A stretch of 64,000 nucleotides of DNA, taken from positions 6,076,001 through 6,140,000 of the forward strand of contig NZ_CP011125.1 of NCBI RefSeq assembly GCF_000737325.1. The letters are read 5' to 3'. The stretch comes from Sandaracinus amylolyticus (GTDB taxonomy: Bacteria > Myxococcota_A > Polyangia > Polyangiales > Sandaracinaceae). The notes below the pieces were generated by a model, which saw only the letters and a program-made list of their open reading frames with translations, was not told where the DNA came from and did no database searches. The position numbers and the translations under genes were made by a program. Numbering within the stretch: position 1 is the first letter of the stretch; each line of letters begins with the position of its first letter. This document shows positions 1 through 64,000 of this stretch, piece after piece.

Positions 1-50
1 ACCATTCCGTGACGGATCGCGGGTCGCTGCTCTCGTAAATTCGTCTCTCG

Positions 51-659
51 ATGAAGTTGCGTCGTCGGGTGCGGAACGCGTGCGGACGAGCGTGGCTGCG
101 CGCGTTCGGGTGGGAGATCGACGGCGGTGCGCCGCCGGTCGAGAAAGCGGTCGTCGTCGCGGCGCCGCACACGTCGAACTGGGATCTCCCGTTCACGCTC
201 GCGATCGCGTGGTCGCTCGACCTCGACATGAAGTGGGTCGGCAAGCACACGCTCTTCGAGCTGCCGGTGTGGGGCCCGTTCCTGCGCTCGCTCGGCGGCA
301 TCGGCGTCGATCGCCGCACGAAGAACGACGCCGTGAAGGCGATCGCCGACGTGGTGAAGGACAGCGAGCGCATCCTGCTCATCGTGCCGCCCGAGGGCAC
401 GCGCGGCGTCGCGAAGCGCTGGAAGACGGGCTTCTACTGGATCGCGGTCGAGGCCGAGGTGCCGATCGTCCTGGGCTTCCTCGACTTCGCGAAGAAGCGC
501 GGCGGGCTCGGCGAGCTCCTGCATCCGACGGGCGACATCGCGCACGACTTCGAGCTGCTGCGCGAGTTCTACCGAGACAAGAAGGGCAAGCACCCCGAGC
601 GTCAGGGCGACGTCTCGCTCGGCGAGGTCGGCGTGCCGACGCCGATGGCGACCGCCTAG
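51..659 (+). CDS. PlsC-type 1-acyl-glycerol-phosphate acyltransferase family protein
   Basis: A 202-residue protein of the lysophospholipid acyltransferase (PlsC/LPLAT) family, which transfers acyl groups onto lysophospholipids or related lipids at the membrane. The family's H(X4)D motif is visible as HTSNWD near residues 40-45. The substrate-binding EGTR block is present as PPEGTRG near residues 114-120. The length matches the short, single-domain members; no clear membrane helix is seen, so it is probably peripheral. It starts at an ATG and reads alone, with the next gene converging and overlapping it by 4 bp. Family membership is secure; the exact acyl acceptor cannot be told from sequence. 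Confidence 0.85.
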   Translation: MKLRRRVRNACGRAWLRAFGWEIDGGAPPVEKAVVVAAPHTSNWDLPFTLAIAWSLDLDMKWVGKHTLFELPVWGPFLRSLGGIGVDRRTKNDAVKAIADVVKDSERILLIVPPEGTRGVAKRWKTGFYWIAVEAEVPIVLGFLDFAKKRGGLGELLHPTGDIAHDFELLREFYRDKKGKHPERQGDVSLGEVGVPTPMATA

Positions 660-1429
660 AGACGCGCGCGGCGCGCCTCGATCAGGAACGCGTCGAGCTC
701 GGCCTCGTTCTGCGGCGCTTCGGGGAGCGGCGAGCGCGCGAGCGCATCGTCGAGCGCGGTGAAGAGCGCGTCGACGCGCGCGCGCCATCGCGTGCGCTCG
801 GCATCCTCGAGCGGCGTGCGCTCGCCGGCGCGCTTGCGCTCGATGAGCACCGCGGCGTCGCGCTGATCGTGCGCGTCGAGCAGCGTCGGGAGATCGGTGA
901 TCAGCGTGCCGGTCTCGAGCAGGTGCGTGCCCGTCAGCGCGGTGCGCATCACGTAGAGCAAGCGCTTCACCGTCGGTCGTTTGTCGAGCTCGCGCAGCTG
1001 GCTCTCGGCGAACCCGCGGTAGTGTCGATGCACGCGCCGCGAGAGAGAGCGCGCGCCGATCTCGCGCAGGCGCTCGAGCATCGACGACGGCGCGAGCACC
1101 GCGCTGCCGAGCACGCGCTCGAGGAAGTTGCCGTTGCCGCGCAGGATGCCGGTGAGCGCGTGCCCGAGCTCGTTCGACGTGTAGTCGATCTCGACTCCGT
1201 CGAGGATCTCCGCGCGATCGAACGTCGGCACCGGAGGCGCGAGCCCGAGCAGCGCGCGCGTCGGCGCGACGTGGATGCACTTCAGATCGAGATCGCTGTC
1301 CGGCGAAGGAAAGCCGTACGCGTGCGCGCCCGAGAGGTACACGACCACGTGCTCGCGCCGGGCGGACTCCTCGGCGATCACACGGCGCGCGACGTCGCGC
1401 GCGTGGGCATCGAGCAGCGTCTCGATCAT
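656..1429 (-). CDS. predicted nucleotidyltransferase, COG3541/RlaP-like (paralogue 1)
   Basis: A 257-residue member of the DNA polymerase beta-type nucleotidyltransferase superfamily. The GS/GA-type motif followed by a paired acidic motif is seen near residues 34-47 as SGAHAYGF then SDLDLK, the expected metal-binding Asp pair. A later block (GNGNFLERVL) matches the conserved N-x-LE helix of COG3541 proteins. The ATG overlaps the stop of the upstream paralogue in an ATGA arrangement, so the two are co-translated. COG3541/RlaP proteins have been linked computationally to RNA end repair, but no RNA ligase or RtcB gene lies nearby, so substrate and role are unknown. The start was chosen for the 4-bp coupling; an upstream in-frame Met five codons earlier is possible. 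Confidence 0.75.
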   Translation of the reverse strand: MIETLLDAHARDVARRVIAEESARREHVVVYLSGAHAYGFPSPDSDLDLKCIHVAPTRALLGLAPPVPTFDRAEILDGVEIDYTSNELGHALTGILRGNGNFLERVLGSAVLAPSSMLERLREIGARSLSRRVHRHYRGFAESQLRELDKRPTVKRLLYVMRTALTGTHLLETGTLITDLPTLLDAHDQRDAAVLIERKRAGERTPLEDAERTRWRARVDALFTALDDALARSPLPEAPQNEAELDAFLIEARRARL

Positions 1430-2685
1430 GCGTCCTCCCGCCATTCGAGCTCGGGCGGCTCCGGCGCATCCGCGCCGAACGGGCCCGGCGCGCGCTCGAT
1501 CCAACGGCGCGCGAGCTCCTCGCCGATGCGTCGCGAGAGCGCGTCCACGCGTCGCACGTCGGGGCGCATCGGGAGCGGCGACACGTCGCGCGCGGCCTCG
1601 AGCGCAGGCGCGAGCGCCTCGGCCTCGGCCAGCACGAGATGGAGCGCGACCTCGCCGTTCTTGATCGCGAGCAGGCGATCGCGCGCCGCGTCGGGCACCA
1701 CGAACGAAGGCTCGCCGGTGCGCAGCCACGCCTCGGCCGTGATCAGGAGGCGCAGCAGGTTGTACGCGTTCTTCGGGCGCAGCTCGCGCGGCAGCGCCAG
1801 CGCCGCGGCACGATCGCGCGCGAAGCGTCGCAGCGCATCGAGCTCCGACGCATCGATCAGCCCCTGGTCGTGCATCGATCGATAGAGCTGCTTCACCCAC
1901 TGCCGCGCGGTCGCGAGCGCGCTCGCCTCGTCGGGCGCGGCGCGCGGTGAGCGCGCAGCGAGGCGCGCCGCGAGCGCGTCGAGATCCAGCGCCGGCTCGT
2001 CGCGCAGCCACTCGATCACGAGGTGACGATGCTCCGCGAGCCGCATCCCCTGCTCGAGCCGGCGCAGCTGCGCGAGCGCGTAGCGCGCGAACGTCCCGTA
2101 GATCTCGCGCGACACGAACGCGCCCTTCGCCTCGAGCAGCCACGCGCCGATCGGATCGCGCGCGGTCGCCGACTCCACGAAGAGCATCTCGAGCGTGTTC
2201 GGATCGGCGCGGAGGGCCTGTCGGATCGTCTTGTCGATCGACCAGTACGCCTCGGTCGAGTCCGCGCTGACGAGATCCTCCGGCGGCGCGAGCAGCCCGG
2301 TGCGCCACGGCAGCGGCAGCGCGAACGCGCCGCGGCGATCGGTGTCGGAGCCCTCGCCGGCGAGCCCCCACGCGCGCGAGCCCACGACCGTCTCGATCAC
2401 CACGCACCCGCGCAGCGCGCTCCAGCTCGCCTCGCGACGCCGCGCGAACACCGCCTGTCCGACGCGCCGCGGCGTCAGCTCGTGGCGCGCGAAGCGCAGC
2501 GTGCCGACCCCGACGATCGCGACGTCGATCGCGTCGTCCGCGCCGCCGACCACACGCCCCACCGTGCCCTGCGGCACGCAACGCTCGCCGTGCTCGCGCG
2601 CGACCCGCGTGACGACCTCGGTGCCGTGCGGCAGCGGCGTCGACTGCGGATCGAGGTGCGCGAGCGCGTCGATCTTGAGGTGCAT
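1426..2685 (-). CDS. predicted nucleotidyltransferase, COG3541/RlaP-like (paralogue 2)
   Basis: A 419-residue paralogue of the gene that follows it. The first ~90 residues form a small beta-rich region (possibly SH3-like) that the shorter paralogue lacks. The nucleotidyltransferase core follows, with GSRAWGLAGEGSDTD holding the catalytic Asp pair (about residues 108-122). The family's diagnostic block ADPNTLEMLF is seen near residue 165, and a helical C-terminal region completes it. It is the first gene of a two-gene unit on this strand, divergent from the peptidase gene at 2752 across a 66-bp gap. The nucleotide transferred and the acceptor are unknown. Two different-sized copies side by side suggest a heteromeric enzyme or division of labour, which is inference. 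Confidence 0.75.
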   Translation of the reverse strand: MHLKIDALAHLDPQSTPLPHGTEVVTRVAREHGERCVPQGTVGRVVGGADDAIDVAIVGVGTLRFARHELTPRRVGQAVFARRREASWSALRGCVVIETVVGSRAWGLAGEGSDTDRRGAFALPLPWRTGLLAPPEDLVSADSTEAYWSIDKTIRQALRADPNTLEMLFVESATARDPIGAWLLEAKGAFVSREIYGTFARYALAQLRRLEQGMRLAEHRHLVIEWLRDEPALDLDALAARLAARSPRAAPDEASALATARQWVKQLYRSMHDQGLIDASELDALRRFARDRAAALALPRELRPKNAYNLLRLLITAEAWLRTGEPSFVVPDAARDRLLAIKNGEVALHLVLAEAEALAPALEAARDVSPLPMRPDVRRVDALSRRIGEELARRWIERAPGPFGADAPEPPELEWREDA

Positions 2686-2751
2686 CGCGCGACAGGCATA
2701 GCGCACGCGGGCGCTCGACGTCGCGCGCGATCGTCGACACGTTCTCGCCCG

Positions 2752-4383
2752 ATGCGACGGCTCGCCCTGCTCGCGCTCGTGCTCGTCGCGTGTGTTCCCG
2801 ACGCGCCGCCATGCGCGCCGGATCCCGGCGCTGCCGTCGTGCGCGCGACCACGCTCGAGATCGATCTGACGCGCGACCACGTGCGCGCCACGCACGCGCT
2901 GCGCACCGACGGCGCGTGCTGCGCGTCGCTCGCGTGCGAGCCGGAGATCGAGCGCGCGCGATGGAACGGCGCGCCCGTCGAGGTCACTCGCGACGGCGCG
3001 TCGATCGAGGCCTGCGGCGCGTGCGCCTGCGCGGGCGGCGCGACGCTCGAGCTCGAGTCGGCGCTCCGCGAGCACGTCGTCCCGGGCACCGACGCGGGCT
3101 TCCAGCGCCTCACCGACGCAGCGGGGCGGCGCTACACCCGCCTCGCCGCGTGGCTCGGCACCTGCGGCGCGACCGTGCCCTGCGACGCGACGATCGGCGC
3201 GCTCCAGCACGTCACGCTCGACGTCCGCCACGCGCGCGAGCAGCTCGTGCTCTGCCCCGGTGCGCGCACGATCGTCGCGGACGATCACACCCGATGCACC
3301 CTCGCGGACACGCCCGCGCCGCCCTACGTCGCCCTCGCGCTCGCCGCGAGCGATGCATGGGTCCCCCGGCCCTTCGCCGAGATCGACGGAGCGCGCGTGA
3401 CGTTCTTCGAGCCGAGCGATGGCCGCGTCGCGCAGAGCATCGACGCCGGCGCCGTGACCGAGCTCGTGCGGTGGCTGGTCGGCGAGCTCGGCCCCCTGCC
3501 CTACGGCGACGAGCTGCGCGTCGCCACGATGCCGTCGACCTGGCTCGGCTACGAGCACCCCGCGAACATCGTGCTGAACGACGCGCTCGCCACGCGCACC
3601 GACACCGGCTACGCGCGTCCGGCGCTCCACACGCTGCTGCACGAGATCGCGCACCAGTGGGCCGGCGATCGCACCACGCCCGCGAGCATGGCGGACTTCG
3701 CGTGGAAAGAAGCGATCGCGGAGTACCTCGTCTACGTCTTCGAGGACGAGCGCCGTCCGCCCGGTGAGGCCGACGCGACGCGCGCGACCTGGCACCGCAA
3801 CGCGCGCTTCCCGCCGGCGTACCCGCGCCCGATCGACCATCCCGACCCCGCGGTCATCCGCGCGGTCGCGTACGGGCTCGCGCCGATGGCGACGTTCCTC
3901 CAGCTCGAGCCGCTCGTCGGCCGCGACGCGCTGCTGCGCGCCATCTTCGCGTTCCTCCGCGACGGCGGCGCGCGCGACACCGACGCGCTGATCGCCGAGA
4001 TCGAGCGCGCGTCCGGGCGCGACCTCGACGCCTACACGAGTGCGTGGATCGTCGGCGCGGGTGAGCCTCCGCTGCCCCACCTCGAGGCGAGCGTCGTCGC
4101 GCTCGGCGAAGGGCGCGCCGAGGTCACGGTCACCCAGAGCGGCCCGGGCGAGCGCGCGTTCCCGATGCTCGTCGAGGTGCGGGTCGCGAGCGCGACGCGC
4201 GACGTGATCGCGCGCGTCGACTTCGGCCTCGCGCCCGCCTCGCGGATGGCACGCGCGACGATCGAGCTCGAGGACGCGGCGGTCGAGGTCGAGATCGATC
4301 CCGAGGATCGGCTCGCCGACTCGCCGGTGCCGTGGGAGGCGCGACCGGCCGTCCCGCCGCGTCCGACGCCGCTCGAGCTCTGA
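2752..4383 (+). CDS. M1-family (gluzincin) metallopeptidase lipoprotein
   Basis: A 543-residue protein starting at an ATG that opens a lipoprotein signal peptide (MRRLALLALVLVAC, lipobox LVAC). It is therefore probably exported and lipid-anchored. The zinc-binding motif HEIAH is near residue 301, with the third ligand Glu 19 residues downstream (KEAIAEY), the spacing typical of M1 aminopeptidase-like gluzincins. The N-terminal domain is Cys-rich (ACCASLAC, ACGACACAG), unusual for the family. The canonical GxMEN exopeptidase motif is not obvious, so substrate specificity is uncertain. It converges end-to-end with the next gene. Confidence 0.8.
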   Translation: MRRLALLALVLVACVPDAPPCAPDPGAAVVRATTLEIDLTRDHVRATHALRTDGACCASLACEPEIERARWNGAPVEVTRDGASIEACGACACAGGATLELESALREHVVPGTDAGFQRLTDAAGRRYTRLAAWLGTCGATVPCDATIGALQHVTLDVRHAREQLVLCPGARTIVADDHTRCTLADTPAPPYVALALAASDAWVPRPFAEIDGARVTFFEPSDGRVAQSIDAGAVTELVRWLVGELGPLPYGDELRVATMPSTWLGYEHPANIVLNDALATRTDTGYARPALHTLLHEIAHQWAGDRTTPASMADFAWKEAIAEYLVYVFEDERRPPGEADATRATWHRNARFPPAYPRPIDHPDPAVIRAVAYGLAPMATFLQLEPLVGRDALLRAIFAFLRDGGARDTDALIAEIERASGRDLDAYTSAWIVGAGEPPLPHLEASVVALGEGRAEVTVTQSGPGERAFPMLVEVRVASATRDVIARVDFGLAPASRMARATIELEDAAVEVEIDPEDRLADSPVPWEARPAVPPRPTPLEL

Positions 4384-4854
4384 TCAGCGACGCCGCGCCG
4401 CCGCGCGCATCGGACGCGCGCGACGCTGGGGCGCACGGCGCGCACCGGTGCGCAGGCCGCGCGTGGTGCCGCGCACTCCGTCCTCGAAGCGCGCCGCGAG
4501 CGCGTCGCCGATGCGCTCGAGGGTCGCGTCGTCGATCGCGTGGTGGAGCAGGTCGTCATACGCGTCGTACGCGCCGTCGAGGCGCGCCTCGGCGAGCTCC
4601 ATCACCCGCGAAAGCTTCGCGTGGTCCGCGCCCGGCGCGCTCATCCGGCGCAGCACTTCGGCGGACACGGTGCGGTCCTCGAGGTCGCCGCTCGTGCGCG
4701 CCAGCGGGAAGAGGATCTCCTCTTCGACGCGCAGGTGCGCCGCGAGACGGCTCGCGAGATCGCGGAGACGAAGTTGATCGTCGGTGGACTCGACGGCGTC
4801 GAGCAGTGCGCGGACATCGCGGGCACGATCGGACAAGAGCTCGGTCGCGTTCAT
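4384..4854 (-). CDS. hemerythrin-like (HHE) cation-binding domain protein
   Basis: A 156-residue, mostly helical protein. Residues ~40-52 (HLRVEEEILFP) match the HxxxE helix of HHE domains. Further histidines occur at GADHAK and LLHHAIDD, at positions expected for helices 3 and 4. The first helix, which normally carries a DH pair, reads SDRARD instead, so one usual iron ligand is missing. The C-terminal ~25 residues are Arg-rich, perhaps nucleic-acid binding or disordered. Such proteins bind di-iron or oxygen/NO; whether this one still binds metal is uncertain. The stop abuts the convergent peptidase gene. Confidence 0.6.
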   Translation of the reverse strand: MNATELLSDRARDVRALLDAVESTDDQLRLRDLASRLAAHLRVEEEILFPLARTSGDLEDRTVSAEVLRRMSAPGADHAKLSRVMELAEARLDGAYDAYDDLLHHAIDDATLERIGDALAARFEDGVRGTTRGLRTGARRAPQRRARPMRAAARRR

Positions 4855-5025
4855 GGTGTTCCGTGGCCTCCCCGTGGGCCTCGCTGCTGAGCAAGGTGCA
4901 GGCCACGCCCGAAGACGCGTGCTCTCGCGCTTTCTCGCCACGCTTCCGTGTCAGCTCACCACGCCCGTGTGCGCGGCGAGGCGTTTTTGCCGGGAGGCCG
5001 GCCCCGCTCGCGCGCGCGGAGCGCG

Positions 5026-5952
5026 TCACTCGGTGCGCGCGACGATGCGCTCGCCGTCGAGCTGCAGCGCGAACGGCGCATCGGGCGCGATGCGCGCGAC
5101 CTCGATCGCCGGCGCCGGCTCCGCGCCCCAGCGACCGGGCGCGCTCGAGACGTGCGCCATCACCGCGAGCGCGTCCCCGCGACGCCACACGAGCACCATC
5201 GCGCCGTCGTCGCGCCGCGCGAGCTGCACGTCGGAGAGCGCGTCGAACGTGCTCGCCCACCACGGATGCTCCTGCGGGGCGCCCTGCTCGGAGAGCGTCA
5301 CGAGGCAGACGCGCGCGGTGCCCGCATGCTCGGTGCCCCAGCCGCCCCAGAGCACCGCGAGGTGATACCCGCGCCCGTTCCACGCGAGCGCACCGAGCGC
5401 CCACGGGATCGCGACGACGCGCGGCGCTTCGATCAGCGCGCCGTCGTGCGCGATGCGGGTCATCGTCGTCACGACGTCGGCGTCGGGGCTGCGCGTGTCC
5501 TGCTCCTGCACGAGCACGGTGAACCCGTCGGGCGTCGTCGCGACGAGCGCGGCCGCCGGACGGAGCGTCGGACGTCGCGCCGCGTGCTCGCGAGAGAGCT
5601 CGAGCGTGGGCCCCGCGCTCAGCGCACCGCCCTCGACGACGCGCGCGAGGCGAGCGCGCACGAAGGCGTGCTCGCCACCGTGGAACGCGACGACGAGCAG
5701 CGCGTCACGCTCACCACCGATCGCAGTGCGCACGGTCGCGCCGTCGTGGAGCACGAGAGGTCGCGCCGCGCCCAGCGAGGCCGTGACGCGCGCGGCGCGT
5801 CGTCCGCGCGCCTCGCTCCAGGTCGTCGTGACCGAGACGAGCCCGGCATCGAGCGCGCGCACCTCGCGCGTCGGCCCCATCGGGACTGGCTGCGCGAGCA
5901 CGACCGTCGGAACGGCGAGCGCGAGCGACACGAGGAAGGCGAAGATCCGCAC
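5026..5952 (-). CDS. exported protein of unknown function
   Basis: A 308-residue protein from a GTG start that opens a clean Sec signal peptide (hydrophobic FAFLVSLALAVPTVV, cleavage likely after VLA). I do not recognise a family. The mature part is rich in beta-prone segments with recurrent Trp/Gly patterns (LAWNGRGYHLAVLWGGWG, MVLVWRRGD), compatible with a beta-propeller of about four to five blades. The GTG was chosen because upstream in-frame sequence enters the 41-bp repeat array. The gene stands alone with that non-coding array directly upstream. Confidence 0.55.
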   Translation of the reverse strand: MRIFAFLVSLALAVPTVVLAQPVPMGPTREVRALDAGLVSVTTTWSEARGRRAARVTASLGAARPLVLHDGATVRTAIGGERDALLVVAFHGGEHAFVRARLARVVEGGALSAGPTLELSREHAARRPTLRPAAALVATTPDGFTVLVQEQDTRSPDADVVTTMTRIAHDGALIEAPRVVAIPWALGALAWNGRGYHLAVLWGGWGTEHAGTARVCLVTLSEQGAPQEHPWWASTFDALSDVQLARRDDGAMVLVWRRGDALAVMAHVSSAPGRWGAEPAPAIEVARIAPDAPFALQLDGERIVARTE

Positions 5953-6059
5953 GATGGACGAGTGCCGACGACGCGCCCGGATGTGACGACGAACGCGGCG
6001 GAGCCGTCGCGCGAAGCGCGAACGTCCGGCGTGGACCCCCGGACCCGAACCCTCCCGCG

Positions 6060-6425
6060 CGCCGATCCCACCTCCTCCCGAGGACCCGGAACGTCCCGCG
6101 CGTCGTTCCCACGTCCTCGGCAGGACCGAGATCGTCCCGCGCCTCGATCCCACCTCCTCCCGAGGACCGAAATCGACGCGCGCGTCGATCCCACCTCCTC
6201 CCGAGGACCGAGATCGTCCCGCGCGCCGGGTCCCACCTCCTCCGGAGGACCGAGATCGTCCCGCGCGTCGATCCCACCTCCTCCCGAGGACCGAGATCGT
6301 CCCGCGCGTCGATCCCACGTCCTCTCGAGGACCCAGATCGTCCCGCGCGTCGATCCCACCTCCTCCGGAGGACCCGAATCGTCGCGCCCGTCGATCCAAG
6401 TCCTCTCGACGCACGGAAATCGTTC
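6060..6425. repeat. 41-bp tandem repeat array, about nine copies
   Basis: Contiguous direct repeats with the anchor GATCCCACCTCCTC recur at about 6066, 6107, 6148, 6189, 6231, 6272, 6313, 6354 and 6395. The spacing is 41 bp (one interval of 42). Each unit carries a short CCTC...GAGG dyad and ends in ATCGTCCCGCGCGTC. The 41-bp period is not a multiple of three, so reading frames rotate through the array, which argues against coding. There are no unique spacers, so this is not CRISPR. It lies in the 903-bp gene-free region between 5952 and 6856. Confidence 0.9.
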
Positions 6426-6597
6426 AGCAATTCGCCCACGACTTCACTCTGCGCCCCAAAGACCCGCGCCACCGGGCGCGCAGTCGGGCGCCGCAGGCGC
6501 GCGCTGCGACCCGCGAGCGACCGAGCCGCGCGAACAGCGCGGATCGGTCGCGAGCCATCCCACCGCCACAAAACCGAGACGGCAGACTCCGCGTCAC

Positions 6598-6780
6598 GGC
6601 GCGGGGGGTGGGGGTCCGGCGCGCCCACGCAGCGGGTCGGGTCGACGGCAACGCGAGCTCGTCGGCGAGCGAGCGCTGCGCGTGCAGCGCGCGAGCGAGC
6701 GAAGCGCCGCCTCCCGAAGCTCGCGCCCTCGCTGAACGGCAGCCGCGAGCACCGGCGCGCCGGACCCCCACCCCCGCGCC
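6598..6780. repeat. 27-bp inverted repeat enclosing 128 bp
   Basis: The left arm (6598-6625) and right arm (6754-6780) are reverse complements. They differ only by one extra G in a G-run; the arm core is GGGGTCCGGCGCGCC and its complement. The enclosed 128 bp has smaller dyads (AGCGCTGCGC...GCAGCGC) and no convincing reading frame. Folding as RNA or extruding as a cruciform would give a very stable stem. It sits 75 bp upstream of the mrfA-like start. It could be a structured RNA, a regulatory element or a miniature mobile element; I cannot decide between these. Confidence 0.8.
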
Positions 6781-6855
6781 CCCGCCGACACGTCGCCGAT
6801 CTCGAGACAGATCCCCATCCTGAACACTTGCCCCGTCCCCCGGCACATTCGTACA

Positions 6856-9315
6856 GTGCCGACCACGATGCTCGCGGACGACCCGCCCTTCGCTCGCCCC
6901 CAAGCGCCTTGGACGTCCGCCCGCGGCCTCCCATCCGTCCTCGAGCGCTGGCAGGACGACGGCGGGCTCTGGCGCAACGTCGCGCTCCATCACGTCGTCC
7001 CACCGCGCGATGCGCACCACGCCGAGGTCCCCGACGCGCTGCACCCGCTGCTCCGTGATGCGCTCGCGCGCCGCGGCATCGAGCGCCTCTACTCCCACCA
7101 GGCGCGCGCGTTCGATCTCGCGCGCGAGGGCCAGTCGATCGTCGTCGCGACGCCCACCGCGTCCGGCAAGTCGCTTTGCTACCACCTGCCCGTCCTCGAT
7201 CGCCTCGCCCGCGAGCCCGACGCGCGCGCGCTCTATCTCTTCCCGACGAAGGCGCTCTCGCGCGATCAGGAAGCGTCGCTCCGCACGCTCATGAAGGACG
7301 TGGGCCTCACCCACGGCGCGATCACCTACGACGGCGACACGCCCGGCGACGCACGCAGAGCCGCGCGAGAGCGCAGCGGCATCCTGCTGACGAACCCCGA
7401 CATGCTCCACGCGGGCATCCTCCCGCACCACGCGAGCTGGGCGCGCTTCTTCGCGTGCCTGCGCTACGTCGTCGTCGACGAGCTCCACACGTATCGCGGC
7501 GTCTTCGGCTCGCACCTCGCGAACGTGCTTCGTCGCCTCCAGCGCATCGCGCGCTTCCACGGCGCGGATCCCACGTTCGTGTTCGCGTCCGCGACGATCG
7601 GGAACCCGCGCGAGCACGCGCAGCGGATGATCGGCCGCGACGTCACGCTGATCGACGAGAGCGGCGCGCCGACCGGTCCCCGCCACGTCGTCGTCTACAA
7701 CCCGCCGGTCCTCAACCCCGAGCTCGGCGTGCGCGCGAGCTACCTGAAGACGGCGGTCTCGCTCACCGCGGATCTGCTGCGCGCGGAGGTGCCGACCATC
7801 GTCTTCGGCCAGTCGCGCAACTCGGTCGAGGTCATGCTCAAGTACCTCCGCGATCGCCTCGCCGCCGATCGCATCGATCCCGAGTGCATCCAGGCCTATC
7901 GAAGCGGTTATCTCCCCGAGACGCGACGCCGCATCGAAGAGGGCCTGCGCGCCGGCTCGATCCGCGGCGTCGTCGCGACCAACGCGCTCGAGCTCGGCAT
8001 CGACATCGGATCACTCCAAGCGGTCGTGTGCGCGGGGTATCCGGGCTCGATCGCCGCGCTGTGGCAGCGCTTCGGTCGCGCCGGTCGCCGCAGCGATCCC
8101 TCGCTCGCGCTGATGGTCGCGTCGAGCCAGCCGCTCGATCAGTTCTTCGCGCTCCAGGCGCACACGGTGATCGGCGCGCCCGTCGAGCACGCGCGGATCG
8201 ATCCCGACAACGTCGAGATCCTCGTGCAGCACCTCAAGTGCGCAGCGTTCGAGCTGCCCTTCGAAGAAGGCGAGGCGCTCGGTGACGTGCCGCCCGCCGC
8301 GGTGAAGGACGCGCTCGACTACCTCGCGCAGCACCAGGTCGTGCACGCCGGCGCCGGCGCGGGCGGCAAGACCGTCTACCACTGGGCGACCGACGCGTAC
8401 CCCGCGACCCACGTCAGCCTGCGCAGCGTCGGCTGGGACAACTTCGTCGTCATCGACCTCGACACCGACAAGACCATCGCCGAGATGGACTGGCGCGCGA
8501 CGCACACGATGCTGCACGTGCAGGCGATCTACCAGCACGAGGGCGAGCAGTACCAGGTCGAGCGCCTCGACTTCGAGAACCACAAGGCCTTCGTCCGCAA
8601 GGTCGAGCCCGACTACTACACGACCGCGATGACGTACACGCGCGTCGCGATCACGCAGGAGGACGACGGCGCGGTCATGAGCGCCGGCCTCTCGAGCGGG
8701 ATGGGCGAGGTCTCGGTCATCGAGAAGGTCGTCGGATACAAGAAGATCAAGTTCCACACGCACGAGAACGTCGGCTACGGCGACGTGCGCCTGCCCGAGA
8801 TGCAGATGCACACGAGCGCGTGCTGGATGACGATCGACGAGGACGTCGTGCGCGCGATGCCCCAGCCGCGCGCGATCGTGCTCGACGCGATCCGCGGCGT
8901 CATGAACGCGATGCACCTCGTCGCGTCGGTCGGGCTGATGTGCGATCCGCGCGACCTCGGGCACACGCTGGGCGATCGCGGCGGAGAGGGCGAGCTGCCG
9001 AGCAAGGGCGAGCCGCTGTCTTCCCTCGCTGCAGGGCCCGGGTTCGATCCGACGATCTTCCTCTACGACGCGGTGCCCGGCGGGGTCGGGCTCGCGCCGC
9101 GTCTGTTCGAGGACCGCGAGTCGCTGATGCGCCGCACCCGCGCGCTGATCGACGGCTGCGAGTGCACGGGTGGATGCCCCGCGTGCATCGGCGCGCTGGT
9201 CTCGCCTCCGCCCGCGAGCGCCGCACGCGCCGAGATCGTCACCAGCGCATCGAGCGACCTCAAGCACCTCGCGCTCACGCTGCTCGACGCCCTCGGCGTC
9301 GGCGCCACCCACTGA
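6856..9315 (+). CDS. mrfA: MrfA/YprA-like DEAD/DEAH-box helicase with DUF1998
   Basis: An 819-residue superfamily-2 helicase. Motif I is TPTASGKS near residue 103, motif II is DELH near 205 and motif III is SATIGNP. The helicase C domain carries TNALELGIDIG and QRFGRAGRR. The C-terminal DUF1998-type zinc block contains CECTGGCPACIG near residue 775. This architecture matches Bacillus MrfA (YprA), a 3'-5' helicase acting in repair of mitomycin-type DNA damage. The gene immediately downstream is MrfB/YprB-like, which strengthens the assignment. It starts at GTG 6856; an ATG at 6868 (MLADDPPF) is an alternative. It should act in the cytoplasm on damaged DNA. Confidence 0.85.
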   Translation: MPTTMLADDPPFARPQAPWTSARGLPSVLERWQDDGGLWRNVALHHVVPPRDAHHAEVPDALHPLLRDALARRGIERLYSHQARAFDLAREGQSIVVATPTASGKSLCYHLPVLDRLAREPDARALYLFPTKALSRDQEASLRTLMKDVGLTHGAITYDGDTPGDARRAARERSGILLTNPDMLHAGILPHHASWARFFACLRYVVVDELHTYRGVFGSHLANVLRRLQRIARFHGADPTFVFASATIGNPREHAQRMIGRDVTLIDESGAPTGPRHVVVYNPPVLNPELGVRASYLKTAVSLTADLLRAEVPTIVFGQSRNSVEVMLKYLRDRLAADRIDPECIQAYRSGYLPETRRRIEEGLRAGSIRGVVATNALELGIDIGSLQAVVCAGYPGSIAALWQRFGRAGRRSDPSLALMVASSQPLDQFFALQAHTVIGAPVEHARIDPDNVEILVQHLKCAAFELPFEEGEALGDVPPAAVKDALDYLAQHQVVHAGAGAGGKTVYHWATDAYPATHVSLRSVGWDNFVVIDLDTDKTIAEMDWRATHTMLHVQAIYQHEGEQYQVERLDFENHKAFVRKVEPDYYTTAMTYTRVAITQEDDGAVMSAGLSSGMGEVSVIEKVVGYKKIKFHTHENVGYGDVRLPEMQMHTSACWMTIDEDVVRAMPQPRAIVLDAIRGVMNAMHLVASVGLMCDPRDLGHTLGDRGGEGELPSKGEPLSSLAAGPGFDPTIFLYDAVPGGVGLAPRLFEDRESLMRRTRALIDGCECTGGCPACIGALVSPPPASAARAEIVTSASSDLKHLALTLLDALGVGATH

Positions 9316-9325
9316 GGGCGAACCG

Positions 9326-10729
9326 TTGGACCTCAAACGAAAGCTCGCCCGCCTCGGCGCGCCGGGGCCCGCGCCGCAGCCAGCGCCTCCACCGCCCGAG
9401 CCCGTCCTCTCCGCGGTCGACCTCGAGCGCCGAGAGCGCATCGCGCGGCTGCGCGCGACGATCGATCGGCTCGAGTCGCGCGACCGCGTCGCGATGCGCA
9501 CCGCGCCCCGCCCCGCGGCGGTGAAGACACCGCTCCCGGGCACGCTCGACGACACGCCGCACGGCCCGCTGCATCGCGTGGTGCAGTACCTCCCGCCCGC
9601 GCACCACCACGGGCGCATCGCGATCGCGCGCGCGCTCGAAGTGCGCAGCGAGATCGCCGCGGCGCTCGCGCTCGATCCCGCGCTCGACGGAGTCGATCTC
9701 CGGAAGATGCTGCTGCTCGACACCGAGACCACGGGCCTCTCGGGCGGAACCGGGACGCTGCCGTTCCTGATCGGGATGGCGTGGTTCGAGGACGAGAGCC
9801 TGCGCGTGGAGCAGCTCTTCCTGCGACGCCCGGGCGAGGAGCGCCCGCTGCTCGCGCGGCTCGCGGAGCGCATCGCCGAGAGCTCGTGCATCGTCACCTA
9901 CAACGGGAAGAGCTTCGACTGGCCGCTGCTGCGTACGCGCGCCGTGCTCAACCGCGTGCCGGTGCCCACGCCGCGCGCGCACCTCGATCTGCTGCACTGC
10001 GCGCGTCGTGTGTTCGCGCGACGGCTGGGCCAGGTGCGGCTCGTCCAGATCGAGACCGAGGTGCTCGGCATGCGCCGCGAGCGCGACGTCGACGGCGCGG
10101 AGATCCCGCACCTCTACTGGGACTTCGTGCGCGGCGCGGAGGGCTCGGTGATCAGCCCGGTGATCGAGCACAACGCGAACGATCTCGTCGCGCTCGCGGC
10201 GCTGCTCGCGACGCTCGGCGAGCGCTGGCAGGACGTGCTGCCCGCCCACGAGCCCGAGGATCGCCTCGGCATCGCGCGGGTCGCGCTGCGGCACGGTGAT
10301 CTCGATCGCGCGGCGCGCTTCGCGGAAGCGGCTGCGAGCGGCGGTGGTGATGCGGAGCTGACGGTCGACGCGCTGCTCGTCGCGAGCTCCGCGGCGCGCG
10401 CTCGTGCTCGGCACGACGAGGTGCTGCGCCTGTTGCGCGACGCGCTCGACGCCGCGCCCGACGACGCGCGACGTGCGCCTCTGCACCTCGCGCTCGCGAA
10501 GCACCTCGAGCACCGCACGCGCGATCCCGCGGCCGCGCTGGCGCACGCCGGGCGCACCGCCGCGGTCGAAGGAGAAGACGCGTGCGCGAAGCGCGTCGCG
10601 CGCCTCGCGAAGAAGCGCGAGCGCGACGAGCAGCGCGAGGCGAAGCGTGCCGCGCGCGAGGCGAAGCGCGCCGCACGCGCGCTGGCGCTCCCCCTCGAGC
10701 GGACGACTCCGAAGTCGGAGAGGAACTAG
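9326..10729 (+). CDS. mrfB: MrfB/YprB-like RNase H-fold exonuclease
   Basis: A 467-residue protein beginning at TTG 9326, ten bases after the helicase stop and behind a GAGGG ribosome site. The exonuclease core shows the DxE motif in LLLDTETTGLSGG (about residue 130). A following Asp lies in HLDLLHCARR, and a final acidic motif in EHNANDLVAL is near residue 283. This is the RNase H-like fold of YprB. The C-terminal ~150 residues look TPR-like and end in a Lys/Arg-rich tail (KRAAREAKRAARAL). In Bacillus, MrfB is the metal-dependent exonuclease partner of MrfA. The tight spacing here implies the same partnership, probably as one operon. It converges on the next gene with no gap. Confidence 0.82.
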   Translation: MDLKRKLARLGAPGPAPQPAPPPPEPVLSAVDLERRERIARLRATIDRLESRDRVAMRTAPRPAAVKTPLPGTLDDTPHGPLHRVVQYLPPAHHHGRIAIARALEVRSEIAAALALDPALDGVDLRKMLLLDTETTGLSGGTGTLPFLIGMAWFEDESLRVEQLFLRRPGEERPLLARLAERIAESSCIVTYNGKSFDWPLLRTRAVLNRVPVPTPRAHLDLLHCARRVFARRLGQVRLVQIETEVLGMRRERDVDGAEIPHLYWDFVRGAEGSVISPVIEHNANDLVALAALLATLGERWQDVLPAHEPEDRLGIARVALRHGDLDRAARFAEAAASGGGDAELTVDALLVASSAARARARHDEVLRLLRDALDAAPDDARRAPLHLALAKHLEHRTRDPAAALAHAGRTAAVEGEDACAKRVARLAKKRERDEQREAKRAAREAKRAARALALPLERTTPKSERN

Positions 10730-11206
10730 TTAGCGCGTGAAGTACTTCGACATCGGCGCGAAGTAGAGCTGCTTCCAGTCCTCGCGATACTTGTGCGCGC
10801 CACCCTTCGGCAGCTCGGTGTGCTTGAGGACGAGGCGCGTGCCGTCGCCCTCGGGCACGAAGCGCAGCTCGAGCCGCGAGTCCGCGTCGTCGTCCTCGAA
10901 GTCGCTCGTGCGCCACGCCTGCACGATGCGCTCGCCCGCGTGGAGCTCGAGCGTCTCGCCCTCGATGTATCCGTCCCACGCGGTGAAGCGCCCGCCGACG
11001 CGCGGCTCGCAGCTCGCTTGGCCGCCGGTGAACGCGCCGTGCTCGCGCGCATCGAGCCACGCCGCGTAGAGCGCGCTCGGATCGATCGGGAGCGTCACGG
11101 AGAGCTCGAGCCTCTCGCGCGCCGGGACGCTGGTGTCGTGCCCGCGCGCGTCGCGCGCGAGCCTCGCTGCGGGTCTCGACAAGAGCTTCGACTTCGGCTT
11201 CGCCAT
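10730..11206 (-). CDS. SRPBCC/AHSA1-like (START-fold) domain protein
   Basis: A 158-residue protein with a basic N-terminal extension of about 30 residues. A single Bet v1-like SRPBCC domain of the Aha1/AHSA1 C-terminal type follows. Recognisable blocks are LPIDPSALYAAWLDAREH, GGRFTAWDGYIEGE, IVQAWRTSDFEDDDADS and LKHTELPKGGAHKYREDWK. The fold forms a hydrophobic cavity for a small ligand; the ligand is unknown. Neighbours converge or diverge, so it is probably transcribed alone. Confidence 0.8.
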   Translation of the reverse strand: MAKPKSKLLSRPAARLARDARGHDTSVPARERLELSVTLPIDPSALYAAWLDAREHGAFTGGQASCEPRVGGRFTAWDGYIEGETLELHAGERIVQAWRTSDFEDDDADSRLELRFVPEGDGTRLVLKHTELPKGGAHKYREDWKQLYFAPMSKYFTR

Positions 11207-11368
11207 CGGACCACCTCGCGCGGGGAAGCATCGACGAGCGCGAGAACGCGCGGAAGCTCCCGGCGCGGAGACGTGGGCGCGCGCACCACCTCACGCGCAC
11301 GCGCAAGCGTCGCGCGCGATTGCCTTCCAGAGCGCGCGGCGCGGGACTACGTGCTCGTTCAGGTCGCA

Positions 11369-12391
11369 ATGCCGCTCGAGCTTCACTCCACCTCCGGGGC
11401 CCTGACGAGCGCGCGCGCCGCCAAGAGCTCGTCCACCTCGCGACGCGCCTCGGCGTCCGATCGCGACGGCTGGGAGCGCATGCGGTACGTGCTCTGTCAT
11501 CCGCTGCACCTCTCGATCGGCACCACGCTGCTCGCGACCACGCTCCTCGTGGGGAGCGCGTGGATGCTGATCGCGCTCGCGGTGCTCGAGACGATCACGC
11601 TCGGCGTGCTCCCTCGGTCGAACGCGGTCGCGCGCCGCGCGCAGCGACATCGACGCGAGCATCGTCGCCTCGTCGCCGCGCAGGCGCGCGTCGCGATGCA
11701 TCCGTCGATGGAGCCGATGCACGTGCAGGAGCTCGCGGAGCTCGAGCGGCGCATCTCGACGGCGCGCTCGCACGCGGCGAGCGTATCGGAGAGCGTCGAG
11801 ATCCTCTTCGACGAGTGGCTCGCGCCCGATCGTCTCCTCGACGGCTACGTGCGGCTCTCGGTCGCGCACCGCACGGCGCGCGAGTCGTCGATGCTCGCGG
11901 ACGCGGCGCAGCTGCACGCGGAGATCGCGGCGCTCGAGCTCGAGCGCGACACCGCGCGCTCGTCGCGCCTGCGACGTCTCGCCGAGCGCCGCATCGAGCT
12001 CACGCGCCGTCGCCTGACGTGCCTGCGCGAGGCGGAAGAAGAGCGCGACGCGCTCGCGAGCGAGATCGCGTCGGTCGCCGCGCTGTGTCGGCTCGTGCAG
12101 GAGCGCACCACCGCGGTCGTCGGACAGGGCGATCTGCACGCGGAGATCGAGCGCCTCGTCGGCGACGTCGAGCTCTGCGACGACGCGATGAGCGAGGTGC
12201 ACGCGACCGCGACCGCGCGCGCGGCGGAGCCGATGCTGGTGCGCGTCGCGGAGGAGATCACGGCGCTCCAGGCGCAGCCTCCGATGCTCGCCGACGTGGC
12301 GCGCGGGGAGCCGAGGAGCGGAACGGAGAGCGCCGAGCTCGAGGTCGAGCCCACGCCCGCGCACGCACGTCGCCGCATGCACGTCGGCTGA
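11369..12391 (+). CDS. membrane-anchored coiled-coil protein of unknown function
   Basis: A 340-residue protein if the ATG at 11369 is used. An ATG at 11480 behind GGGAG gives 303 residues and may be the true start. Hydrophobic segments follow at IGTTLLATTLLVGSAWM and LIALAVLETITLGVL, forming one or two membrane helices. The rest is charged and helical with heptad-like Leu/Ala/Arg patterns (about residues 90-300), predicting a long coiled coil. I do not recognise a family. It is a lone gene on this strand, followed by a bidirectional hairpin terminator. Confidence 0.55.
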   Translation: MPLELHSTSGALTSARAAKSSSTSRRASASDRDGWERMRYVLCHPLHLSIGTTLLATTLLVGSAWMLIALAVLETITLGVLPRSNAVARRAQRHRREHRRLVAAQARVAMHPSMEPMHVQELAELERRISTARSHAASVSESVEILFDEWLAPDRLLDGYVRLSVAHRTARESSMLADAAQLHAEIAALELERDTARSSRLRRLAERRIELTRRRLTCLREAEEERDALASEIASVAALCRLVQERTTAVVGQGDLHAEIERLVGDVELCDDAMSEVHATATARAAEPMLVRVAEEITALQAQPPMLADVARGEPRSGTESAELEVEPTPAHARRRMHVG

Positions 12392-12420
12392 GCGGCGAGA
12401 TCGCGACGCCGCGAAAACAC

Positions 12421-12455
12421 GAACGCCGCGAGCGCTGTGTGCGCCCGCGGCGTTC
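12421..12455. terminator. bidirectional hairpin terminator between coiled-coil gene and tRNA-Lys
   Basis: Perfect 10-bp arms GAACGCCGCG (12421-12430) and CGCGGCGTTC (12446-12455) enclose 15 nt. On the minus strand four T residues follow shortly after the stem, fitting an intrinsic terminator for the tRNA. On the plus strand the stem follows the gene ending at 12391. Confidence 0.7.
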
Positions 12456-12460
12456 TTCAG

Positions 12461-12533
12461 TGGGTCATCTCGGACTTGAACCGAGAGCCAACGGATTAAG
12501 AGTCCGCTGCTCTACCAATTGAGCTAATGACCC
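12461..12533 (-). tRNA. tRNA-Lys(CTT)
   Basis: A 73-nt cloverleaf on the minus strand. The acceptor GGGTCAT pairs with ATGACCC and the D arm is GCTC...GAGC. The anticodon stem GCGGA/TCCGT flanks the loop CTCTTAA with anticodon CTT. The T arm is CTCGG-TTCAAGT-CCGAG and the discriminator is A. CCA is not encoded. Confidence 0.97.
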
Positions 12534-12557
12534 GTGATTTTCGATCCGACTCTATCA

Positions 12558-12593
12558 CTCAGCTCGAGTCGAGCACTCGATTCGAGAGCTGAG
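12558..12593 (-). terminator. hairpin between tRNA-Arg and tRNA-Lys
   Basis: CTCAGCTC (12558-12565) pairs with GAGCTGAG (12586-12593), and an inner CGAG/CTCG dyad extends the stem. It lies directly downstream of tRNA-Arg in transcription order. It may terminate tRNA-Arg or serve as a processing signal. No strong T-run follows. Confidence 0.5.
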
Positions 12594-12607
12594 CACCAGT
12601 GGAGTAG

Positions 12608-12681
<74 letters not shown>

Positions 12682-12694
12682 CCGGAGGACCCGT

Positions 12695-12722
12695 GAGATA
12701 CTCGACTTTCGTTCCTTGTCAA
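12695..12722 (-). promoter_or_regulatory. sigma70-like promoter of tRNA-Arg
   Basis: On the minus strand TTGACA (12717-12722), a 16-bp spacer and TATCTC (12695-12700) sit just upstream of the tRNA-Arg 5' end at 12681. The -35 box is a perfect consensus match. Confidence 0.75.
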
Positions 12723-12937
12723 CGACTTTCGAGCACTGCCATTCGTGCTCGATTTGCGCTCCGAACGAGAGCGCAGGCGCCGAGCGATCGAGACCAGAAC
12801 AGTCTCGCATCGCCCGCCCCTCTCGAGAGCGGCAGCCCGTGCGGGCCGCGTTCTCTGCTCGCCGACCCGCGGTCGGACGAGAGGGCTCTATCGAACGTCG
12901 AATCCCAAGCGCACAGGGACCCGCACCAGAAACACAG

Positions 12938-13011
12938 GGTGACCGACGGGAATCGAACCCGCGACACTCGGAGCCACAATCCGATGCTCTACCAACTGAG
13001 CTACGGCCACC
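12938..13011 (-). tRNA. tRNA-His(GTG)
   Basis: A minus-strand cloverleaf with acceptor GTGGCCG/CGGTCAC, D arm GCTC-AGTTGGTA-GAGC and anticodon stem TCGGA/TCCGA. The loop TTGTGGC carries anticodon GTG. The T arm is GCGGG-TTCGATT-CCCGT. The extra 5' G (-1) typical of tRNA-His is encoded at 13011, facing discriminator C at 12938. CCA is not encoded. Confidence 0.97.
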
Positions 13012-13027
13012 ACGAACGAGGGCCGGC

Positions 13028-13055
13028 AGTCTAGCGAAGAGCGCTCACCCTGCAA
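13028..13055 (-). promoter_or_regulatory. sigma70-like promoter of tRNA-His
   Basis: On the minus strand TTGCAG (13050-13055), a 16-bp spacer and TAGACT (13028-13033) lie 17 bp before the tRNA-His gene, within the gap that follows the methyltransferase stop. Confidence 0.6.
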
Positions 13056-13064
13056 GTGCGATCA

Positions 13065-13607
13065 TCACTCTTTCGGAGTCACGATCACACGGCCCGCGCC
13101 CGCATATCGACGCCGCGCCCACTCTGCCATCGCGATCCCGGCCGCGACCGTCATCGGGTAGCTGTGGTTGATCCCGAACATCGGGATCCCGATCACCTCG
13201 TCGGACGCCGCGAGGATCTCCGCGCCGACGCCCTCTTCCTCGTTGCCCACGACGATCACGCAGTGCTCGGGCATCTTCGCGTCCCAGAGCCCGACCGACG
13301 CGTCGTCCTTCTCGAGCGAGCACAAGAACCAGCCGCGCTCCTTCGCCATCGCGACGAACGCGGCCTCGCTCTCGACCTCGACCACGTTCTCGTAGCGCTG
13401 CATGCCCATCGCCGCGCGCTCGTACCAGGGCTCGATCCCGATGAGCACGATCTCGCGCACCAGGAACGAGTGCGCGGTGCGGATGATCGCGCCGACGTTG
13501 AACGGGTTCTTCGAGCGACGGATCGCGATGCGCACCGGATGACGGATGCGATCGAGCTCGCGACGCACCTCGTCGATCGGCATCCCGAGCGGCGGAACGT
13601 AGGCCAT
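13065..13607 (-). CDS. SpoU/TrmH-family RNA 2'-O-methyltransferase
   Basis: A 180-residue SPOUT enzyme that transfers methyl from S-adenosylmethionine to a ribose 2'-OH of tRNA or rRNA. The three family motifs are present. Motif 1 is SKNPFNVGAIIRTAHSF (residues ~32-48). Motif 2 is VIVVGNEEEGV (~117-127). Motif 3, which builds the knot, is IPMFGINHSYPMTVAAG (~140-156). It lacks an N-terminal RNA-binding extension, so it is a minimal catalytic domain resembling TrmH/TrmL types; the modified nucleotide is not predictable. It lies just upstream of tRNA-His on the same strand, which may be chance. Confidence 0.88.
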   Translation of the reverse strand: MAYVPPLGMPIDEVRRELDRIRHPVRIAIRRSKNPFNVGAIIRTAHSFLVREIVLIGIEPWYERAAMGMQRYENVVEVESEAAFVAMAKERGWFLCSLEKDDASVGLWDAKMPEHCVIVVGNEEEGVGAEILAASDEVIGIPMFGINHSYPMTVAAGIAMAEWARRRYAGAGRVIVTPKE

Positions 13608-13610
13608 TCA

Positions 13611-13650
13611 CCAAAACGACGAAGGGCCGGTCCGGAGACCAGCCCTTCGT
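13611..13650 (-). terminator. intrinsic terminator after the fatty acid hydroxylase gene
   Basis: Nested stem: ACGAAGGGC (13619-13627) pairs with GCCCTTCGT (13642-13650), with an inner GGTC/GACC pair. On the minus strand it is followed by TTTT (complement of 13613-13616). It lies between the hydroxylase stop and the methyltransferase start. Confidence 0.85.
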
Positions 13651-13652
13651 TC

Positions 13653-14381
13653 TCAGCTCTCGGCCGTCGGCGCTGCGTGTCGCCCGGCCTGCCGCGCCAT
13701 CTTGTTCAGCGGCAGGTACGTGCCGAAGACGAAGTCCCACAGCGGCGAGGTGATGCCGTAGCGATGGTTCGGCGAGTCGTGGTGGTGGAGCATGTGGTAG
13801 CGCTTCAGCCACCGGCCCACGCCACCCTTCGGGTTGAAGTAGTGCGTGTAGTAGTGGACCCAGTCGTACGCGATGTAGCCCGCCGCGGTGCCCGCGAAGA
13901 TCGGGAACCAGTACGCGCCGAACACGAGGTACCAGATGCCCGCGACGATCGCCGCGAACGGCCAGATCCCGATCGGCGGGAGCACGAGCCGCATCGGGTC
14001 GTTCATGAACTCGTGGTGGTACCCGTGCAGCAGGAAGTGCTGCAGGCGCTGCTTCTCGTTCTTCGGGACGAAGTGGAAGATCCAGCGGTGCAGGCAGTAC
14101 TCGATGAACGTCGTGATCAGGAAGCCCGCCGCGAAGAGCGGGATCACGCCGAGCCCGAACGCCTGGGCGCCCGACCAGAGCCCCCACACGACGAACGGCC
14201 CGAACCAGATGCCGGGCGTGATCGGGTGGGCCTGGGCGAACCACTTCTCGAGGAACTGGTTCTTGAACACCTGGATCCGGTTGGGCGGCTTGCCGCGCTT
14301 CCCGTTCGGACCGGGCGTCGGCTCGGGCATCTTGCCCTCCGCCGCATCGAGGCACTCTTGCGTGAGATCCAGCAGGCCCAT
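13653..14381 (-). CDS. fatty acid hydroxylase superfamily membrane protein
   Basis: A 242-residue integral membrane di-iron enzyme. Histidine clusters typical of the fatty acid/sterol hydroxylase superfamily are seen: LHRWIFH, HGYHHEF, HYYTHYF and HMLHHHDSPNHRYG. Hydrophobic helices lie between them (for example GVIPLFAAGFLITTF and IWPFAAIVAGIWYLVF). The domain order and the closing HRYGITSPLWDFVFGTY resemble FA2H/Scs7 fatty acid 2-hydroxylases without the cytochrome b5 domain. It would hydroxylate an acyl chain or sphingolipid. It ends at a strong intrinsic terminator and has a MarR gene divergently placed upstream. Confidence 0.85.
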   Translation of the reverse strand: MGLLDLTQECLDAAEGKMPEPTPGPNGKRGKPPNRIQVFKNQFLEKWFAQAHPITPGIWFGPFVVWGLWSGAQAFGLGVIPLFAAGFLITTFIEYCLHRWIFHFVPKNEKQRLQHFLLHGYHHEFMNDPMRLVLPPIGIWPFAAIVAGIWYLVFGAYWFPIFAGTAAGYIAYDWVHYYTHYFNPKGGVGRWLKRYHMLHHHDSPNHRYGITSPLWDFVFGTYLPLNKMARQAGRHAAPTAES

Positions 14382-14583
14382 GTTGCTCCGACGTCGACGT
14401 TCAGGTCGGCGGAGGGGTAGCATGCGCGCGACTTCCGTCGCAAACGCGCGATGGGGCCCGTGTCGCGGCATCGGCCTCGGTCGATGCGTGGCCTCACTCG
14501 ATGGCGAGCCGCGCACGACGCCGAAGCTCACTCCATTCTCACCTCCGACCTCCCGCTACTACCCTTTTCGCTAGGAAGAACTC

Positions 14584-15150
14584 TTGGAGACCACGAGCGA
14601 GACGTCCATCGCCGCCGGCATCCTCACCGATCCGACGACGCGCTACGTGATCCGCGAGATCGCTTGGCGGTTCGCGTATCTCCGCCGCGTCGTCATCAAC
14701 GAGATGAGCCGCGTGCTGACACCCCTCGGCGCGACCGTGCCGCAGTACCACGTGCTCTTCCGCCTCGCGACGGCGGAGGGCCCGCTCTCGCAGCAGGAGC
14801 TGACGCTGGACGCCGGCCTCGACGCCGCGGGGGTGAGCCGCCTCGTCGCGCGCATGGCGAAGGACAAGCAGGTCACGATCAAGGTCGACGCGCGCGATCG
14901 CCGTCGTCGCCTGGTGCGCCTGACCGCGAAGGGGCGCGCGCTCGAGGAGTCGCTCTCGCCGCTCGTCGACTCCGCGGTGCGGAACATGGTGACGGGCTTC
15001 ACCGACGAGGAGGCGATGTTCCTCGTGCAGCTCCTCGACAAGGCCGTGCGCTCGACGATGGATCGCGAGACCGACCGCAAGCGCCGCTCCCGCCGTCGCG
15101 CCGCGAACGGCCACGCCGAGGCCGAGGCGAGCGAGCCTCCTCGGGCGTGA
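14584..15150 (+). CDS. MarR-family transcriptional regulator
   Basis: A 188-residue winged-helix regulator from a TTG start behind an AGGAAG ribosome site. The MarR fold is recognisable. There is a dimerisation helix followed by PQYHVLFRLATAEGPLSQQELT and the recognition helix region DAAGVSRLVARMAKDKQVTI. The wing is DARDRRRRLVRLTAKGR (residues ~100-116). The C-terminus is a basic tail (RKRRSRRRAANGH) beyond the usual length. The ligand is unknown. It is divergent from the fatty acid hydroxylase gene and 37 bp upstream of the kinase gene, so it may control either. Confidence 0.85.
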   Translation: METTSETSIAAGILTDPTTRYVIREIAWRFAYLRRVVINEMSRVLTPLGATVPQYHVLFRLATAEGPLSQQELTLDAGLDAAGVSRLVARMAKDKQVTIKVDARDRRRRLVRLTAKGRALEESLSPLVDSAVRNMVTGFTDEEAMFLVQLLDKAVRSTMDRETDRKRRSRRRAANGHAEAEASEPPRA

Positions 15151-15187
15151 CCGGCGCGGCAGGCCCGTATAGGATCGCGGGGCTCGG

Positions 15188-16858
15188 ATGTCCGACGACT
15201 CCCTCGATCCCGCGCGCCCGCTCCGCGAGGACGATCGCGACCGCACGCGGCTCGAGGACACGCGCGACGGGATGGATCTCGATCCGGCGGAAGGCCATCC
15301 GGGCTTCGCGACCACGGCGCTCGGCGCCGGCGACGTGCGCGACACCCCGCGGATGCCGACGCTCGTCGACGAGGAGCGCGCGGTGGATCCGTGGATCGGC
15401 CGCGTGCTCTCGAACGTGTATCGCGTCGAGGGCAAGATCGGCGAGGGCGGGATGGGCGCGGTGTACGCCGTGCGCCACGTGCACCTCGGCAAGCAGTACG
15501 CGGTGAAGGTGCTCTCGGCGGGCGTCGCGCAGAACGCGACGGCGGTCGAGCGGCTCAAGCAGGAAGCGATCGCGGCGAGCTCGATCGAGCACGACAACAT
15601 CGTCGAGGTCATCAGCTTCGATCGCTACGCCGACGGCGCGGTCTTCATCGTGATGGAGTACCTGCGGGGCGAGAGCCTCGCCGAGCGCGTCGCGCGCGGG
15701 CCGCTCCCGCTGCACGAAGCGCTCGCGATCGCGCATCAGATCGCGGCAGCGCTCGCGAAGGCGCACCAGCACGACATCGTGCACCGCGACCTGAAGCCCG
15801 AGAACGTCTACCTCGCGAAGAAGGGCGACGCGGAGCGCGCGAAGGTGCTCGACTTCGGCATCTCGAAGGTGAAGAGCGCGGACGCCGAGCAAGTGAAGAT
15901 GACGCGCACCGGCCAGCTGGTCGGGACGCCGCTCTACATGTCGCCCGAGCAGGCGCGCGGAGAGGCGGAGATCGATCGGCGCGTCGACGTCTACGCGCTC
16001 GGCGTGATGCTGTACGAGATGCTGACGGGCTCGCCGCCGTTCGAGGGGCGGAACTACTTCGAGCTCCTCTGGAAGCACGGCAACGAGCCGGCGCAGCCGC
16101 CGAAGCAGCGGAACCCGAACGTCTTCATCCCCGACGAGGTCGAGGCGGTGGTGCTGCGCGCGCTCGCGAAGAAGCGCGAGGAGCGCTTCCAGACGATGGA
16201 GGAGCTCGCGGAGGCGCTGCGGATGGCGGCGCCGGACGTGGCGGTGCCGACCACGGCGTCGTTGCCTCCGCGGAGCGTGAACATCGACGTCGCGCGCGAG
16301 GTGAGGCCGAGCCCCGCCGTGACGCTCGACGCGCCGCCGCCGGCGCGCGAGCAGCGCTCCACGGAGTCGATCCCGGCGCCGCCCACGACGCGCGTGCCGA
16401 TGGCGGCGTGGGTCGGTGGAGCGCTCGTCGCGCTCGCGGCGATCGCGCTCGTCGCGAGCGCGATGGCGGGCGAGCCCGAGGCGCCCCCGCCGACGATCGC
16501 GAGCGCGCCGCAGCCCGCGATCACCGAGCCGGAGATCCGCGCGCCCGAGGTCGCCGAGCCGGAGGTCCGCGAGCCCGAGACCGATCCCGCGCGCGTCGCG
16601 GAGGTCGCGCTCGACTCGACGCCGACCGGCGCGGAAGTGCGCGTCGGCGAGCGCGTGCTCGGGACGACGCCGCTCTTCGCGGATCTGCCGATCGGTGCAC
16701 CGCTCACGCTCGTCTTCCACCACGACGGGTACGTCGACGAGGAAGAGGTGCTCGTGCCCGCGGCGGGCGCGCGGGTGTCGGTGAGGCTTCGCCGTCGCGC
16801 GATCCGCGGCGGCTCGGGATCGTCGGTCTCTTCGCTTCCCATGAAGACGGAGCTCTGA
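15188..16858 (+). CDS. membrane Ser/Thr protein kinase with C-terminal PEGA domain
   Basis: A 556-residue Hanks-type kinase. After a ~75-residue acidic N-terminus the catalytic domain shows GEGGMGAVY (residues ~85-93), the ATP-binding Lys in YAVK (~107), HRDLKPEN (~199-206), DFG (~222) and MSPEQAR. A Pro/Ala-rich linker leads to one membrane helix (WVGGALVALAAIALVASAM). A PEGA domain on the far side follows (VALDSTPTGAEVRVGERVLG through LTLVFHHDGYVDEE). The kinase is therefore cytoplasmic with an outside PEGA sensor or wall-contact domain. The next gene starts directly at its stop and also has PEGA domains, suggesting joint function. Confidence 0.93.
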   Translation: MSDDSLDPARPLREDDRDRTRLEDTRDGMDLDPAEGHPGFATTALGAGDVRDTPRMPTLVDEERAVDPWIGRVLSNVYRVEGKIGEGGMGAVYAVRHVHLGKQYAVKVLSAGVAQNATAVERLKQEAIAASSIEHDNIVEVISFDRYADGAVFIVMEYLRGESLAERVARGPLPLHEALAIAHQIAAALAKAHQHDIVHRDLKPENVYLAKKGDAERAKVLDFGISKVKSADAEQVKMTRTGQLVGTPLYMSPEQARGEAEIDRRVDVYALGVMLYEMLTGSPPFEGRNYFELLWKHGNEPAQPPKQRNPNVFIPDEVEAVVLRALAKKREERFQTMEELAEALRMAAPDVAVPTTASLPPRSVNIDVAREVRPSPAVTLDAPPPAREQRSTESIPAPPTTRVPMAAWVGGALVALAAIALVASAMAGEPEAPPPTIASAPQPAITEPEIRAPEVAEPEVREPETDPARVAEVALDSTPTGAEVRVGERVLGTTPLFADLPIGAPLTLVFHHDGYVDEEEVLVPAAGARVSVRLRRRAIRGGSGSSVSSLPMKTEL

Positions 16859-18211
16859 ATGCGTTGGGGGGTTCGGCGGGCGCGCGCGCTCGCCTTCGTC
16901 GTCGCGCTCGCGCTGATGGCCGGCGCGCCACGCGCGGTGCACGCCGACGACACGGCCGAGGCGGGGGCGCTCTTCGCGAGCGGCAACCAGCACCTCCAGG
17001 CCGCGACGCGATTGCGCGGGGAGCGACGCACGCGCGAGCTCGAAGCCGCGCTCGCCGACTACGTCGCGAGCCTCCGCATCGTGCGGAGCCGCAACGTGCT
17101 GTTCAACGCGTCGCTGGCCGCCGAGCTGCTCGAGCGGCGCGAGGACGCGTTCAACTATCTGTTCGAGTACGTCGGCGTCGCGGGGCTGAGCGAGAGTGAT
17201 CGCGCCGAGGGCACGCGCCGGCTCGACGCGCTGCGGCCGCACGTCGCGGTGCTCGCGATCACGAGCGCGCCGAGCGGCGCCGAGGTGTGGATCGATCGAC
17301 GCGATCTCGCGGCGCGCGGGCGCACGCCGCTCGAGTACGCGGTGAGCGCGGGCGACCATCGCGTGTGGCTGCGCGCGAGCGGATATCGCGACGCGGAGGT
17401 GCAGGTCGCCGCGACCGTGGGCACCACGACGCCGGTGAGCGCGACGCTCGAGGGCGCGCCGGCCTCGGTGCAGGTGCTCGCGCCGCCCGACGTGCGCCTC
17501 ACGCTCGACGGAGAGCCGATCGCCGCGGGCGCGCACGTCGAGATCGCGCCGGGCACGCACGTCGCGCGGCTCGAGCCGGAGGGCGCGGCGCCGATCGAGC
17601 GGCGCTTCGAGGTGCTGCCGGGCGCGGCGCCGATGGTGATCGATCTCGCGACCGCGGCGGCGGGCCTCGCGCGGCGCGAGGGCGCGCTGCTCGTGGTCAC
17701 CAGCGAGCCCGCGGCGCGCGTGATGGTCGACGGCCTCGTCGTCGGGGGCGGCACGGCGGTGCGCGCGCCGGTGACGAGCGGCGCGCACGAGATCGTCGTC
17801 GAGGCCGACGGGCACCTGCCGTACACGACGCGCCACACGTTCGCGACCGGCGATCGCCGCGCGCTCCGGGTGTCGCTCGCGCCGCAACGCGGGGACTCGC
17901 TGCTCGCGCCGCGCATCGTGATGGGCGTCGCGGGAGGGCTCTCGACGATCGCGGTGGCGACGACGGCGATCGGCTGGTTCGTCGCGGACGAGCGCTGGGA
18001 CTCGGCGCACACCGAGGAGAACGCCGACGAGGTCGAGGCGTGGGCGTACGCCGCGTACACCGCGTGGGGCGTCGCGGCGGCGGTGATCGCGACCGAGATC
18101 GTGCTGCTGATCGCCGACGGACGGAGCGACGAGGAGTCGGTCGGTGAGCTCGTCGTCGCGCCGGTCCCGGTCGAGGGCGGCGCGGTGTTGAGCGTCGGAG
18201 GTCGGCTGTGA
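16859..18211 (+). CDS. PEGA-domain exported membrane protein
   Basis: A 450-residue protein starting immediately after the kinase stop (zero spacing). A signal peptide (ALAFVVALALMAGAPRAVHA) is followed by a TPR-like helical region of ~100 residues. Three to four PEGA-type repeats follow (for example ITSAPSGAEVWIDRRDLAARG and VTSEPAARVMVDGLVVGGG). Two hydrophobic helices sit near the C-terminus (VAGGLSTIAVATTAIGWF and AWGVAAAVIATEIVLLI). PEGA repeats are surface or periplasmic beta domains. The final GTGA overlap couples it to the following lipoprotein gene. Confidence 0.85.
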   Translation: MRWGVRRARALAFVVALALMAGAPRAVHADDTAEAGALFASGNQHLQAATRLRGERRTRELEAALADYVASLRIVRSRNVLFNASLAAELLERREDAFNYLFEYVGVAGLSESDRAEGTRRLDALRPHVAVLAITSAPSGAEVWIDRRDLAARGRTPLEYAVSAGDHRVWLRASGYRDAEVQVAATVGTTTPVSATLEGAPASVQVLAPPDVRLTLDGEPIAAGAHVEIAPGTHVARLEPEGAAPIERRFEVLPGAAPMVIDLATAAAGLARREGALLVVTSEPAARVMVDGLVVGGGTAVRAPVTSGAHEIVVEADGHLPYTTRHTFATGDRRALRVSLAPQRGDSLLAPRIVMGVAGGLSTIAVATTAIGWFVADERWDSAHTEENADEVEAWAYAAYTAWGVAAAVIATEIVLLIADGRSDEESVGELVVAPVPVEGGAVLSVGGRL

Positions 18212-20244
18212 CGCGCGCCGGGCTCGCGTGCGCCGCGCTCGCGCTCGTCGGGTGCTTGATGCCCGATCGATCGCTGATCGAGCGCGACGCCGGCATGGAC
18301 GCGCCGGACACGAGCCAGTGGGAGGACGCGGGCGACGCGGGCGAGGATGCCGGCGACGGCGGGTGCCGCACCGACCAGCAGTTCGAGCGCACGTGCGACA
18401 ACGGCGAGGACGACGACTGCGACGGGCTCGTCGACTGCAACGACTTCGACTGCGGCCGCGAGCTCGAGTGCTGCGGCTCGGGCGGTGAGAGCGTCGTCTC
18501 GGAGTTCGCGACCGACTCGCTCGACTGGGTGTCCCTGCCGATCGGCGTGCCTCCGGCGATCCAGCGCGAGACCACCGACGACGTGGTCTCGAGCTTCGGC
18601 ACCGGCGATCCGCGCGGCCTCCGCTACGTCGAGTGCCTGCCGGTCGATCTCGGGATGTCGATCACCGCGACGCTGCGCGCACCGCGCGGCACCGCGTGCG
18701 CCACGCGCGAGGGCTGCGAGTACGCGAGCATCGTGCTCACCGCCGTGCCCGACATGGCGCGCGGCGCGTCGCTGCCCGACGAGCTCTCGGTGCGGGTGTA
18801 CCGTGATCGCATCGTCGAGGTGCGCCGCGCGGGGCGCGTGATCGACACCGCGCCGCAGTCGTTCGGCATCGACGACGTGAACGTCACGATCGAGCTCTCG
18901 CCGGGCGTGTCGGGCGGCGCCGCGTGGATCTTCGCGCGCGTGCTCGTCGCGCAGACCGGCGTCGACACCTGGGACGTGTTCGCCGACAGCGACGACGGTG
19001 GACGTCGTGCGCTCATCCCGCGCGAGCACCTCGCCGGCGAGGGCTTCGGATGCGCGGCGGTGCGCGGGCTCTACGTCGCGCTCGAAGGGCGGGGCAACTA
19101 CGTCGACGTCGACGCGGTGGGCAGCGATCCGTACGAGTGCGCAAACCCGAGTAATTTCCGCACGATCGAAGGCGCGAGCACCGGGCTCGATCACACCGCG
19201 CTGCGCGCGGCGGACGCGTGGGCGGCAGGCGGCGTCGGGGCGCCGACGCTCGGCAGCTACTTCGTCGGTGTCGACGACGCGTGGGACGTGTACTTCGACG
19301 CGACGAACGTGCCGCGCACGAACGAGCTCTCGGCGCCGGTGCGCTTCGCGATCGGCGGCGCGACGACGAGCGACGACGAGGGCCTCGCGGCGTGGACCTC
19401 GCGCGACGCGCTCGGCGCGCCGGTGCTCGGCGTGAGCCCTCCGCAGTGCGTGGGCGCCGCGTGCCCGCCGCTCTCGAGCGTGCGCGAGCCGGCGCTGTAC
19501 GTGCCGCTCGACGAAGAGACGCGCTCGATCGAGCGCTCGACGCAAGGCTGGCTCGCGGCGGCGCGCGAGCTCGACGGCTCGAACGGGCGGCGCTTCGGCA
19601 TCGATCTGCACCCGATGGGCCTCAGCCCGTTCTTCGTCGCCGACGATGCGATGCCCGTGCTCCGCCCCGACACCGAGGGCGGCGGATGCACCTCGCTGCG
19701 CGACCCGCTGCTGCTCCCCGCGGGGCCGCACCCGACGACGACGTTCTGGCTGCTCTACGGGTGCGAGCGCACCGGCACGCTCCGCGAGATCCGCATGGCG
19801 CGCGTCGACGTCGACGGCGGCGTGCGCGCGACGCTGCCGAGCGAGGTCGTGCTCGACGCCGACGACTTCGGCGACATCGCCGCGATCACGCTGCGCGGCG
19901 CGGACGGCGCGTCGTGGTTCCCCAACGACGACGAGGACCTCGCGATCCATCGGCTCTGGGTCGTCGCGCGCGATCTCGCGGGACGCACCAGCGTCGCGTT
20001 CGCGGAGTCCGCCGCGCCGCGCGACGAGCCGCCGCGCTTCGTGCCCTACGCCGCGAACCCGGTGCTGCGCGCGAGCGATCCCGTGCTCGGTGCGTGCCCC
20101 GGGCGCTGCGACATCGAGTCGATCGCCGCCGCGCGCATCGCGAACTCGCCGCAGCGCGTGCGGCTCCTGGTCGGACGAACGATCACCACCGCGACCGAGG
20201 TACGACACACGCTCCTGCCGCTCGATCAGGTCTGGCCGCAGTGA
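18208..20244 (+). CDS. Asp/Cys-rich lipoprotein, paralogue A of three
   Basis: A 678-residue lipoprotein starting at a GTG that overlaps the previous stop by 4 bp. The signal peptide ends in LVGC. A Thr/Asp/Ala linker precedes a Cys- and Asp-rich block (CDNGEDDDCDGLVDCNDFDC, residues ~64-83). Such blocks recur in myxobacterial surface proteins and probably bind calcium. The remaining ~580 residues are beta-rich and unrecognised. It shares the block and general layout with the next two genes, but its C-terminus lacks their propeller signature. It probably sits on the outer membrane or periplasmic face; function is unknown. Confidence 0.75.
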   Translation: MTRAGLACAALALVGCLMPDRSLIERDAGMDAPDTSQWEDAGDAGEDAGDGGCRTDQQFERTCDNGEDDDCDGLVDCNDFDCGRELECCGSGGESVVSEFATDSLDWVSLPIGVPPAIQRETTDDVVSSFGTGDPRGLRYVECLPVDLGMSITATLRAPRGTACATREGCEYASIVLTAVPDMARGASLPDELSVRVYRDRIVEVRRAGRVIDTAPQSFGIDDVNVTIELSPGVSGGAAWIFARVLVAQTGVDTWDVFADSDDGGRRALIPREHLAGEGFGCAAVRGLYVALEGRGNYVDVDAVGSDPYECANPSNFRTIEGASTGLDHTALRAADAWAAGGVGAPTLGSYFVGVDDAWDVYFDATNVPRTNELSAPVRFAIGGATTSDDEGLAAWTSRDALGAPVLGVSPPQCVGAACPPLSSVREPALYVPLDEETRSIERSTQGWLAAARELDGSNGRRFGIDLHPMGLSPFFVADDAMPVLRPDTEGGGCTSLRDPLLLPAGPHPTTTFWLLYGCERTGTLREIRMARVDVDGGVRATLPSEVVLDADDFGDIAAITLRGADGASWFPNDDEDLAIHRLWVVARDLAGRTSVAFAESAAPRDEPPRFVPYAANPVLRASDPVLGACPGRCDIESIAAARIANSPQRVRLLVGRTITTATEVRHTLLPLDQVWPQ

Positions 20245-20337
20245 GCGAGTCGCTGGCACACAATCTGATGAGCGAGCTCGGGGCGCGTTGCGTGTGCCAG
20301 AGTGAGATCGGCGCGCTCCGCTCCCGGGTGATCCGCG

Positions 20338-22320
20338 ATGCAGCACCGCTCCCGTAGCGCCACGATCCTCGGGTTCGCGCTCGCCACCTCGGCGCTGGCG
20401 ATGCCGCTCGCGCTCGGCTGCGACGACGACACCGACGGCTCGGCGATCGACGTGCCCGACGGCGGTGCAGGTGCCACCGACGCGGGCGGGTGGCCACGGG
20501 CGGACGCCGGGGCCGGCACCGACGACGCGGGAGCCCCGGCCTACCCCGGCGAAGACAGCCCGCCCAGCGGCGCGGGGTGCTTCGACTTCGTCGACGGTGA
20601 CGGCGACGCCGAGCTCGACTGCGACGACCCCGACTGCGCGTCCACGCCCGTGTGTTGCGTCGGTCGATCGTCGGAGTCCTGCTGCCGTCCCGCGACGCCG
20701 CGCGTCGTCGCGTTCTCCGAGTGCAGCGGCACGGGGAGCGACGCGCTGCTCGCGTGCGCGCCCGGCGCGACGCTCTTCGGGAGCCCGTCGCCCGAGCTGC
20801 GCGACTTCGCGTTCTACCCGAACGGCGGCGATCGCTACGACAGCGGGCTCGTGCTCGGCGGCAGCGTCGACCCGCGGGTGTCACGCCTCTCGATCCTCGC
20901 GAGCGTCGAGGCGGAGGACGCGTGCGACGGCTGCCTCGACTCGGTCGCGGTGGGGCTGACGTCGAGCGCGGCGACGCTCGGCACCACGTCGCTGGTCGAC
21001 GCCGACGTCGCGTTCCTCGTGAGCGCCGCGAGCGGCGAGCTGCGGCTGGTCGTCGGTGGCGCGGTGTCGCGCGCGGTGCCCCTCGCCGACGTGCGGGCGA
21101 TGCTGGGGGCCGGGCCGCGTGACGCGATCACCTACGAGCTCGCGACGAGCACGAGCGGGCGCGTCGACGTGAGCGCGTCGACGAGCGGTCCGACCGGCCC
21201 GTGGACGTCGATCTTCGGCGGCGTGCGCTACGCGCCGCGCGGCCCGGCGCGCGTGATCGCGTGGGGGCGCGCGTCGAACCGCGGGCCGAGCGATCCGCCC
21301 CCTGCGCACCTGCGTCGGCTCGAGGTGAGCGAGGGCACCTGCGACGCGCCTGCGTCGCTCGAGCGCGGCAACGACGTGATCCTGCCCGACGCGATCGATC
21401 CGTGGTGGTCGAGCGGCGAGCGCACGCGCGCGCCCTCGGTCGTGACCTACGACGATCAGGGCGGCGAGCGTCGCGCGCGGATGGCGTTCCTCTACCAGGG
21501 CCGCATCCACGCCGCGGCGGGCATCGACGGCGGCCGGTTCCGCGCGCTCGCGGATCCCGGCGATCCCGAGAGCGCGATGATCGCGCCCGGTGATGCGCCG
21601 TGGCTCGCAGCCGTGGCGGATCCCGCGCTCCTGCGCGGCGCCGATCGCCGCTGGCAGCTCTGGTTCACCGCGATCGCCGACGACGGCACGACGTCGATCG
21701 CGCGCGCCGTCGGCGGCACGGCGGACTCGCTCGCGATGGGCGCGCCGGAGCGCGTGCTCGCGCCGACGAGCGAGCTCGACACGACTGTCGCGTGGGACTC
21801 GCCGTCCGTGATCCGCACCGCGAGCGGTCGCACGCTGCTCGCCGCGCGCCGGCGCGATGCGGACGGCACGAGCGAGGTCGCGCTGTTCGCGGTCGACGAG
21901 AGCGGGGCGCCCTTCCCCGCCGACACGACGATCTACGACCCGAGCGCGGGCGAGGTCCGCGAGGACGGCCACGTGGTGCGTCGGGCGACCGGCATCGCGA
22001 CCGACTTCGACTGCGACGAGGTCGCGGCCCCCGCGCTGATCGAGTACGGCGGCGTGCTGCGCCTCTACTACGCAGGGCGTCGCGGCACGCGCTGGTCGAT
22101 CGGCGTGATGCTCTCGCAGGACGGCGTGCACTGGCGCGAGGGCAACGACGGGCGCGCGATCCTCGCGGGCTCGGGCGCGGGCTTCGACGCCCTCTCGACC
22201 AACGATCCCGCGCCGGTCGTCGACGGCGCGGAGCTGCGCCTCTACTACACGGGGAGCGACGGAGTGCGCGACGCGATCGGGCTCGCACGCCACGCGATCC
22301 CCCAGGGAGCCGTGCCGTGA
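20338..22320 (+). CDS. Asp/Cys-rich lipoprotein with beta-propeller tail, paralogue B
   Basis: A 660-residue lipoprotein (lipobox ALGC near residue 28). An Ala/Asp/Gly linker leads to the block CFDFVDGDGDAELDCDDPDC (~81-100), immediately followed by CCVGRSSESCC. A ~200-residue lectin-like beta domain follows. The C-terminal half recalls five-bladed propellers of the GH32/43/62 type: RLYYAGRRGTRWSIGVMLS, then DGVHWREG. No catalytic acid triad can be assigned with confidence, so hydrolase activity is unproven. It is coupled to paralogue C by a GTGA overlap. Confidence 0.75.
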   Translation: MQHRSRSATILGFALATSALAMPLALGCDDDTDGSAIDVPDGGAGATDAGGWPRADAGAGTDDAGAPAYPGEDSPPSGAGCFDFVDGDGDAELDCDDPDCASTPVCCVGRSSESCCRPATPRVVAFSECSGTGSDALLACAPGATLFGSPSPELRDFAFYPNGGDRYDSGLVLGGSVDPRVSRLSILASVEAEDACDGCLDSVAVGLTSSAATLGTTSLVDADVAFLVSAASGELRLVVGGAVSRAVPLADVRAMLGAGPRDAITYELATSTSGRVDVSASTSGPTGPWTSIFGGVRYAPRGPARVIAWGRASNRGPSDPPPAHLRRLEVSEGTCDAPASLERGNDVILPDAIDPWWSSGERTRAPSVVTYDDQGGERRARMAFLYQGRIHAAAGIDGGRFRALADPGDPESAMIAPGDAPWLAAVADPALLRGADRRWQLWFTAIADDGTTSIARAVGGTADSLAMGAPERVLAPTSELDTTVAWDSPSVIRTASGRTLLAARRRDADGTSEVALFAVDESGAPFPADTTIYDPSAGEVREDGHVVRRATGIATDFDCDEVAAPALIEYGGVLRLYYAGRRGTRWSIGVMLSQDGVHWREGNDGRAILAGSGAGFDALSTNDPAPVVDGAELRLYYTGSDGVRDAIGLARHAIPQGAVP

Positions 22321-24200
22321 GCGCGCGCGCTGCATCGCTGCTCGTGATCGCGTCGCTCGTGGGATGCACGGCGGCGGGCGCCGACCGCGATCCTCACGGC
22401 CCGACCGATGCCAGCGTGATGGCGGGGAACGACGCCGGGCCGGCGCCACCCGAGCACGATGGAGGCTCGGGCACCGACGCGGGGGGTGCGTCTCCCGGTC
22501 GTGAAGGCCTCGACAACGCGGCCGAGTGCTTCGACGGCCTCGACAACGACGCGGTCGGCGGGCTCGACTGCGCCGATCCCGGCTGCGGCGCGACCGCCGT
22601 GTGCTGCGTCGGAGTCGCGAGCGACGCGTGCTGCAACGCGAGGCTCCCGGGCACCGCGCTCCCGAGCCTCGCTGCGTGCGCGGGCGGTGCCGCATCGGCA
22701 TGCAGCGCGCTCGCGAGCGCGCGTGTCTTCGGCGGCCCCGAGCCGATCGTCGACGCGGAGGGCGCGCTCGTACCGAACGGCGGTGAGTCGAGCGACAGCG
22801 GCATCGTGCTCGAGGGCGAGGTGCACCCGCGCACCGCGCGCGTGACGGTGCGCGCGCGCATCGCCGCGCCGACGAGCTGCGACGGATGCATCGACGCGGT
22901 CGCGGTCTCCCTCGCGAACGACGACGCGATCGGGCCCAGCGTGCGCGGCGTGACCGGCCTGCTCGTGAGCGGCTCGCGCGGCGACGTGTCGCTGCTCGTC
23001 GGCGGCGCGGTCGCGTGGACGACGCCGCTCCCCGACGACGCGCCGCACGACTACGTGCTCACCGTCGACCCGTCGGGCGTCGTCTCACTGAGCAGCGACA
23101 TGCCCGGGATCCTCGAAGCGCGCGTCGCCGCTGCGCTGCCCGACGCCGCGCTCCGCGTGGTCGTGCACGGGCGCACCACCAACCGCGGCGCGTCGAGCGA
23201 AGCGCCCGCGCGCCTCGTGTCGCTCGCGATCGAGTCGAGCGGCTGCGACATCCCCGACGCGCTCGCGCGCGCGACGAGCCCGCTCGCGCCGAGCGGCAGC
23301 GTGCCGTGGGTCTCGGGCAGCGAGCGCGCACCATCGATCGCACGCCCCGAGGACGCGCCGGAGAGCGCGACGCGCCTCGCGTTCGCGGCGGGCGGTGCGA
23401 TCTGGCTCGCACGTCCCGACGGCGCGGGCGGGTTCGTCCCGCTCGACGGCGGCGCGGTGCTGAGCCCCGACGATCAGCTCCCGTTCGGCCTGCGCGATCC
23501 GCACCTCGTCCCGCTGGAGGACCGCTGGCTCCTCCTCGCGACCGCGCTCGACGCGGAGGGACGGCGTCGCGTCGTGCGCATCGAGGGCGGCGCGGACTGG
23601 GCGGACACGTTCGATCTCGAGACGATGCGGAACCTCGTCACGCTCCCGATCGTCGATCCGGAGGGCGACGTGGTGGAGCTCGACGGCGCGAGCGCGGTGC
23701 GCGCCGGCAGCGCGCTGTACGTCGCGGCGCGCGCGATCCGCGCGAGCGGCGAGAGCGCGATCGTCCTGCTGCGCGCGGGGTCGGAGGCGGACGGCGCGTT
23801 CGAGCTCGGCGACGTGTGCGGCACCGGCTGCGGATCGATCGCGGAGGGCGGCACCATCGCGGTGCACTCGGCGCGCGAGGACGATCCGCGCGCGTTCGAT
23901 CACGACGAGGTCGCGGCGCCGGCGCTCGTGCACCAGGGCGGCGTCTACCGCCTCTACTACGCGGGTCGTCGCGGCACGCGATGGTCGATCGGGCTGCTCG
24001 TCTCGATCGACCTGCGCTTCTTCCGCGAGGGCAACGAGGGCGCGCCGGTGCTCACGCCCTCGGGCCAGGGCGCGGATGCGCTGGGCGTGCTCGATCCCGA
24101 GCCCTGGATCGACGGCGACACGTTCGTGCTGCTCCACACCGCGAGCGACGGCGTGCGCACCGCGCTGCGCCGCGCGACCCAGCCCGCGCCCGTACGCTGA
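22317..24200 (+). CDS. Asp/Cys-rich lipoprotein with beta-propeller tail, paralogue C
   Basis: A 627-residue lipoprotein from a GTG start inside the previous gene's stop (GTGA). Its signal peptide ends in LVGC. The acidic Cys block is CFDGLDNDAVGGLDCADPGC, followed by CCVGVASDACC, closely matching paralogue B. The tail repeats RLYYAGRRGTRWSIGLLVS and FFREGNEG. B and C are clearly a tandem duplication that has since diverged. Both are predicted outer-surface proteins with a sugar-binding or sugar-cleaving propeller fold. This is inference from the pattern, not a proven activity. Confidence 0.75.
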   Translation: MSARAASLLVIASLVGCTAAGADRDPHGPTDASVMAGNDAGPAPPEHDGGSGTDAGGASPGREGLDNAAECFDGLDNDAVGGLDCADPGCGATAVCCVGVASDACCNARLPGTALPSLAACAGGAASACSALASARVFGGPEPIVDAEGALVPNGGESSDSGIVLEGEVHPRTARVTVRARIAAPTSCDGCIDAVAVSLANDDAIGPSVRGVTGLLVSGSRGDVSLLVGGAVAWTTPLPDDAPHDYVLTVDPSGVVSLSSDMPGILEARVAAALPDAALRVVVHGRTTNRGASSEAPARLVSLAIESSGCDIPDALARATSPLAPSGSVPWVSGSERAPSIARPEDAPESATRLAFAAGGAIWLARPDGAGGFVPLDGGAVLSPDDQLPFGLRDPHLVPLEDRWLLLATALDAEGRRRVVRIEGGADWADTFDLETMRNLVTLPIVDPEGDVVELDGASAVRAGSALYVAARAIRASGESAIVLLRAGSEADGAFELGDVCGTGCGSIAEGGTIAVHSAREDDPRAFDHDEVAAPALVHQGGVYRLYYAGRRGTRWSIGLLVSIDLRFFREGNEGAPVLTPSGQGADALGVLDPEPWIDGDTFVLLHTASDGVRTALRRATQPAPVR

Positions 24201-24323
24201 GCGGATACTTCTCCGCCTGGAGCACAACGCGACGCGACGAAACTGCGCCCGAATCGTTGCTGTACGCAACGTGCACAGCATTCCCGAATCGCTCAGAGTT
24301 CGCGAGGATCGAGCGGAGGAGCC

Positions 24324-26270
24324 ATGCGCAAGAAGTACCTGTCGGCCTGCCTGGCCCTCGCGACGCTCGCGGGCTGCGACTGCAGCGGCGACATCGATGG
24401 CGATCTCCACGACGGGTCGATCCCCGGGGACACGAGCGAGGACCCGGGGCTCGCAGGCCTCCAGACGCTGCGCCTCGAGCCCGAGGACGCGACGATCACG
24501 ATCGAGGGCGCCACCCCGGCGACCCAGGCGTACCGCGCGTTCGGCACCTTCGAGGGCGAGACCGGCGAGCGCGAGATCACCGAGCGCGTGACGTTCCGCG
24601 CGAGCGGCGTTCCCTACGTCGGCGCGTTCACCGGCGCGACGTTCACGTCGGTCACGACGAACGGCGGGCGCGCGCGCGTCGAGGCGCTCGCGAACGGGCG
24701 CCTCGCGGTCGGCGCGCTCCGCGTCGTGCTGCGCACCACGCTCGACGTCCCTCCGAGCAGCGGCGGCCCAGCGCTCCCGACCGATCCCGGCTCGCTCTTC
24801 GACGGGCCCGAGGACGCATCGCGCGCGCCGACGCTCGTCTACCCGAACGACGGAGTCGTGCTTCCGCCGAACCTCGGTCGCGTCGAGGTGCACTGGCTGC
24901 GCGGCCCCGCGAGCAACACGCTCTTCGAGGTCGCGTTCGCGAACGACGTGACCGACGTGCGCGCGTACGTGCGCTGCGAGCGACCCGCGGGCGTGCGCGA
25001 CGACGGCTGCATCTGGGAGCCCACCGGCGCGGCGTGGACGCACATCGCGGAGACGAACCGCGGCGGTCTCCCGCTCACTGTGCGGGTGCGCGCGACCGAC
25101 GACACGGGCAGCGCCGTCGCGGTCTCGAGCGACATCGACCTGCGCTTCGCGCGCGATCCGCTCGCGGGCACCATCTACTACTGGACCACGTCCCCGGGCG
25201 CGATCGTCCGCTACGACTTCGGCGCCGCGGCCGGCGAAGCCGAGCTCGTGATGGGCCCCGGCCAGACCGAGAGCGGCAGCTGCGTCGGCTGCCACGCGAT
25301 CTCGCGCGACGGCACGAAGATCGTCGGCTCGGTCGGCGGTCAGAACCGCGGCGGCGTGCTGATGTACGACCTCGAGACGTACACGCCGCTCTGGAACGAG
25401 AGCGCGGGCGACGATCGCGTGCTGCAGTTCTCGTCGTTCTCGCCCGACGGCGCGCAGCTCGCGGCGGTCTACGGCGACGACGATCGCGGCACGATGGGGA
25501 TGTTCCTCTTCGACGTGCGCTGCGACGGCGCGGGCGGGTGCGGGACGCAGCTCGCGACGATCCCGAACGAGGGCCGCGAGGTGAGCCACCCCGCGTGGTC
25601 GCCCGAGAGCGGCAACTGGATCGCGTTCACCGACGTCGGGCAGAGCGGGAGCACGTCGCAGCGCCCGATGCGCGGCGCGATCGCGATGGTCGAGCGCGAC
25701 GGCACCGGCTGGAGCGCGCCGCGCGTGCTCGTGCCGCGCGTCGACGGGCTCAACCGCTACAACCCGGACTGGTCGCCCGACGAGCTCTTCCTCACGTTCA
25801 ACGAGAGCACGTGCCCGAGCGGCACCACCGAGCACCGCGACTGCAACGCCGACAGCGATCCGACCGCGAAGGTGTGGGCGGTGCCGCGCGAAGGTGGCTC
25901 CCCGGTGCGCATGGATCAGCTGAGCGCGCCGGGCGTGATGGACACGGGCCGCGTCGATCTCAACGACACGTTCCCGCGCATGGCGCCCTTCGCGTTCGTG
26001 CTCGACAGCGGCGATCTCGGCGATCGCGAGCTGATGTACGTGAGCTTCGCGTCGACGCGCGCGTACGGCCTGCGCACCGCGCCCGGCGGCAACGACGAGA
26101 GCGGCAACCGCGGCACGTACGTGTGGATGGCGGGCGTGCTGCCCGACGCGGTCGCGCGCGGCGACGATCCGAGCTTCCCGGCGTTCGCGCTGCCCTTCCA
26201 GGATCTCACGACGTCGAACCACATCGCGGTGTGGACGACCGAGTCGGTGGGCAACCCCGGTCCCGACTGA
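24324..26270 (+). CDS. TolB-like propeller lipoprotein with a CXXCH haem motif
   Basis: A 648-residue lipoprotein starting at an ATG behind a strong GGAGGAG site (lipobox LAGC). An Ig-like N-terminal region (~residues 45-250) is followed by WD40/TolB-type propeller blades: SFSPDGAQLAAVYG, HPAWSPESGNWIAFTD and NPDWSPDELFLTFN. A single CVGCH (~residue 320), immediately before the first blade, is a canonical haem c attachment motif. It may make this a monohaem periplasmic protein; a distal Met cannot be assigned. It is separated from the paralogues by 123 bp, so it may be a separate transcript. Confidence 0.75.
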   Translation: MRKKYLSACLALATLAGCDCSGDIDGDLHDGSIPGDTSEDPGLAGLQTLRLEPEDATITIEGATPATQAYRAFGTFEGETGEREITERVTFRASGVPYVGAFTGATFTSVTTNGGRARVEALANGRLAVGALRVVLRTTLDVPPSSGGPALPTDPGSLFDGPEDASRAPTLVYPNDGVVLPPNLGRVEVHWLRGPASNTLFEVAFANDVTDVRAYVRCERPAGVRDDGCIWEPTGAAWTHIAETNRGGLPLTVRVRATDDTGSAVAVSSDIDLRFARDPLAGTIYYWTTSPGAIVRYDFGAAAGEAELVMGPGQTESGSCVGCHAISRDGTKIVGSVGGQNRGGVLMYDLETYTPLWNESAGDDRVLQFSSFSPDGAQLAAVYGDDDRGTMGMFLFDVRCDGAGGCGTQLATIPNEGREVSHPAWSPESGNWIAFTDVGQSGSTSQRPMRGAIAMVERDGTGWSAPRVLVPRVDGLNRYNPDWSPDELFLTFNESTCPSGTTEHRDCNADSDPTAKVWAVPREGGSPVRMDQLSAPGVMDTGRVDLNDTFPRMAPFAFVLDSGDLGDRELMYVSFASTRAYGLRTAPGGNDESGNRGTYVWMAGVLPDAVARGDDPSFPAFALPFQDLTTSNHIAVWTTESVGNPGPD

Positions 26271-26341
26271 GACTCCAGCTGCCCTGATCTGCGAAAGCGC
26301 AGCGCGGCGCCGTGGATCGCGGTGGTAGTCTCCGCGCCGCC

Positions 26342-28000
26342 ATGGCGAAGAGCACGCTCCGTCCGATCACCGACGTCGCGAAGGATCTCGGCCTCCACGA
26401 CGACGACGTCATCCCCTACGGGCGCGACAAGGCGAAGATCGATCTCGCCGCGCTCTCGCGCCCGAAGCGCGGCAAGGGCAAGGTCGTGCTCGTCTCGGCG
26501 ATCACGCCGACGCCCGCCGGCGAAGGCAAGACCACGACGTCGATCGGCCTGACGATGGGCCTGGTGCGCATGGGCCGGAGCGCGGTGTGCGCGCTGCGCG
26601 AGCCCTCGCTCGGCCCGGTGTTCGGCGTGAAGGGCGGAGGCACCGGGGGCGGCAAGGCGCAGGTCGTCCCGGCGAACGAGATCAACCTGCACTTCACGGG
26701 CGATCTCCACGCGATCACGAGCGCGAACAACCTGCTCGCGGCGCTCGTGGACAACGAGCTCCACTTCGGCGGCAAGCTCGGGATCGATCCGCGGCGCGTC
26801 ACGTGGCGTCGCGCGATGGACATGAACGATCGCGCGCTGCGCGACGTCGTGATCGGGCTTGGCGGGCGCAACGGCGGCGTGCCGCGCGAGAGCGGGTTCG
26901 ACATCACCGCGGCGAGCGAGATCATGGCGGTGCTCTGCCTCTCCGAGTCGATGGAGGATCTCCAGCGTCGCCTCGGGCGCATCGTGATCGGGCGCACCTT
27001 CGATCAGCGTCCGGTGACGGTCGACGATCTCGAGGCCGCGCCCGCGCTGACCGCGCTGCTCAAGGACGCGCTGCTGCCGAACCTCGCGCAGACGATGGAG
27101 GGCAGCCCCGCGCTGGTGCACGGCGGTCCGTTCGCGAACATCGCGCACGGTTGCTCGAGCGTGCTCGCGACGAAGATGGCGATGCACCAGGCGGACATCG
27201 TCGTGACCGAGGGCGGCTTCGGCTTCGATCTCGGCGCCGAGAAGTTCCTCGACATCAAGTGCCGCAGCGCGGGCATCTGGCCGAGCGCGGTGGTCGTCGT
27301 CGCGACGCTGCGCGCGCTCAAGTTCCACGGCGGCGTCGACCCCAAGGACGCGGGAAAGCCCGACCCGGACGCGCTCGCGCGCGGCATCGCGAACCTCGAG
27401 CGCCACCTCGAGACGGCGCGTTTCTTCGGGCTCAAGTCGGTCGTGGCGATCAACGCGTTCGACAACGACTCGGAGAGCGAGATCGCGATGGTCGCGGAGC
27501 GCGCGGCCGCGCTCGGCGCGCCGGTCGCGCTGTCGCGCGGGTACACCCAGGGCGGCGCGGGCTCGATGGATCTCGCGGAGAAGGTCGCGGCGGTCGTCGA
27601 GCGTGACGAGCCGCTCACGCCGAAGTTCGCGTACGAGCTCGACCTGCCCTACGCGAAGAAGATCGATCTGATCGCGAAGAACGTGTACGGCGCGGACGGC
27701 GCGGACCTCGACGCGAGCGCGAAGGCGACGCTCGAGAAGCTCGAGCAGGACGGCTACGGCGGGTTGCCGGTGTGCATCGCGAAGACGCAGCTCTCGGTCT
27801 CCGACGATCCCAAGAAGCAGGGCCGCCCCACCGGGTTCCGCGTGACCGTGCGCGAGGTGCGGCTTTCGGCGGGCGCCGGCTTCGTGGTCGCGCTGCTCGG
27901 CGACGTGATGACGATGCCGGGCCTGCCCAAGGTGCCGGCTGCGCGCAACGTGCGCATCGAGCCCGACGGCACCGTCCGCGGCCTCATGCAGAACGATTGA
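26342..28000 (+). CDS. fhs: formate-tetrahydrofolate ligase
   Basis: A 552-residue FTHFS, which joins formate to tetrahydrofolate with ATP to give 10-formyl-THF for one-carbon metabolism in the cytoplasm. The nucleotide loop TPTPAGEGKTTTSIGL is near residues 57-72. Further family blocks are KGGGTGGGKAQVVP, INLHFTGDLHAI, ITAASEIMA and LRALKFHGGV. The length matches the family. ATG 26342 was chosen over an upstream in-frame GTG because family members begin close to the PITDVAKDLGL segment. No folD or other one-carbon gene lies beside it. Confidence 0.97.
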   Translation: MAKSTLRPITDVAKDLGLHDDDVIPYGRDKAKIDLAALSRPKRGKGKVVLVSAITPTPAGEGKTTTSIGLTMGLVRMGRSAVCALREPSLGPVFGVKGGGTGGGKAQVVPANEINLHFTGDLHAITSANNLLAALVDNELHFGGKLGIDPRRVTWRRAMDMNDRALRDVVIGLGGRNGGVPRESGFDITAASEIMAVLCLSESMEDLQRRLGRIVIGRTFDQRPVTVDDLEAAPALTALLKDALLPNLAQTMEGSPALVHGGPFANIAHGCSSVLATKMAMHQADIVVTEGGFGFDLGAEKFLDIKCRSAGIWPSAVVVVATLRALKFHGGVDPKDAGKPDPDALARGIANLERHLETARFFGLKSVVAINAFDNDSESEIAMVAERAAALGAPVALSRGYTQGGAGSMDLAEKVAAVVERDEPLTPKFAYELDLPYAKKIDLIAKNVYGADGADLDASAKATLEKLEQDGYGGLPVCIAKTQLSVSDDPKKQGRPTGFRVTVREVRLSAGAGFVVALLGDVMTMPGLPKVPAARNVRIEPDGTVRGLMQND

Positions 28001-28064
28001 CCAGGCTCCCTCGCACGAGGGCCTCTTGCACCGCGCTACCGGCGCGACCAGTCTCGAACGACAT

Positions 28065-28649
28065 ATGCCGAACGATCAGGACCAGACGCCGCGCAACGAC
28101 ATCAACCCGCGCATCGAGGACCGGCTGCTCGAGAGCCGCACGATCCTGGTGGGCGAGGAGGTCAGCGACCTGCTCTACCGCAAGCTCGCCGCGGCGCTGC
28201 TGGTGCTCGAGGAGAAGGATCCGAAGGCGCCGATCAACGTGCTGATCAACTCGCCCGGCGGGTCGGCGGACTCGGGCTTCGCGATGTACGACCTGCTCAA
28301 GTTCACGAGCTGCCCGGTGCGCACGATCGCGAACGGGCTCGTCGCGTCGGCGGCGGTGCTCGTGTTCCTCGCGGCGCCGAAGGGCCAGCGCCTCTCGCTC
28401 CCGAGCTCGCGCTTCCTGCTGCACCAGCCCTCGACCGTCGCGCGCGGTCAGTCGACCGACATCGACATCGCGGCGCGCCAGATCATCGAGCTGCGCCGTC
28501 GCTACAACACGATCGTGAGCGAGTGCACGGGCAAGCCGCTCGACACGGTCGAGCGCGACAGCGAGCGCGACTTCTGGCTCACCGCGCCGAGCGCCAAGGA
28601 GTACGGGCTCGTCGACAAGATCATCACGCGTCGCAACGAGCTCGGTTGA
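28065..28649 (+). CDS. clpP: ClpP-family serine peptidase
   Basis: A 194-residue Clp protease proteolytic subunit, which forms tetradecameric chambers fed by Clp ATPases. The catalytic triad is visible: Ser in GLVASAAV, His in FLLHQPS and Asp in VERDSERDFW. The nucleophile context differs from the usual AASMGA, suggesting a divergent second ClpP rather than the housekeeping copy. No clpX, clpA or trigger factor gene is adjacent. The start at ATG 28065 gives the usual N-terminus. Its stop overlaps the next gene's TTG start (TTGA), so the two are co-translated. Confidence 0.9.
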   Translation: MPNDQDQTPRNDINPRIEDRLLESRTILVGEEVSDLLYRKLAAALLVLEEKDPKAPINVLINSPGGSADSGFAMYDLLKFTSCPVRTIANGLVASAAVLVFLAAPKGQRLSLPSSRFLLHQPSTVARGQSTDIDIAARQIIELRRRYNTIVSECTGKPLDTVERDSERDFWLTAPSAKEYGLVDKIITRRNELG

Positions 28650-29623
28650 GCACCGTCTCGATCGTCGTCGACGCGGCGCACGACGGCGCGACCCTCGCGG
28701 CCGTCGTGCGCGAGTCGCTCGGCGCCGCGAGCGGTGAAGCGGTCCCGTGGTCACGCGCACGCGACCTGTGTCGCACGGGGCGCGTGACCGTCGACGGCGC
28801 GCTCGCACGCGACGACGCGATGCGCGTGAAGGCCGGCGCGAAGATCGACGTCACGCCGACCGCACCGAAGCGCACCGAGGGCGTGCTCCCGCGCGACGCG
28901 GTGCTGCACCTCGACGCCGACGTGATCGTCGTGAACAAGCCCGCGGGCGTGGTGACCGTGCCCTTCGAGCCGGGCGAGCGCGACACGCTCGTCGATCGGG
29001 TGCGCGCGCTCGTGACGCGCATCGAGAAGGCGCGGCGCCAGGAGCGCGGCGGAGGCGCGCGCGATCCGATGGTCGGCGTGGTGCAGCGGCTCGACAAGGA
29101 CACGACGGGCGTGCTCGTGTTCGCGCGCAACATGAGCGCGAAGCGCGCGCTCGAGGACCAGCTGCGCGAGCACAGCGTCGAGCGCCGCTACGTCGCGATC
29201 GCGCACGGTGACGTGCCGAGCGCGAAGCACGAGACGATGCTGGTGCAGGATCGCGGCGACGGACTGCGCGGCTCGTGGGGCCGCTTCCGTCGTCACGCGG
29301 GTCCGCCGCCCGAGAGCGCGAAGCGCGCGGTCACGTACGTGCGCCGCATCGAAGCGCTCCGGGGCGCGACGCTCGTCGAGTGCCGCCTCGAGACCGGCAA
29401 GCAGCACCAGATCCGCATCCACCTGAGCGAGGCGGGCCATCCGCTCGTCGGCGAGCCCGTGTACGTGCGCGATCACGCGGGCCCGCGCATCACCGCGCCG
29501 CGCCCGATGCTGCACGCGGCGACGCTCGGCTTCGTGCACCCGCGCAGCGGCGAGACCGTTCGCTTCGAGGCCGCACCGCCGCCCGACTTCGAGGCGTGCC
29601 TCACCTCGCTCCGCCAGCGTTGA
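28646..29623 (+). CDS. RluA-family RNA pseudouridine synthase
   Basis: A 325-residue pseudouridine synthase starting at a TTG that overlaps the clpP stop. An S4-like N-terminal segment (ARDLCRTGRVTVDGALAR) precedes the catalytic domain. That domain has VNKPAGVVTVP, the catalytic Asp in VVQRLDKDTTGVLVFA (about residue 153; the usual HRLD is QRLD here) and ETGKQHQIRIHLSEAGHPL. It isomerises uridine in rRNA or tRNA; the target site is not predictable. A ~25-residue Arg-rich insertion (KARRQERGGGARD) lies before the catalytic motif. Confidence 0.9.
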   Translation: MSTVSIVVDAAHDGATLAAVVRESLGAASGEAVPWSRARDLCRTGRVTVDGALARDDAMRVKAGAKIDVTPTAPKRTEGVLPRDAVLHLDADVIVVNKPAGVVTVPFEPGERDTLVDRVRALVTRIEKARRQERGGGARDPMVGVVQRLDKDTTGVLVFARNMSAKRALEDQLREHSVERRYVAIAHGDVPSAKHETMLVQDRGDGLRGSWGRFRRHAGPPPESAKRAVTYVRRIEALRGATLVECRLETGKQHQIRIHLSEAGHPLVGEPVYVRDHAGPRITAPRPMLHAATLGFVHPRSGETVRFEAAPPPDFEACLTSLRQR

Positions 29624-29663
29624 CGGCGCGCGCGTTTCGCTCGATCGTGCGCGACCGGATCGC

Positions 29664-30122
29664 ATGAGCGAAGAGCGTCGAGATCGCGACATCGTCGTCC
29701 CCGAGCCGACCGGCACCGCGCGCGCGATCATCCCCGCGGTCTGCTTCCTCTGGCTGCTCGTGATGATCGCGATCCCGCTGCGCTACTACCGAGGCGGCGA
29801 TCGCTACGACGAGCGCTTCTCGTGGCGCATGTTCTCCGCCGTGCGCGTCGCGCGCTGCCAGATGCGCGTGAGCGAGACGCAGGGCGGGAGCGAGCGTCCG
29901 ATCCCGCTCGGCGAGGTGCTCCCCGCGCCGTGGATGGCGCTGCTCGAGCGCAACCGCATGCCGGTCGTCGAGTCGTTCCTGCGCTGGCGGTGCGAGACGC
30001 GCGAAGGCCTGAGCGCGGTGCGCTTCCACAACGAGTGCACGGATCCCGCGGGCGGCGCGCTGCCGAGCGTCGATCGCACGATCGACTGCGCGAGCGGCGA
30101 GCTCGGCGAGGGCGCGCAGTGA
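29664..30122 (+). CDS. small single-pass membrane protein, partner of the HTTM protein
   Basis: A 152-residue protein with one membrane helix near the N-terminus (IIPAVCFLWLLVMIAI). It is followed by RYYRGGDRYDERFSWRMFS and an outside-facing domain with four cysteines (for example ARCQMR and WRCETR). The RFSWRMFS block resembles short proteins often encoded beside HTTM/vitamin K-dependent carboxylase-like genes. Its stop overlaps the next ATG by one base (TGATG), so translation is coupled. Function is unknown. Confidence 0.65.
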   Translation: MSEERRDRDIVVPEPTGTARAIIPAVCFLWLLVMIAIPLRYYRGGDRYDERFSWRMFSAVRVARCQMRVSETQGGSERPIPLGEVLPAPWMALLERNRMPVVESFLRWRCETREGLSAVRFHNECTDPAGGALPSVDRTIDCASGELGEGAQ

Positions 30123-31777
30123 TGCGTCGCTGGCTCGAGGACTACTGGCTCGCGCCGGTGCCCGCGGTGCGCGGCTGGATCGTGCTGCGCACGTTCATGC
30201 TCCTCTTCGCGTTCGACGCGATCGCCGATCACCTGCGCCCTGCGTGGCGCTACGGCACCGCGGGCTTCAACGTCGCGCACGCGCGCGCGCTCGAGCTCCT
30301 GCCCGCGCCGACCACCGAGCTCTACGTCGGCGCGATGTTCGTGCTCGCGATCGCGTCGTTCGTCGTCGCGCTCGCACCGCGCGCGCCGCGCGTGCTCATG
30401 GGCGTGATCGCGGTCGTGTACTTCTGGAGCTGGTCGTCGTCGATGCACGACAGCTACCAGCACCACTACCTGCTCTCGCTCTTGTTCCTGGCGTTCACGT
30501 TCCTGCCGCCGCTCTCGTCGTGGGATCTCTTCGGCGCGCCCGGCGCGCTCGCCGCGACGCCGGTCGACGCCAAGCGCGGCAAGACGAAGCCCGCCGCGAC
30601 GACGCCGATCCCCGGCCTCCGCGAGCTGACGATCGCCTTCGTCGTCGTGGTGATCGGCGCGGCCGTCCTCTACGCGGCGTGGGCCTCGGGCACGAGCCTC
30701 GCGCTCGGCGCGCTCGTGCTCACCGCCGGCATCGGCGCCATGACGTGGACCTGCCATCGCGCGCAGCGCGAAGGCGCGCTCGACGCGGCCCTGCCCCACT
30801 CGCTCGTGCCGCGCGCGTCCGCGTGGTCGATGCCGCTCGTGTGGGTCACCGCGGCCGTGGTCTACGCGTACACCGCGGTGTCGAAGACCGAGCCCGAGTG
30901 GCGCGACGGCGCCGCGCTCCGCGACATCACCCGCAACGGCGCGCGCATCCCCGAGGCGGTCGACTTCTTCGCGATGTTCGGCATCGAGGGCGACGCGCTC
31001 TGGACGTTCCTCGGTCACTCGGTGATCGCGCTCCAGATCGCGTGCGCGCTGGGCTACGCGACGGCCGCGCTGCGCGATCGTGCGAGGGGCCCGCTGCGCG
31101 TCGTGCTCGACGCAATCGCCCTCGTCGCGCTCCTGCTCGCGCTGAGCTTCCACCTCGGCGCCGAGTACATGGGCCTGCAAATCGGCTGGTTCAGCTGGTA
31201 CATGATCCTGCTCGCGATCGCGACGTTCGCGCCGGCTTCGATGCTCTCCGCGGGCGTGATGCTCTTCACGTGGCCGCTGCGCGAGCTGCGCGAGCGACGC
31301 GCCGAGGACGCGAGCCCACCCATGGCCGCGGTGCTCGCGCTGATCGCGGGCGCGCTGCTGCTCCCGGTCGGGATGGACGCCGATCTCCCCGGGGCGCTCG
31401 GCGCGTGCGTGCTCGTCGGCGTCGCGCTGCTCGGCGCAGGGCTCTACGTCACGCTCCGTCGCGAGCACGCGGCAGAGGTTCGCAACGCCGCGATCGCGGT
31501 CGCGCTCGCCGCGCTGATGATCCCGTTCTCGCTGCGCGTGCTCGGCGGTGACGACGAGATCGGGCGCGATGGTCGTCCCGCGCCGCATCACGACGTCCGC
31601 TACGACTACTGGCGCTTCGCGGGCGGCGACTTCCGCCGGCGCGGCGAGTGGGCCCTCGCGCTCGACGCGTACGTGCACGCGAACCGCCACGCACCGGCGC
31701 GCGAGAACCGCGAGGAGCAAGAGCGCGAGATGCGCGAGCGGGTGCGCACCGAAGGCCCGCGCCGCGAGGAACGATGA
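30122..31777 (+). CDS. HTTM-domain multi-pass membrane protein
   Basis: A 551-residue membrane protein with about ten hydrophobic helices, related to the HTTM domain shared with vitamin K-dependent gamma-carboxylase. Supporting blocks are the opening APVPAVRGWIVLRTFMLLF, SWSSSMHDSYQHHYLLSLL, AYTAVSKTEPEWRDG and FHLGAEYMGLQIGWFSWYM. The HHYLL and EYMGLQIGWFSWYM segments are the conserved helices. Whether it has carboxylase-like chemistry is unknown; bacterial HTTM proteins are mostly uncharacterised. A soluble tail of ~60 residues ends the protein. It overlaps the hutF start by 4 bp. Confidence 0.75.
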   Translation: MRRWLEDYWLAPVPAVRGWIVLRTFMLLFAFDAIADHLRPAWRYGTAGFNVAHARALELLPAPTTELYVGAMFVLAIASFVVALAPRAPRVLMGVIAVVYFWSWSSSMHDSYQHHYLLSLLFLAFTFLPPLSSWDLFGAPGALAATPVDAKRGKTKPAATTPIPGLRELTIAFVVVVIGAAVLYAAWASGTSLALGALVLTAGIGAMTWTCHRAQREGALDAALPHSLVPRASAWSMPLVWVTAAVVYAYTAVSKTEPEWRDGAALRDITRNGARIPEAVDFFAMFGIEGDALWTFLGHSVIALQIACALGYATAALRDRARGPLRVVLDAIALVALLLALSFHLGAEYMGLQIGWFSWYMILLAIATFAPASMLSAGVMLFTWPLRELRERRAEDASPPMAAVLALIAGALLLPVGMDADLPGALGACVLVGVALLGAGLYVTLRREHAAEVRNAAIAVALAALMIPFSLRVLGGDDEIGRDGRPAPHHDVRYDYWRFAGGDFRRRGEWALALDAYVHANRHAPARENREEQEREMRERVRTEGPRREER

Positions 31778-32997
31778 CGCCCACTCGGCTCGAAGGAGAT
31801 CGACTCGTCCTGCCCGGCCTCGCGAGCGCGCACTCGCACGCGTTCCAGCGCGCCCTGCGCGCGCGCACCCAGCGACGCGCCGCGACGAGCGGCTCGTTCT
31901 GGAGCTGGCGCGGCCTGATGTACGAGCTCGCCGCGCGCGTCACGCCCGACGACGTCTTCGATCTCTCGCGCTTCGCGTTCGTCGAGCTCGCGCGCGCGGG
32001 CGTCACCGCGGTCGGCGAGTTCCACTACCTGCACCACGACACGAGCGGCGCGCCGTACGCCGATCGCCTCGCGCTCTCCCACGCGGTGATCCGCGCGGCG
32101 CACGAGGCCGGCGTCCGCATCACGCTGCTGCGCGTCGTCTACCAGCGCGCCGGCACGAACCGTCCGCCCGAGGGCGCACAGCACCGCTTCTGCGACGCGC
32201 GCCTCGACGACGCGCTCGCCGACGTCGACGCGCTCGCCGCCCACTACGCGAACGATCCGAGGGTGCGCGTCGGCATCGCGCCCCACAGCGTGCGCGCCGT
32301 CCCGCGCGAGACCCTGCGCGAGTGCGCCTCGTTCGCCCGCGCTCGCTCGATGCCGCTCCACGCGCACGTCGCGGAGCAGCGCCGCGAGATCCGCGAGTGC
32401 CTCGCCGAGCACCGCCGTCGTCCGATCGAGCTCCTCGCCGACGAAGGCGTGCTCGACGCCCGCTTCGTCGCGGTCCACGCGACGCACCTCCGCCCCCACG
32501 AGGCGCGCCTGCTCGGCGCGGCGCGCTCGTTCGCGTGCGTGTGCCGCACGACCGAGCGCGATCTCGGCGATGGCCTCGCCGACGTCGCCGCGATGCGCGC
32601 GGCCGGCGTGCGCCTGTGCACCGGCGCCGACAGCCACGCGATCAGCGATCCCTTCGAGGAGGCGCGCGCCGTCGAGCTCGACGATCGCACCCGCGCCGAG
32701 GCGCGCCACGTCGCGGCCGACGCCGACGATCTGCTCGCCTCGCTGACGAGCGAGGGATACGCGTCGATCGGGTGGGACGGCGCGGAGCGCGACGACGAGG
32801 TCCAGCTCGACCTGACCGACCCCGCGCTCGTCGGCGCGGGCACCAGCGCCGACGCGGTGATCTGGGGCGCATCGCCGCGCTGCGTGCGCGAGGTCCGGGT
32901 CGCGGGCCGAACGATCGTCGCGGACGGCCGGCACGTCGCGGAAGCGGAGGCGCGCGCCGGCTACGTGCGTGCCCTCGCGCGGCTGGGGCTTTCGTGA
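31774..32997 (+). CDS. hutF: formimidoylglutamate deiminase
   Basis: A 407-residue amidohydrolase of the HutF type, which converts N-formimino-L-glutamate to N-formyl-L-glutamate and ammonia in histidine breakdown. Metal-site motifs are visible: AHSHAFQRALRAR (~residues 17-29), HYLHHD, HVAEQRREI (His of the third ligand), AVHATHL and the final metal-binding Asp in TGADSH. AHSHAFQRALRGR-like sequence is characteristic of HutF rather than general deaminases. It starts within the preceding stop (ATGA). No hutH, hutU, hutI or hutG lies nearby, so the pathway must be split. Confidence 0.88.
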   Translation: MTPTRLEGDRLVLPGLASAHSHAFQRALRARTQRRAATSGSFWSWRGLMYELAARVTPDDVFDLSRFAFVELARAGVTAVGEFHYLHHDTSGAPYADRLALSHAVIRAAHEAGVRITLLRVVYQRAGTNRPPEGAQHRFCDARLDDALADVDALAAHYANDPRVRVGIAPHSVRAVPRETLRECASFARARSMPLHAHVAEQRREIRECLAEHRRRPIELLADEGVLDARFVAVHATHLRPHEARLLGAARSFACVCRTTERDLGDGLADVAAMRAAGVRLCTGADSHAISDPFEEARAVELDDRTRAEARHVAADADDLLASLTSEGYASIGWDGAERDDEVQLDLTDPALVGAGTSADAVIWGASPRCVREVRVAGRTIVADGRHVAEAEARAGYVRALARLGLS

Positions 32998-33010
32998 TCC
33001 CTCGAAGGGG

Positions 33011-33038
33011 TTGACCGCGAAACCGATACGACTATGCT
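33011..33038 (+). promoter_or_regulatory. sigma70-like promoter of rpmG
   Basis: TTGACC (33011-33016), a 16-bp spacer and TATGCT (33033-33038) lie 22 bp before the rpmG ATG, with a GGAG ribosome site at 33051-33054. The leader would be very short, about 15 nt. Confidence 0.75.
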
Positions 33039-33059
33039 CTGCGCCCTTCTGGAGTCGTC

Positions 33060-33221
33060 ATGCGGGACCTGATCAAGCTCACCTGCGAACAGTGCGGTCG
33101 CGCGAACTACCACACGTCCAAGAACAAGCGGACGATGCCGGAGAAGTTCGTCATCAAGAAGTTCTGCGCCGCGTGCCGCACCCACAAGCCGCACAAGGAA
33201 GGCAAGATCTCGAAGGGCTGA
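33060..33221 (+). CDS. rpmG: 50S ribosomal protein L33
   Basis: A 53-residue protein, full length for L33, a zinc-ribbon subunit of the large ribosome. Two CXXC pairs are present (TCEQCGR at residues 8-14 and FCAACRTH at 35-42), marking the zinc-binding (C+) form. Typical blocks are ANYHTSKNKR and KKFC. In many bacteria rpmG precedes secE-nusG-rplK; here it stands alone with its own promoter and terminator. Confidence 0.95.
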   Translation: MRDLIKLTCEQCGRANYHTSKNKRTMPEKFVIKKFCAACRTHKPHKEGKISKG

Positions 33222-33249
33222 GCGCCCCGAGATCGCCTGTCCGTGCCTC

Positions 33250-33286
33250 GAGCGGGCTCCATCACGGAGCTCGCTCGTTTGCGTTC
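33250..33286. terminator. bidirectional hairpin terminator after rpmG
   Basis: GAGCGGGCTCC (33250-33260) pairs with GGAGCTCGCTC (33266-33276), one G-T wobble, with a 5-nt loop. It is followed by GTTTGCGTTCCGTC. It serves rpmG and perhaps the converging lipoprotein gene. The same 14-base tail follows the hairpin at 43684. Confidence 0.75.
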
Positions 33287-33288
33287 CG

Positions 33289-33996
33289 TCAGCCTTCGTT
33301 GTCGTGCTCGCTCGCGCTCTCTTCGGTCGCCGGCGCGACCTCGCCTTCGACGTTCTCCGCGTCCGCCGGACGCTCGATGTCCCAGCGGAGATCGACCGTC
33401 CCTCGCGCGCTCGCGAAGCGCAGCAGCACGTGATCTGCGTCCGGCGGGATCGTCGGCGTGCCGTCGGTGTGCTGCGCCGGGAACGCCACCCGGTACGTGT
33501 GGCGCTGCCGCGAGATCGACGGGAAGTACACGCGCTGATCCGCCGAAGGCCGCGCGATCGGCGTGAGCTCGACCGGCTCCACCTGACGCCCGGTCGGGTC
33601 GACGAGCAGCACGCGCCAGTCGCTCTCGCGCCCCTGCAGCTCGGTCTCGCGCCACCGCGGCGATGCGATCGTGAAGAAGAACCGATGGCGCAGCCGCGCG
33701 TCCTCGAGCGACTCCTCGAGCAGACGCGTGCGCTCCTCGGTCGAGAACGAGTGATCGGCCGCGTAGCGCACCACGTACGCCCAGCGGAACTCCCACGACT
33801 CGAAGGTCGCGGTGATGTGCGCGATCTCCGAGAGCCGACCGAACTCGAACTCGTCGGACGCGCGGGTCCAGCGCCCGTACACGCCGCCGTAGTCGCTCGC
33901 CGTGTACGCACGCGTCGACTCGCGCATCGGCACGCGCGCGCTGCCGCACCCTGCGAGGACGAGCGCGATCAGCGCCGAGGCGAGGAGAACGCGCAT
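33289..33996 (-). CDS. lipoprotein of unknown function
   Basis: A 235-residue lipoprotein (signal MRVLLASALIALVLAGC, lipobox LAGC). The mature part has a helical first half with many Trp/Phe/Arg residues (WEFRWAYVVRYAADH, ESLEDARLRHRFFF). A beta-rich second half (WRVLLVDPTGRQVEPVELTPI, HVLLRFASARGTVDLRW) and an acidic, low-complexity C-terminus follow. I recognise no family. It converges on rpmG and lies 19 bp downstream of pyrE on the same strand, but starts independently. Confidence 0.6.
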   Translation of the reverse strand: MRVLLASALIALVLAGCGSARVPMRESTRAYTASDYGGVYGRWTRASDEFEFGRLSEIAHITATFESWEFRWAYVVRYAADHSFSTEERTRLLEESLEDARLRHRFFFTIASPRWRETELQGRESDWRVLLVDPTGRQVEPVELTPIARPSADQRVYFPSISRQRHTYRVAFPAQHTDGTPTIPPDADHVLLRFASARGTVDLRWDIERPADAENVEGEVAPATEESASEHDNEG

Positions 33997-34015
33997 CCCG
34001 CCGGATCTTACCGCG

Positions 34016-34612
34016 TCACGCGGGGATGAAGTCGTGGCGCGTGAAGAGCGACGTGAGGTGCACGCCCGCCGCGCGCACGTTCTCGGCGCCGCCCTCGAGA
34101 CGATCGACGATCGCCACCACGCCCGCGACGGTGAGGCCACGCTCGCGCAGCCGCTCGATCGCGCGCAGCGTCGATCCACCGGTCGTCACCACGTCCTCGA
34201 CGACCACGACCGGATCGTTCGGCTGCATCCCGACGTCGCCCTCGAGCTGACGCTGGCTGCCGTGATCCTTCGCCTGCTTGCGCACGTAGATCGCGTCGAG
34301 ACCCACGCCGCGCTCGGTGCGCACGTCGCGCTGGAACGACACGAGCGCCACCGCCGACGCGAGCGGACATCCGCCGAGCTCCACGCCCGCGACCGCGACC
34401 GGATGCGTCGGCAGCGCGAGCGCCGCCTCGAGCATCAGCTCGCCGATCAGCACGTGCCCCTCCGCGAGCAGCACCGCCTGCTTGCAGTCGATGAAGAAGT
34501 CGCTCTCGCGACCCGACGCGAGCACGACCTTCTTCCGAGCGAAGCAGCGCGTGCGCAGCAGCTCGAGCAAGCGCTCGCGCGTCCCCGTGGGGGCCAGGTG
34601 CTTCGCGGTCAC
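34016..34612 (-). CDS. pyrE: orotate phosphoribosyltransferase
   Basis: A 198-residue type-I phosphoribosyltransferase that joins orotate to PRPP to give OMP in pyrimidine synthesis. The PRPP-binding loop VVVVEDVVTTGGSTLRAI is near residues 136-153. The family's ASGRESDFFIDCK (~32-44) and the catalytic-loop lysine region YVRKQAKDHGSQRQLEG are present. It starts at a GTG whose sequence overlaps the stop of the upstream bactofilin gene (GTGA), so translation is coupled to that of the cytoskeletal genes. Confidence 0.95.
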   Translation of the reverse strand: MTAKHLAPTGTRERLLELLRTRCFARKKVVLASGRESDFFIDCKQAVLLAEGHVLIGELMLEAALALPTHPVAVAGVELGGCPLASAVALVSFQRDVRTERGVGLDAIYVRKQAKDHGSQRQLEGDVGMQPNDPVVVVEDVVTTGGSTLRAIERLRERGLTVAGVVAIVDRLEGGAENVRAAGVHLTSLFTRHDFIPA

Positions 34613-35271
34613 GACGCCATCCCTCCGTCCTTGCGGCGCGCGCGCTGACGACCGACACCCGGGATGACCGGCTCGGGCGGGCGGCGCTCGCGCGGGCGCG
34701 TGATCGTCGCGTCCGCGTCCGGCGCAGGCGGCGCGGCGGACTCGGTGCGACGCACGAAACGACCCGTCGTGCGCGTCTCGAGCTCCTCGTCGCGCGACGC
34801 GCGCGGCTCGACGAGCACGCCCGTCGGCGCCCGCGGCGCGATGCCCGCAGCCGCCGCGATCGAGGGCGCAGCGGTCGGCGCGCTCACCGCGCCCGGCGTC
34901 GAGCGACGCTCGATCGCCGGCACCTGCCCCGCGCTCGAGCGACGCGCCGCCTGCGCGCCCGTCATCGTGATGCGACCACGGAGCAGCGCGCCCTCGACCA
35001 CCGACACGCGCTCGGCGCGCGCATCACCGATCATCCGCGCGCCCGACTCCAGCCGGATCGTCTCCTCCGCGACGGCCGGCCCGGTGAGCGTTCCGCGCAG
35101 CACGACCGCGCGCGCCTTCACCTCGCCGCGCACCACGCCGGTCGCTTCGATCGTCAGGTGACCGTCGATCGCGATCGGGCCCTCGATCGTCCCGGCGACC
35201 ACCAGATCGCCCTGCCCGCGGATCTCGCCCGCGAGCCTCATCCCTTCGGGCAGCACCGAGCCTCGGCTCAT
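34609..35271 (-). CDS. bactofilin (polymer-forming cytoskeletal protein), longer copy
   Basis: A 220-residue bactofilin. The beta-helix core spans residues ~12-105 with regularly spaced Gly/Val turns (GEIRGQGDLVVAGTIEGPI, GVVRGEVKARAVVLRGTL, GARMIGDARAERVSVVEG). A long Ala/Pro/Arg-rich, probably disordered tail follows, a common bactofilin layout. Bactofilins assemble into filaments without nucleotide and organise envelope growth or chromosome structures. Its start overlaps the stop of the second bactofilin upstream (ATGA), and its stop overlaps the pyrE start. Confidence 0.88.
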   Translation of the reverse strand: MSRGSVLPEGMRLAGEIRGQGDLVVAGTIEGPIAIDGHLTIEATGVVRGEVKARAVVLRGTLTGPAVAEETIRLESGARMIGDARAERVSVVEGALLRGRITMTGAQAARRSSAGQVPAIERRSTPGAVSAPTAAPSIAAAAGIAPRAPTGVLVEPRASRDEELETRTTGRFVRRTESAAPPAPDADATITRPRERRPPEPVIPGVGRQRARRKDGGMAS

Positions 35272-35624
35272 CGACGCGCCTCTTCGTCTTCTTCGAGGTC
35301 GAAGTCCATCTCGATCCCACCGTGGAGCGCCGCGCCGTCGTCGATCGCGATCCGTCGCGCCCGCACGTCGCCCTGCACGCGTCCTCCGGCGCGGATCGCC
35401 ACGGTGTCGCCAGCGAGCACGTCGCCGTGCACCTCGCCCGCCACCTCGATGCTGCGCGCGCGCAGCGGACCGACGAGCGTGCCGTCGGGACCGACTGCGA
35501 CGTCGCCCTCCAGATCGAGCTCGCCCTCCAGGACACCCTCGACCCGCAGGTCACCCTTGCCATCGAGACGGCCCCGCACCACGAGTTGGGGGCCGATCAC
35601 GCCCTCGGCGGAACGGCTGCTCAT
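35268..35624 (-). CDS. bactofilin, short copy
   Basis: A 118-residue bactofilin that is almost all beta-helix core (GRLDGKGDLRVEGVLEGELD, GTLVGPLRARSIEVAGEVHG, GGRVQGDVRARRIAIDDG), with a short acidic tail (DFDLEEDEEARR). It is the first gene of a three-gene coupled unit with the longer bactofilin and pyrE. Adjacent long and short bactofilins may copolymerise; this is inference. The ATG at 35624 was chosen because it starts just before the first repeat. Confidence 0.87.
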   Translation of the reverse strand: MSSRSAEGVIGPQLVVRGRLDGKGDLRVEGVLEGELDLEGDVAVGPDGTLVGPLRARSIEVAGEVHGDVLAGDTVAIRAGGRVQGDVRARRIAIDDGAALHGGIEMDFDLEEDEEARR

Positions 35625-35775
35625 TGCGACGCGGCAGACTACTCGACGACGTCGCGTTCCGCGAGGCGGATCCGGAGCTCCGGTCCGCCGTGCTACGACC
35701 ACGGCCTGCTCCGTGCAGTCACGACGACTGCGGACCTGAACGGCGCCTCCACGGCGCGCGAAACGAGCGACACGC

Positions 35776-37131
35776 ATGGCGGTCTCCTCCGACTCCGAGC
35801 AGCGTCCGATCCGGTCGCTGGACGACCTGCTCGAGCCCTTCCACCACGCGTGCAAACCCCGCGAGGCCTGGCGCATCGGCACCGAGGCCGAGAAGCACGG
35901 AGTCGTCCTCCCCGATCTCACACCGATCCCGTTCGAGGGCGATCGCGGCATCGCCGAGGTGCTGCGGCGCCTCGCGAACGACGCGGGCTGGGAGCTCGTC
36001 TGCGAGGGCGCGACCTGCATCCAGCTCCAGCGCGGCGACGCGTCGATCACGCTCGAGCCGGGCGCGCAGCTCGAGCTCTCGGGCGCGCCGCTGGCGACGA
36101 TCCACGAGACCGCGCGCGAGCACGACGAGCACCTGCGCGAGGTGCACGCGATCGGCGAGGCGCTCGGCCTCTCGTGGATGGGCCTCGGGTTCCATCCGTT
36201 CGCGCGCCGCGAGGACCTGCCGTGGGTCCCGAAGCTCCGTTACCCGATCATGCGCGAGTACCTGCCGACGCGCGGTCGCCTCGCGCTCGACATGATGCTG
36301 CGCACCTGCACCGTGCAGGCGAACATGGACTACGCGAGCGAGGCGGACGCGATGCGCAAGCTGCGCGCGTCGCTTCGCGTGCAGCCGATCGCGTCGGCGA
36401 TGTTCGCGAACAGCCCGTTCCTCGAGGGCCGCATCACCGGCGAGCGCAGCCGTCGCGTCGCGGTGTGGCTCGAGGTCGATCCCGATCGCTCGGGGCTCCT
36501 GCCGTTCGCGTGGGACGAGGGCGCGACGTTCCGCGACTACGTCGAGTGGGCGCTCGACGTCCCGATGTTCCTCGTGAAGCACGAGGGCCGTCTGATCCGC
36601 AACACCGGGCAGACGTTCCGCGCGTTCTGGCAGGACGGGTTCGAGGGCGCGCGCCCGAACATGGGCGACTGGCTCACGCACCTGAACACGCTGTTCCCCG
36701 AGGTGCGGCTCAAGAAGACGATCGAGACGCGCGGCGCGGACTCGCAGCGCGCCGAGCTCGTCCCCGCCCTCGCGGCGCTCTGGAAGGGCCTGCTCTACGA
36801 CGACGGCGCGCTCGCTGCGACGGAGTCGCTCGGCGGACGCTGGACGCACGACGAGATCGAAGCGGTGCGCCCGGCGATCGCGCGCGACGGACTGCGCGCG
36901 AAGGTCGCGGGCCGCGAGGTCGGCGAGTGGGCGTCGGAGCTCCTGGGCATCGCGGAGCGCGGCCTGCGCGCGCAGCGCGCGCTCGACGAGCAGGGACGCG
37001 ACGAGACGATCCACCTCGCGCCGCTGCGCGCGCTCATCGAGCGCGGCATGACGCCCGCGGACGCGCTGCTCGCGCAGATCGATCCGAAGGCGCCGCTCGC
37101 ACCGCAGGTCGTCGCGCTGACGAAGCTCTGA
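35776..37131 (+). CDS. gshA: glutamate-cysteine ligase, plant/proteobacterial (GCS2-like) type
   Basis: A 451-residue enzyme for the first step of glutathione synthesis, ligating glutamate and cysteine with ATP. Family blocks are RIGTEAEKHGV (residues ~33-43), ITLEPGAQLELSGAP (the substrate and metal site), the phosphate-handling LRTCTVQANMDY, MFANSPFLEG and WLTHLNTLFPEVRLKKTIETRGAD. The pattern and length match the plant-type class rather than the E. coli class. No gshB is next to it. It diverges from the bactofilin unit and converges on the following lipoprotein gene. Confidence 0.92.
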   Translation: MAVSSDSEQRPIRSLDDLLEPFHHACKPREAWRIGTEAEKHGVVLPDLTPIPFEGDRGIAEVLRRLANDAGWELVCEGATCIQLQRGDASITLEPGAQLELSGAPLATIHETAREHDEHLREVHAIGEALGLSWMGLGFHPFARREDLPWVPKLRYPIMREYLPTRGRLALDMMLRTCTVQANMDYASEADAMRKLRASLRVQPIASAMFANSPFLEGRITGERSRRVAVWLEVDPDRSGLLPFAWDEGATFRDYVEWALDVPMFLVKHEGRLIRNTGQTFRAFWQDGFEGARPNMGDWLTHLNTLFPEVRLKKTIETRGADSQRAELVPALAALWKGLLYDDGALAATESLGGRWTHDEIEAVRPAIARDGLRAKVAGREVGEWASELLGIAERGLRAQRALDEQGRDETIHLAPLRALIERGMTPADALLAQIDPKAPLAPQVVALTKL

Positions 37132-37136
37132 GCGCG

Positions 37137-38465
37137 TCAGCGCACGCGCAGGAGCGAGACGCCGCCGCGGTCGTGGCGCGCGTGGATCAGACGCGCATCG
37201 CGCACCGGGACGTCGAGCGTGAGCTCGACGCGCTCGCCCTCCGCGACCTGCACGACCTCGTCGGGCGCGCGCCACGCGCCCGCGGTGCGCCGTCCGACCC
37301 AGAGCAGCGCGTGCGATCGTCCATCGCCATCGACGACACGCAGCTCGGGATCGAGCACGCCGGGAACCGCGGGCAGGGTCCATCCGCCGCGTCCCGCGAC
37401 GACCTCGACGATCGCGACGCACGGCACGCGCGCGGCCCACGCCGGCAGCGCCGCGATCTCGCGGTGGGCGCGCCCCGCGTCCACGCCGCAGCGCAGCGCG
37501 AGGACGCGCGCCTGCCGTCCTTCGCCGAGCTCGACCGGCGTGGCCGGGTCCGGCAGCGTGCTCGTCGCGCGGTCCATCTCGGCGTGCGCCGCATCGCTCC
37601 ACGCGCGCTCGAAGCGCTCGGCATGATCGATCCGGTCGCGCAGCCTCGCGTCGCTCCAGTCGAGCCACGCCGCGGCCTCGCTCGCAGCGGCGAGCACCTC
37701 CATCGCCTCGCGCTCCGGATAGCCCAGGTCGTGCAGGCTCACGTCGGGTCGCACGTCTTCCGCGCGCGACAACATGCGATCGAAGCGCGCGAGCGCGGCG
37801 CGGGGCTCGGGCGCGCTCACCGCGCGACACTCGAGCGTCGCGCGCCGCATCGAGACCACGAACGGCGTGATGCCCGCGAACTGCGTCGAGCCCTCGCCGA
37901 TCACGTCGTCGTCGAGGACGTCCTCGTCGATGAGCCGCATCCACACGCGATCGCGGGGCGCGAGGCGCGCCACCGGGAACGAGAACACGCCCGCAGGGCG
38001 TCCTTCCGGGGTCGCGCGCATCGCACCGCCCGCGATGCGCACACGCAGCTGGATCTCGGGCCCGCCGAAGATGCCGTCCCAGTCGTCGTGACCGGGCGTC
38101 ATCATGGTCCGGCAGATCACGAGCGCTCCTTCGAGCGCGCCGGACTCGTGCGGCGGCGCGGACTCGAACCACGAGAGCGCGTCACGCACCTGCGGCACCG
38201 GCCCGCGAGCCAGCACGTCCCAGGTCTCGCGCGAGAGCCGTGGCTCGAGGATCCCGGGAGCCGGCTCGGGGACGAAGTCGATCGGCGCGTCGCTCACGAC
38301 GACGGGCGCCGGGGCCGGCTCGACCGGCGCGACCGCCACCACTGGACCTGCGTCCTGCCCTTCGACCGCGGGCGTCGCGCCGAAGCAGCAGCCCCCGAGG
38401 ATCACGAGCATCAGCCAGAGCGCGTACACGACGTTCACGAACGAGCGGAGCACCAGGCGGAGCAT
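37137..38465 (-). CDS. large lipoprotein of unknown function
   Basis: A 442-residue protein with a lipoprotein signal (ALWLMLVILGGC, lipobox LGGC near residue 26). A Pro/Ala/Val linker of ~45 residues follows. The middle region includes QLRVRIAGGAMRATPEGR and RDRVWMRLIDEDVLDDDVIG, which resembles a small C2-like beta domain with acidic loops. The C-terminal third is beta-rich (RVVDGDGRSHALLWVGRRT). No family is recognised with confidence. The ATG was chosen because it opens the signal peptide. Confidence 0.6.
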   Translation of the reverse strand: MLRLVLRSFVNVVYALWLMLVILGGCCFGATPAVEGQDAGPVVAVAPVEPAPAPVVVSDAPIDFVPEPAPGILEPRLSRETWDVLARGPVPQVRDALSWFESAPPHESGALEGALVICRTMMTPGHDDWDGIFGGPEIQLRVRIAGGAMRATPEGRPAGVFSFPVARLAPRDRVWMRLIDEDVLDDDVIGEGSTQFAGITPFVVSMRRATLECRAVSAPEPRAALARFDRMLSRAEDVRPDVSLHDLGYPEREAMEVLAAASEAAAWLDWSDARLRDRIDHAERFERAWSDAAHAEMDRATSTLPDPATPVELGEGRQARVLALRCGVDAGRAHREIAALPAWAARVPCVAIVEVVAGRGGWTLPAVPGVLDPELRVVDGDGRSHALLWVGRRTAGAWRAPDEVVQVAEGERVELTLDVPVRDARLIHARHDRGGVSLLRVR

Positions 38466-38668
38466 GCCCGCCTCCAGCGCAACGGACGCGCCATGACGCG
38501 CACGGCACGCAACTCCGCGGAACCACACGACTGACGCGCCACGACGCGAACCGCGCGACGCGCCCTCGGCCGTGAACCGCAGGCACGCATCCGACAGCGA
38601 TGTCATCACGCACGCGTACCGCGTGGTCGAGGTCGGAACCTGCCCGCGGCGCTGACGCAGACGATCGC

Positions 38669-38689
38669 GTGACCAGGACACCTGGTCAC
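38669..38689. promoter_or_regulatory. perfect 9-bp palindromic hairpin downstream of tyrS
   Basis: Arms GTGACCAGG and CCTGGTCAC are separated by three bases, 17 bp beyond the tyrS stop. No T-run follows on the minus strand. It may be a factor-dependent terminator stem for tyrS or an operator for the lipoprotein gene that starts at 38465. The rest of 38466-38706 shows nothing recognisable. Confidence 0.55.
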
Positions 38690-38706
38690 ATCGCTCGCGC
38701 GGCGGC

Positions 38707-39939
38707 TCAGCGCACCGTGATCGCCGCGTAGTGGCGGCCCGCGCGCAGCACGTGCCGTCCCGCCTCGAGCACGGCCTTCGTGTCCTTCACGCGCTGCTCG
38801 TCGACGTCGACGGCGCCCTGCTCGATCTTCCGCCGCGCGTCGCTGTTGCTGCTCGCGAGCTTCGCGATCACCAGCGCCTGCACCAGCGCGAGCGGCGCGC
38901 CCGCGCTCTCGTGCTCCGGCATCGAGTCCGGCACCTGGCGCTGGCTGAACTGCTTGTCCCACGCGGCGTGCACGCGCTCCGCGTCCGCCTGCGAGTGGAA
39001 CCGCGCGACGAGCTCCTTCGCGAGCGTCATCTTCGCGTCGCGCGGGTTCATCCGGCCGCTCGCGCAGTCGCTCCGGCGCGCCGCGATCGTCTCCGTCGAC
39101 TCCGCCGAGAGCAGCTCGTAGTAGCGCCACATCAGCTCGTCGCCGACGCTCATGAGCTTGCCGAGCATCTCCTCGGGCGCCTCGCTCACGCCGACGTAGT
39201 TGTCGAGCGACTTGCTCATCTTGTCGCCGACGATGCGCCCGTCCTCGAAGCGCGCGTTGATGCCCTCGAGGATCGGCGTCGTCATGACGATCTGCGGGCG
39301 CTGGCCGTACTCCTTCATCAGGTCGCGACCGACCATCAGGTTGAAGAGCTGATCGGTCCCGCCGAGCTCGACGTCCGCCTGGAGGTGCACCGAGTCGTAC
39401 GCCTGCGCGAGCGGGTACAGCAGCTCGTGGAGCGAGATGCTCGACTCGTTCTCCCAGCGCGTCTTGAAGTCCTGGCGCTCCATCATCCGCGCGAGCGTGT
39501 ACTTGCCCGCGAGGCGGATGACGTCGGCGAACGTCATGGGCCCGAGCCAGCTCGAGTTGTACTCGATGCGCGTCTTGGCCTGGTCGAGCACCTTGAACGC
39601 CTGCTCGGCGTAGGTCTTCGCGCCGTGCTCGATCTCCTCGCGCGTGAGCGGCGGGCGCGTCTTGTTCTTCCCGCTCGGGTCGCCGATCGCCGCGGTGAAG
39701 TCGCCGACGACGAAGATGACCTCGTGCCCCAGCTCCTGGAACTGGCGCATCTTCGTCATCAGGACCGTGTGCCCGAGGTGCAGGTCGGGGCGCGTGGGAT
39801 CGAAGCCCGCCTTGATCTTCAGCGGCCGCCCGGTGCGCACCGACTCCTCGAGGCGCGCCTTCAGGTCGGCTTCGGAGACGAGATCGACGCTGCCGCGCAC
39901 GAGCACGCGCAGCTGTTCTTCCGCGGAGAGGGTCGCCAC
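38707..39939 (-). CDS. tyrS: tyrosyl-tRNA synthetase
   Basis: A 410-residue class-I aminoacyl-tRNA synthetase charging tRNA-Tyr. The HIGH-type motif is HLGH within DPTRPDLHLGHTVL (residues ~49-62). The tyrosine pocket shows DQLFNLMVGRDLM and the KMSKS loop is intact (DKMSKSLDNY). A C-terminal S4 domain (ASSNSDARRKIEQGAVDVDEQ) binds the tRNA. Length and sequence style match the TyrZ-like type. The GTG at 39939 was chosen: further upstream the frame runs into the intergenic repeat, which yields only Arg/Gly low complexity. Confidence 0.95.
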   Translation of the reverse strand: MATLSAEEQLRVLVRGSVDLVSEADLKARLEESVRTGRPLKIKAGFDPTRPDLHLGHTVLMTKMRQFQELGHEVIFVVGDFTAAIGDPSGKNKTRPPLTREEIEHGAKTYAEQAFKVLDQAKTRIEYNSSWLGPMTFADVIRLAGKYTLARMMERQDFKTRWENESSISLHELLYPLAQAYDSVHLQADVELGGTDQLFNLMVGRDLMKEYGQRPQIVMTTPILEGINARFEDGRIVGDKMSKSLDNYVGVSEAPEEMLGKLMSVGDELMWRYYELLSAESTETIAARRSDCASGRMNPRDAKMTLAKELVARFHSQADAERVHAAWDKQFSQRQVPDSMPEHESAGAPLALVQALVIAKLASSNSDARRKIEQGAVDVDEQRVKDTKAVLEAGRHVLRAGRHYAAITVR

Positions 39940-39990
39940 GGCGCGTGGCTTACGTGAGGGTGCGCCGCCCGTCGAGTTGTTCGCGGCGGG

Positions 39991-40255
39991 AACAGCCGTC
40001 CACGTTCGCGTCGACGCCCGACGTGATCGTGGTCGTCGACGTGGTCGTGGTCGTGGTCGGCTGTTTCGCTCGCGACCACGACCACGTTCACGACCACGAC
40101 CACGTTCGCGTCGACGCCCACGTGATCGTGGTCGTCGACGTGGTCGTGGTCGTGGTCGGCTGTTTCGCTCGCGACCACGACCGCGCTCACGACCACGACC
40201 ACGTTCGCGTCGACGCCCACGTGATCGTGGTCGTGGTCGTGGTCGGCTCTTCGCT
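39991..40255. repeat. 99-bp intergenic repeats with internal hairpins (about 2.5 copies)
   Basis: CACGTTCGCGTCGACGCC recurs at 40001, 40101 and 40200 (periods 100 and 99). Each unit contains runs of GTGGTC that are complementary to later runs of GACCAC, separated by GGCTGTTTCGCTCGCGA. Each unit can therefore fold into a long hairpin. The array fills the 325-bp gap between the DUF4259 gene and tyrS. Open frames across it (His/Asp or Val runs) are low complexity and probably not translated. Confidence 0.85.
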
Positions 40256-40264
40256 GCGCGAGCG

Positions 40265-40660
40265 TCAGCGACGAAGTCGCGCGAGCAGCGCCTCGACGTC
40301 GCCGCGCCACTCGTCCGTCTCGGCGTCCGCCCACAGCTCCGCGAGCTCGGAGCCTGCCGCGTCGAGCACCCGCTCCACGGCGCGGATCGCGAGCGCGACG
40401 TCGGCCTTCGCCGCGGCGCCGTTCGCATCGACCCACGCGCGCGCGCCGTCCGGAAGCGCGGTGCGCTCACCGTCCTTGGCCGCGGCGACGAGGGTCGCCG
40501 CCGCGATCGCCATCGATGCCTCGGGCGCCTCGAGCAGGTCGTCGGACTCCGCGACCGCGGCCTCGAGCGCGTCGCGGACCGTCATGCGTCCCGCCTCGAG
40601 CTCCGCGAGCCAGTCGAGCGAGTCGTCGTTCTCGAACGCGCCGTGGCCCCAGGCGCCCAC
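40265..40660 (-). CDS. DUF4259 domain protein
   Basis: A 131-residue acidic protein opening with MGAWGHGAFENDDSLDWL, the signature of the DUF4259 family. The rest is helical (AALEAAVAESDDLL-like segments, ALAIRAVERVL, WRGDVEALLARLRR). The biochemical role of the family is unknown. It starts 3 bp after the HU-like gene's stop on the same strand, so the two form an operon. Confidence 0.85.
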   Translation of the reverse strand: MGAWGHGAFENDDSLDWLAELEAGRMTVRDALEAAVAESDDLLEAPEASMAIAAATLVAAAKDGERTALPDGARAWVDANGAAAKADVALAIRAVERVLDAAGSELAELWADAETDEWRGDVEALLARLRR

Positions 40661-40663
40661 GTC

Positions 40664-41017
<354 letters not shown>

Positions 41018-41043
41018 CGCCTCTCCCCGCCGAAGCGACCGCT

Positions 41044-41072
41044 ACAGTACCGGGGGGGATCCGGGGGGTCAA
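41044..41072 (-). promoter_or_regulatory. sigma70-like promoter of the HU/IHF-like operon
   Basis: On the minus strand TTGACC (41067-41072), a 17-bp C-rich spacer and TACTGT (41044-41049) lie 27 bp before the ATG at 41017. Confidence 0.7.
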
Positions 41073-41142
41073 CAGTGTTTCCGGGCACTTGCGGGATCGG
41101 TGCCCAAGGGCTGCGCGTGCCGAGGGTCCTCCTCCGTCGGCA

Positions 41143-41172
41143 TTGAAACGCAGCGGGCGGTTTCGCTACTGT
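41143..41172 (+). promoter_or_regulatory. sigma70-like promoter of the HEAT-repeat gene
   Basis: TTGAAA (41143-41148), an 18-bp spacer and TACTGT (41167-41172) lie upstream of the ATG at 41237, leaving a leader of about 57 nt. The -10 hexamer is identical to that of the divergent HU promoter. Confidence 0.6.
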
Positions 41173-41236
41173 TGCGGGCCCGAGAGACCAGCGGAGCCCA
41201 ACGCGTCCCCGGACGCCGTCGGGCAGGGTGAGCACG

Positions 41237-43657
41237 ATGGAGAACCAGCTCGAACCGAACGACGACCTGCCGGCGCTTCCGAATGTCCCTGCGACGGACG
41301 ACGCGCTGGACAAGGCGAACCGGCAGGTCGCCGGTCTGGACGACGACCAGGTCGTCAAGAAGATCGGAACGCGTACCTCGATGTTCGGCCGCGTCGTCAC
41401 GCTGCTGCTGATCGTCGGCGTGCTCGGCCTCGGGGGCGCTTGGTACGTGCGCGACCAGGCGTATCAGGCGCGCTGGGCCGCGTACGACGCCGCGCAGGAC
41501 ACCGGCGACCAGGCGCAGTTCCTCCGGCTGATCCGCGAAGAGCTGCCGCGCGCGCAGTTCGACGACGTGCGCATGCGGATCATGCAGAAGATGGGTCAGT
41601 ACCGCGACGCCGAGTCGGTGCCGGTGCTGATCCCCTTCCTCGACCAGGAAGGACGCATGCGCGCCCACGCCGCGCGCGCCCTCGCCGAGATCGGCTCGCC
41701 CGCCGCGGACAGCGCGAAGCCGCACCTGCTGCGCGTGCTCCCGCAGACCGACGACCGCGACCGCGCCCCGGTGGTGTGGGCGCTCGCGGTGCTCAACGAG
41801 CCCGCGGCCGCCGACGCGATCATCGCGGAGTTCGAGAACGGCCGCCTCCAGCACCAGCGCCACCCCGCGTTCGACCCGCGCATCGTGGTGAACGCGGTCG
41901 GCGTGCAGCGCCTCTCGGCGCCCGAGCTCACCGGCCACGAGTCGGTCGCGGTGCGCACGCTCGTCGCGCAGGCGCTCTCCGAGGCGGGCACGCCCGACGT
42001 CATCGACCCGCTCTCGCGCATGATCCTCGACGCGCAGAACACCGGCGAAGAGGGCCACAACGTGCTGCGCATCGCGGCCGCGGGCCTCGGGCGCATCGGT
42101 GATCCGCGCGCCGCGACGCCGCTCTTCCAGCTGATGCAGCGCGACCCCGCGATGCGCGTCGCGGTGCTCGAGGCGCTCCGTCGCTCGACCGGCGCGCGCG
42201 GCCTGACCGTGCTCCTCGGCTCGGCGGGTGACGCGGCGACCAAGCGCGACCTCGTGGTGATGCTGCGCGCGACCCACGATCCGGCCGCGGCCGACGCGCT
42301 CGCGGGCATGCTCGCGAGCGAGGACGAGATGACGCGCACCGAGGCGGCCCACGGCCTCGCCGAGCTCGGCGACGTGCGCGCGGCCCCGGCGCTCCTGGCG
42401 ATCGCCCAGGCCACCCCGGCCGACGCGGGCCGCAACGCGCTCGACGCGATGCTGAGCCTCGAGATCCCCGCGGAGATCGCGTCGCAGCTCGTCCCGATGC
42501 TCTCGAACGACGCGTTCCTCAACCGCCGCTCGTCGGTGATGCGCGTCCTCGGCCGCGCGCGCTCGCGCGACGCGGAGACCGCGCTGGTGCGCAACCTCGA
42601 GGGCGACGACATCGCGTCGGCCGCGCTCGCGCTCGCCGACATGGGCTCGGACGCCGGCTACACGGCGCTCATGCGGATCGTCCCGCGCGGTCGCGATCAG
42701 GACTTCGCGCAGTACATGGGCATGGCGGGCGTGCCGCTCCAGCGCGAGTACGACAACCGCACCGCGGCGGTGCGCGCGATCGGCCGCTACGGCCGCGTCG
42801 ACGCGGCCGAGGCGATGATGACGATCATCGAGGACCCGCAGGACGACATCCGCCTCCGCAACGACGCGGGCCTCGCGCTCGGCGCGATCGCGGACGACGC
42901 GGTGCTCCAGCAGGTGCTCGCGAAGGTGCAGCAGACCGACCTCGACGAGGCGGCGCGCCGCTACTACCTCGGCGCGCTCTGGCAGCGCCCGAGCCGTGCG
43001 ATGTCGAGCGCGCTGCTCGATCTCATCGCGAGCCCGGCGACCCCGCCGGACGTCCGCAGCCCGGCCGCGGTCGCGGTGGGCTACGCGGCGGATCCCGCGA
43101 ACGACGCGCGCCTCGTCCAGATGCTCGAGTCGGATCAGACGCGCGTCGCCGCGGCGCTCGCGATCGCGCTCGGCGGCAGCGACGAGGCGGCGAACGCGCT
43201 CGTCACGCGCCTCCAGGGCGACGCGGATCTGCGCCAGGTCCTGCAGGACGCGCTGATGAACGAGACGAACGACTGGTTCAATCTCATCACCAGCGACCTC
43301 TGGGACTCGGGCCAGGTCATGCGCCGCATCCGCGTCGCGCGGATCCTCAACGAGGGCGGCCAGGGCTTCGCGTGGGTGCCGCTCATGTCGCGCCTGCGCA
43401 GCGGCTGGGAGGGCACGCACGGCCTGAGCGGGCGTGACGTGCGCAACCGCTTCTTCGCGATGCTGCGCGGCGACGACGCGGACCAGCGCCTGCTCGCGGC
43501 GCGCCTGCTCGGCGACATGCAGGAGACCGGTCTGCTCATGGCGGCGCGCGACCAGGGCGGCAACGGCGCCGAGGAAGCGCGCAACGTGCTCTTCGAGCTG
43601 AACCGCCCGCAGACCGAGGGCGACGAGGGCGCGGAGGACGACGAGATCGAGGGGTAA
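41237..43657 (+). CDS. membrane-anchored HEAT-repeat protein
   Basis: An 806-residue protein with a short acidic cytoplasmic N-terminus and one membrane anchor (VVTLLLIVGVLGLGGAWYV, ~residues 50-68). Over 600 residues of HEAT/PBS-lyase-like helical repeats follow. Repeat signatures recur about every 30-40 residues: RAHAARALAEIGSPAA, RTEAAHGLAELGDVRA, LRNDAGLALGAIADDA and RVAAALAIALGGSDEA. These solenoids form protein-binding scaffolds, here placed outside the cytoplasmic membrane. ATG 41237 was chosen; a GTG nine bases earlier is possible. The C-terminus is acidic (EGDEGAEDDEIEG). Confidence 0.88.
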   Translation: MENQLEPNDDLPALPNVPATDDALDKANRQVAGLDDDQVVKKIGTRTSMFGRVVTLLLIVGVLGLGGAWYVRDQAYQARWAAYDAAQDTGDQAQFLRLIREELPRAQFDDVRMRIMQKMGQYRDAESVPVLIPFLDQEGRMRAHAARALAEIGSPAADSAKPHLLRVLPQTDDRDRAPVVWALAVLNEPAAADAIIAEFENGRLQHQRHPAFDPRIVVNAVGVQRLSAPELTGHESVAVRTLVAQALSEAGTPDVIDPLSRMILDAQNTGEEGHNVLRIAAAGLGRIGDPRAATPLFQLMQRDPAMRVAVLEALRRSTGARGLTVLLGSAGDAATKRDLVVMLRATHDPAAADALAGMLASEDEMTRTEAAHGLAELGDVRAAPALLAIAQATPADAGRNALDAMLSLEIPAEIASQLVPMLSNDAFLNRRSSVMRVLGRARSRDAETALVRNLEGDDIASAALALADMGSDAGYTALMRIVPRGRDQDFAQYMGMAGVPLQREYDNRTAAVRAIGRYGRVDAAEAMMTIIEDPQDDIRLRNDAGLALGAIADDAVLQQVLAKVQQTDLDEAARRYYLGALWQRPSRAMSSALLDLIASPATPPDVRSPAAVAVGYAADPANDARLVQMLESDQTRVAAALAIALGGSDEAANALVTRLQGDADLRQVLQDALMNETNDWFNLITSDLWDSGQVMRRIRVARILNEGGQGFAWVPLMSRLRSGWEGTHGLSGRDVRNRFFAMLRGDDADQRLLAARLLGDMQETGLLMAARDQGGNGAEEARNVLFELNRPQTEGDEGAEDDEIEG

Positions 43658-43683
43658 GAGACTCTTCGATCGGCACCCGCGAC

Positions 43684-43723
43684 GGGGCGAGCGCGAGAGC
43701 GTTCGCCCCGTTTGCGTTCCGTC
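43684..43723 (+). terminator. hairpin terminator after the HEAT-repeat gene
   Basis: GGGGCGA (43684-43690) pairs with TCGCCCC, and GCG/CGT extends the stem inside. It is followed by GTTTGCGTTCCGTC, the same 14-base tail seen after the rpmG hairpin. Confidence 0.75.
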
Positions 43724-43730
43724 GTCGTGC

Positions 43731-43870
43731 CCCCCGGGTCCGAGGTCGCCCCACCCGGCCTCGAGCGCTCGCGCCCCCGGCTCGAGCACCTGCGCCCCCC
43801 GGCTCGGCGGGTATCACCCCCCGGCTCCGAGATATCACCCCCTACCCTCGGCGAGAGGCGCCCCCGCGTC
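43731..43870. repeat. degenerate C-rich repeat array, ~21-24 bp units
   Basis: Five to six irregular units share a core of CCCCCGGCTC or CCCCGGCC followed by GAG- or GTATCA-type sequence. They occur between the HEAT-gene terminator and the PLP enzyme gene. Two adjacent units read TATCACCCCC. The unit length drifts, so copies are old. The remaining part of the 403-bp gap (43871-44060) shows nothing recognisable. Confidence 0.5.
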
Positions 43871-44060
43871 CGACGACGTGTCGACCACCCCCCGACGCGG
43901 TCGGTCCCCGCGGGACCGTGATCGATCGAGCCGGGGCACGGAGCATCGGAGCGAGGGCGCCGATCCTCCGACGCGATTCGCGCAGCGCGCGACGCGGGAC
44001 GACGAGCGCGCGAGCCGCGCCGCGCGATCCGAGACGCGGGGGAGCGAGCTCGGCAGGCCC

Positions 44061-45269
44061 TCAGGCGGTCTGATCGAGGGCCCTCAGCACGTCCGCGACG
44101 AGCTCGTCGGTGTCCTCGATGCCGACGGCGTAGCGCACGAGGTCGTCGCTGATGCCCACGGCCTCGCGCTGCTCGGTCGAGAGCTCGAAGTAGCTCATCA
44201 GCGCGGGCTGCTCGATCAGCGACTCCACGCCGCCGAGGCTCGGCGCGATGCGCGGGATGCGGCACGCGTCGACGAAGCGCCCGACGCTCGCGAGATCGCC
44301 CTTCACCGCGAACGTCACCACGCCGCCGAAGCCCGTCATGAGCTCTTTCGCGACCGCGTGGTGCGGATGCGACGCGAGCCCCGGATACCAGACGCGCCGC
44401 ACCCGCGGGTGACCCTCGAGCGCCTGCGCCAGCGCGAGCGCGCTCGCGTTCTGCTGCTTCACGCGCACCGCGAGCGTCTTGATGCCGCGATGCACGAGGT
44501 ACGCGGCGTGGGGATCGAGCACGCCGCCGAGCACGTGCCGCAGATCGCGCACCAGCGACACGAGCCCGTTCGGCCCCGCGACGACGCCCGCGAGCACGTC
44601 GTTGTGCCCGCTCAGGTACTTGGTCGCGCTGTGCACGACGAGATCGATCCCGTGCTCCGCGGGGCGCAGGTTCACCGGCGTCGCGAAGGTCGCGTCGATC
44701 ATCGTGCGGATGCGTCGCTCGCGGCAGATCGCGGCGACGCGGCGCAGGTCGACCACGTTGTTGTACGGGTTCGTCGGCGCTTCGCTGATGACGAGGCGCG
44801 TCTGCGGGGTGAGCGCGGCCTGCATCGCGTCGACGTCGGCGGGTGGGACGAGCGTGCTCGTGACGCCGAAGCGATCGAGGAACGACGTCACGAACTGGCG
44901 CGTGCGGCGGTAGCAGTCCGAGAAGAGCACGACGTGCGAGCCGCTCTTCACGAGCGCGAGGATCGCCGTGGTGACCGCGGACATGCCGCTCGAGAACGCG
45001 ACCGCGTCGTCGGTGCCCTCGAGCGCCGCCATCTTCTGCTCGAGCGTGCGGACCGTCGGGTTCCCGTAGCGCCCGTACTCCTCGCGCTCGACCTTGCCCT
45101 CCATGTACTCGACGAGCGCGCTCGTGCTCGCGAACGTGTACGTGGCGGTCTGGACGATCGGCTCGGCGAGCGAGTCGCTCGCGCGATCGCGGGGCTCGCC
45201 GCCGTGCACGGCGCGCGTCTCCGGCGTCCGCCCGGGCTCCTGCTTCTTGGACTGCTGGTCGGAAGACAT
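44061..45269 (-). CDS. Cys/Met-metabolism PLP-dependent enzyme (cystathionine gamma-synthase/lyase family)
   Basis: A 402-residue fold-type I PLP enzyme. Family signatures are EEYGRYGNPTVRTLE (residues ~61-75), AFSSGMSAVTTAILAL (phosphate site), EAPTNPYNNVVDL and the Schiff-base lysine in HSATKYLSGHNDVLAG. SLGGVESLIEQPALMSY is near the C-terminus. Such enzymes act as cystathionine gamma-synthase, cystathionine gamma-lyase or methionine gamma-lyase; sequence alone does not settle which. It is a lone gene on this strand, divergent from the DUF3634-like gene. Confidence 0.9.
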   Translation of the reverse strand: MSSDQQSKKQEPGRTPETRAVHGGEPRDRASDSLAEPIVQTATYTFASTSALVEYMEGKVEREEYGRYGNPTVRTLEQKMAALEGTDDAVAFSSGMSAVTTAILALVKSGSHVVLFSDCYRRTRQFVTSFLDRFGVTSTLVPPADVDAMQAALTPQTRLVISEAPTNPYNNVVDLRRVAAICRERRIRTMIDATFATPVNLRPAEHGIDLVVHSATKYLSGHNDVLAGVVAGPNGLVSLVRDLRHVLGGVLDPHAAYLVHRGIKTLAVRVKQQNASALALAQALEGHPRVRRVWYPGLASHPHHAVAKELMTGFGGVVTFAVKGDLASVGRFVDACRIPRIAPSLGGVESLIEQPALMSYFELSTEQREAVGISDDLVRYAVGIEDTDELVADVLRALDQTA

Positions 45270-45331
45270 GATGGGGGCGCAGTGTAGCGCTCGCGTTGCT
45301 GCACTGCGTCGAGGTTCTCGGGGAACGACGC

Positions 45332-45754
45332 GTGACGGATTCGTCGTATACCGGGCCCGTGCTCGACCCGATCGTGATCCTCGTCGTGCTCCTCGTCGCG
45401 GTCGGCGCGTACGTGCTCTGGCGCGCGAACGAGATCTTCTGCCTGTCGGTGCGCGATGGACGCGTGCTAGTGGTGCGCGGACGCATCCCGCCCGCGCTGC
45501 TCCACGGCATCGAGGACGTCGTGCGTCGCACCGGAACGCGCCGCGCGACGATCCGCGCGGTCGCGGGCCAGCACCACGCGCGGCTCGTGTTGAGCGGCAC
45601 CGACGACGGCACCGCGCAGCGCCTGCGCAACGTGTTCGGGACGCACCCGATCCAGAAGCTCCGCGGCGCGAAGCTCCCCGAGGCGCGCAACCTCGGTCAG
45701 GTCCTCGGCATCGCGTGGCTCGCGTGGCTGCTGGTGGATCGCGGCCGCGGCTGA
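45332..45754 (+). CDS. DUF3634-like small membrane protein
   Basis: A 140-residue protein with one N-terminal membrane helix (DPIVILVVLLVAVGAYVLW). A short soluble domain starts LSVRDGRVLVVRGRIPPALLHGIEDV, the pattern of DUF3634-type proteins. A second weakly hydrophobic stretch (LGIAWLAWLLV) closes the protein. GTG 45332 behind GGGGAA was preferred; a TTG at 45296 or a GTG at 45359 are alternatives. Function is unknown. It converges end-to-end with the next gene. Confidence 0.65.
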   Translation: MTDSSYTGPVLDPIVILVVLLVAVGAYVLWRANEIFCLSVRDGRVLVVRGRIPPALLHGIEDVVRRTGTRRATIRAVAGQHHARLVLSGTDDGTAQRLRNVFGTHPIQKLRGAKLPEARNLGQVLGIAWLAWLLVDRGRG

Positions 45755-46252
45755 CTAGACACCGAGGTGCAGGAGGTAGCCGGGCGCGCGCGTCGCCCAG
45801 AGGCAGTCCTCCGCGAGCCGCTCGAACGCGGCGATCAAGTCCGCGCGCGCCACGCGCTCGACGTGGTCTCCGAGCGAGTGCTCGCGGCCGTCGTCGTCGA
45901 TCCAGTGCTCCTCGCCGAGGCGAACATCGAGCACGGGCGGACCGTCGTCGTCGCGGTAGCGCCGCGCGAGCGACCTGAACACGTCGTGCGCGACCCGCGC
46001 GCCATCGCCGCGGATGACCGACCATCCGGTCCACGCGAGGCCGCGGTGGATCTCCCGGGTCGGCCACACACACGGGATGGCGGAGAGCTCCGCGGACCAC
46101 GCGTGGAGCAGGTCGTCCTCGATCGAGACCCGCGCGCGCTGAGAGGCGCCGACGAGCTCTCGCACCGCGAGCTCGTACGGCCGCTCGCGGTCGACCCGAT
46201 GGAAGTCGTGCCACGCGCTGCCGTGCCCGAGGGCGATGCGCTGCGCGCTCAC
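45755..46252 (-). CDS. conserved-looking protein of unknown function
   Basis: About 165 residues from a GTG start (MSAQRIALGHGSAWHDFHR). A TTG 36 bases upstream would extend it, but it falls inside the palindrome at 46279-46296. The protein is soluble, rich in Arg/Asp/Trp, with segments such as YELAVRELVGASQRARVS and DVRLGEEHWIDDDGREHSLG. I recognise no family. It lies between the DUF3634-like gene and the nuo cluster, on the nuo strand but beyond a hairpin, so it is probably not part of the nuo operon. Confidence 0.5.
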   Translation of the reverse strand: MSAQRIALGHGSAWHDFHRVDRERPYELAVRELVGASQRARVSIEDDLLHAWSAELSAIPCVWPTREIHRGLAWTGWSVIRGDGARVAHDVFRSLARRYRDDDGPPVLDVRLGEEHWIDDDGREHSLGDHVERVARADLIAAFERLAEDCLWATRAPGYLLHLGV

Positions 46253-46325
46253 GAGCGGGATTGGGCCAGCGCGAAGCGCCACCCGCAAGCGGGTGGGGAC
46301 CCGCGCGCAGCTCGAGGGGTCGAGA

Positions 46326-46346
46326 GGGGAGGCGCGCAGCCTCCCC
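46326..46346 (-). terminator. hairpin at the end of the nuo operon
   Basis: GGGGAGGC (46326-46333) pairs with GCCTCCCC (46339-46346) around a 5-nt loop, 9 bp after the nuoI stop. A second perfect 8-bp palindrome with arms CCACCCGC and GCGGGTGG (46279-46296) follows. No T-run is seen. Confidence 0.6.
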
Positions 46347-46354
46347 CGGGAGAA

Positions 46355-46939
46355 TCAGTGCGCCTTTTCGCGGTCCAGGCCCGGGTGCGTCGGGTCGCCG
46401 GGCTCGTGGCGCGGGTTCGCGGTGACGTACGTCCCGTCCTTGCCCGGGATGCTCATCAGCGTCTCTTTGTCGAAGATGAAGTGCTCGCGCTTCCACGACG
46501 CCGGCACGTGCGTGCCGGTGTCCATGCGGATCGCGTCGCACGGGCACGCCTCGACGCAGAACCCGCAGAAGATGCAGCGCAGCTCGTCGATCACGAACAC
46601 GCGCGGGTAGCGCTCGTAGCCGTGGCGCGGATCGTCCGCCTCGTACTCGGCGGGCTCGATGTAGATGCACTGCGCCGGGCACGCCGTGCTGCAGCACAGG
46701 CACGCGACGCAGCGCGGCGAGCCGTCCGCGCGGTGGGTGAGCCGGTGCACGCCGCGGAAGCGCTCCGGGTAGTCGCGGCTCTCCTCGGGGTAGCGGATCG
46801 TCGCGGTCTTCCGGTTCTCGGCGGGGCCGATCGTGTTCTGGAAGAAGCGCTTGAAGGTGACGCCGAGGCCCTTCACCGCCTCGACGACGTAGCTCTGGTC
46901 CGCGACGGTGCGTCCGGGCTTCTTGATCGCGTAGGCCAT
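46355..46939 (-). CDS. nuoI: NADH-quinone oxidoreductase subunit I
   Basis: A 194-residue ferredoxin-like subunit of complex I carrying clusters N6a and N6b, relaying electrons to NuoB. Both [4Fe-4S] motifs are complete: CVACLCCSTACP (residues ~77-88) and CIFCGFCVEACP (~121-132). Typical blocks are RFRGVHRL and RYPRVFVIDELRC. The C-terminal ~45 residues extend past the second cluster. It is the last gene of the nuo operon, 4 bp after nuoH. Confidence 0.96.
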   Translation of the reverse strand: MAYAIKKPGRTVADQSYVVEAVKGLGVTFKRFFQNTIGPAENRKTATIRYPEESRDYPERFRGVHRLTHRADGSPRCVACLCCSTACPAQCIYIEPAEYEADDPRHGYERYPRVFVIDELRCIFCGFCVEACPCDAIRMDTGTHVPASWKREHFIFDKETLMSIPGKDGTYVTANPRHEPGDPTHPGLDREKAH

Positions 46940-46943
46940 CGAA

Positions 46944-48356
46944 TCACCAACCCATCTGCTGGAACAGCAGCACGAAGATGCCGGTCACGAGGATGTTCAG
47001 CAGCGAGAGCGGCAGGATGAGCTTCCAGCAGAGGCTCATGATCTGGTCGTAGCGGAAGCGCGGCAGCGTCCAGCGCACCTGGATGCTGATCAGCGCGAGC
47101 ACCATGACCTTCGTCAGGAACGCGACGACCTGCAGGATGATGATGAACAGGTGCGAGTTCGCGACGTTGCTGACGACCGCGAAGTCCGTCCCGCTCAGAT
47201 CGAAGCGGTAGCCGAACGCCTCCCAGCCCGCGCGGGTCAGGAACGGCACGTCCCAGCCGCCGAGGAAGACGACCGCGATGATCGCCGAGCTCACCGCGAC
47301 CTCGATGAACTCGCCCATCATGTACATCAGCCACTTGCCCGACGAGTACTCGAGGAAGTAGCCGGCGACGATCTCGCTCTCACCTTCGGGCGCGTCGAAC
47401 GGAACGCGCTTGTACTCCGCGATCGTCGCGGTGAAGAAGAGGACGAACGCGAGCGGGTTCACCAGCACGCCCCACACGTGCTCGCTCTGCCAGCGGATCA
47501 TGTCCGGCAGCATCAGCGAGTCGTAGAGCATGAACATCGGGACCAGCGAGAGGCCGAGCGTGACCTCGTAGCTGACCATCTGGCTCGCAGCGCGGAGGCC
47601 GCCGAGCAGCGCGTACTTGTTGTCGCTCGCGTAGCCCGCGATCGCCGCGCCGATGATGCCGGTGCCCGCGATCGCGAAGATGTAGAGGATGCCGATGTTG
47701 AGGTTCGCGACCTGGATGTCGATCGCGGTCCCGCCGATCGCGCCCTCCGCGGGCAGCTGATCGAGCAGGTAGTCGACGTAGATCGTCGGACCGAACGGGA
47801 TCACCGCCGCGGTCGCGAACGCCGGGACCATCGCGATGATCGGCGCGATCGAGTGGAGGAACTTGTCGCCGCGGGGCGGGACGATGTCCTCCTTGGTGAA
47901 CGCCTTGATCGCGTCGAAGAGCGCGTGCAGGCCGCCGAAGATCGTCAGGCGCCCATCGAAGAAGAGGAACGGGAGGATCTTCGCCGCGACGAGGTGGATG
48001 ACCGCGAGCGGGAAGAAGACGAGCATCAGCCCGCCCCACGTGTGCTCGATGCCGAACACCGGCTCGGTGAAGAGCACGTCCTGACCGTTGCCGGTCGCGA
48101 CCATCGCCAGGCTGATCGCGAACATCACGCCGCAGAGCGCCGCGACGACGTACGCGCCGAGCACCAGGTACGGGATCGCGTCGAGCAGCGCGCGCGGCAT
48201 CGGGAAGCCGCCCATGTACGGGCCGAGGCGATCCTGGAAGAACGCGCTCTGACGACGCTCCGCGAGCACCAGCACCGGCGCGAACAGCAGCAGCAGCACG
48301 CCGATGACGAACGCGATCTTCAGGATCGAAACGAGAACGAGCCAGCCGAGATCCAT
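46944..48356 (-). CDS. nuoH: NADH-quinone oxidoreductase subunit H, with a large internal insertion
   Basis: A 470-residue membrane subunit of complex I, which builds most of the quinone-binding cavity. Typical members are about 325-350 residues. The usual start (LAERRQSAFFQDRLGP, ~residues 31-46) and the following conserved GLHALFDAIKAFTKEDI (~142-158) are normally joined by only a few residues. Here about 90-95 residues intervene, with two or three hydrophobic segments (LVLGAYVVAALCGVMFAI and LMLVFFPLAVIHLVAAK). Later landmarks are intact: SDNKYALLGGLRAASQMVSYE, FDAPEGESEIVAGYFLEYSSGK and the last helices. It is 10 bp downstream of nuoG. Confidence 0.93.
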   Translation of the reverse strand: MDLGWLVLVSILKIAFVIGVLLLLFAPVLVLAERRQSAFFQDRLGPYMGGFPMPRALLDAIPYLVLGAYVVAALCGVMFAISLAMVATGNGQDVLFTEPVFGIEHTWGGLMLVFFPLAVIHLVAAKILPFLFFDGRLTIFGGLHALFDAIKAFTKEDIVPPRGDKFLHSIAPIIAMVPAFATAAVIPFGPTIYVDYLLDQLPAEGAIGGTAIDIQVANLNIGILYIFAIAGTGIIGAAIAGYASDNKYALLGGLRAASQMVSYEVTLGLSLVPMFMLYDSLMLPDMIRWQSEHVWGVLVNPLAFVLFFTATIAEYKRVPFDAPEGESEIVAGYFLEYSSGKWLMYMMGEFIEVAVSSAIIAVVFLGGWDVPFLTRAGWEAFGYRFDLSGTDFAVVSNVANSHLFIIILQVVAFLTKVMVLALISIQVRWTLPRFRYDQIMSLCWKLILPLSLLNILVTGIFVLLFQQMGW

Positions 48357-48366
48357 CGTCGTCCCC

Positions 48367-49962
48367 TCAGCTCGCAGCCGCCACGGCGGCCGTCGTCGCG
48401 GGCATCGCCGCGCGCACCTCGGGAAGCTTCGCGAACGCGATCTCGCGTCCCACGCGCTTGCCGATCTCGATCAGCGTCTCCCAGGCGCTCTTGATCCCGA
48501 GCGGCGCGTTCACCGCGCGCTGGAACTGCTGCGCCATGCCCTTCGCGTTCACGAAGGTTCCGCTCGCCTCGGCCGTCGTCGCGACCGGGACCACGACCGT
48601 CGCGACCTGCGTGAGCGGGCCGATGTTCGACGAGAGGTTCACGTGCGGGACGTTCGCGAGGCTCGCGAGCTGCTCGACGCTCTCGCCCGCCGCCCAGCCG
48701 AGCGAGAGGATCGCGTCGACCCTGCCCGCCGCGACGTCGGCCGCGAGATCCGCGGTGCTGCGCAGCTCGCCGCCGGCGACCGCCGTCGCGCCCGCGCGGT
48801 TCGGGTTCGGGTCGGGGTGCCGCAGGATCGCGTCGCCCTTCCACCCGCCGGGCACGCTCTCGGGCGAGAGCGCCGCGAGGTAGAGCGCGGTGCCGCCGAG
48901 GTGCTCGCGCCCGAGCTTGCCCAGCACGAAGTTGTCCTCGTTGGTGTGCTGCGCGCTGAACACCACCGCGAGGCGCTGCGACTTCTCGAGCACCTTCGCC
49001 GAGGCCTCGATCGCGACGTCGCGCGGCACCTCGACGACGCGGCCTTCCTGACGAACGCGCCCGGTGAGGATGCGATCCTCGTGGAAGCGCTTGTACGTCA
49101 TCATGCCCGCGTCGCACATCCAGAACTTGTTCACCTGCTCGTTGTCGCGCGGGCGCAGGCGATACACGCGCTGGTAACGAGGATCGTAGTCGACCCACGT
49201 GTTGCAGCCGGTCGCGCAGCCGTTGCAGACGCCGGGCGCGCTTCGCAGGAACCAGACGCGCGCCTTGAAGCGGAAGTCCTTGCTCGTCAGCGCGCCGACC
49301 GGACAGACGTGCTCGGTCATCAGCGTGTACGCGTGATCGAGCTCGCGGCCCGGCGAGACGGTGATCTCGTTCTTGTTGCCGCGCTCGCGCATGTCGAGCA
49401 CGTGGTCGCCCACGACCTCGTCGCAGAAGCGGATGCAGCGCGTGCACATGATGCAGCGCTCGGCGTCGTAGACGATCGTCGGACCGAAGCGCACCGCCTT
49501 CGGCTTGTGCACCGGCTCGGTGTCCTTGCGCTTCAGCTTCTTCTGGTGCGCGAGCCAGTAGTCCTGGAGCTTGCACTCACCGGCCTGATCGCAGATCGGG
49601 CAGTCGACCGGGTGATTGAGCAGGAGGAACTCCTGCACTGCGCCCTGCGCCTTCTCGACCGCCGCGCCCTTGCTCGCGACCTCCATGCCCTCCGTCACCT
49701 CGATCTGACAGGCGGGCTGGAGCTTGTTCTTCGTCGTCTCGACGTAGTCCTTCTTCTTCTCGTCCCACGCGAGGATCGGCAGCGCCATCGGGCGCGCGCT
49801 CTTGATCTCGACGAGGCACATGCGGCAGTTGGCCGCGATCGAGAGACCGGGGTGCCAGCAGTAGTGCGGGATCTCGACTCCCTTCTTCCACGCCGCCCGG
49901 ATGATCGTGTCTCCGGGCTCGAAGGGAATCTCCTGGCCATCGAGCTTGAACGTCGGCATCAC
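48367..49962 (-). CDS. nuoG: NADH-quinone oxidoreductase subunit G, short form
   Basis: A 531-residue iron-sulphur subunit of the complex I peripheral arm, much shorter than E. coli NuoG (about 900). The [2Fe-2S] domain has CWHPG...NCRMC...ACQIE. The His-ligated [4Fe-4S] motif is HPVDCPICDQAGEC (~104-117), followed by CIMCTRCIRFCDE with CPVGAL. An additional CNGCATGCNTW with a later Cys (WMCDAGM) matches the off-path N7 cluster found in only some bacteria. The molybdopterin-oxidoreductase-like domain is truncated. It follows nuoD directly, without nuoE or nuoF between. Confidence 0.93.
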   Translation of the reverse strand: MMPTFKLDGQEIPFEPGDTIIRAAWKKGVEIPHYCWHPGLSIAANCRMCLVEIKSARPMALPILAWDEKKKDYVETTKNKLQPACQIEVTEGMEVASKGAAVEKAQGAVQEFLLLNHPVDCPICDQAGECKLQDYWLAHQKKLKRKDTEPVHKPKAVRFGPTIVYDAERCIMCTRCIRFCDEVVGDHVLDMRERGNKNEITVSPGRELDHAYTLMTEHVCPVGALTSKDFRFKARVWFLRSAPGVCNGCATGCNTWVDYDPRYQRVYRLRPRDNEQVNKFWMCDAGMMTYKRFHEDRILTGRVRQEGRVVEVPRDVAIEASAKVLEKSQRLAVVFSAQHTNEDNFVLGKLGREHLGGTALYLAALSPESVPGGWKGDAILRHPDPNPNRAGATAVAGGELRSTADLAADVAAGRVDAILSLGWAAGESVEQLASLANVPHVNLSSNIGPLTQVATVVVPVATTAEASGTFVNAKGMAQQFQRAVNAPLGIKSAWETLIEIGKRVGREIAFAKLPEVRAAMPATTAAVAAAS

Positions 49963-50006
49963 CGCTCCCGAAGGGAAGGAAATCGTCTGTCAGCGACTCG
50001 CGTGCT

Positions 50007-51224
50007 TCAGCGGTCGCACTCGCCGCCGATCATGTTGATCGAGCCGAAGGTGGGCACGATGTCCGCCACCATGTCGCCGATCAGCATCTCGCGGCACGCC
50101 TGCAGGTTGTAGAAGCACGGCGGGCGGCAGCGCACGCGATAGGGCGTGCCCGAGCCGTCGCTCACGATGAAGAAGCCGAGCTCGCCGTTGCCGCCCTCGG
50201 TGAACGAGTAGCACTCACCGGCGGGCACCTTGATGCCCTCCATCACGATCTTGAAGTGCGCGATGGTCGCCTCGATCGTGTTGTACACGTCGAGCTTCTC
50301 GGGCAGCACGAAGCGCGGGTCGTCGGCGTTGATCGGACCCTTGTCCGGCATCTTGTCGAGACACTGCTCGATGATCTTCATCGACTGACGCACTTCCTCG
50401 AAGCGCACCATGAATCGATCGTAGTTGTCGCCGTCGTGGCCGACCGGAACGTCGAAGTCGACGGCGTCGTAGAACATGTACGGGTGCGCCTTGCGCACGT
50501 CGTAGTCGACGCCGGTCGAGCGCAGCACCGGGCCGGTCACGCCCCACGCGAGCGCGCGCTCCTTGCTCAGCTTCCCGATGCCCTGGGTGCGGTCGAGGAA
50601 GATGCGGTTCTTGAGCAGCAGCGACTCGGTCTCGAGGAGCACCTCGTCGACCTGCGGCAGCACCGCACGGACGCTCTCCTTGAAGTGCGGCGTGGGCTCC
50701 TTCGCCATGCCGCCGATGCGGCCGAAGGAGTGGGTCATGCGCGCGCCGGTCTCCTGCTCGAGCACGTCCCACAGCCAGTCGCGCACCTTGATGCACCACA
50801 GGAAGGGCGTGAACGCTCCGAGCTCCATCGCCGTCGCGCTGTTGCACGTGAGGTGATCGGTGATGCGCGAGATCTCGCCGAGGATCATCCGGTACCAGGT
50901 GCAGCGCTCCGGCACCTTGAGCCCGGCGAGCTTCTCCACCGCGAGCGAGAAGCCCACGTTGCAGAGCATCGGCGAGACGTAGTTGAGGCGATCCGCGTAG
51001 GGGAAGACCTGCGTCCAGTTGCCACGCTCGCAGCTCTTCTCGAAGCCGCGGTGCAGGTAGCCCGGCTGGATGTCGAGATCCATCACCGTCTCGCCGTCGA
51101 GCTCGAGCACCATGCGGATGGTGCCGTGCATCGCGGGGTGCGACGGGCCCATGTTGATCCGCATGGGCTCGGCGGGCAGCTCGAGCGTGCCCTCGTGCTC
51201 CTCGTCTTCGTAGAAGGGCTCCAT
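50007..51224 (-). CDS. nuoD: NADH-quinone oxidoreductase subunit D
   Basis: A 405-residue 49-kDa-type subunit that forms the quinone headgroup site together with NuoB. Signature blocks are GPSHPAMHGTIRMVLELDGE (~residues 27-46), GYLHRGFEKSCE, SHAM-equivalent ELGAFTPFLWCIKVRDWL and GECYSFTEGGNGELGFFIVSDGS near the C-terminus. NuoC is encoded separately, not fused as in E. coli. It lies 21 bp downstream of nuoC and 44 bp upstream of nuoG. Confidence 0.96.
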   Translation of the reverse strand: MEPFYEDEEHEGTLELPAEPMRINMGPSHPAMHGTIRMVLELDGETVMDLDIQPGYLHRGFEKSCERGNWTQVFPYADRLNYVSPMLCNVGFSLAVEKLAGLKVPERCTWYRMILGEISRITDHLTCNSATAMELGAFTPFLWCIKVRDWLWDVLEQETGARMTHSFGRIGGMAKEPTPHFKESVRAVLPQVDEVLLETESLLLKNRIFLDRTQGIGKLSKERALAWGVTGPVLRSTGVDYDVRKAHPYMFYDAVDFDVPVGHDGDNYDRFMVRFEEVRQSMKIIEQCLDKMPDKGPINADDPRFVLPEKLDVYNTIEATIAHFKIVMEGIKVPAGECYSFTEGGNGELGFFIVSDGSGTPYRVRCRPPCFYNLQACREMLIGDMVADIVPTFGSINMIGGECDR

Positions 51225-51245
51225 CTACATCACTCTTTCGCCGGG

Positions 51246-51929
51246 TTACTCGGTCGCGGTACGAGCCGCTTCGTCGTCGAGCTCGGTGTACTCGATGCCC
51301 TTGCTGAGCGCGGGGCGCTGGCCCTGCTGCTCGCCGATGGCGGGCGAGACCTGGAAGTCGCTGCCCTCGATGCGCGCCTGCCAGTCGATGCGCGACCACG
51401 GCTGGCCCTCGTCGGGGCCGAAGGGCGGCAGCTTGTCGATGTCCTCCACGTCGCGGTAGGGCACCAGCGGCTGCGTCTTCTCGATCGGGTAGTCCTTGCG
51501 GAGCGGGTGCCCGACGAACTCGTCGTACATCAGGATGCGGCGCGGATCGGGGTGGCCCTCGAAGACCACGCCGAACATGTCCCACGCCTCGCGCTCGCCC
51601 CAGTTCGCGCCGATCCACACCGGCACGAGCGACGCGACGCTGCCGCCCTCGTCGACGCGCGTCTTGATGCGCACGCGGTGCTTCTTCGCGAGCGAGCGCA
51701 CGAAGAGCAGCACGTCGAAGCGCGGGAGGTCCTCACGCATCGGGTAGTCGACGCACGTGACGTCGACGAAGTGGTTCATGTCGCACTCGGGGTCGTCGCG
51801 CAGGAAGCGCGCGACCTCGAGCCAGTCCTTCGGCGCGACCACGGCCTCGTCGTCGCCGAAGTGGCTGCTCGTCGCGAGGATGCGGTCACCGAACTGCGCC
51901 GTGAGGCGCTCGAGCACCTTCTTGCTCAT
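51246..51929 (-). CDS. nuoC: NADH-quinone oxidoreductase subunit C
   Basis: A 227-residue 30-kDa-type subunit of the peripheral arm. The diagnostic block is ANWGEREAWDMFGVVFEGHPDPRRILMYDEFVGHPLRKDYPIEKT, split here as NWGEREAWDMFGV (~residues 131-143) and HPLRKDYP (~165-172). The C-terminal ~50 residues are a charged extension. It lies 6 bp after nuoB. Confidence 0.95.
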   Translation of the reverse strand: MSKKVLERLTAQFGDRILATSSHFGDDEAVVAPKDWLEVARFLRDDPECDMNHFVDVTCVDYPMREDLPRFDVLLFVRSLAKKHRVRIKTRVDEGGSVASLVPVWIGANWGEREAWDMFGVVFEGHPDPRRILMYDEFVGHPLRKDYPIEKTQPLVPYRDVEDIDKLPPFGPDEGQPWSRIDWQARIEGSDFQVSPAIGEQQGQRPALSKGIEYTELDDEAARTATE

Positions 51930-51935
51930 GGCGAC

Positions 51936-52591
<656 letters not shown>

Positions 52592-52604
<13 letters not shown>

Positions 52605-52951
52605 TCGAGCGCTCCCTTCTTCCACGCGTAGACGAGGGTCACGCCGAGGACGAGGAGGAAGAGCAGCATCTCCACGAGCCCGAACCAGCCGAGCTCGCGG
52701 AACTGAGCCGCCCACGGATACAGGAACACCGCCTCGATGTCGAAGACGACGAAGAGGATGGCGGTGAGATAGAACTTGACGCTCAGGCGTACGTGCTGAG
52801 CGCCGGTGGTCGCCGAGCCCGACTCGTACGGGATCAGCTTCTCGGGCGTGGGGTTCTTCCTGCCGAGCGTCGATGCCAGGATGAACAGCAACGACGGGAT
52901 CGCGACTGCGATCGCGAGCATCAGGAAGACGGGAAAATAGACCTCGAACAT
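52592..52951 (-). CDS. nuoA: NADH-quinone oxidoreductase subunit A
   Basis: A 119-residue membrane subunit with three predicted helices (VFLMLAIAVAIPSLLFIL, FYLTAILFVVFDIEAVFLYPW and GLVEMLLFLLVLGVTLVYAW). The conserved loop YESGSATTGAQHVRLSVKFY and the FDIEAVFLYPW helix are diagnostic. It is the first gene of the nuoABCDGHI unit, with a leader of about 135 nt from a sigma70-like promoter. Confidence 0.96.
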
Positions 52952-53092
52952 GGGGCTCGGTGCCTTTTCCTGGGAAGGGGGCGAGGTCGGAGGCCGCCTG
53001 TTTGCGCAGGCCCCTGCAGCCGTGGGGGACGGCCGAGCGGTCTCAGCCGGCGAAAGGCGGACGACGCCCTTCGGGATGGGAGGCCGGCGCCG

Positions 53093-53121
53093 GTTCTAGG
53101 CTACCGGCAACGTGGTGTCAA
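53093..53121 (-). promoter_or_regulatory. sigma70-like promoter of the nuo operon
   Basis: On the minus strand TTGACA (53116-53121), a 17-bp spacer and TAGAAC (53093-53098) match consensus well. Transcription would start near 53086, leaving a G+C-rich leader of about 135 nt before nuoA. The 42-bp repeat array lies just upstream. Confidence 0.7.
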
Positions 53122-53204
53122 CGCTGGGAAAGCCAGCGAAAACGGGAGCGCCTCGGCGACGCGCGCCCTCCCCCTTCTCGGGAGGCGAGCGGGCGCTCGC
53201 GGAG

Positions 53205-53505
53205 CGCGCCCAGCGGGCGATCTCGCGCGCGATCACGCACCGGGACGACGCCGGGTGCATGTTCTCGCGCGTGATCGCGCACCCGGAAGGTTCCGGGTGG
53301 CTGTTTCCGTCCGCGAACACCCACCGGGAAGCGCGCGGGTGGCTGTTTCCGTCCGCGAACACCCGCCGGGAAGCGCGCGGGTGGCTGTTTTCGTCCGCGA
53401 ACACCCACCCGGAAGCGCGCGGGTGGCTGTTTCCGTCCGCGAACACTCACCGGGGAGCGCGCGGGTGGCTGTCGCCGTCCGCGAGCACGGTCCCGCGCGC
53501 GCTGC
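53205..53505. repeat. 42-bp tandem repeat array, about seven copies
   Basis: GGGTGGCTGTTTCCGTCCGC recurs at about 53295, 53337, 53379, 53421 and 53463 with an exact 42-bp period. More diverged copies occur upstream (GGGTGCATGTTCTCGCGCGT at ~53254 and an older one at ~53213). Each unit contains a GGGTG...CACCC dyad. The period is a multiple of three, so both strands stay open as 14-residue repeats. No ribosome site or family supports translation. It fills the gap between nuoA and the dehydratase gene. Confidence 0.88.
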
Positions 53506-53520
53506 GCTTCGCGCTCGATA

Positions 53521-54921
53521 CTACTCGTCGAGCCCGGCGAGCTTGCGGGCGGCGCGCATCTTCTCGTCCCAGTCGGTGCGCCGCTCGATCACGACGCGCT
53601 GGGCCTGGGGCGACCCCGCGCCGTGCATGCACTCGATGCGCAGCGGGACCGCGCCCGAGCCGTAGCTCATCCACTCGACGAGGCGGAGCAGCTTCGCGCG
53701 CTCGCGATCGCCCATCACGTGCCGGAGCTTCGGGCCGAGCTCGGGGTGATCGAGATCGGCGACCGAGGGCATCGTCGCGAGCAGCCCGCCCGCGAGGTCC
53801 TCGGCGAGCCGGACGATCTCGTAGGGCAGCTCGGTCACGTGGTGCTTGCACACGTTCGCGAGCACCGCGTCGACCTGGTGGATCCCGGAGCGGTGCTTCG
53901 TCGTCTTCGTCGAGGCCGCGAGGCCGAGCGCGTGGATGGTCTCGGTGAGGTGGACCATCTGGGTGAGCTTGTCGCGCACGTGCGAGGCGTCGCGCACGCC
54001 GTTCTTCTTCGCGAGGAGCGCGGTCGCGCCGACGAGCGCGTCGAGGTTGCCCGGCTTGCACCCGCCGTAGCTGGCGCGGTGGAACCCGGCGAACGCCTCG
54101 AGCAGCTCGTTGCACGCCTCGAGATCGCCGTCGATGAAGACGCGGTCGCGCGGGACGAACACGTCCTCGAAGATCACGACGCACTCCTGGCCGCCGTAGC
54201 GCGCGTTGCCCGCGTCGGGGCCGCCGCGTCGCTCGTCGCTGGGCTGACGGCCGAGCACCATCGACACGCCCGGCGCGTCCACCGGGATCGCGCACGCGAT
54301 CGCGAAGTCCTCTTCGCCCGCGCGCAGCGACTGGCCGGGCATCACGAGGATCTCGTGCGCGTTCGCCGCGCCGGTCTGGTGGATCTTCGCGCCGCGGATC
54401 ACGAGGCCGACCGCGCTGCGCCCGACGACGCGCACGAACGAGTCGGGCTGCTCGCTCGGGCGCTTGCTGCGATCGCCCTTCGGGTCGGTCATCGCGCCGT
54501 TCAGCGTGAGGTCCTCGCGCTGCACGTTCGCGAGCCAGCGCACGAAGCGGTCGTGCCCCTGGCGGCCGTGGGTCGCGATGTACGTCGCGTTGAGGCCGTC
54601 CATGCCGACGCAGCGCTGGAAGCAGGTGCCGGTGAGGCGACCGAGGATTCGTTGGAGCTCCAACTTCTTCCGGAGGTCGTCGTCGCTCGTGAAGAGGTGC
54701 GTGAAGCGGTTCACGCGCGCGTCGACGAGCTTCGAGTGCGGCGTCGCGAGATCGCGGATCGTCGGGTCGGGATCGTGCGCGAGCGCGTAGGTCGCGGCGA
54801 CGGTGTCGATCGAGGGGCGCACCTTCGGGTGGCGCGTGGGATCCGGAACGCGCTGCCCGTCCACCCAGAGGACGAGCTTCCGTGCGCGCAGCGACTCGAC
54901 GTACTCCGCGGCGGTCTTCAT
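53521..54921 (-). CDS. 4-hydroxybutyryl-CoA dehydratase/vinylacetyl-CoA isomerase-like protein
   Basis: A 466-residue member of the HpaB/AbfD flavoprotein family. The residues that ligate the [4Fe-4S] cluster in Clostridium aminobutyricum AbfD (Cys99, Cys103, His292, Cys299) have equivalents here: Cys100 and Cys104 in TCFQRCVGMD, and His281 and Cys288 in FHRASYGGCK. The neighbouring Tyr285 and Lys289 and the Glu in IFEDVFVP also match. Plain 4-hydroxyphenylacetate monooxygenases lack these cysteines. The enzyme would dehydrate 4-hydroxybutyryl-CoA to crotonyl-CoA. It starts 6 bp from a perfect palindrome that may be an operator. Confidence 0.85.
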   Translation of the reverse strand: MKTAAEYVESLRARKLVLWVDGQRVPDPTRHPKVRPSIDTVAATYALAHDPDPTIRDLATPHSKLVDARVNRFTHLFTSDDDLRKKLELQRILGRLTGTCFQRCVGMDGLNATYIATHGRQGHDRFVRWLANVQREDLTLNGAMTDPKGDRSKRPSEQPDSFVRVVGRSAVGLVIRGAKIHQTGAANAHEILVMPGQSLRAGEEDFAIACAIPVDAPGVSMVLGRQPSDERRGGPDAGNARYGGQECVVIFEDVFVPRDRVFIDGDLEACNELLEAFAGFHRASYGGCKPGNLDALVGATALLAKKNGVRDASHVRDKLTQMVHLTETIHALGLAASTKTTKHRSGIHQVDAVLANVCKHHVTELPYEIVRLAEDLAGGLLATMPSVADLDHPELGPKLRHVMGDRERAKLLRLVEWMSYGSGAVPLRIECMHGAGSPQAQRVVIERRTDWDEKMRAARKLAGLDE

Positions 54922-54926
54922 GGCGC

Positions 54927-54942
54927 GACAGTGTTCACTGTC
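54927..54942. promoter_or_regulatory. 16-bp palindrome at the dehydratase start, likely operator
   Basis: GACAGTG and CACTGTC flank a TT, a perfect 7-bp inverted repeat ending 6 bp before the dehydratase ATG. A possible -35 (TTGAGC) lies upstream on the minus strand. A repressor bound here would block transcription or initiation. The regulator is not encoded next door. Confidence 0.6.
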
Positions 54943-54981
54943 AGCCTCTGCCGCTCAATCGAGTTTCGCGCGTGCGCCCCT

Positions 54982-55221
54982 CGAGCATCGAAGATGCTCG
55001 ACCAGAAAAAGAGCTGAAGTGGACCGGACGACGACGGCTGCGACGCCGAGCATCGAAGATGCTCGATCCGCGTCGCAGCACGGACGTCGTTCACCGTCGA
55101 GCATCGAAGATGCTCGACCAGAAAAAAGAGCTGAAGTGGACCGGACGACGACGGCTGCGACGCCGAGCATCGAAGATGCTCGATCCGCGTCGCAGCCGGC
55201 GACGTCTGGTCCACTTCAGCG
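54982..55221. repeat. 116-bp repeats built of nested palindromes
   Basis: Four copies of a hairpin with arms CGAGCATC and GATGCTCG and loop GAA occur at 54982, 55047, 55098 and 55164. They belong to two copies of a 116/117-bp unit. In the second hairpin of each unit an outer 10-bp stem, GCTGCGACGC with GCGTCGCAGC, surrounds the first. In the last copy a further stem, CTGAAGTGGACC with GGTCCACTTCAG, encloses everything and runs into the thioesterase stop codon. The region lies between the thioesterase 3' end and the dehydratase start. Confidence 0.9.
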
Positions 55222-55701
55222 ACAGAAGCGCTTCCACGCGTCGGGGATCGGGCCGCCCAGCATCCGCTCGGCGCCGCCCTGGTCGAGGACCACGAAGCGG
55301 AAGCTGCCGGTGAACGCGTCGGCGCCGTCCTGGACGATGCGCACCGCGACGTCGACGATGCGGCGCGCGTCGCGGGTGATGACCGAGCGGCCCTCGAGCG
55401 GGACGCCGATGCGCACGGCCTTGTGCAGCTTCGCGTCGAACGACGCGGTGAAGCCGAACTTGCCGAGCAGCCCGATCAGCGCCCACGCGGCGACCTCGTC
55501 GGCGAGCGTCGAGACGAGCCCGCCGTGCATGATGCCGGGCGGGCCCTGGTAGCGATCCCCGGGCGTGAAGCGCGTGACGATCTCGTCGCCCTCGCGCGCG
55601 AACGTGAGGTGGAACCCGTACGGGTGATCGGGCCCGCAGCCGAAGCAGGGCTGACCGGGCCCGAAGAGATGTCCGTCGAGGGGCGGAAGAGGAGTGCTCA
55701 T
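55216..55701 (-). CDS. PaaI-type hotdog thioesterase
   Basis: A 161-residue hotdog-fold protein of the PaaI/4HBT thioesterase group, which hydrolyses acyl-CoA thioesters. The core shows CFGCGPDHPYGFHLTF at the N-terminus. The active-site block PPGIMHGGLVSTLADEVAAWAL (split as GIMHGGLVSTLADE, ~residues 56-69) and the beta strand SFDAKLHKAVRIG follow. The substrate is unknown. It is upstream of the dehydratase on the same strand, separated by the palindromic repeats, so a CoA-linked pathway is possible but unproven. Confidence 0.85.
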   Translation of the reverse strand: MSTPLPPLDGHLFGPGQPCFGCGPDHPYGFHLTFAREGDEIVTRFTPGDRYQGPPGIMHGGLVSTLADEVAAWALIGLLGKFGFTASFDAKLHKAVRIGVPLEGRSVITRDARRIVDVAVRIVQDGADAFTGSFRFVVLDQGGAERMLGGPIPDAWKRFCR

Positions 55702-55722
55702 CGCGCGCGCAGCATGACGCGC

Positions 55723-56861
55723 TCAGAGCGGGTCGGGCACGCTGGCCTGGCCGAACGTGTCGTCGCCCCAGCAGTGCACCTCGTCGGCCTCGTCGAGCGC
55801 GCACGAGTGACGCCCGCCGCTCACGACCTCCACGAAGCGTCCCGGCGGGACCACGTGCTGGCCCTCGGCATCGCGGCCCCAGCACACCAGCGAGGCGTCG
55901 CTCGCGCGGATCCCGCACGCGTGCAGCTGGCCCGCGCTGATCGCGCCGAGCGCCTCGGCAGGCGCGCCCGACGCGAGGGCGCCCGAGCACGCGACGGTGC
56001 CGTCGGCGCGGCGCCCGCAGACGTCGAAGAGGCTCCCGACGATCGACACGAACGCCCCCGTGGGCGGCGTCGGGACGTCGTCCGGATCGGGGCCGCCCCA
56101 GCAGCGGATCGTCCCGTCGCTCGCGCGGACGCCGCAGCCCCACTCGAAGCCGAACGCATAGTCGACGAACGCCTCGTCGGTGGGCGGCCCGTCGATCGGG
56201 CCGAACGCGCCCCAGCAGCGCAACGTGCCGTCGGCGCGCATGCCGCACATGCCGCGATCGTGCCCGTAGAGGCGCGTGAAGGTCTCGCCGAGCGGGGTCG
56301 AGAGCGGATCGGGGTTGCCCCAGCACGCGACGGTGTGGTCGGGGCGGCGCGCGCAGAAGCGGTGGTCGTTGTGGAACCCGCGAACCTCGACGAACCGCCC
56401 CGGCGGAACGCTGAGGATGCCTGCCGAGCCCCAGCAGCGCAGCGTGCCGTCGGCGCGCGTCGCGCACGATCCGTTCGAGCCGGCGCCGAGGTGCAGCGGG
56501 CCGTCGATCGGGAGCGTCACGCTCGTGCCGTCGTCGCACGTGAGCGTCGCCGAGCCGTCGCCGTGGTCGGTGAGCGTGCAGCCCGAGCCGTCGACGCCGC
56601 GAGGAACGGTCACGCTCGTGCCGTCGTCGCAGGTCACGACCGCGCCGGCCTCGGTCTCCTCGACGGTGCAGCCGCTCGACGTGCCGTCCATGCCGTCCAT
56701 CCCGGCATGCCCGCGGGACCGGGACGAACCGTGGCGCTGCTCCCGTCGGGGCAGCTGATCACCGCGGTACCGTCGGGCTCGTTCACGACGGTGCACGAGC
56801 CCGAGTCGCCGGAGCAGGACGAGATCACGAGCGCAAGGAGCAGGAGTGTCGCGTGTCGCAT
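55723..56861 (-). pseudogene. RCC1-like repeat lipoprotein, interrupted by a frameshift
   Basis: The N-terminus (ATG 56861) is a lipoprotein signal, MRHATLLLLALVISSC. It is followed by CTVVNEPDGTAVISCPDGSS and the start of a collagen-like stretch, GPAGMPG. There the frame is lost near 56702. In the -1/+1-shifted frame the protein continues naturally with GMDGMDGTSSGC and CTLTDHGDGSATLTC. Seven RCC1-type repeats follow, each with a closing CWG (for example RADGTLRCWG and RRADGTVACSG). Restoring one base would give a ~380-residue surface protein. Either the gene is broken, the base is a sequencing error, or it is shifted on purpose. Confidence 0.75.
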
Positions 56862-56934
56862 CGCGCCGGAACGTATCCGGTGCGCGGGTCACACGTCTAG
56901 GATCGCAGCAACGATCCGCCAATCCTGGAACAGG

Positions 56935-58554
56935 TCACGGCGCGCGACCGAGCGCGCGGTAGCCGAGATATCGCGGGAACGCGCGGCCCGACTGGTTCCA
57001 CTGCTTCGGGCGTCCGACGTACATCGCGTCGACGCCGTGGTCGGCGAACGCGTCGCCGACGTCGAGCCACGCGGCGTCGCCGGTGAGCACGTACGCCGCG
57101 CCGAAGACGTGCACGATCAGCAGGTTGAGATCGGCCGTGCTCGAGTCGTCGTAGTCGTCGGACGCGCAGCCCCACAGATAGCGGAACGCGGCTCCGTCGC
57201 TCGTGACCGCGTCGTCGCGCAGCCACTCCGCGGCGCGACGCACCACGTCCGCGATGCGCGCGTCGCCGGTGAGCGCGTGCGCGTCCATGAGCCCATCGAC
57301 GAGCAGCGACGTCATGAACGGCGAGCCACCGGCGGGCCCGTCGCTGCACTCCTCGGGATCGGGGCGCACGAGGTCGTGCTCGAACGCGCCGCTCGTTCCG
57401 TCGCTCTGCCAGTCGACGGCTTCGTCGATCAGCGACACGAGCGCGGCGCGCACCTCGTCGCGCGGGTCGAGCGCGTAGTACGAGGCCACGCCCATGATCG
57501 TCCACGCGAGGTTGCGCTCGGTGACGCGCAGGCTGTTCTCGCGCCCGCCGCGCTGTGCCGGCAGGCTGCGCACGAACGCCTCGCCCATCGCGATCACCGC
57601 TTCGCGCGCCGCGGGATCGCCGGTGAGCAGGTAGTCGTCGAGCATGCCCTGCCCGGTCATGCGCCGCATGACGCCCCAGTCGAGCTTCTGCGACGGCGTC
57701 CAGCCGTCGGCCTGACAGACCTGCACCGCCATCGCGCGCCCCGCGATCCACTCGAGCTCGTTGTCGCGGTACCACGTGCTCTCGAGGCGCGCGCGTCGAT
57801 AGCGCGCCGCGTCCGCGCCACGCACGAAGCGCTGCCAGAGCGCGTGCGGTCCGTCGTAGTACGTGCGGTGCGCGTTCGTGCCCGCGCAGCTCACGCCGTA
57901 GGTCTCGTAGGCGGGCGACATCGAGCCGAGGCACGACTCGAGCTCGTCGTCGAACGACTCGAAGCGATCGTTCGCGGCGATCGTCAGGTGCGGGCCGCTC
58001 ACGCGCGATCGCGCGTAGTGCTCGGGGTCGAGCGTCGCGGCGACGGGCCCGTCGGGCGCGGGCGCGATCGCGGCGGGCGCGGTGCGGGTGCGCGGCGCGC
58101 CGTGCTCGATCGTCCAGCGCTCTTCGGCGTTCGCGGCGAGCGTCGCGCGGAACGCGACCAGCACGCTGCGGATCGATCCGTCGAGCGGCCAGCGCGCGAG
58201 CTCCGCGACGTGGATCTCGCGCTCGGTCCCGCTCGCATCGAGCACACGCACGTGCGACGCGTCGCGCAGCACGCCGGGCGCGAACGGCACGCCCAGCGAG
58301 ACCACTGCGTCCGACGCGGCACCGCGATCCGCGCGCAGCGTGAGCGCGATCTCGCCGGCGGTCGCCACCGGGCCGCCGTCGATCGGCGACGTGCTCGCGT
58401 CGTGCTCGCTCGGTCGCGCGCCGTCGATCGACGAGATGCCTCCGTCGCGCGGCGTGCTCGCGTCGCCGTCGATCGCGGCGTCGCCGGTGCATCCGCTCGC
58501 GAGCGCGATCAGCACCAGCGCCCAGCGCGCCCTGCCCTTCCCTCGTGTGCCCAT
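56935..58554 (-). CDS. lipoprotein with RIFT-barrel-like N-terminus and helical (alpha/alpha-barrel-like) C-terminus
   Basis: A 539-residue exported lipoprotein (WALVLIALASGC, lipobox ASGC) with an Asp/Ser/Gly linker. Residues ~65-160 (LTLRADRGAASDAVVSLGVP, HVRVLDASGTEREIHVAELA, WPLDGSIRSVLVAF) resemble the N-terminal RIFT-barrel domain of YetA/exo-rhamnogalacturonan lyase-like proteins. Most of the rest is helical with recurrent WTIMGVASYYALDPRDE and DGLMDAHALTGDARIADVVRRAAEWL segments, typical of alpha/alpha-toroid glycan-acting enzymes. A role in polysaccharide breakdown is plausible. No catalytic residue can be assigned. Confidence 0.6.
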   Translation of the reverse strand: MGTRGKGRARWALVLIALASGCTGDAAIDGDASTPRDGGISSIDGARPSEHDASTSPIDGGPVATAGEIALTLRADRGAASDAVVSLGVPFAPGVLRDASHVRVLDASGTEREIHVAELARWPLDGSIRSVLVAFRATLAANAEERWTIEHGAPRTRTAPAAIAPAPDGPVAATLDPEHYARSRVSGPHLTIAANDRFESFDDELESCLGSMSPAYETYGVSCAGTNAHRTYYDGPHALWQRFVRGADAARYRRARLESTWYRDNELEWIAGRAMAVQVCQADGWTPSQKLDWGVMRRMTGQGMLDDYLLTGDPAAREAVIAMGEAFVRSLPAQRGGRENSLRVTERNLAWTIMGVASYYALDPRDEVRAALVSLIDEAVDWQSDGTSGAFEHDLVRPDPEECSDGPAGGSPFMTSLLVDGLMDAHALTGDARIADVVRRAAEWLRDDAVTSDGAAFRYLWGCASDDYDDSSTADLNLLIVHVFGAAYVLTGDAAWLDVGDAFADHGVDAMYVGRPKQWNQSGRAFPRYLGYRALGRAP

Positions 58555-58673
58555 CGGGCCGCGCGTCGTGCACTCGGCGTACCGCGCGCGCGCTGCGTGG
58601 ATCGGCGCGCGATCGCGGCAGGACGCAGCCCTCATGGCGGTTGGAACCGACACACCGCGCCCCCGCGGGATGG

Positions 58674-60950
58674 TCAAGCAGGCTTGACGGTCTTCGGGAT
58701 CGCCGTCTTCGCGGCGCGGTACTGATCGGGCCAGCGCACGCCGTCGTGGCCCTGGGTCGCCGCCGCGTGCAGCGTCCAGTACGGGTCGTAGAGGTGCGGC
58801 CTCGCGAGCGCGCAGAGATCGGCGCGCCCTGCGAGCAGGATCGAGTTCACCTGATCGAAGTCCTGGATGTTGCCCACCGCGATCGTCGGGATCCCGAGCT
58901 CGTTGCGGATGCGATCGCTGAACGGCGTCTGGTACGCGCGACCGTAGACCGGCTTCGCGAGCGTCGACGTCTGTCCGGTGCTCACGTCGATGACGTCGCA
59001 GCCGCGCTGCTTCAGCGCGCGAGAGAGCGCGACCGCGTCGTCGCCGTCGAACGCGCCGGGCACCCAGTCGGTCGCGGACACGCGCACCGACATCGGCTTG
59101 TCGCTGGGCCACGCGGCGCGCACGGCGTCGAACACCTCGAGCGGGAAGCGCATGCGGTTCTCGAGCGAGCCGCCGTACGCGTCGGTGCGCTGGTTCGAGA
59201 GCGGCGAGAGGAACGACGAGAGCAGGTAGCCGTGCGCCATGTGGAGCTCGAGCAGATCGAAGCCCGCGGCGTCTGCGTTCTTCGCGCCGCGCACGTGCGC
59301 GTCGATCACCGCGTCCATGTCGGCGCGCGTCATCGGGCGCGGCGTCTGGCTCTTCGTCTCGTCGTAGGGGAGCGGCGAGGGCGCGATGAGCTCCCAGTTG
59401 CCGTCGTCGAGCGGCTCGTCCTCGCCGAGCCAGAGCAGCTTCGTCGAGCCCTTTCGTCCGGCGTGCGCGAGCTGCAGGCCGATCTTCGCGTCGCTGAAGC
59501 GATGCACGAAGTCGACGACGCGCTTCCATCGCGCGACGTGCTCGTCGCTCCAGATGCCGGTGCATCCGGGCGTGATGCGGCCCTCGGGCGACACGTCGGT
59601 CATCTCGGTCATCACGAGCCCCGCGCCGCCGATCGCGCGCGAGCCGAGGTGCACGAGGTGCCAGTCGTCGGGGAGCCCGTCCTCCGCGCTGTACTGGCAC
59701 ATCGGCGAGACCACGATGCGATTCGGCAGCGTCAGGCCGCGCAGCGTGAACGGCGTGAACATCGGCGGCGGCGTCTTCGCGTCGACGTCGATGCCGGCGC
59801 GCCGCGCGAACCAACGATCGGCCTCGGCGACCCACGCGGGATCGCGCATCGCGAGGTTCGAGTGCGTGATGCGTCGCGAGCGCGTGAGCAGCGAGAACGC
59901 GAGCTGCATCGGCTCGAGCGCCGCGTGATGGCGCTTCGCCTGCTCGAACCACTCGAGGCTCTGCTGCGCCGCGGTCTGGATGCGACCGACGATCGGACGC
60001 TGCTCGTCCTCGTAGCTCGAGAGCGCCGTCGCGAGATCGCCGGGATGCGCCGCGATCGCGCGCGCGAGGACGATCGCGTCCTCCAGCGCCATCTTCGTGC
60101 CCGAGCCGATCGAGAAGTGCGCGGTGTGCGCGGCGTCGCCGAGGATCGCGACGTTCTCGTGCACCCAGCGCTCGTTCTTGATCGTCGTGAACTGGATCCA
60201 CTGCGAGCGATTCGGGAGCAGCGGATGCCCGCCGAGGTCGTCGGCGAACACGCGCTCGCAGTACGCGATCGTCTGCTCCTCGCTCGCGCCCTCGAGCCCG
60301 GCGCGCCGCCAGCTCTCCTCGTCGGTCTCGACGATCACCGTCGAGTGCGCCGCCTCCGAGCCGCAGCCGTCGAACTGGTACGCGTGGATCTGGAAGAGCC
60401 CGTGCTCGTTCTCGCGGAAGCTGAACGTGAACGCCGGGAACCGCTGCGTGCTCCCGAGCCAGACGTAGCGCGCTCTGCGCACGTCGAACGTCGGACGGAA
60501 CGCGTCCTCGAAGCGTGTGCGCACGATCGAGCGGAGCCCGTCGGCGCCGACGAGCAGATCGCAGTCGCGACGGAGCGCGTCCACGTCGCTCACCTCGGTC
60601 TTGAACGAGAGCTCCACGCCGAGCGCGCGCGCGCGCTCCTGGAGGCGCATGAGGAGACGCTTGCGCGCGATGCCGACGAAGCCGTGCCCGTGGCTGCGGA
60701 TCGTCTCGCCCTTCACGCGGATGTCGAGCGCGTCCCAGCGCGCGAAGTCGCGCGCGAACGATGCGAACGTCTCGGGCTCCGCCTCCTCGATGTTCGAGAG
60801 CGTCTCGTCGGAGAAGACGACGCCCCATCCGAAGGTGTCGTCGGGCGCGTTGCGCTCGATCACCTGCACGTCATGCGAAGCGTCGTGCTTCTTGAGCAGG
60901 ATCGAGAGATAGAGGCCGGCCGGACCACCGCCGAGGATTCGAACGCGCAC
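58674..60950 (-). CDS. salicylyl-CoA 5-hydroxylase-like monooxygenase fused to an old-yellow-enzyme oxidoreductase
   Basis: A 758-residue fusion. The N-terminal ~380 residues are an FAD monooxygenase: [19 protein letters not shown] at the start, a DG motif in [13 protein letters not shown] and [21 protein letters not shown]. Residues ~395-758 are an FMN-dependent old yellow enzyme: [49 protein letters not shown] and [10 protein letters not shown]. This architecture is known as bifunctional salicylyl-CoA 5-hydroxylase/oxidoreductase and acts on CoA-activated aromatics. GTG 60950 was chosen because the FAD motif begins four residues later. Confidence 0.9.
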
Positions 60951-61010
60951 GAAGGGACGATATCCGCGCGCGTCTCGTTTGCTCCACTCGTGCTGTGAGC
61001 GAAAGCGAGC

Positions 61011-61046
61011 GCGCCCGCGCGATCTCACACGAGATCACGCGGGCGC
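61011..61046 (-). terminator. strong hairpin after the FadL-like gene
   Basis: GCGCCCGCG (61011-61019) pairs with CGCGGGCGC (61038-61046), and an inner GATCTC/GAGATC stem continues it. It lies 19 bp beyond the FadL-like stop; TTT follows a few bases later on the minus strand. Confidence 0.75.
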
Positions 61047-61065
61047 ACGAGGCTCGCGAATTCGA

Positions 61066-62700
61066 TCACTCGAAGTGGTACGTCGCGCCGACCGAGAGGA
61101 CGTTGTACTCGGCCGAGTACGTGCCGTTGTTCGTCACCGCGCCGTAGCCCTGCGGGTAGCACCCGGCGTCGACGACCGGGTTGTTCGGGTCGTAGCCGCC
61201 ACCGCCCGCGCACATGCCCTCGGAGCTGTTCGCGCTCACCGCGCGGAAGTTCCCGTCGGTGATCGTCGTGTCGAGCTGGAAGATGTGCGCGTACGCGATC
61301 GAGATGTCGAAGCGCTCGATGCGGAACGTCGCGCCGACGTGCAGGCCGAAGCGATAGCCGTTGATGAAGTCCTGGATCTGATAGCGCGACTGCGCGAGCG
61401 GGATCTCGGTGTGGAAGCCGGCGCGCGCCGCGATCTGTCCGGGGATGATGTTCCAGTCACCGCCGAGACGGATGCCGAGCACGTCGCCCCATCCGTGCGG
61501 GATCGGCTGCACCGCAGGCACCGGCACCGCGGTCCCGCCGGCGATGACCGACGCGCCGGTCGGGAGGCGCACGACGAAGTCACCGACCTGCGAGTTGAGC
61601 TCGTAGACGACGTCGAGCTCGATGTCGAAATTCTCCGAGTACATCGAGTCGTTCACGACGTTCTGCACGGCCGCCTCGAACCCGCGCTCCCAGCTGCGAG
61701 GACGGATGCGATCCGCGTAGCGCATCGCGAGCTGGAACTGCCACGGCTGACCCGCGCGGAGCGTGACGCCGTCGATGCGGTTCGGCGTGCTCTGCCACTG
61801 CTCGTCGCGCGAGAAGTAGCTCGTGTTGAGATCGAGGTGGCCCTCCGCGGCGGTCGCGCCGCCGATCGCGTCGGAGATCCGCCCGCCGACCATGATGTCG
61901 AAGTTCGGATGCGGCTGGACGTGCACCGAGAGGATCCCGGCGGGCACGAACCAGTCGAACGCGTGGAGCTCGGTGCGGATGTCGCCGAAGGGATCCTCGG
62001 GCGCGCCGAGCACGCCGGCGCTCGTGAAGTTCATGAACCGCACGTTCGCGATGCCCCACTGGAACGTGAAGCCGATGCGGATGAAGTCCGCGGGACGCCA
62101 GCCCACGCCGATGCTCGGATGCGCCAGCAGCACGTCCTGCTGCGCGAGGCCGTAGCGCACCGGGCTCGGGCGCAGGCCGTTCGCGGTGTCCACGGTGCCG
62201 AAGCGACCTTCACCGGTGTTGCCCCACGTCGCGTTGCCGATGCCGCTCGGCGCGGTGATGCCGAACGCGATGCCGAGCTCCGGCAGGAGCCGGATGCTCC
62301 CGAGCACCCACGGGATCGGCTGCGGGTAGCCGCTGTTGCACACGCTCGGCATCTCGTCGCCGAGCCACGCGTCGGGATTGCCTCCCTCGCTGTCGAAGAT
62401 GTTGTCGCTCGCGGTGCCCCCGGGGATCACGCTGCCGTACGTGCCCTGGCGGTCGACGCACGCGTCCCAGAACCCGACGTGCACGTTCGCGAGCACCTGC
62501 GAGTCCGGCAGGTCCGCGAGCATCGCGGGGTTGTAGTAGAGCGCGAGCGGGTCGTCGGCGCGCGCGGCCCACGCGCCACCGCGCCCGAGCTGACGCGTGC
62601 CGTGCGCCGCGAACTCGAACCCACCCGCCGATGCGCCCGCTGGGACCGACAGCACGAGCGCGCACAGCAGAACCGAATACGACGCGCGAAGAAAAGACAT
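61066..62700 (-). CDS. FadL/TodX-type outer-membrane transport protein
   Basis: A 544-residue beta-barrel of the FadL family, which takes up long-chain fatty acids or aromatic hydrocarbons across the outer membrane. A signal peptide (SVLLCALVLSVPAGASA) leads to the conserved N-terminal hatch GFEFAAHGTRQLGRGGAWAA and DDPLALYYNPAMLADL. The C-terminus ends in alternating beta strands with a closing aromatic pattern (NVLSVGATYHFE). The loop GMCAGGGGYDPNNPVVDAGC is a Cys-bridged insertion. A GGAAGGGGAGAG ribosome site supports the start. It could feed the aromatic-CoA hydroxylase encoded downstream. Confidence 0.9.
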   Translation of the reverse strand: MSFLRASYSVLLCALVLSVPAGASAGGFEFAAHGTRQLGRGGAWAARADDPLALYYNPAMLADLPDSQVLANVHVGFWDACVDRQGTYGSVIPGGTASDNIFDSEGGNPDAWLGDEMPSVCNSGYPQPIPWVLGSIRLLPELGIAFGITAPSGIGNATWGNTGEGRFGTVDTANGLRPSPVRYGLAQQDVLLAHPSIGVGWRPADFIRIGFTFQWGIANVRFMNFTSAGVLGAPEDPFGDIRTELHAFDWFVPAGILSVHVQPHPNFDIMVGGRISDAIGGATAAEGHLDLNTSYFSRDEQWQSTPNRIDGVTLRAGQPWQFQLAMRYADRIRPRSWERGFEAAVQNVVNDSMYSENFDIELDVVYELNSQVGDFVVRLPTGASVIAGGTAVPVPAVQPIPHGWGDVLGIRLGGDWNIIPGQIAARAGFHTEIPLAQSRYQIQDFINGYRFGLHVGATFRIERFDISIAYAHIFQLDTTITDGNFRAVSANSSEGMCAGGGGYDPNNPVVDAGCYPQGYGAVTNNGTYSAEYNVLSVGATYHFE

Positions 62701-62775
62701 CCCGCTCTCCCCTTCCGAGCTTCCCCGAGGCGCGAGAGCATAACCGCGCGACTCACTCGCATTGAAGGGGGTGAT

Positions 62776-62791
62776 TGTCGCGATCGCGACA
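62776..62791. promoter_or_regulatory. perfect 16-bp palindrome upstream of the FadL-like gene
   Basis: TGTCGCGATCGCGACA is its own reverse complement. It lies about 75 bp before the FadL-like ATG and upstream of a possible -10 (TATGCT) on the minus strand. It may be an operator, or a terminator stem for dnaB, whose stop is 21 bp away. A second 10-bp palindrome, GGGAGCTCCC, abuts the dnaB stop at 62803-62812. Confidence 0.55.
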
Positions 62792-62812
62792 TTCGTGTTC
62801 GCGGGAGCTCCC

Positions 62813-64000
62813 TTATTCGTCGCCGCCGCCGTCGTAGTCCTCGAACTCACCCTCGGCGAGGTTCTCGAAGCGGGTGAACTCGTGGAAGAAGCGACAGCGC
62901 ACGATGCCCGTCGGGCCCGCGCGCTGCTTGCCGACGATGATCTCCGCGAGGCCGCGCAGCTGCGCGCGCTCTTCGTCCTTCGCGTACACCTCGGGCCGGT
63001 ACACGAACATGATCACGTCCGCGTCCTGCTCGATGGCGCCCGACTCGCGCAGATCCGCGAGCTGAGGGCGCTTGTCCTTGCCGGGGCGCGTCTCGACGCC
63101 GCGGTTGAGCTGCGAGAGCGCGATCACCGGGCAGTCGAGCTCCTTGCTGAGGCCCTTCAGCGATCGACTGATCTCGCTGATCTCCTGCTCGCGCGAGTCG
63201 TTCTTCACGCCCGAGCGCATGAGCTGGAGGTAGTCGATGACGATCATGCCGAGCTTGCCGTGGTTCTCGGACTTCAGACGACGCGCCTTGCCGCGCAGCT
63301 GCATCAGCGTGATCGCCGGCGTGTCGTCGATGAAGAACGGCATCTCCGTGAGCGGGCCCGCGGAGCTCGCGAGGCGCGCCCAGTCCTCGCGGCTCAGCAT
63401 GCCCGTGCGCATGCGACCACCGTCGACCTTCGCCTCGCTGCAGAGGAGTCGTCGGACGAGCTCCTCTTTGCGCATCTCGAGCGAGAACACCGCGATCGGC
63501 ACGCCGCGCTGCTGACACGCGGCGATCGCGACGTTCAGCGCGAACGCGGTCTTGCCCATGCCGGGGCGGCCCGCGATGATGATCAGCTCGCCGCCCTTGA
63601 GGCCCGCGGTCATCTCGTCGAGCTTGTGCAGCCCGGTGGGGAGGCCCGTGATCGCCTCCTTGCGGCGCGCGGCCTCCTGCACCTGCTCGAAGGTGCGGAG
63701 CACGACGTCCTTGATGTGCTCGTAGGGCGCCGAGCCGTGCTGCTTGCCGACCTCGAAGACGCGCTTCTCGGCCTGATCGAGGTACTCCGCGGGCTCGCCG
63801 TAGTCGCCGTACCCGGTGGCCGCGATCTCGTGGCACGCGGTGATCAGCCGGCGCACCGTGGCCTTCTCGCGGACGATCTGCGAGTAGTGCTCGATGTTCG
63901 CGACGGTCGGGATCGTGTTCGTGAGCCCGAGCAGGTGCTCGTCGCCGCCCGCCTTCTGGTGCTGACCGCGATCGACCAGCCACGCGCGCAGCGTGACGGT
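62813..64000 (-). CDS. dnaB: replicative DNA helicase DnaB, C-terminal part (gene runs off the window)
   Basis: 395 codons of the main replicative helicase, which unwinds DNA ahead of the fork as a hexamer. The 5' end lies beyond 64000. The visible part begins inside the N-terminal domain (TIPTVANIEHYSQIVREKAT). It covers the linker and the RecA-like motor: Walker A GRPGMGKTAFALNVA, Walker B MIVIDYLQLM, the arginine-finger region IALSQLNRGVETRPGKDKRP and FRNGPT-equivalent KQRAGPTGIVRCRFFHEFTRF. The acidic C-terminus (EGEFEDYDGGGDE) is usual. The frame is open to the edge. Confidence 0.97.
   Translation of the reverse strand, partial: TVTLRAWLVDRGQHQKAGGDEHLLGLTNTIPTVANIEHYSQIVREKATVRRLITACHEIAATGYGDYGEPAEYLDQAEKRVFEVGKQHGSAPYEHIKDVVLRTFEQVQEAARRKEAITGLPTGLHKLDEMTAGLKGGELIIIAGRPGMGKTAFALNVAIAACQQRGVPIAVFSLEMRKEELVRRLLCSEAKVDGGRMRTGMLSREDWARLASSAGPLTEMPFFIDDTPAITLMQLRGKARRLKSENHGKLGMIVIDYLQLMRSGVKNDSREQEISEISRSLKGLSKELDCPVIALSQLNRGVETRPGKDKRPQLADLRESGAIEQDADVIMFVYRPEVYAKDEERAQLRGLAEIIVGKQRAGPTGIVRCRFFHEFTRFENLAEGEFEDYDGGGDE

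Follow-up and report, generated by a model that had tools for sequence, protein, structure and literature searches.

A predicted membrane hairpin inserted before the quinone-entrance helix of NuoH in Sandaracinus amylolyticus, and unrelated inserts at the same site in Polyangiales

Introduction

Few membrane subunits of complex I are as highly conserved as ND1/NuoH, and the entry and exit of quinone through its tunnel are debated. The entrance gate of the quinone channel has been described as one amphipathic and two transmembrane (TM) helices of Nqo8 plus one helix of Nqo7 (PMC11677225). In cyanobacterial and chloroplast NDH-1, a separate subunit, NdhL, predicted to cross the membrane with two helices, caps lipids where plastoquinone enters on the NuoH homologue NdhA (PMC7021789; also PMC6992706), and its deletion nearly abolishes activity (PMC7021789). 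Moreover, core subunits of the Escherichia coli enzyme carry extensions (a 94-aa G-loop in NuoG and tails of NuoB, NuoI, and NuoF) that fill space held by extra subunits elsewhere (PMC8357420).

Here we describe NuoH of S. amylolyticus, encoded within a 64,000-nucleotide stretch of contig NZ_CP011125.1 (hereafter, the window). With NuoH/Nqo8/ND1 proteins (PF00146) it shares the whole core, the conserved acidic and arginine residues, the amphipathic helix AH1, and the operon neighbors, whereas the linker between TM helix 1 (TM1) and AH1, 6-15 aa in those proteins, has 94 aa and two predicted extra TM helices. The insert resembles NdhL in having two predicted membrane helices, which may likewise lie at the quinone entrance; however, NdhL has its own gene, while the insert is part of the nuoH reading frame, and no sequence relation to NdhL was found, with no NdhL match among the Pfam matches of five inserts up to an E-value of 5. 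Like the E. coli extensions it is lineage-specific and belongs to a core subunit, but those are soluble and lie in the peripheral arm, whereas the Sandaracinus insert is a predicted membrane hairpin in the quinone-entrance subunit. A search of open-access papers, in which an earlier mention could be missed, returned no account of such a NuoH insertion.

Genomic context and identity of NuoH

The insert-bearing nuoH belongs to a nuoABCDGHI operon, where it is flanked by nuoI and nuoG, with nuoD, nuoC, nuoB, and nuoA upstream:

46944..48356, minus strand: nuoH, 470 aa, insertion-bearing complex I subunit H (translation; Pfam NADHdh)
46355..46939, minus strand: nuoI (Pfam Fer4 families; operon comparison)
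48367..49962, minus strand: nuoG, 531 aa (Pfam)
50007..51224, minus strand: nuoD (Pfam)
51246..51929, minus strand: nuoC (Pfam)
51936..52715, minus strand: nuoB, listed start GTG, real start probably further downstream (Pfam)
52592..52951, minus strand: nuoA (Pfam)

NuoH scored 315.5 bits against Pfam NADHdh (PF00146), for which the curated cut-off is 27, and the conserved motifs ERR...RxGP and, in AH1, ...DAIK...KED were present. Alignment with relatives further revealed that the E/R/D residues of the quinone chamber region are kept, denoting a retained catalytic core. Judged from its sequence, the protein is a NuoH/ND1 variant with predicted quinone reductase activity, the long linker marking the variant and giving no ground for exclusion. 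A search of the single 10,327,335-base contig detected one NuoH and one NuoF, and NuoE, F, J, K, L, M, and N are encoded in a second nuo cluster near 3.76 Mb. Since NuoH and NuoF are single and the remaining subunits lie in that cluster, the split complex I would be the one complete, working enzyme of this organism.

NuoG of the window (48367-49962, minus strand) is short, at 531 aa, and its molybdopterin-type region is much reduced; relatives are similar in length. NuoL of the second cluster (L196:6755-9616, plus strand) has 953 aa, including a tail of ~190 residues after the last membrane helix; this tail contains the PKD-like stretch WDFDSDGDWDTDWSTESTATHSY and had no match in Pfam.

Position and size of the insert

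The organization of the N-terminal region of NuoH is as follows:

48264..48344, minus strand: TM1, about residues 5-31, followed by ERRQSAFFQDRLGP (alignment with relatives)
47937..48218, minus strand: expanded TM1-AH1 linker, residues 47-140, 94 aa (6, 11, or 15 aa in insert-free forms)
47886..47936, minus strand: AH1, GGLHALFDAIKAFTKED, residues 141-157, helix at the quinone entrance (alignment to Nqo8 of 4HE8; role from PMC11677225)

The insertion that an earlier note on this DNA had placed in the conserved loop after the first helix is real, and the loop is that between TM1 and AH1. The residue counts given there (RLGP at ~46 and GGLHALFDAIKAFTKED at ~142) agree with ours, RLGP occupying residues 43-46 at the end of ERRQSAFFQDRLGP and the amphipathic helix GGLHALFDAIK starting at 141, with GLHALF at 142. 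The proposed size of ~90-95 residues fits the 94-aa linker and slightly exceeds the net insertion, which is 88, 83, or 79 aa when compared with linkers of 6 aa (E. coli/Thermus-type NuoH), 11 aa (most Myxococcota), or 15 aa (short-form Polyangiales), respectively. Pfam NADHdh matched the protein in two stretches around the insert, and phmmer alignments to NuoH/ND1 chains of the PDB were broken at the same site.

The 15-aa linker of short forms reads like NRAxIKLFGKxIRLAG, which suggests a tight beta-hairpin. Both of its edges (RAxIxL ... K/RITLxG) are retained in long forms, as RAxIxLP ... GRLTIF or GKITLF, so the extra sequence would sit at the turn of this hairpin. Assembly error, frameshift, a missed start, and chance were ruled out: the closest congener is identical at all 94 linker residues, with a core 97% identical, TM1 is conserved upstream, and inserts occupy this site in independent genomes too. 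A known domain within the insert was also rejected, since none of five inserts scanned gave a Pfam match reaching its curated cut-off; the lowest E-value (7.6e-4) belonged to DUF6611, at 20 bits versus 27.

Predicted topology and the quinone entrance

Within the linker, the following elements were predicted:

48096..48194, minus strand: predicted inserted helix A, residues 55-87, hydropathy peak 70-88 (Kyte-Doolittle; single-sequence AF2 fragment, pLDDT mostly 66-77)
48039..48095, minus strand: connecting loop, residues 88-106, no Lys/Arg, predicted periplasmic (sequence; charge count)
47958..48038, minus strand: predicted inserted helix B, residues 107-133, hydropathy peak 110-128 (Kyte-Doolittle; AF2 fragment)

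Two hydrophobic stretches of the window insert rise above the Kyte-Doolittle cut-off; two or three had been proposed, and no third was found. AF2 modeling of residues 36-160 alone returned a helical hairpin (55-87 and 107-133) at a mean pLDDT of 63, mostly 50-77, while whole NuoH modeled from two sequences reached a pLDDT of 38.5 and was not used for any reading; viral contigs, searched for relatives that could deepen the model, contributed two distant matches only. Averaged hydropathy gave two helices in insert groups A-G and four in group H (Polyangiaceae). Moreover, cytoplasmic K+R exceeded periplasmic K+R in all eight insert groups, marginally in group G. The window insert is thus predicted to be a two-helix membrane hairpin. 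Wherever helices could be cleanly counted their number is even, as a return of AH1 to the same membrane side requires; linkers of 192 and 282 aa show five peaks by a simple hydropathy cut-off, and an even number there is an assumption.

The insert is attached directly before the amphipathic helix of the published entrance gate (PMC11677225), so new helices at this point would lie close to the entrance, as the earlier note had suggested. In an otherwise canonical NuoH, a two-helix hairpin would have been inserted at the tip of the short cytoplasmic beta-hairpin between TM1 and AH1, the chain entering the membrane, making a short periplasmic turn, and coming back out, so that its return to the same side would keep AH1 in position. 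The hairpin most likely lies against the outer heel of complex I, next to the quinone entrance. The position of the insert cannot be assumed, since TMH1 and part of the TM1-AH1 loop of E. coli NuoH are invisible in density (PMC8357420). By analogy with NdhL on NdhA in photosynthetic NDH-1, we tentatively favor, as a plausible reading, that the hairpin acts as a built-in accessory subunit that may stabilize or lipid-shield the entrance. The exact site, the even helix number, the charge bias, the constraint seen in one genus, and a working complex I speak for this; against it stand the pLDDT of 38.5 for whole NuoH and the faster evolution of the insert, as in a loosely constrained decoration. 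Since many close relatives have no insert, it is not essential to complex I as such.

The accessory helices might otherwise serve as a docking element for a quinol-oxidizing complex (supercomplex) or for a lineage-specific membrane protein. Such a role, compatible with a lineage-specific, variable insert in a probably lipid-facing position and with a linker of up to 282 aa in one genome, seems improbable to us: where operons were mapped, no partner gene in or beside them differed between short and long forms, and each unrelated sequence would need its own interface. Less credible still is an altered choice of quinone, which the earlier note had raised and which has the probable position near the entrance as the one point in its favor. 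Inserts are mutually unrelated in sequence, and among close relatives NuoH with an insert alternates with NuoH that has none, so we consider this effect highly improbable. Cultured myxobacteria use menaquinone.

Distribution and length classes in Polyangiales

The searches took in 282 genomes from the phylum and 183 from the order; 61 entries were followed up, loci were retrieved, and linker length was measured in about 165 NuoH loci. Among these Myxococcota, the insert was found in Polyangiales only. Complete NuoH matches outside the order, in the phylum sample, started at profile positions 2-14 and ran unbroken through the site, a few truncated or contig-edge matches being uninformative (e.g., G112, G277, and G002), and class-level relatives had linkers of 6, 11, or 15 residues. 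The insertion is therefore absent from the NuoH matches examined outside the order and does not represent a normal feature of many NuoH families; nor is it common to all relatives, another possibility contemplated in the earlier note, as 39 short-form Polyangiales loci have a 15-aa linker.

Within the order, linkers fell into classes of 15, 72, 83-106, 146-160, 192, and 282 aa, with two helices predicted at 72-106 aa and four at 146-160 aa, and the short-form linker was exactly 15 aa in all short-form loci (39/39). Operon layout was alike in short and long forms. No spare gene adjoined nuoH in the operons where gaps were mapped, and the candidate origin of the insert by fusion with a small neighboring membrane gene was rejected, such a gene being absent from the mapped short-form operons.

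Probable repeated gain of unrelated inserts

In a maximum likelihood tree of 81 NuoH cores, with the insert removed, at least nine changes between presence and absence of the insert were needed, and thirteen changes for five length classes. A single clade of insert-bearing NuoH was rejected by the AU test, which alone cannot tell gains from losses. Trimmed inserts were scored against shuffles that keep local hydropathy (Z). Within groups, insert pairs had a median Z of 8-19 at core identities of 0.50-0.65, whereas between groups, at the same core identities, the median was near 0 and the maximum 4.3. This sorts the inserts into about eight sequence groups that show no detectable relation to one another, the NuoH cores being 50-70% identical across groups; these groups were partly drawn from the same Z scores, and A, B, C, and H also match branches or families. 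The window insert itself had a Z of 9-28 against its own subclade and of about 0 against other members of its family at 63% core identity. Profile comparisons of trimmed inserts, in which the profiles were thin, detected no relation between groups.

A single ancestral insert diverging fast was rejected, as between-group similarity was about zero where within-group similarity was clear at equal core identity. Since the groups are unrelated although their cores are 50-70% identical, the inserts were likely gained independently, several times; moreover, with all short forms exactly 15 aa long, repeated insertion of unrelated sequence explains the pattern better than one gain followed by many losses. 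Recombination is a possible contributor to this pattern.

It can be proposed, with considerable doubt, that the TM1-AH1 turn of NuoH in Polyangiales is a domain-insertion hot spot: on at least eight occasions, unrelated membrane hairpins of two, four, or more helices would have been taken up there, with selection at the quinone entrance acting on access of lipid or quinone or on escape from the respiration inhibitors of myxobacteria. If true, accessory subunits would have been built convergently, in modular fashion, within a core subunit of the respiratory chain; in an enzyme that ranks among the most conserved of respiration, unrelated hairpins recurring at the quinone doorway are unexpected. 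A defensive function would also be in line with independent gains recurring at the entrance. Myxobacteria make complex I inhibitors, among them aurachins and the Polyangium product phenoxan (PMC8401837); hairpins would keep such hydrophobic compounds out, and the entrance would diversify under chemical warfare. However, insert-free relatives occur within the same order, and we regard this function as rather remote.

Selection on the insert

Insert sequences evolve faster than core sequences, and Polyangiaceae show this most clearly. In high-GC pairs the insert changes at about one and a half to four times the rate of the core; dS is compressed in these pairs, which makes omega unreliable, including the values near 1 obtained for the insert in some close pairs, where dS is poorly estimated. 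In the best-resolved genus, with moderate dS, dN/dS was 0.04-0.13 for the insert versus 0.04-0.09 for the core; the insert is conserved in this genus.

These rates bear on the main rival of the built-in accessory hairpin, namely that the turn accepts membrane hairpins harmlessly, as tolerated decoration kept by stable folding and with no specific role in quinone access. This is possible, although we consider it unlikely. The nine or more changes of presence and absence on the core tree, the unrelated sequences in about eight groups, the faster rates, and the omega values near 1 in those high-GC pairs with poorly estimated dS speak for it, whereas the low omega of the insert (0.04-0.13) where dS is usable, its 100% identity between the window and the closest congener, and the restriction of its recurrence to one order rather than a scatter through the phylum sample argue against it.

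Near-identical enzymes with and without predicted extra entrance helices constitute natural experiments, in which access of quinone, binding of inhibitors, dependence on lipids, and stability can be compared. Furthermore, NuoH accommodates as many as about 270 extra residues at a single defined site, which makes this site useful for placing tags or for finding the entrance in structures.

Additional observations

Two loci of the window's own family, L066 and L067 (G419 and G415), have NuoH linkers of 192 and 282 aa; the inserts of both are related to that of L044 (97 aa) and look enlarged step by step. L179 (G327) carries a 72-aa insert with two predicted helices; its neighbors in the tree, L122 and L133, have four-helix inserts to which it shows no detectable sequence relation. 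A different NuoH insertion, splitting the Pfam profile near position 250-270, occurs in families f33 and f34 of other Myxococcota (G063, G108, G132, G141, G174, G184, G213, G228, and G274).
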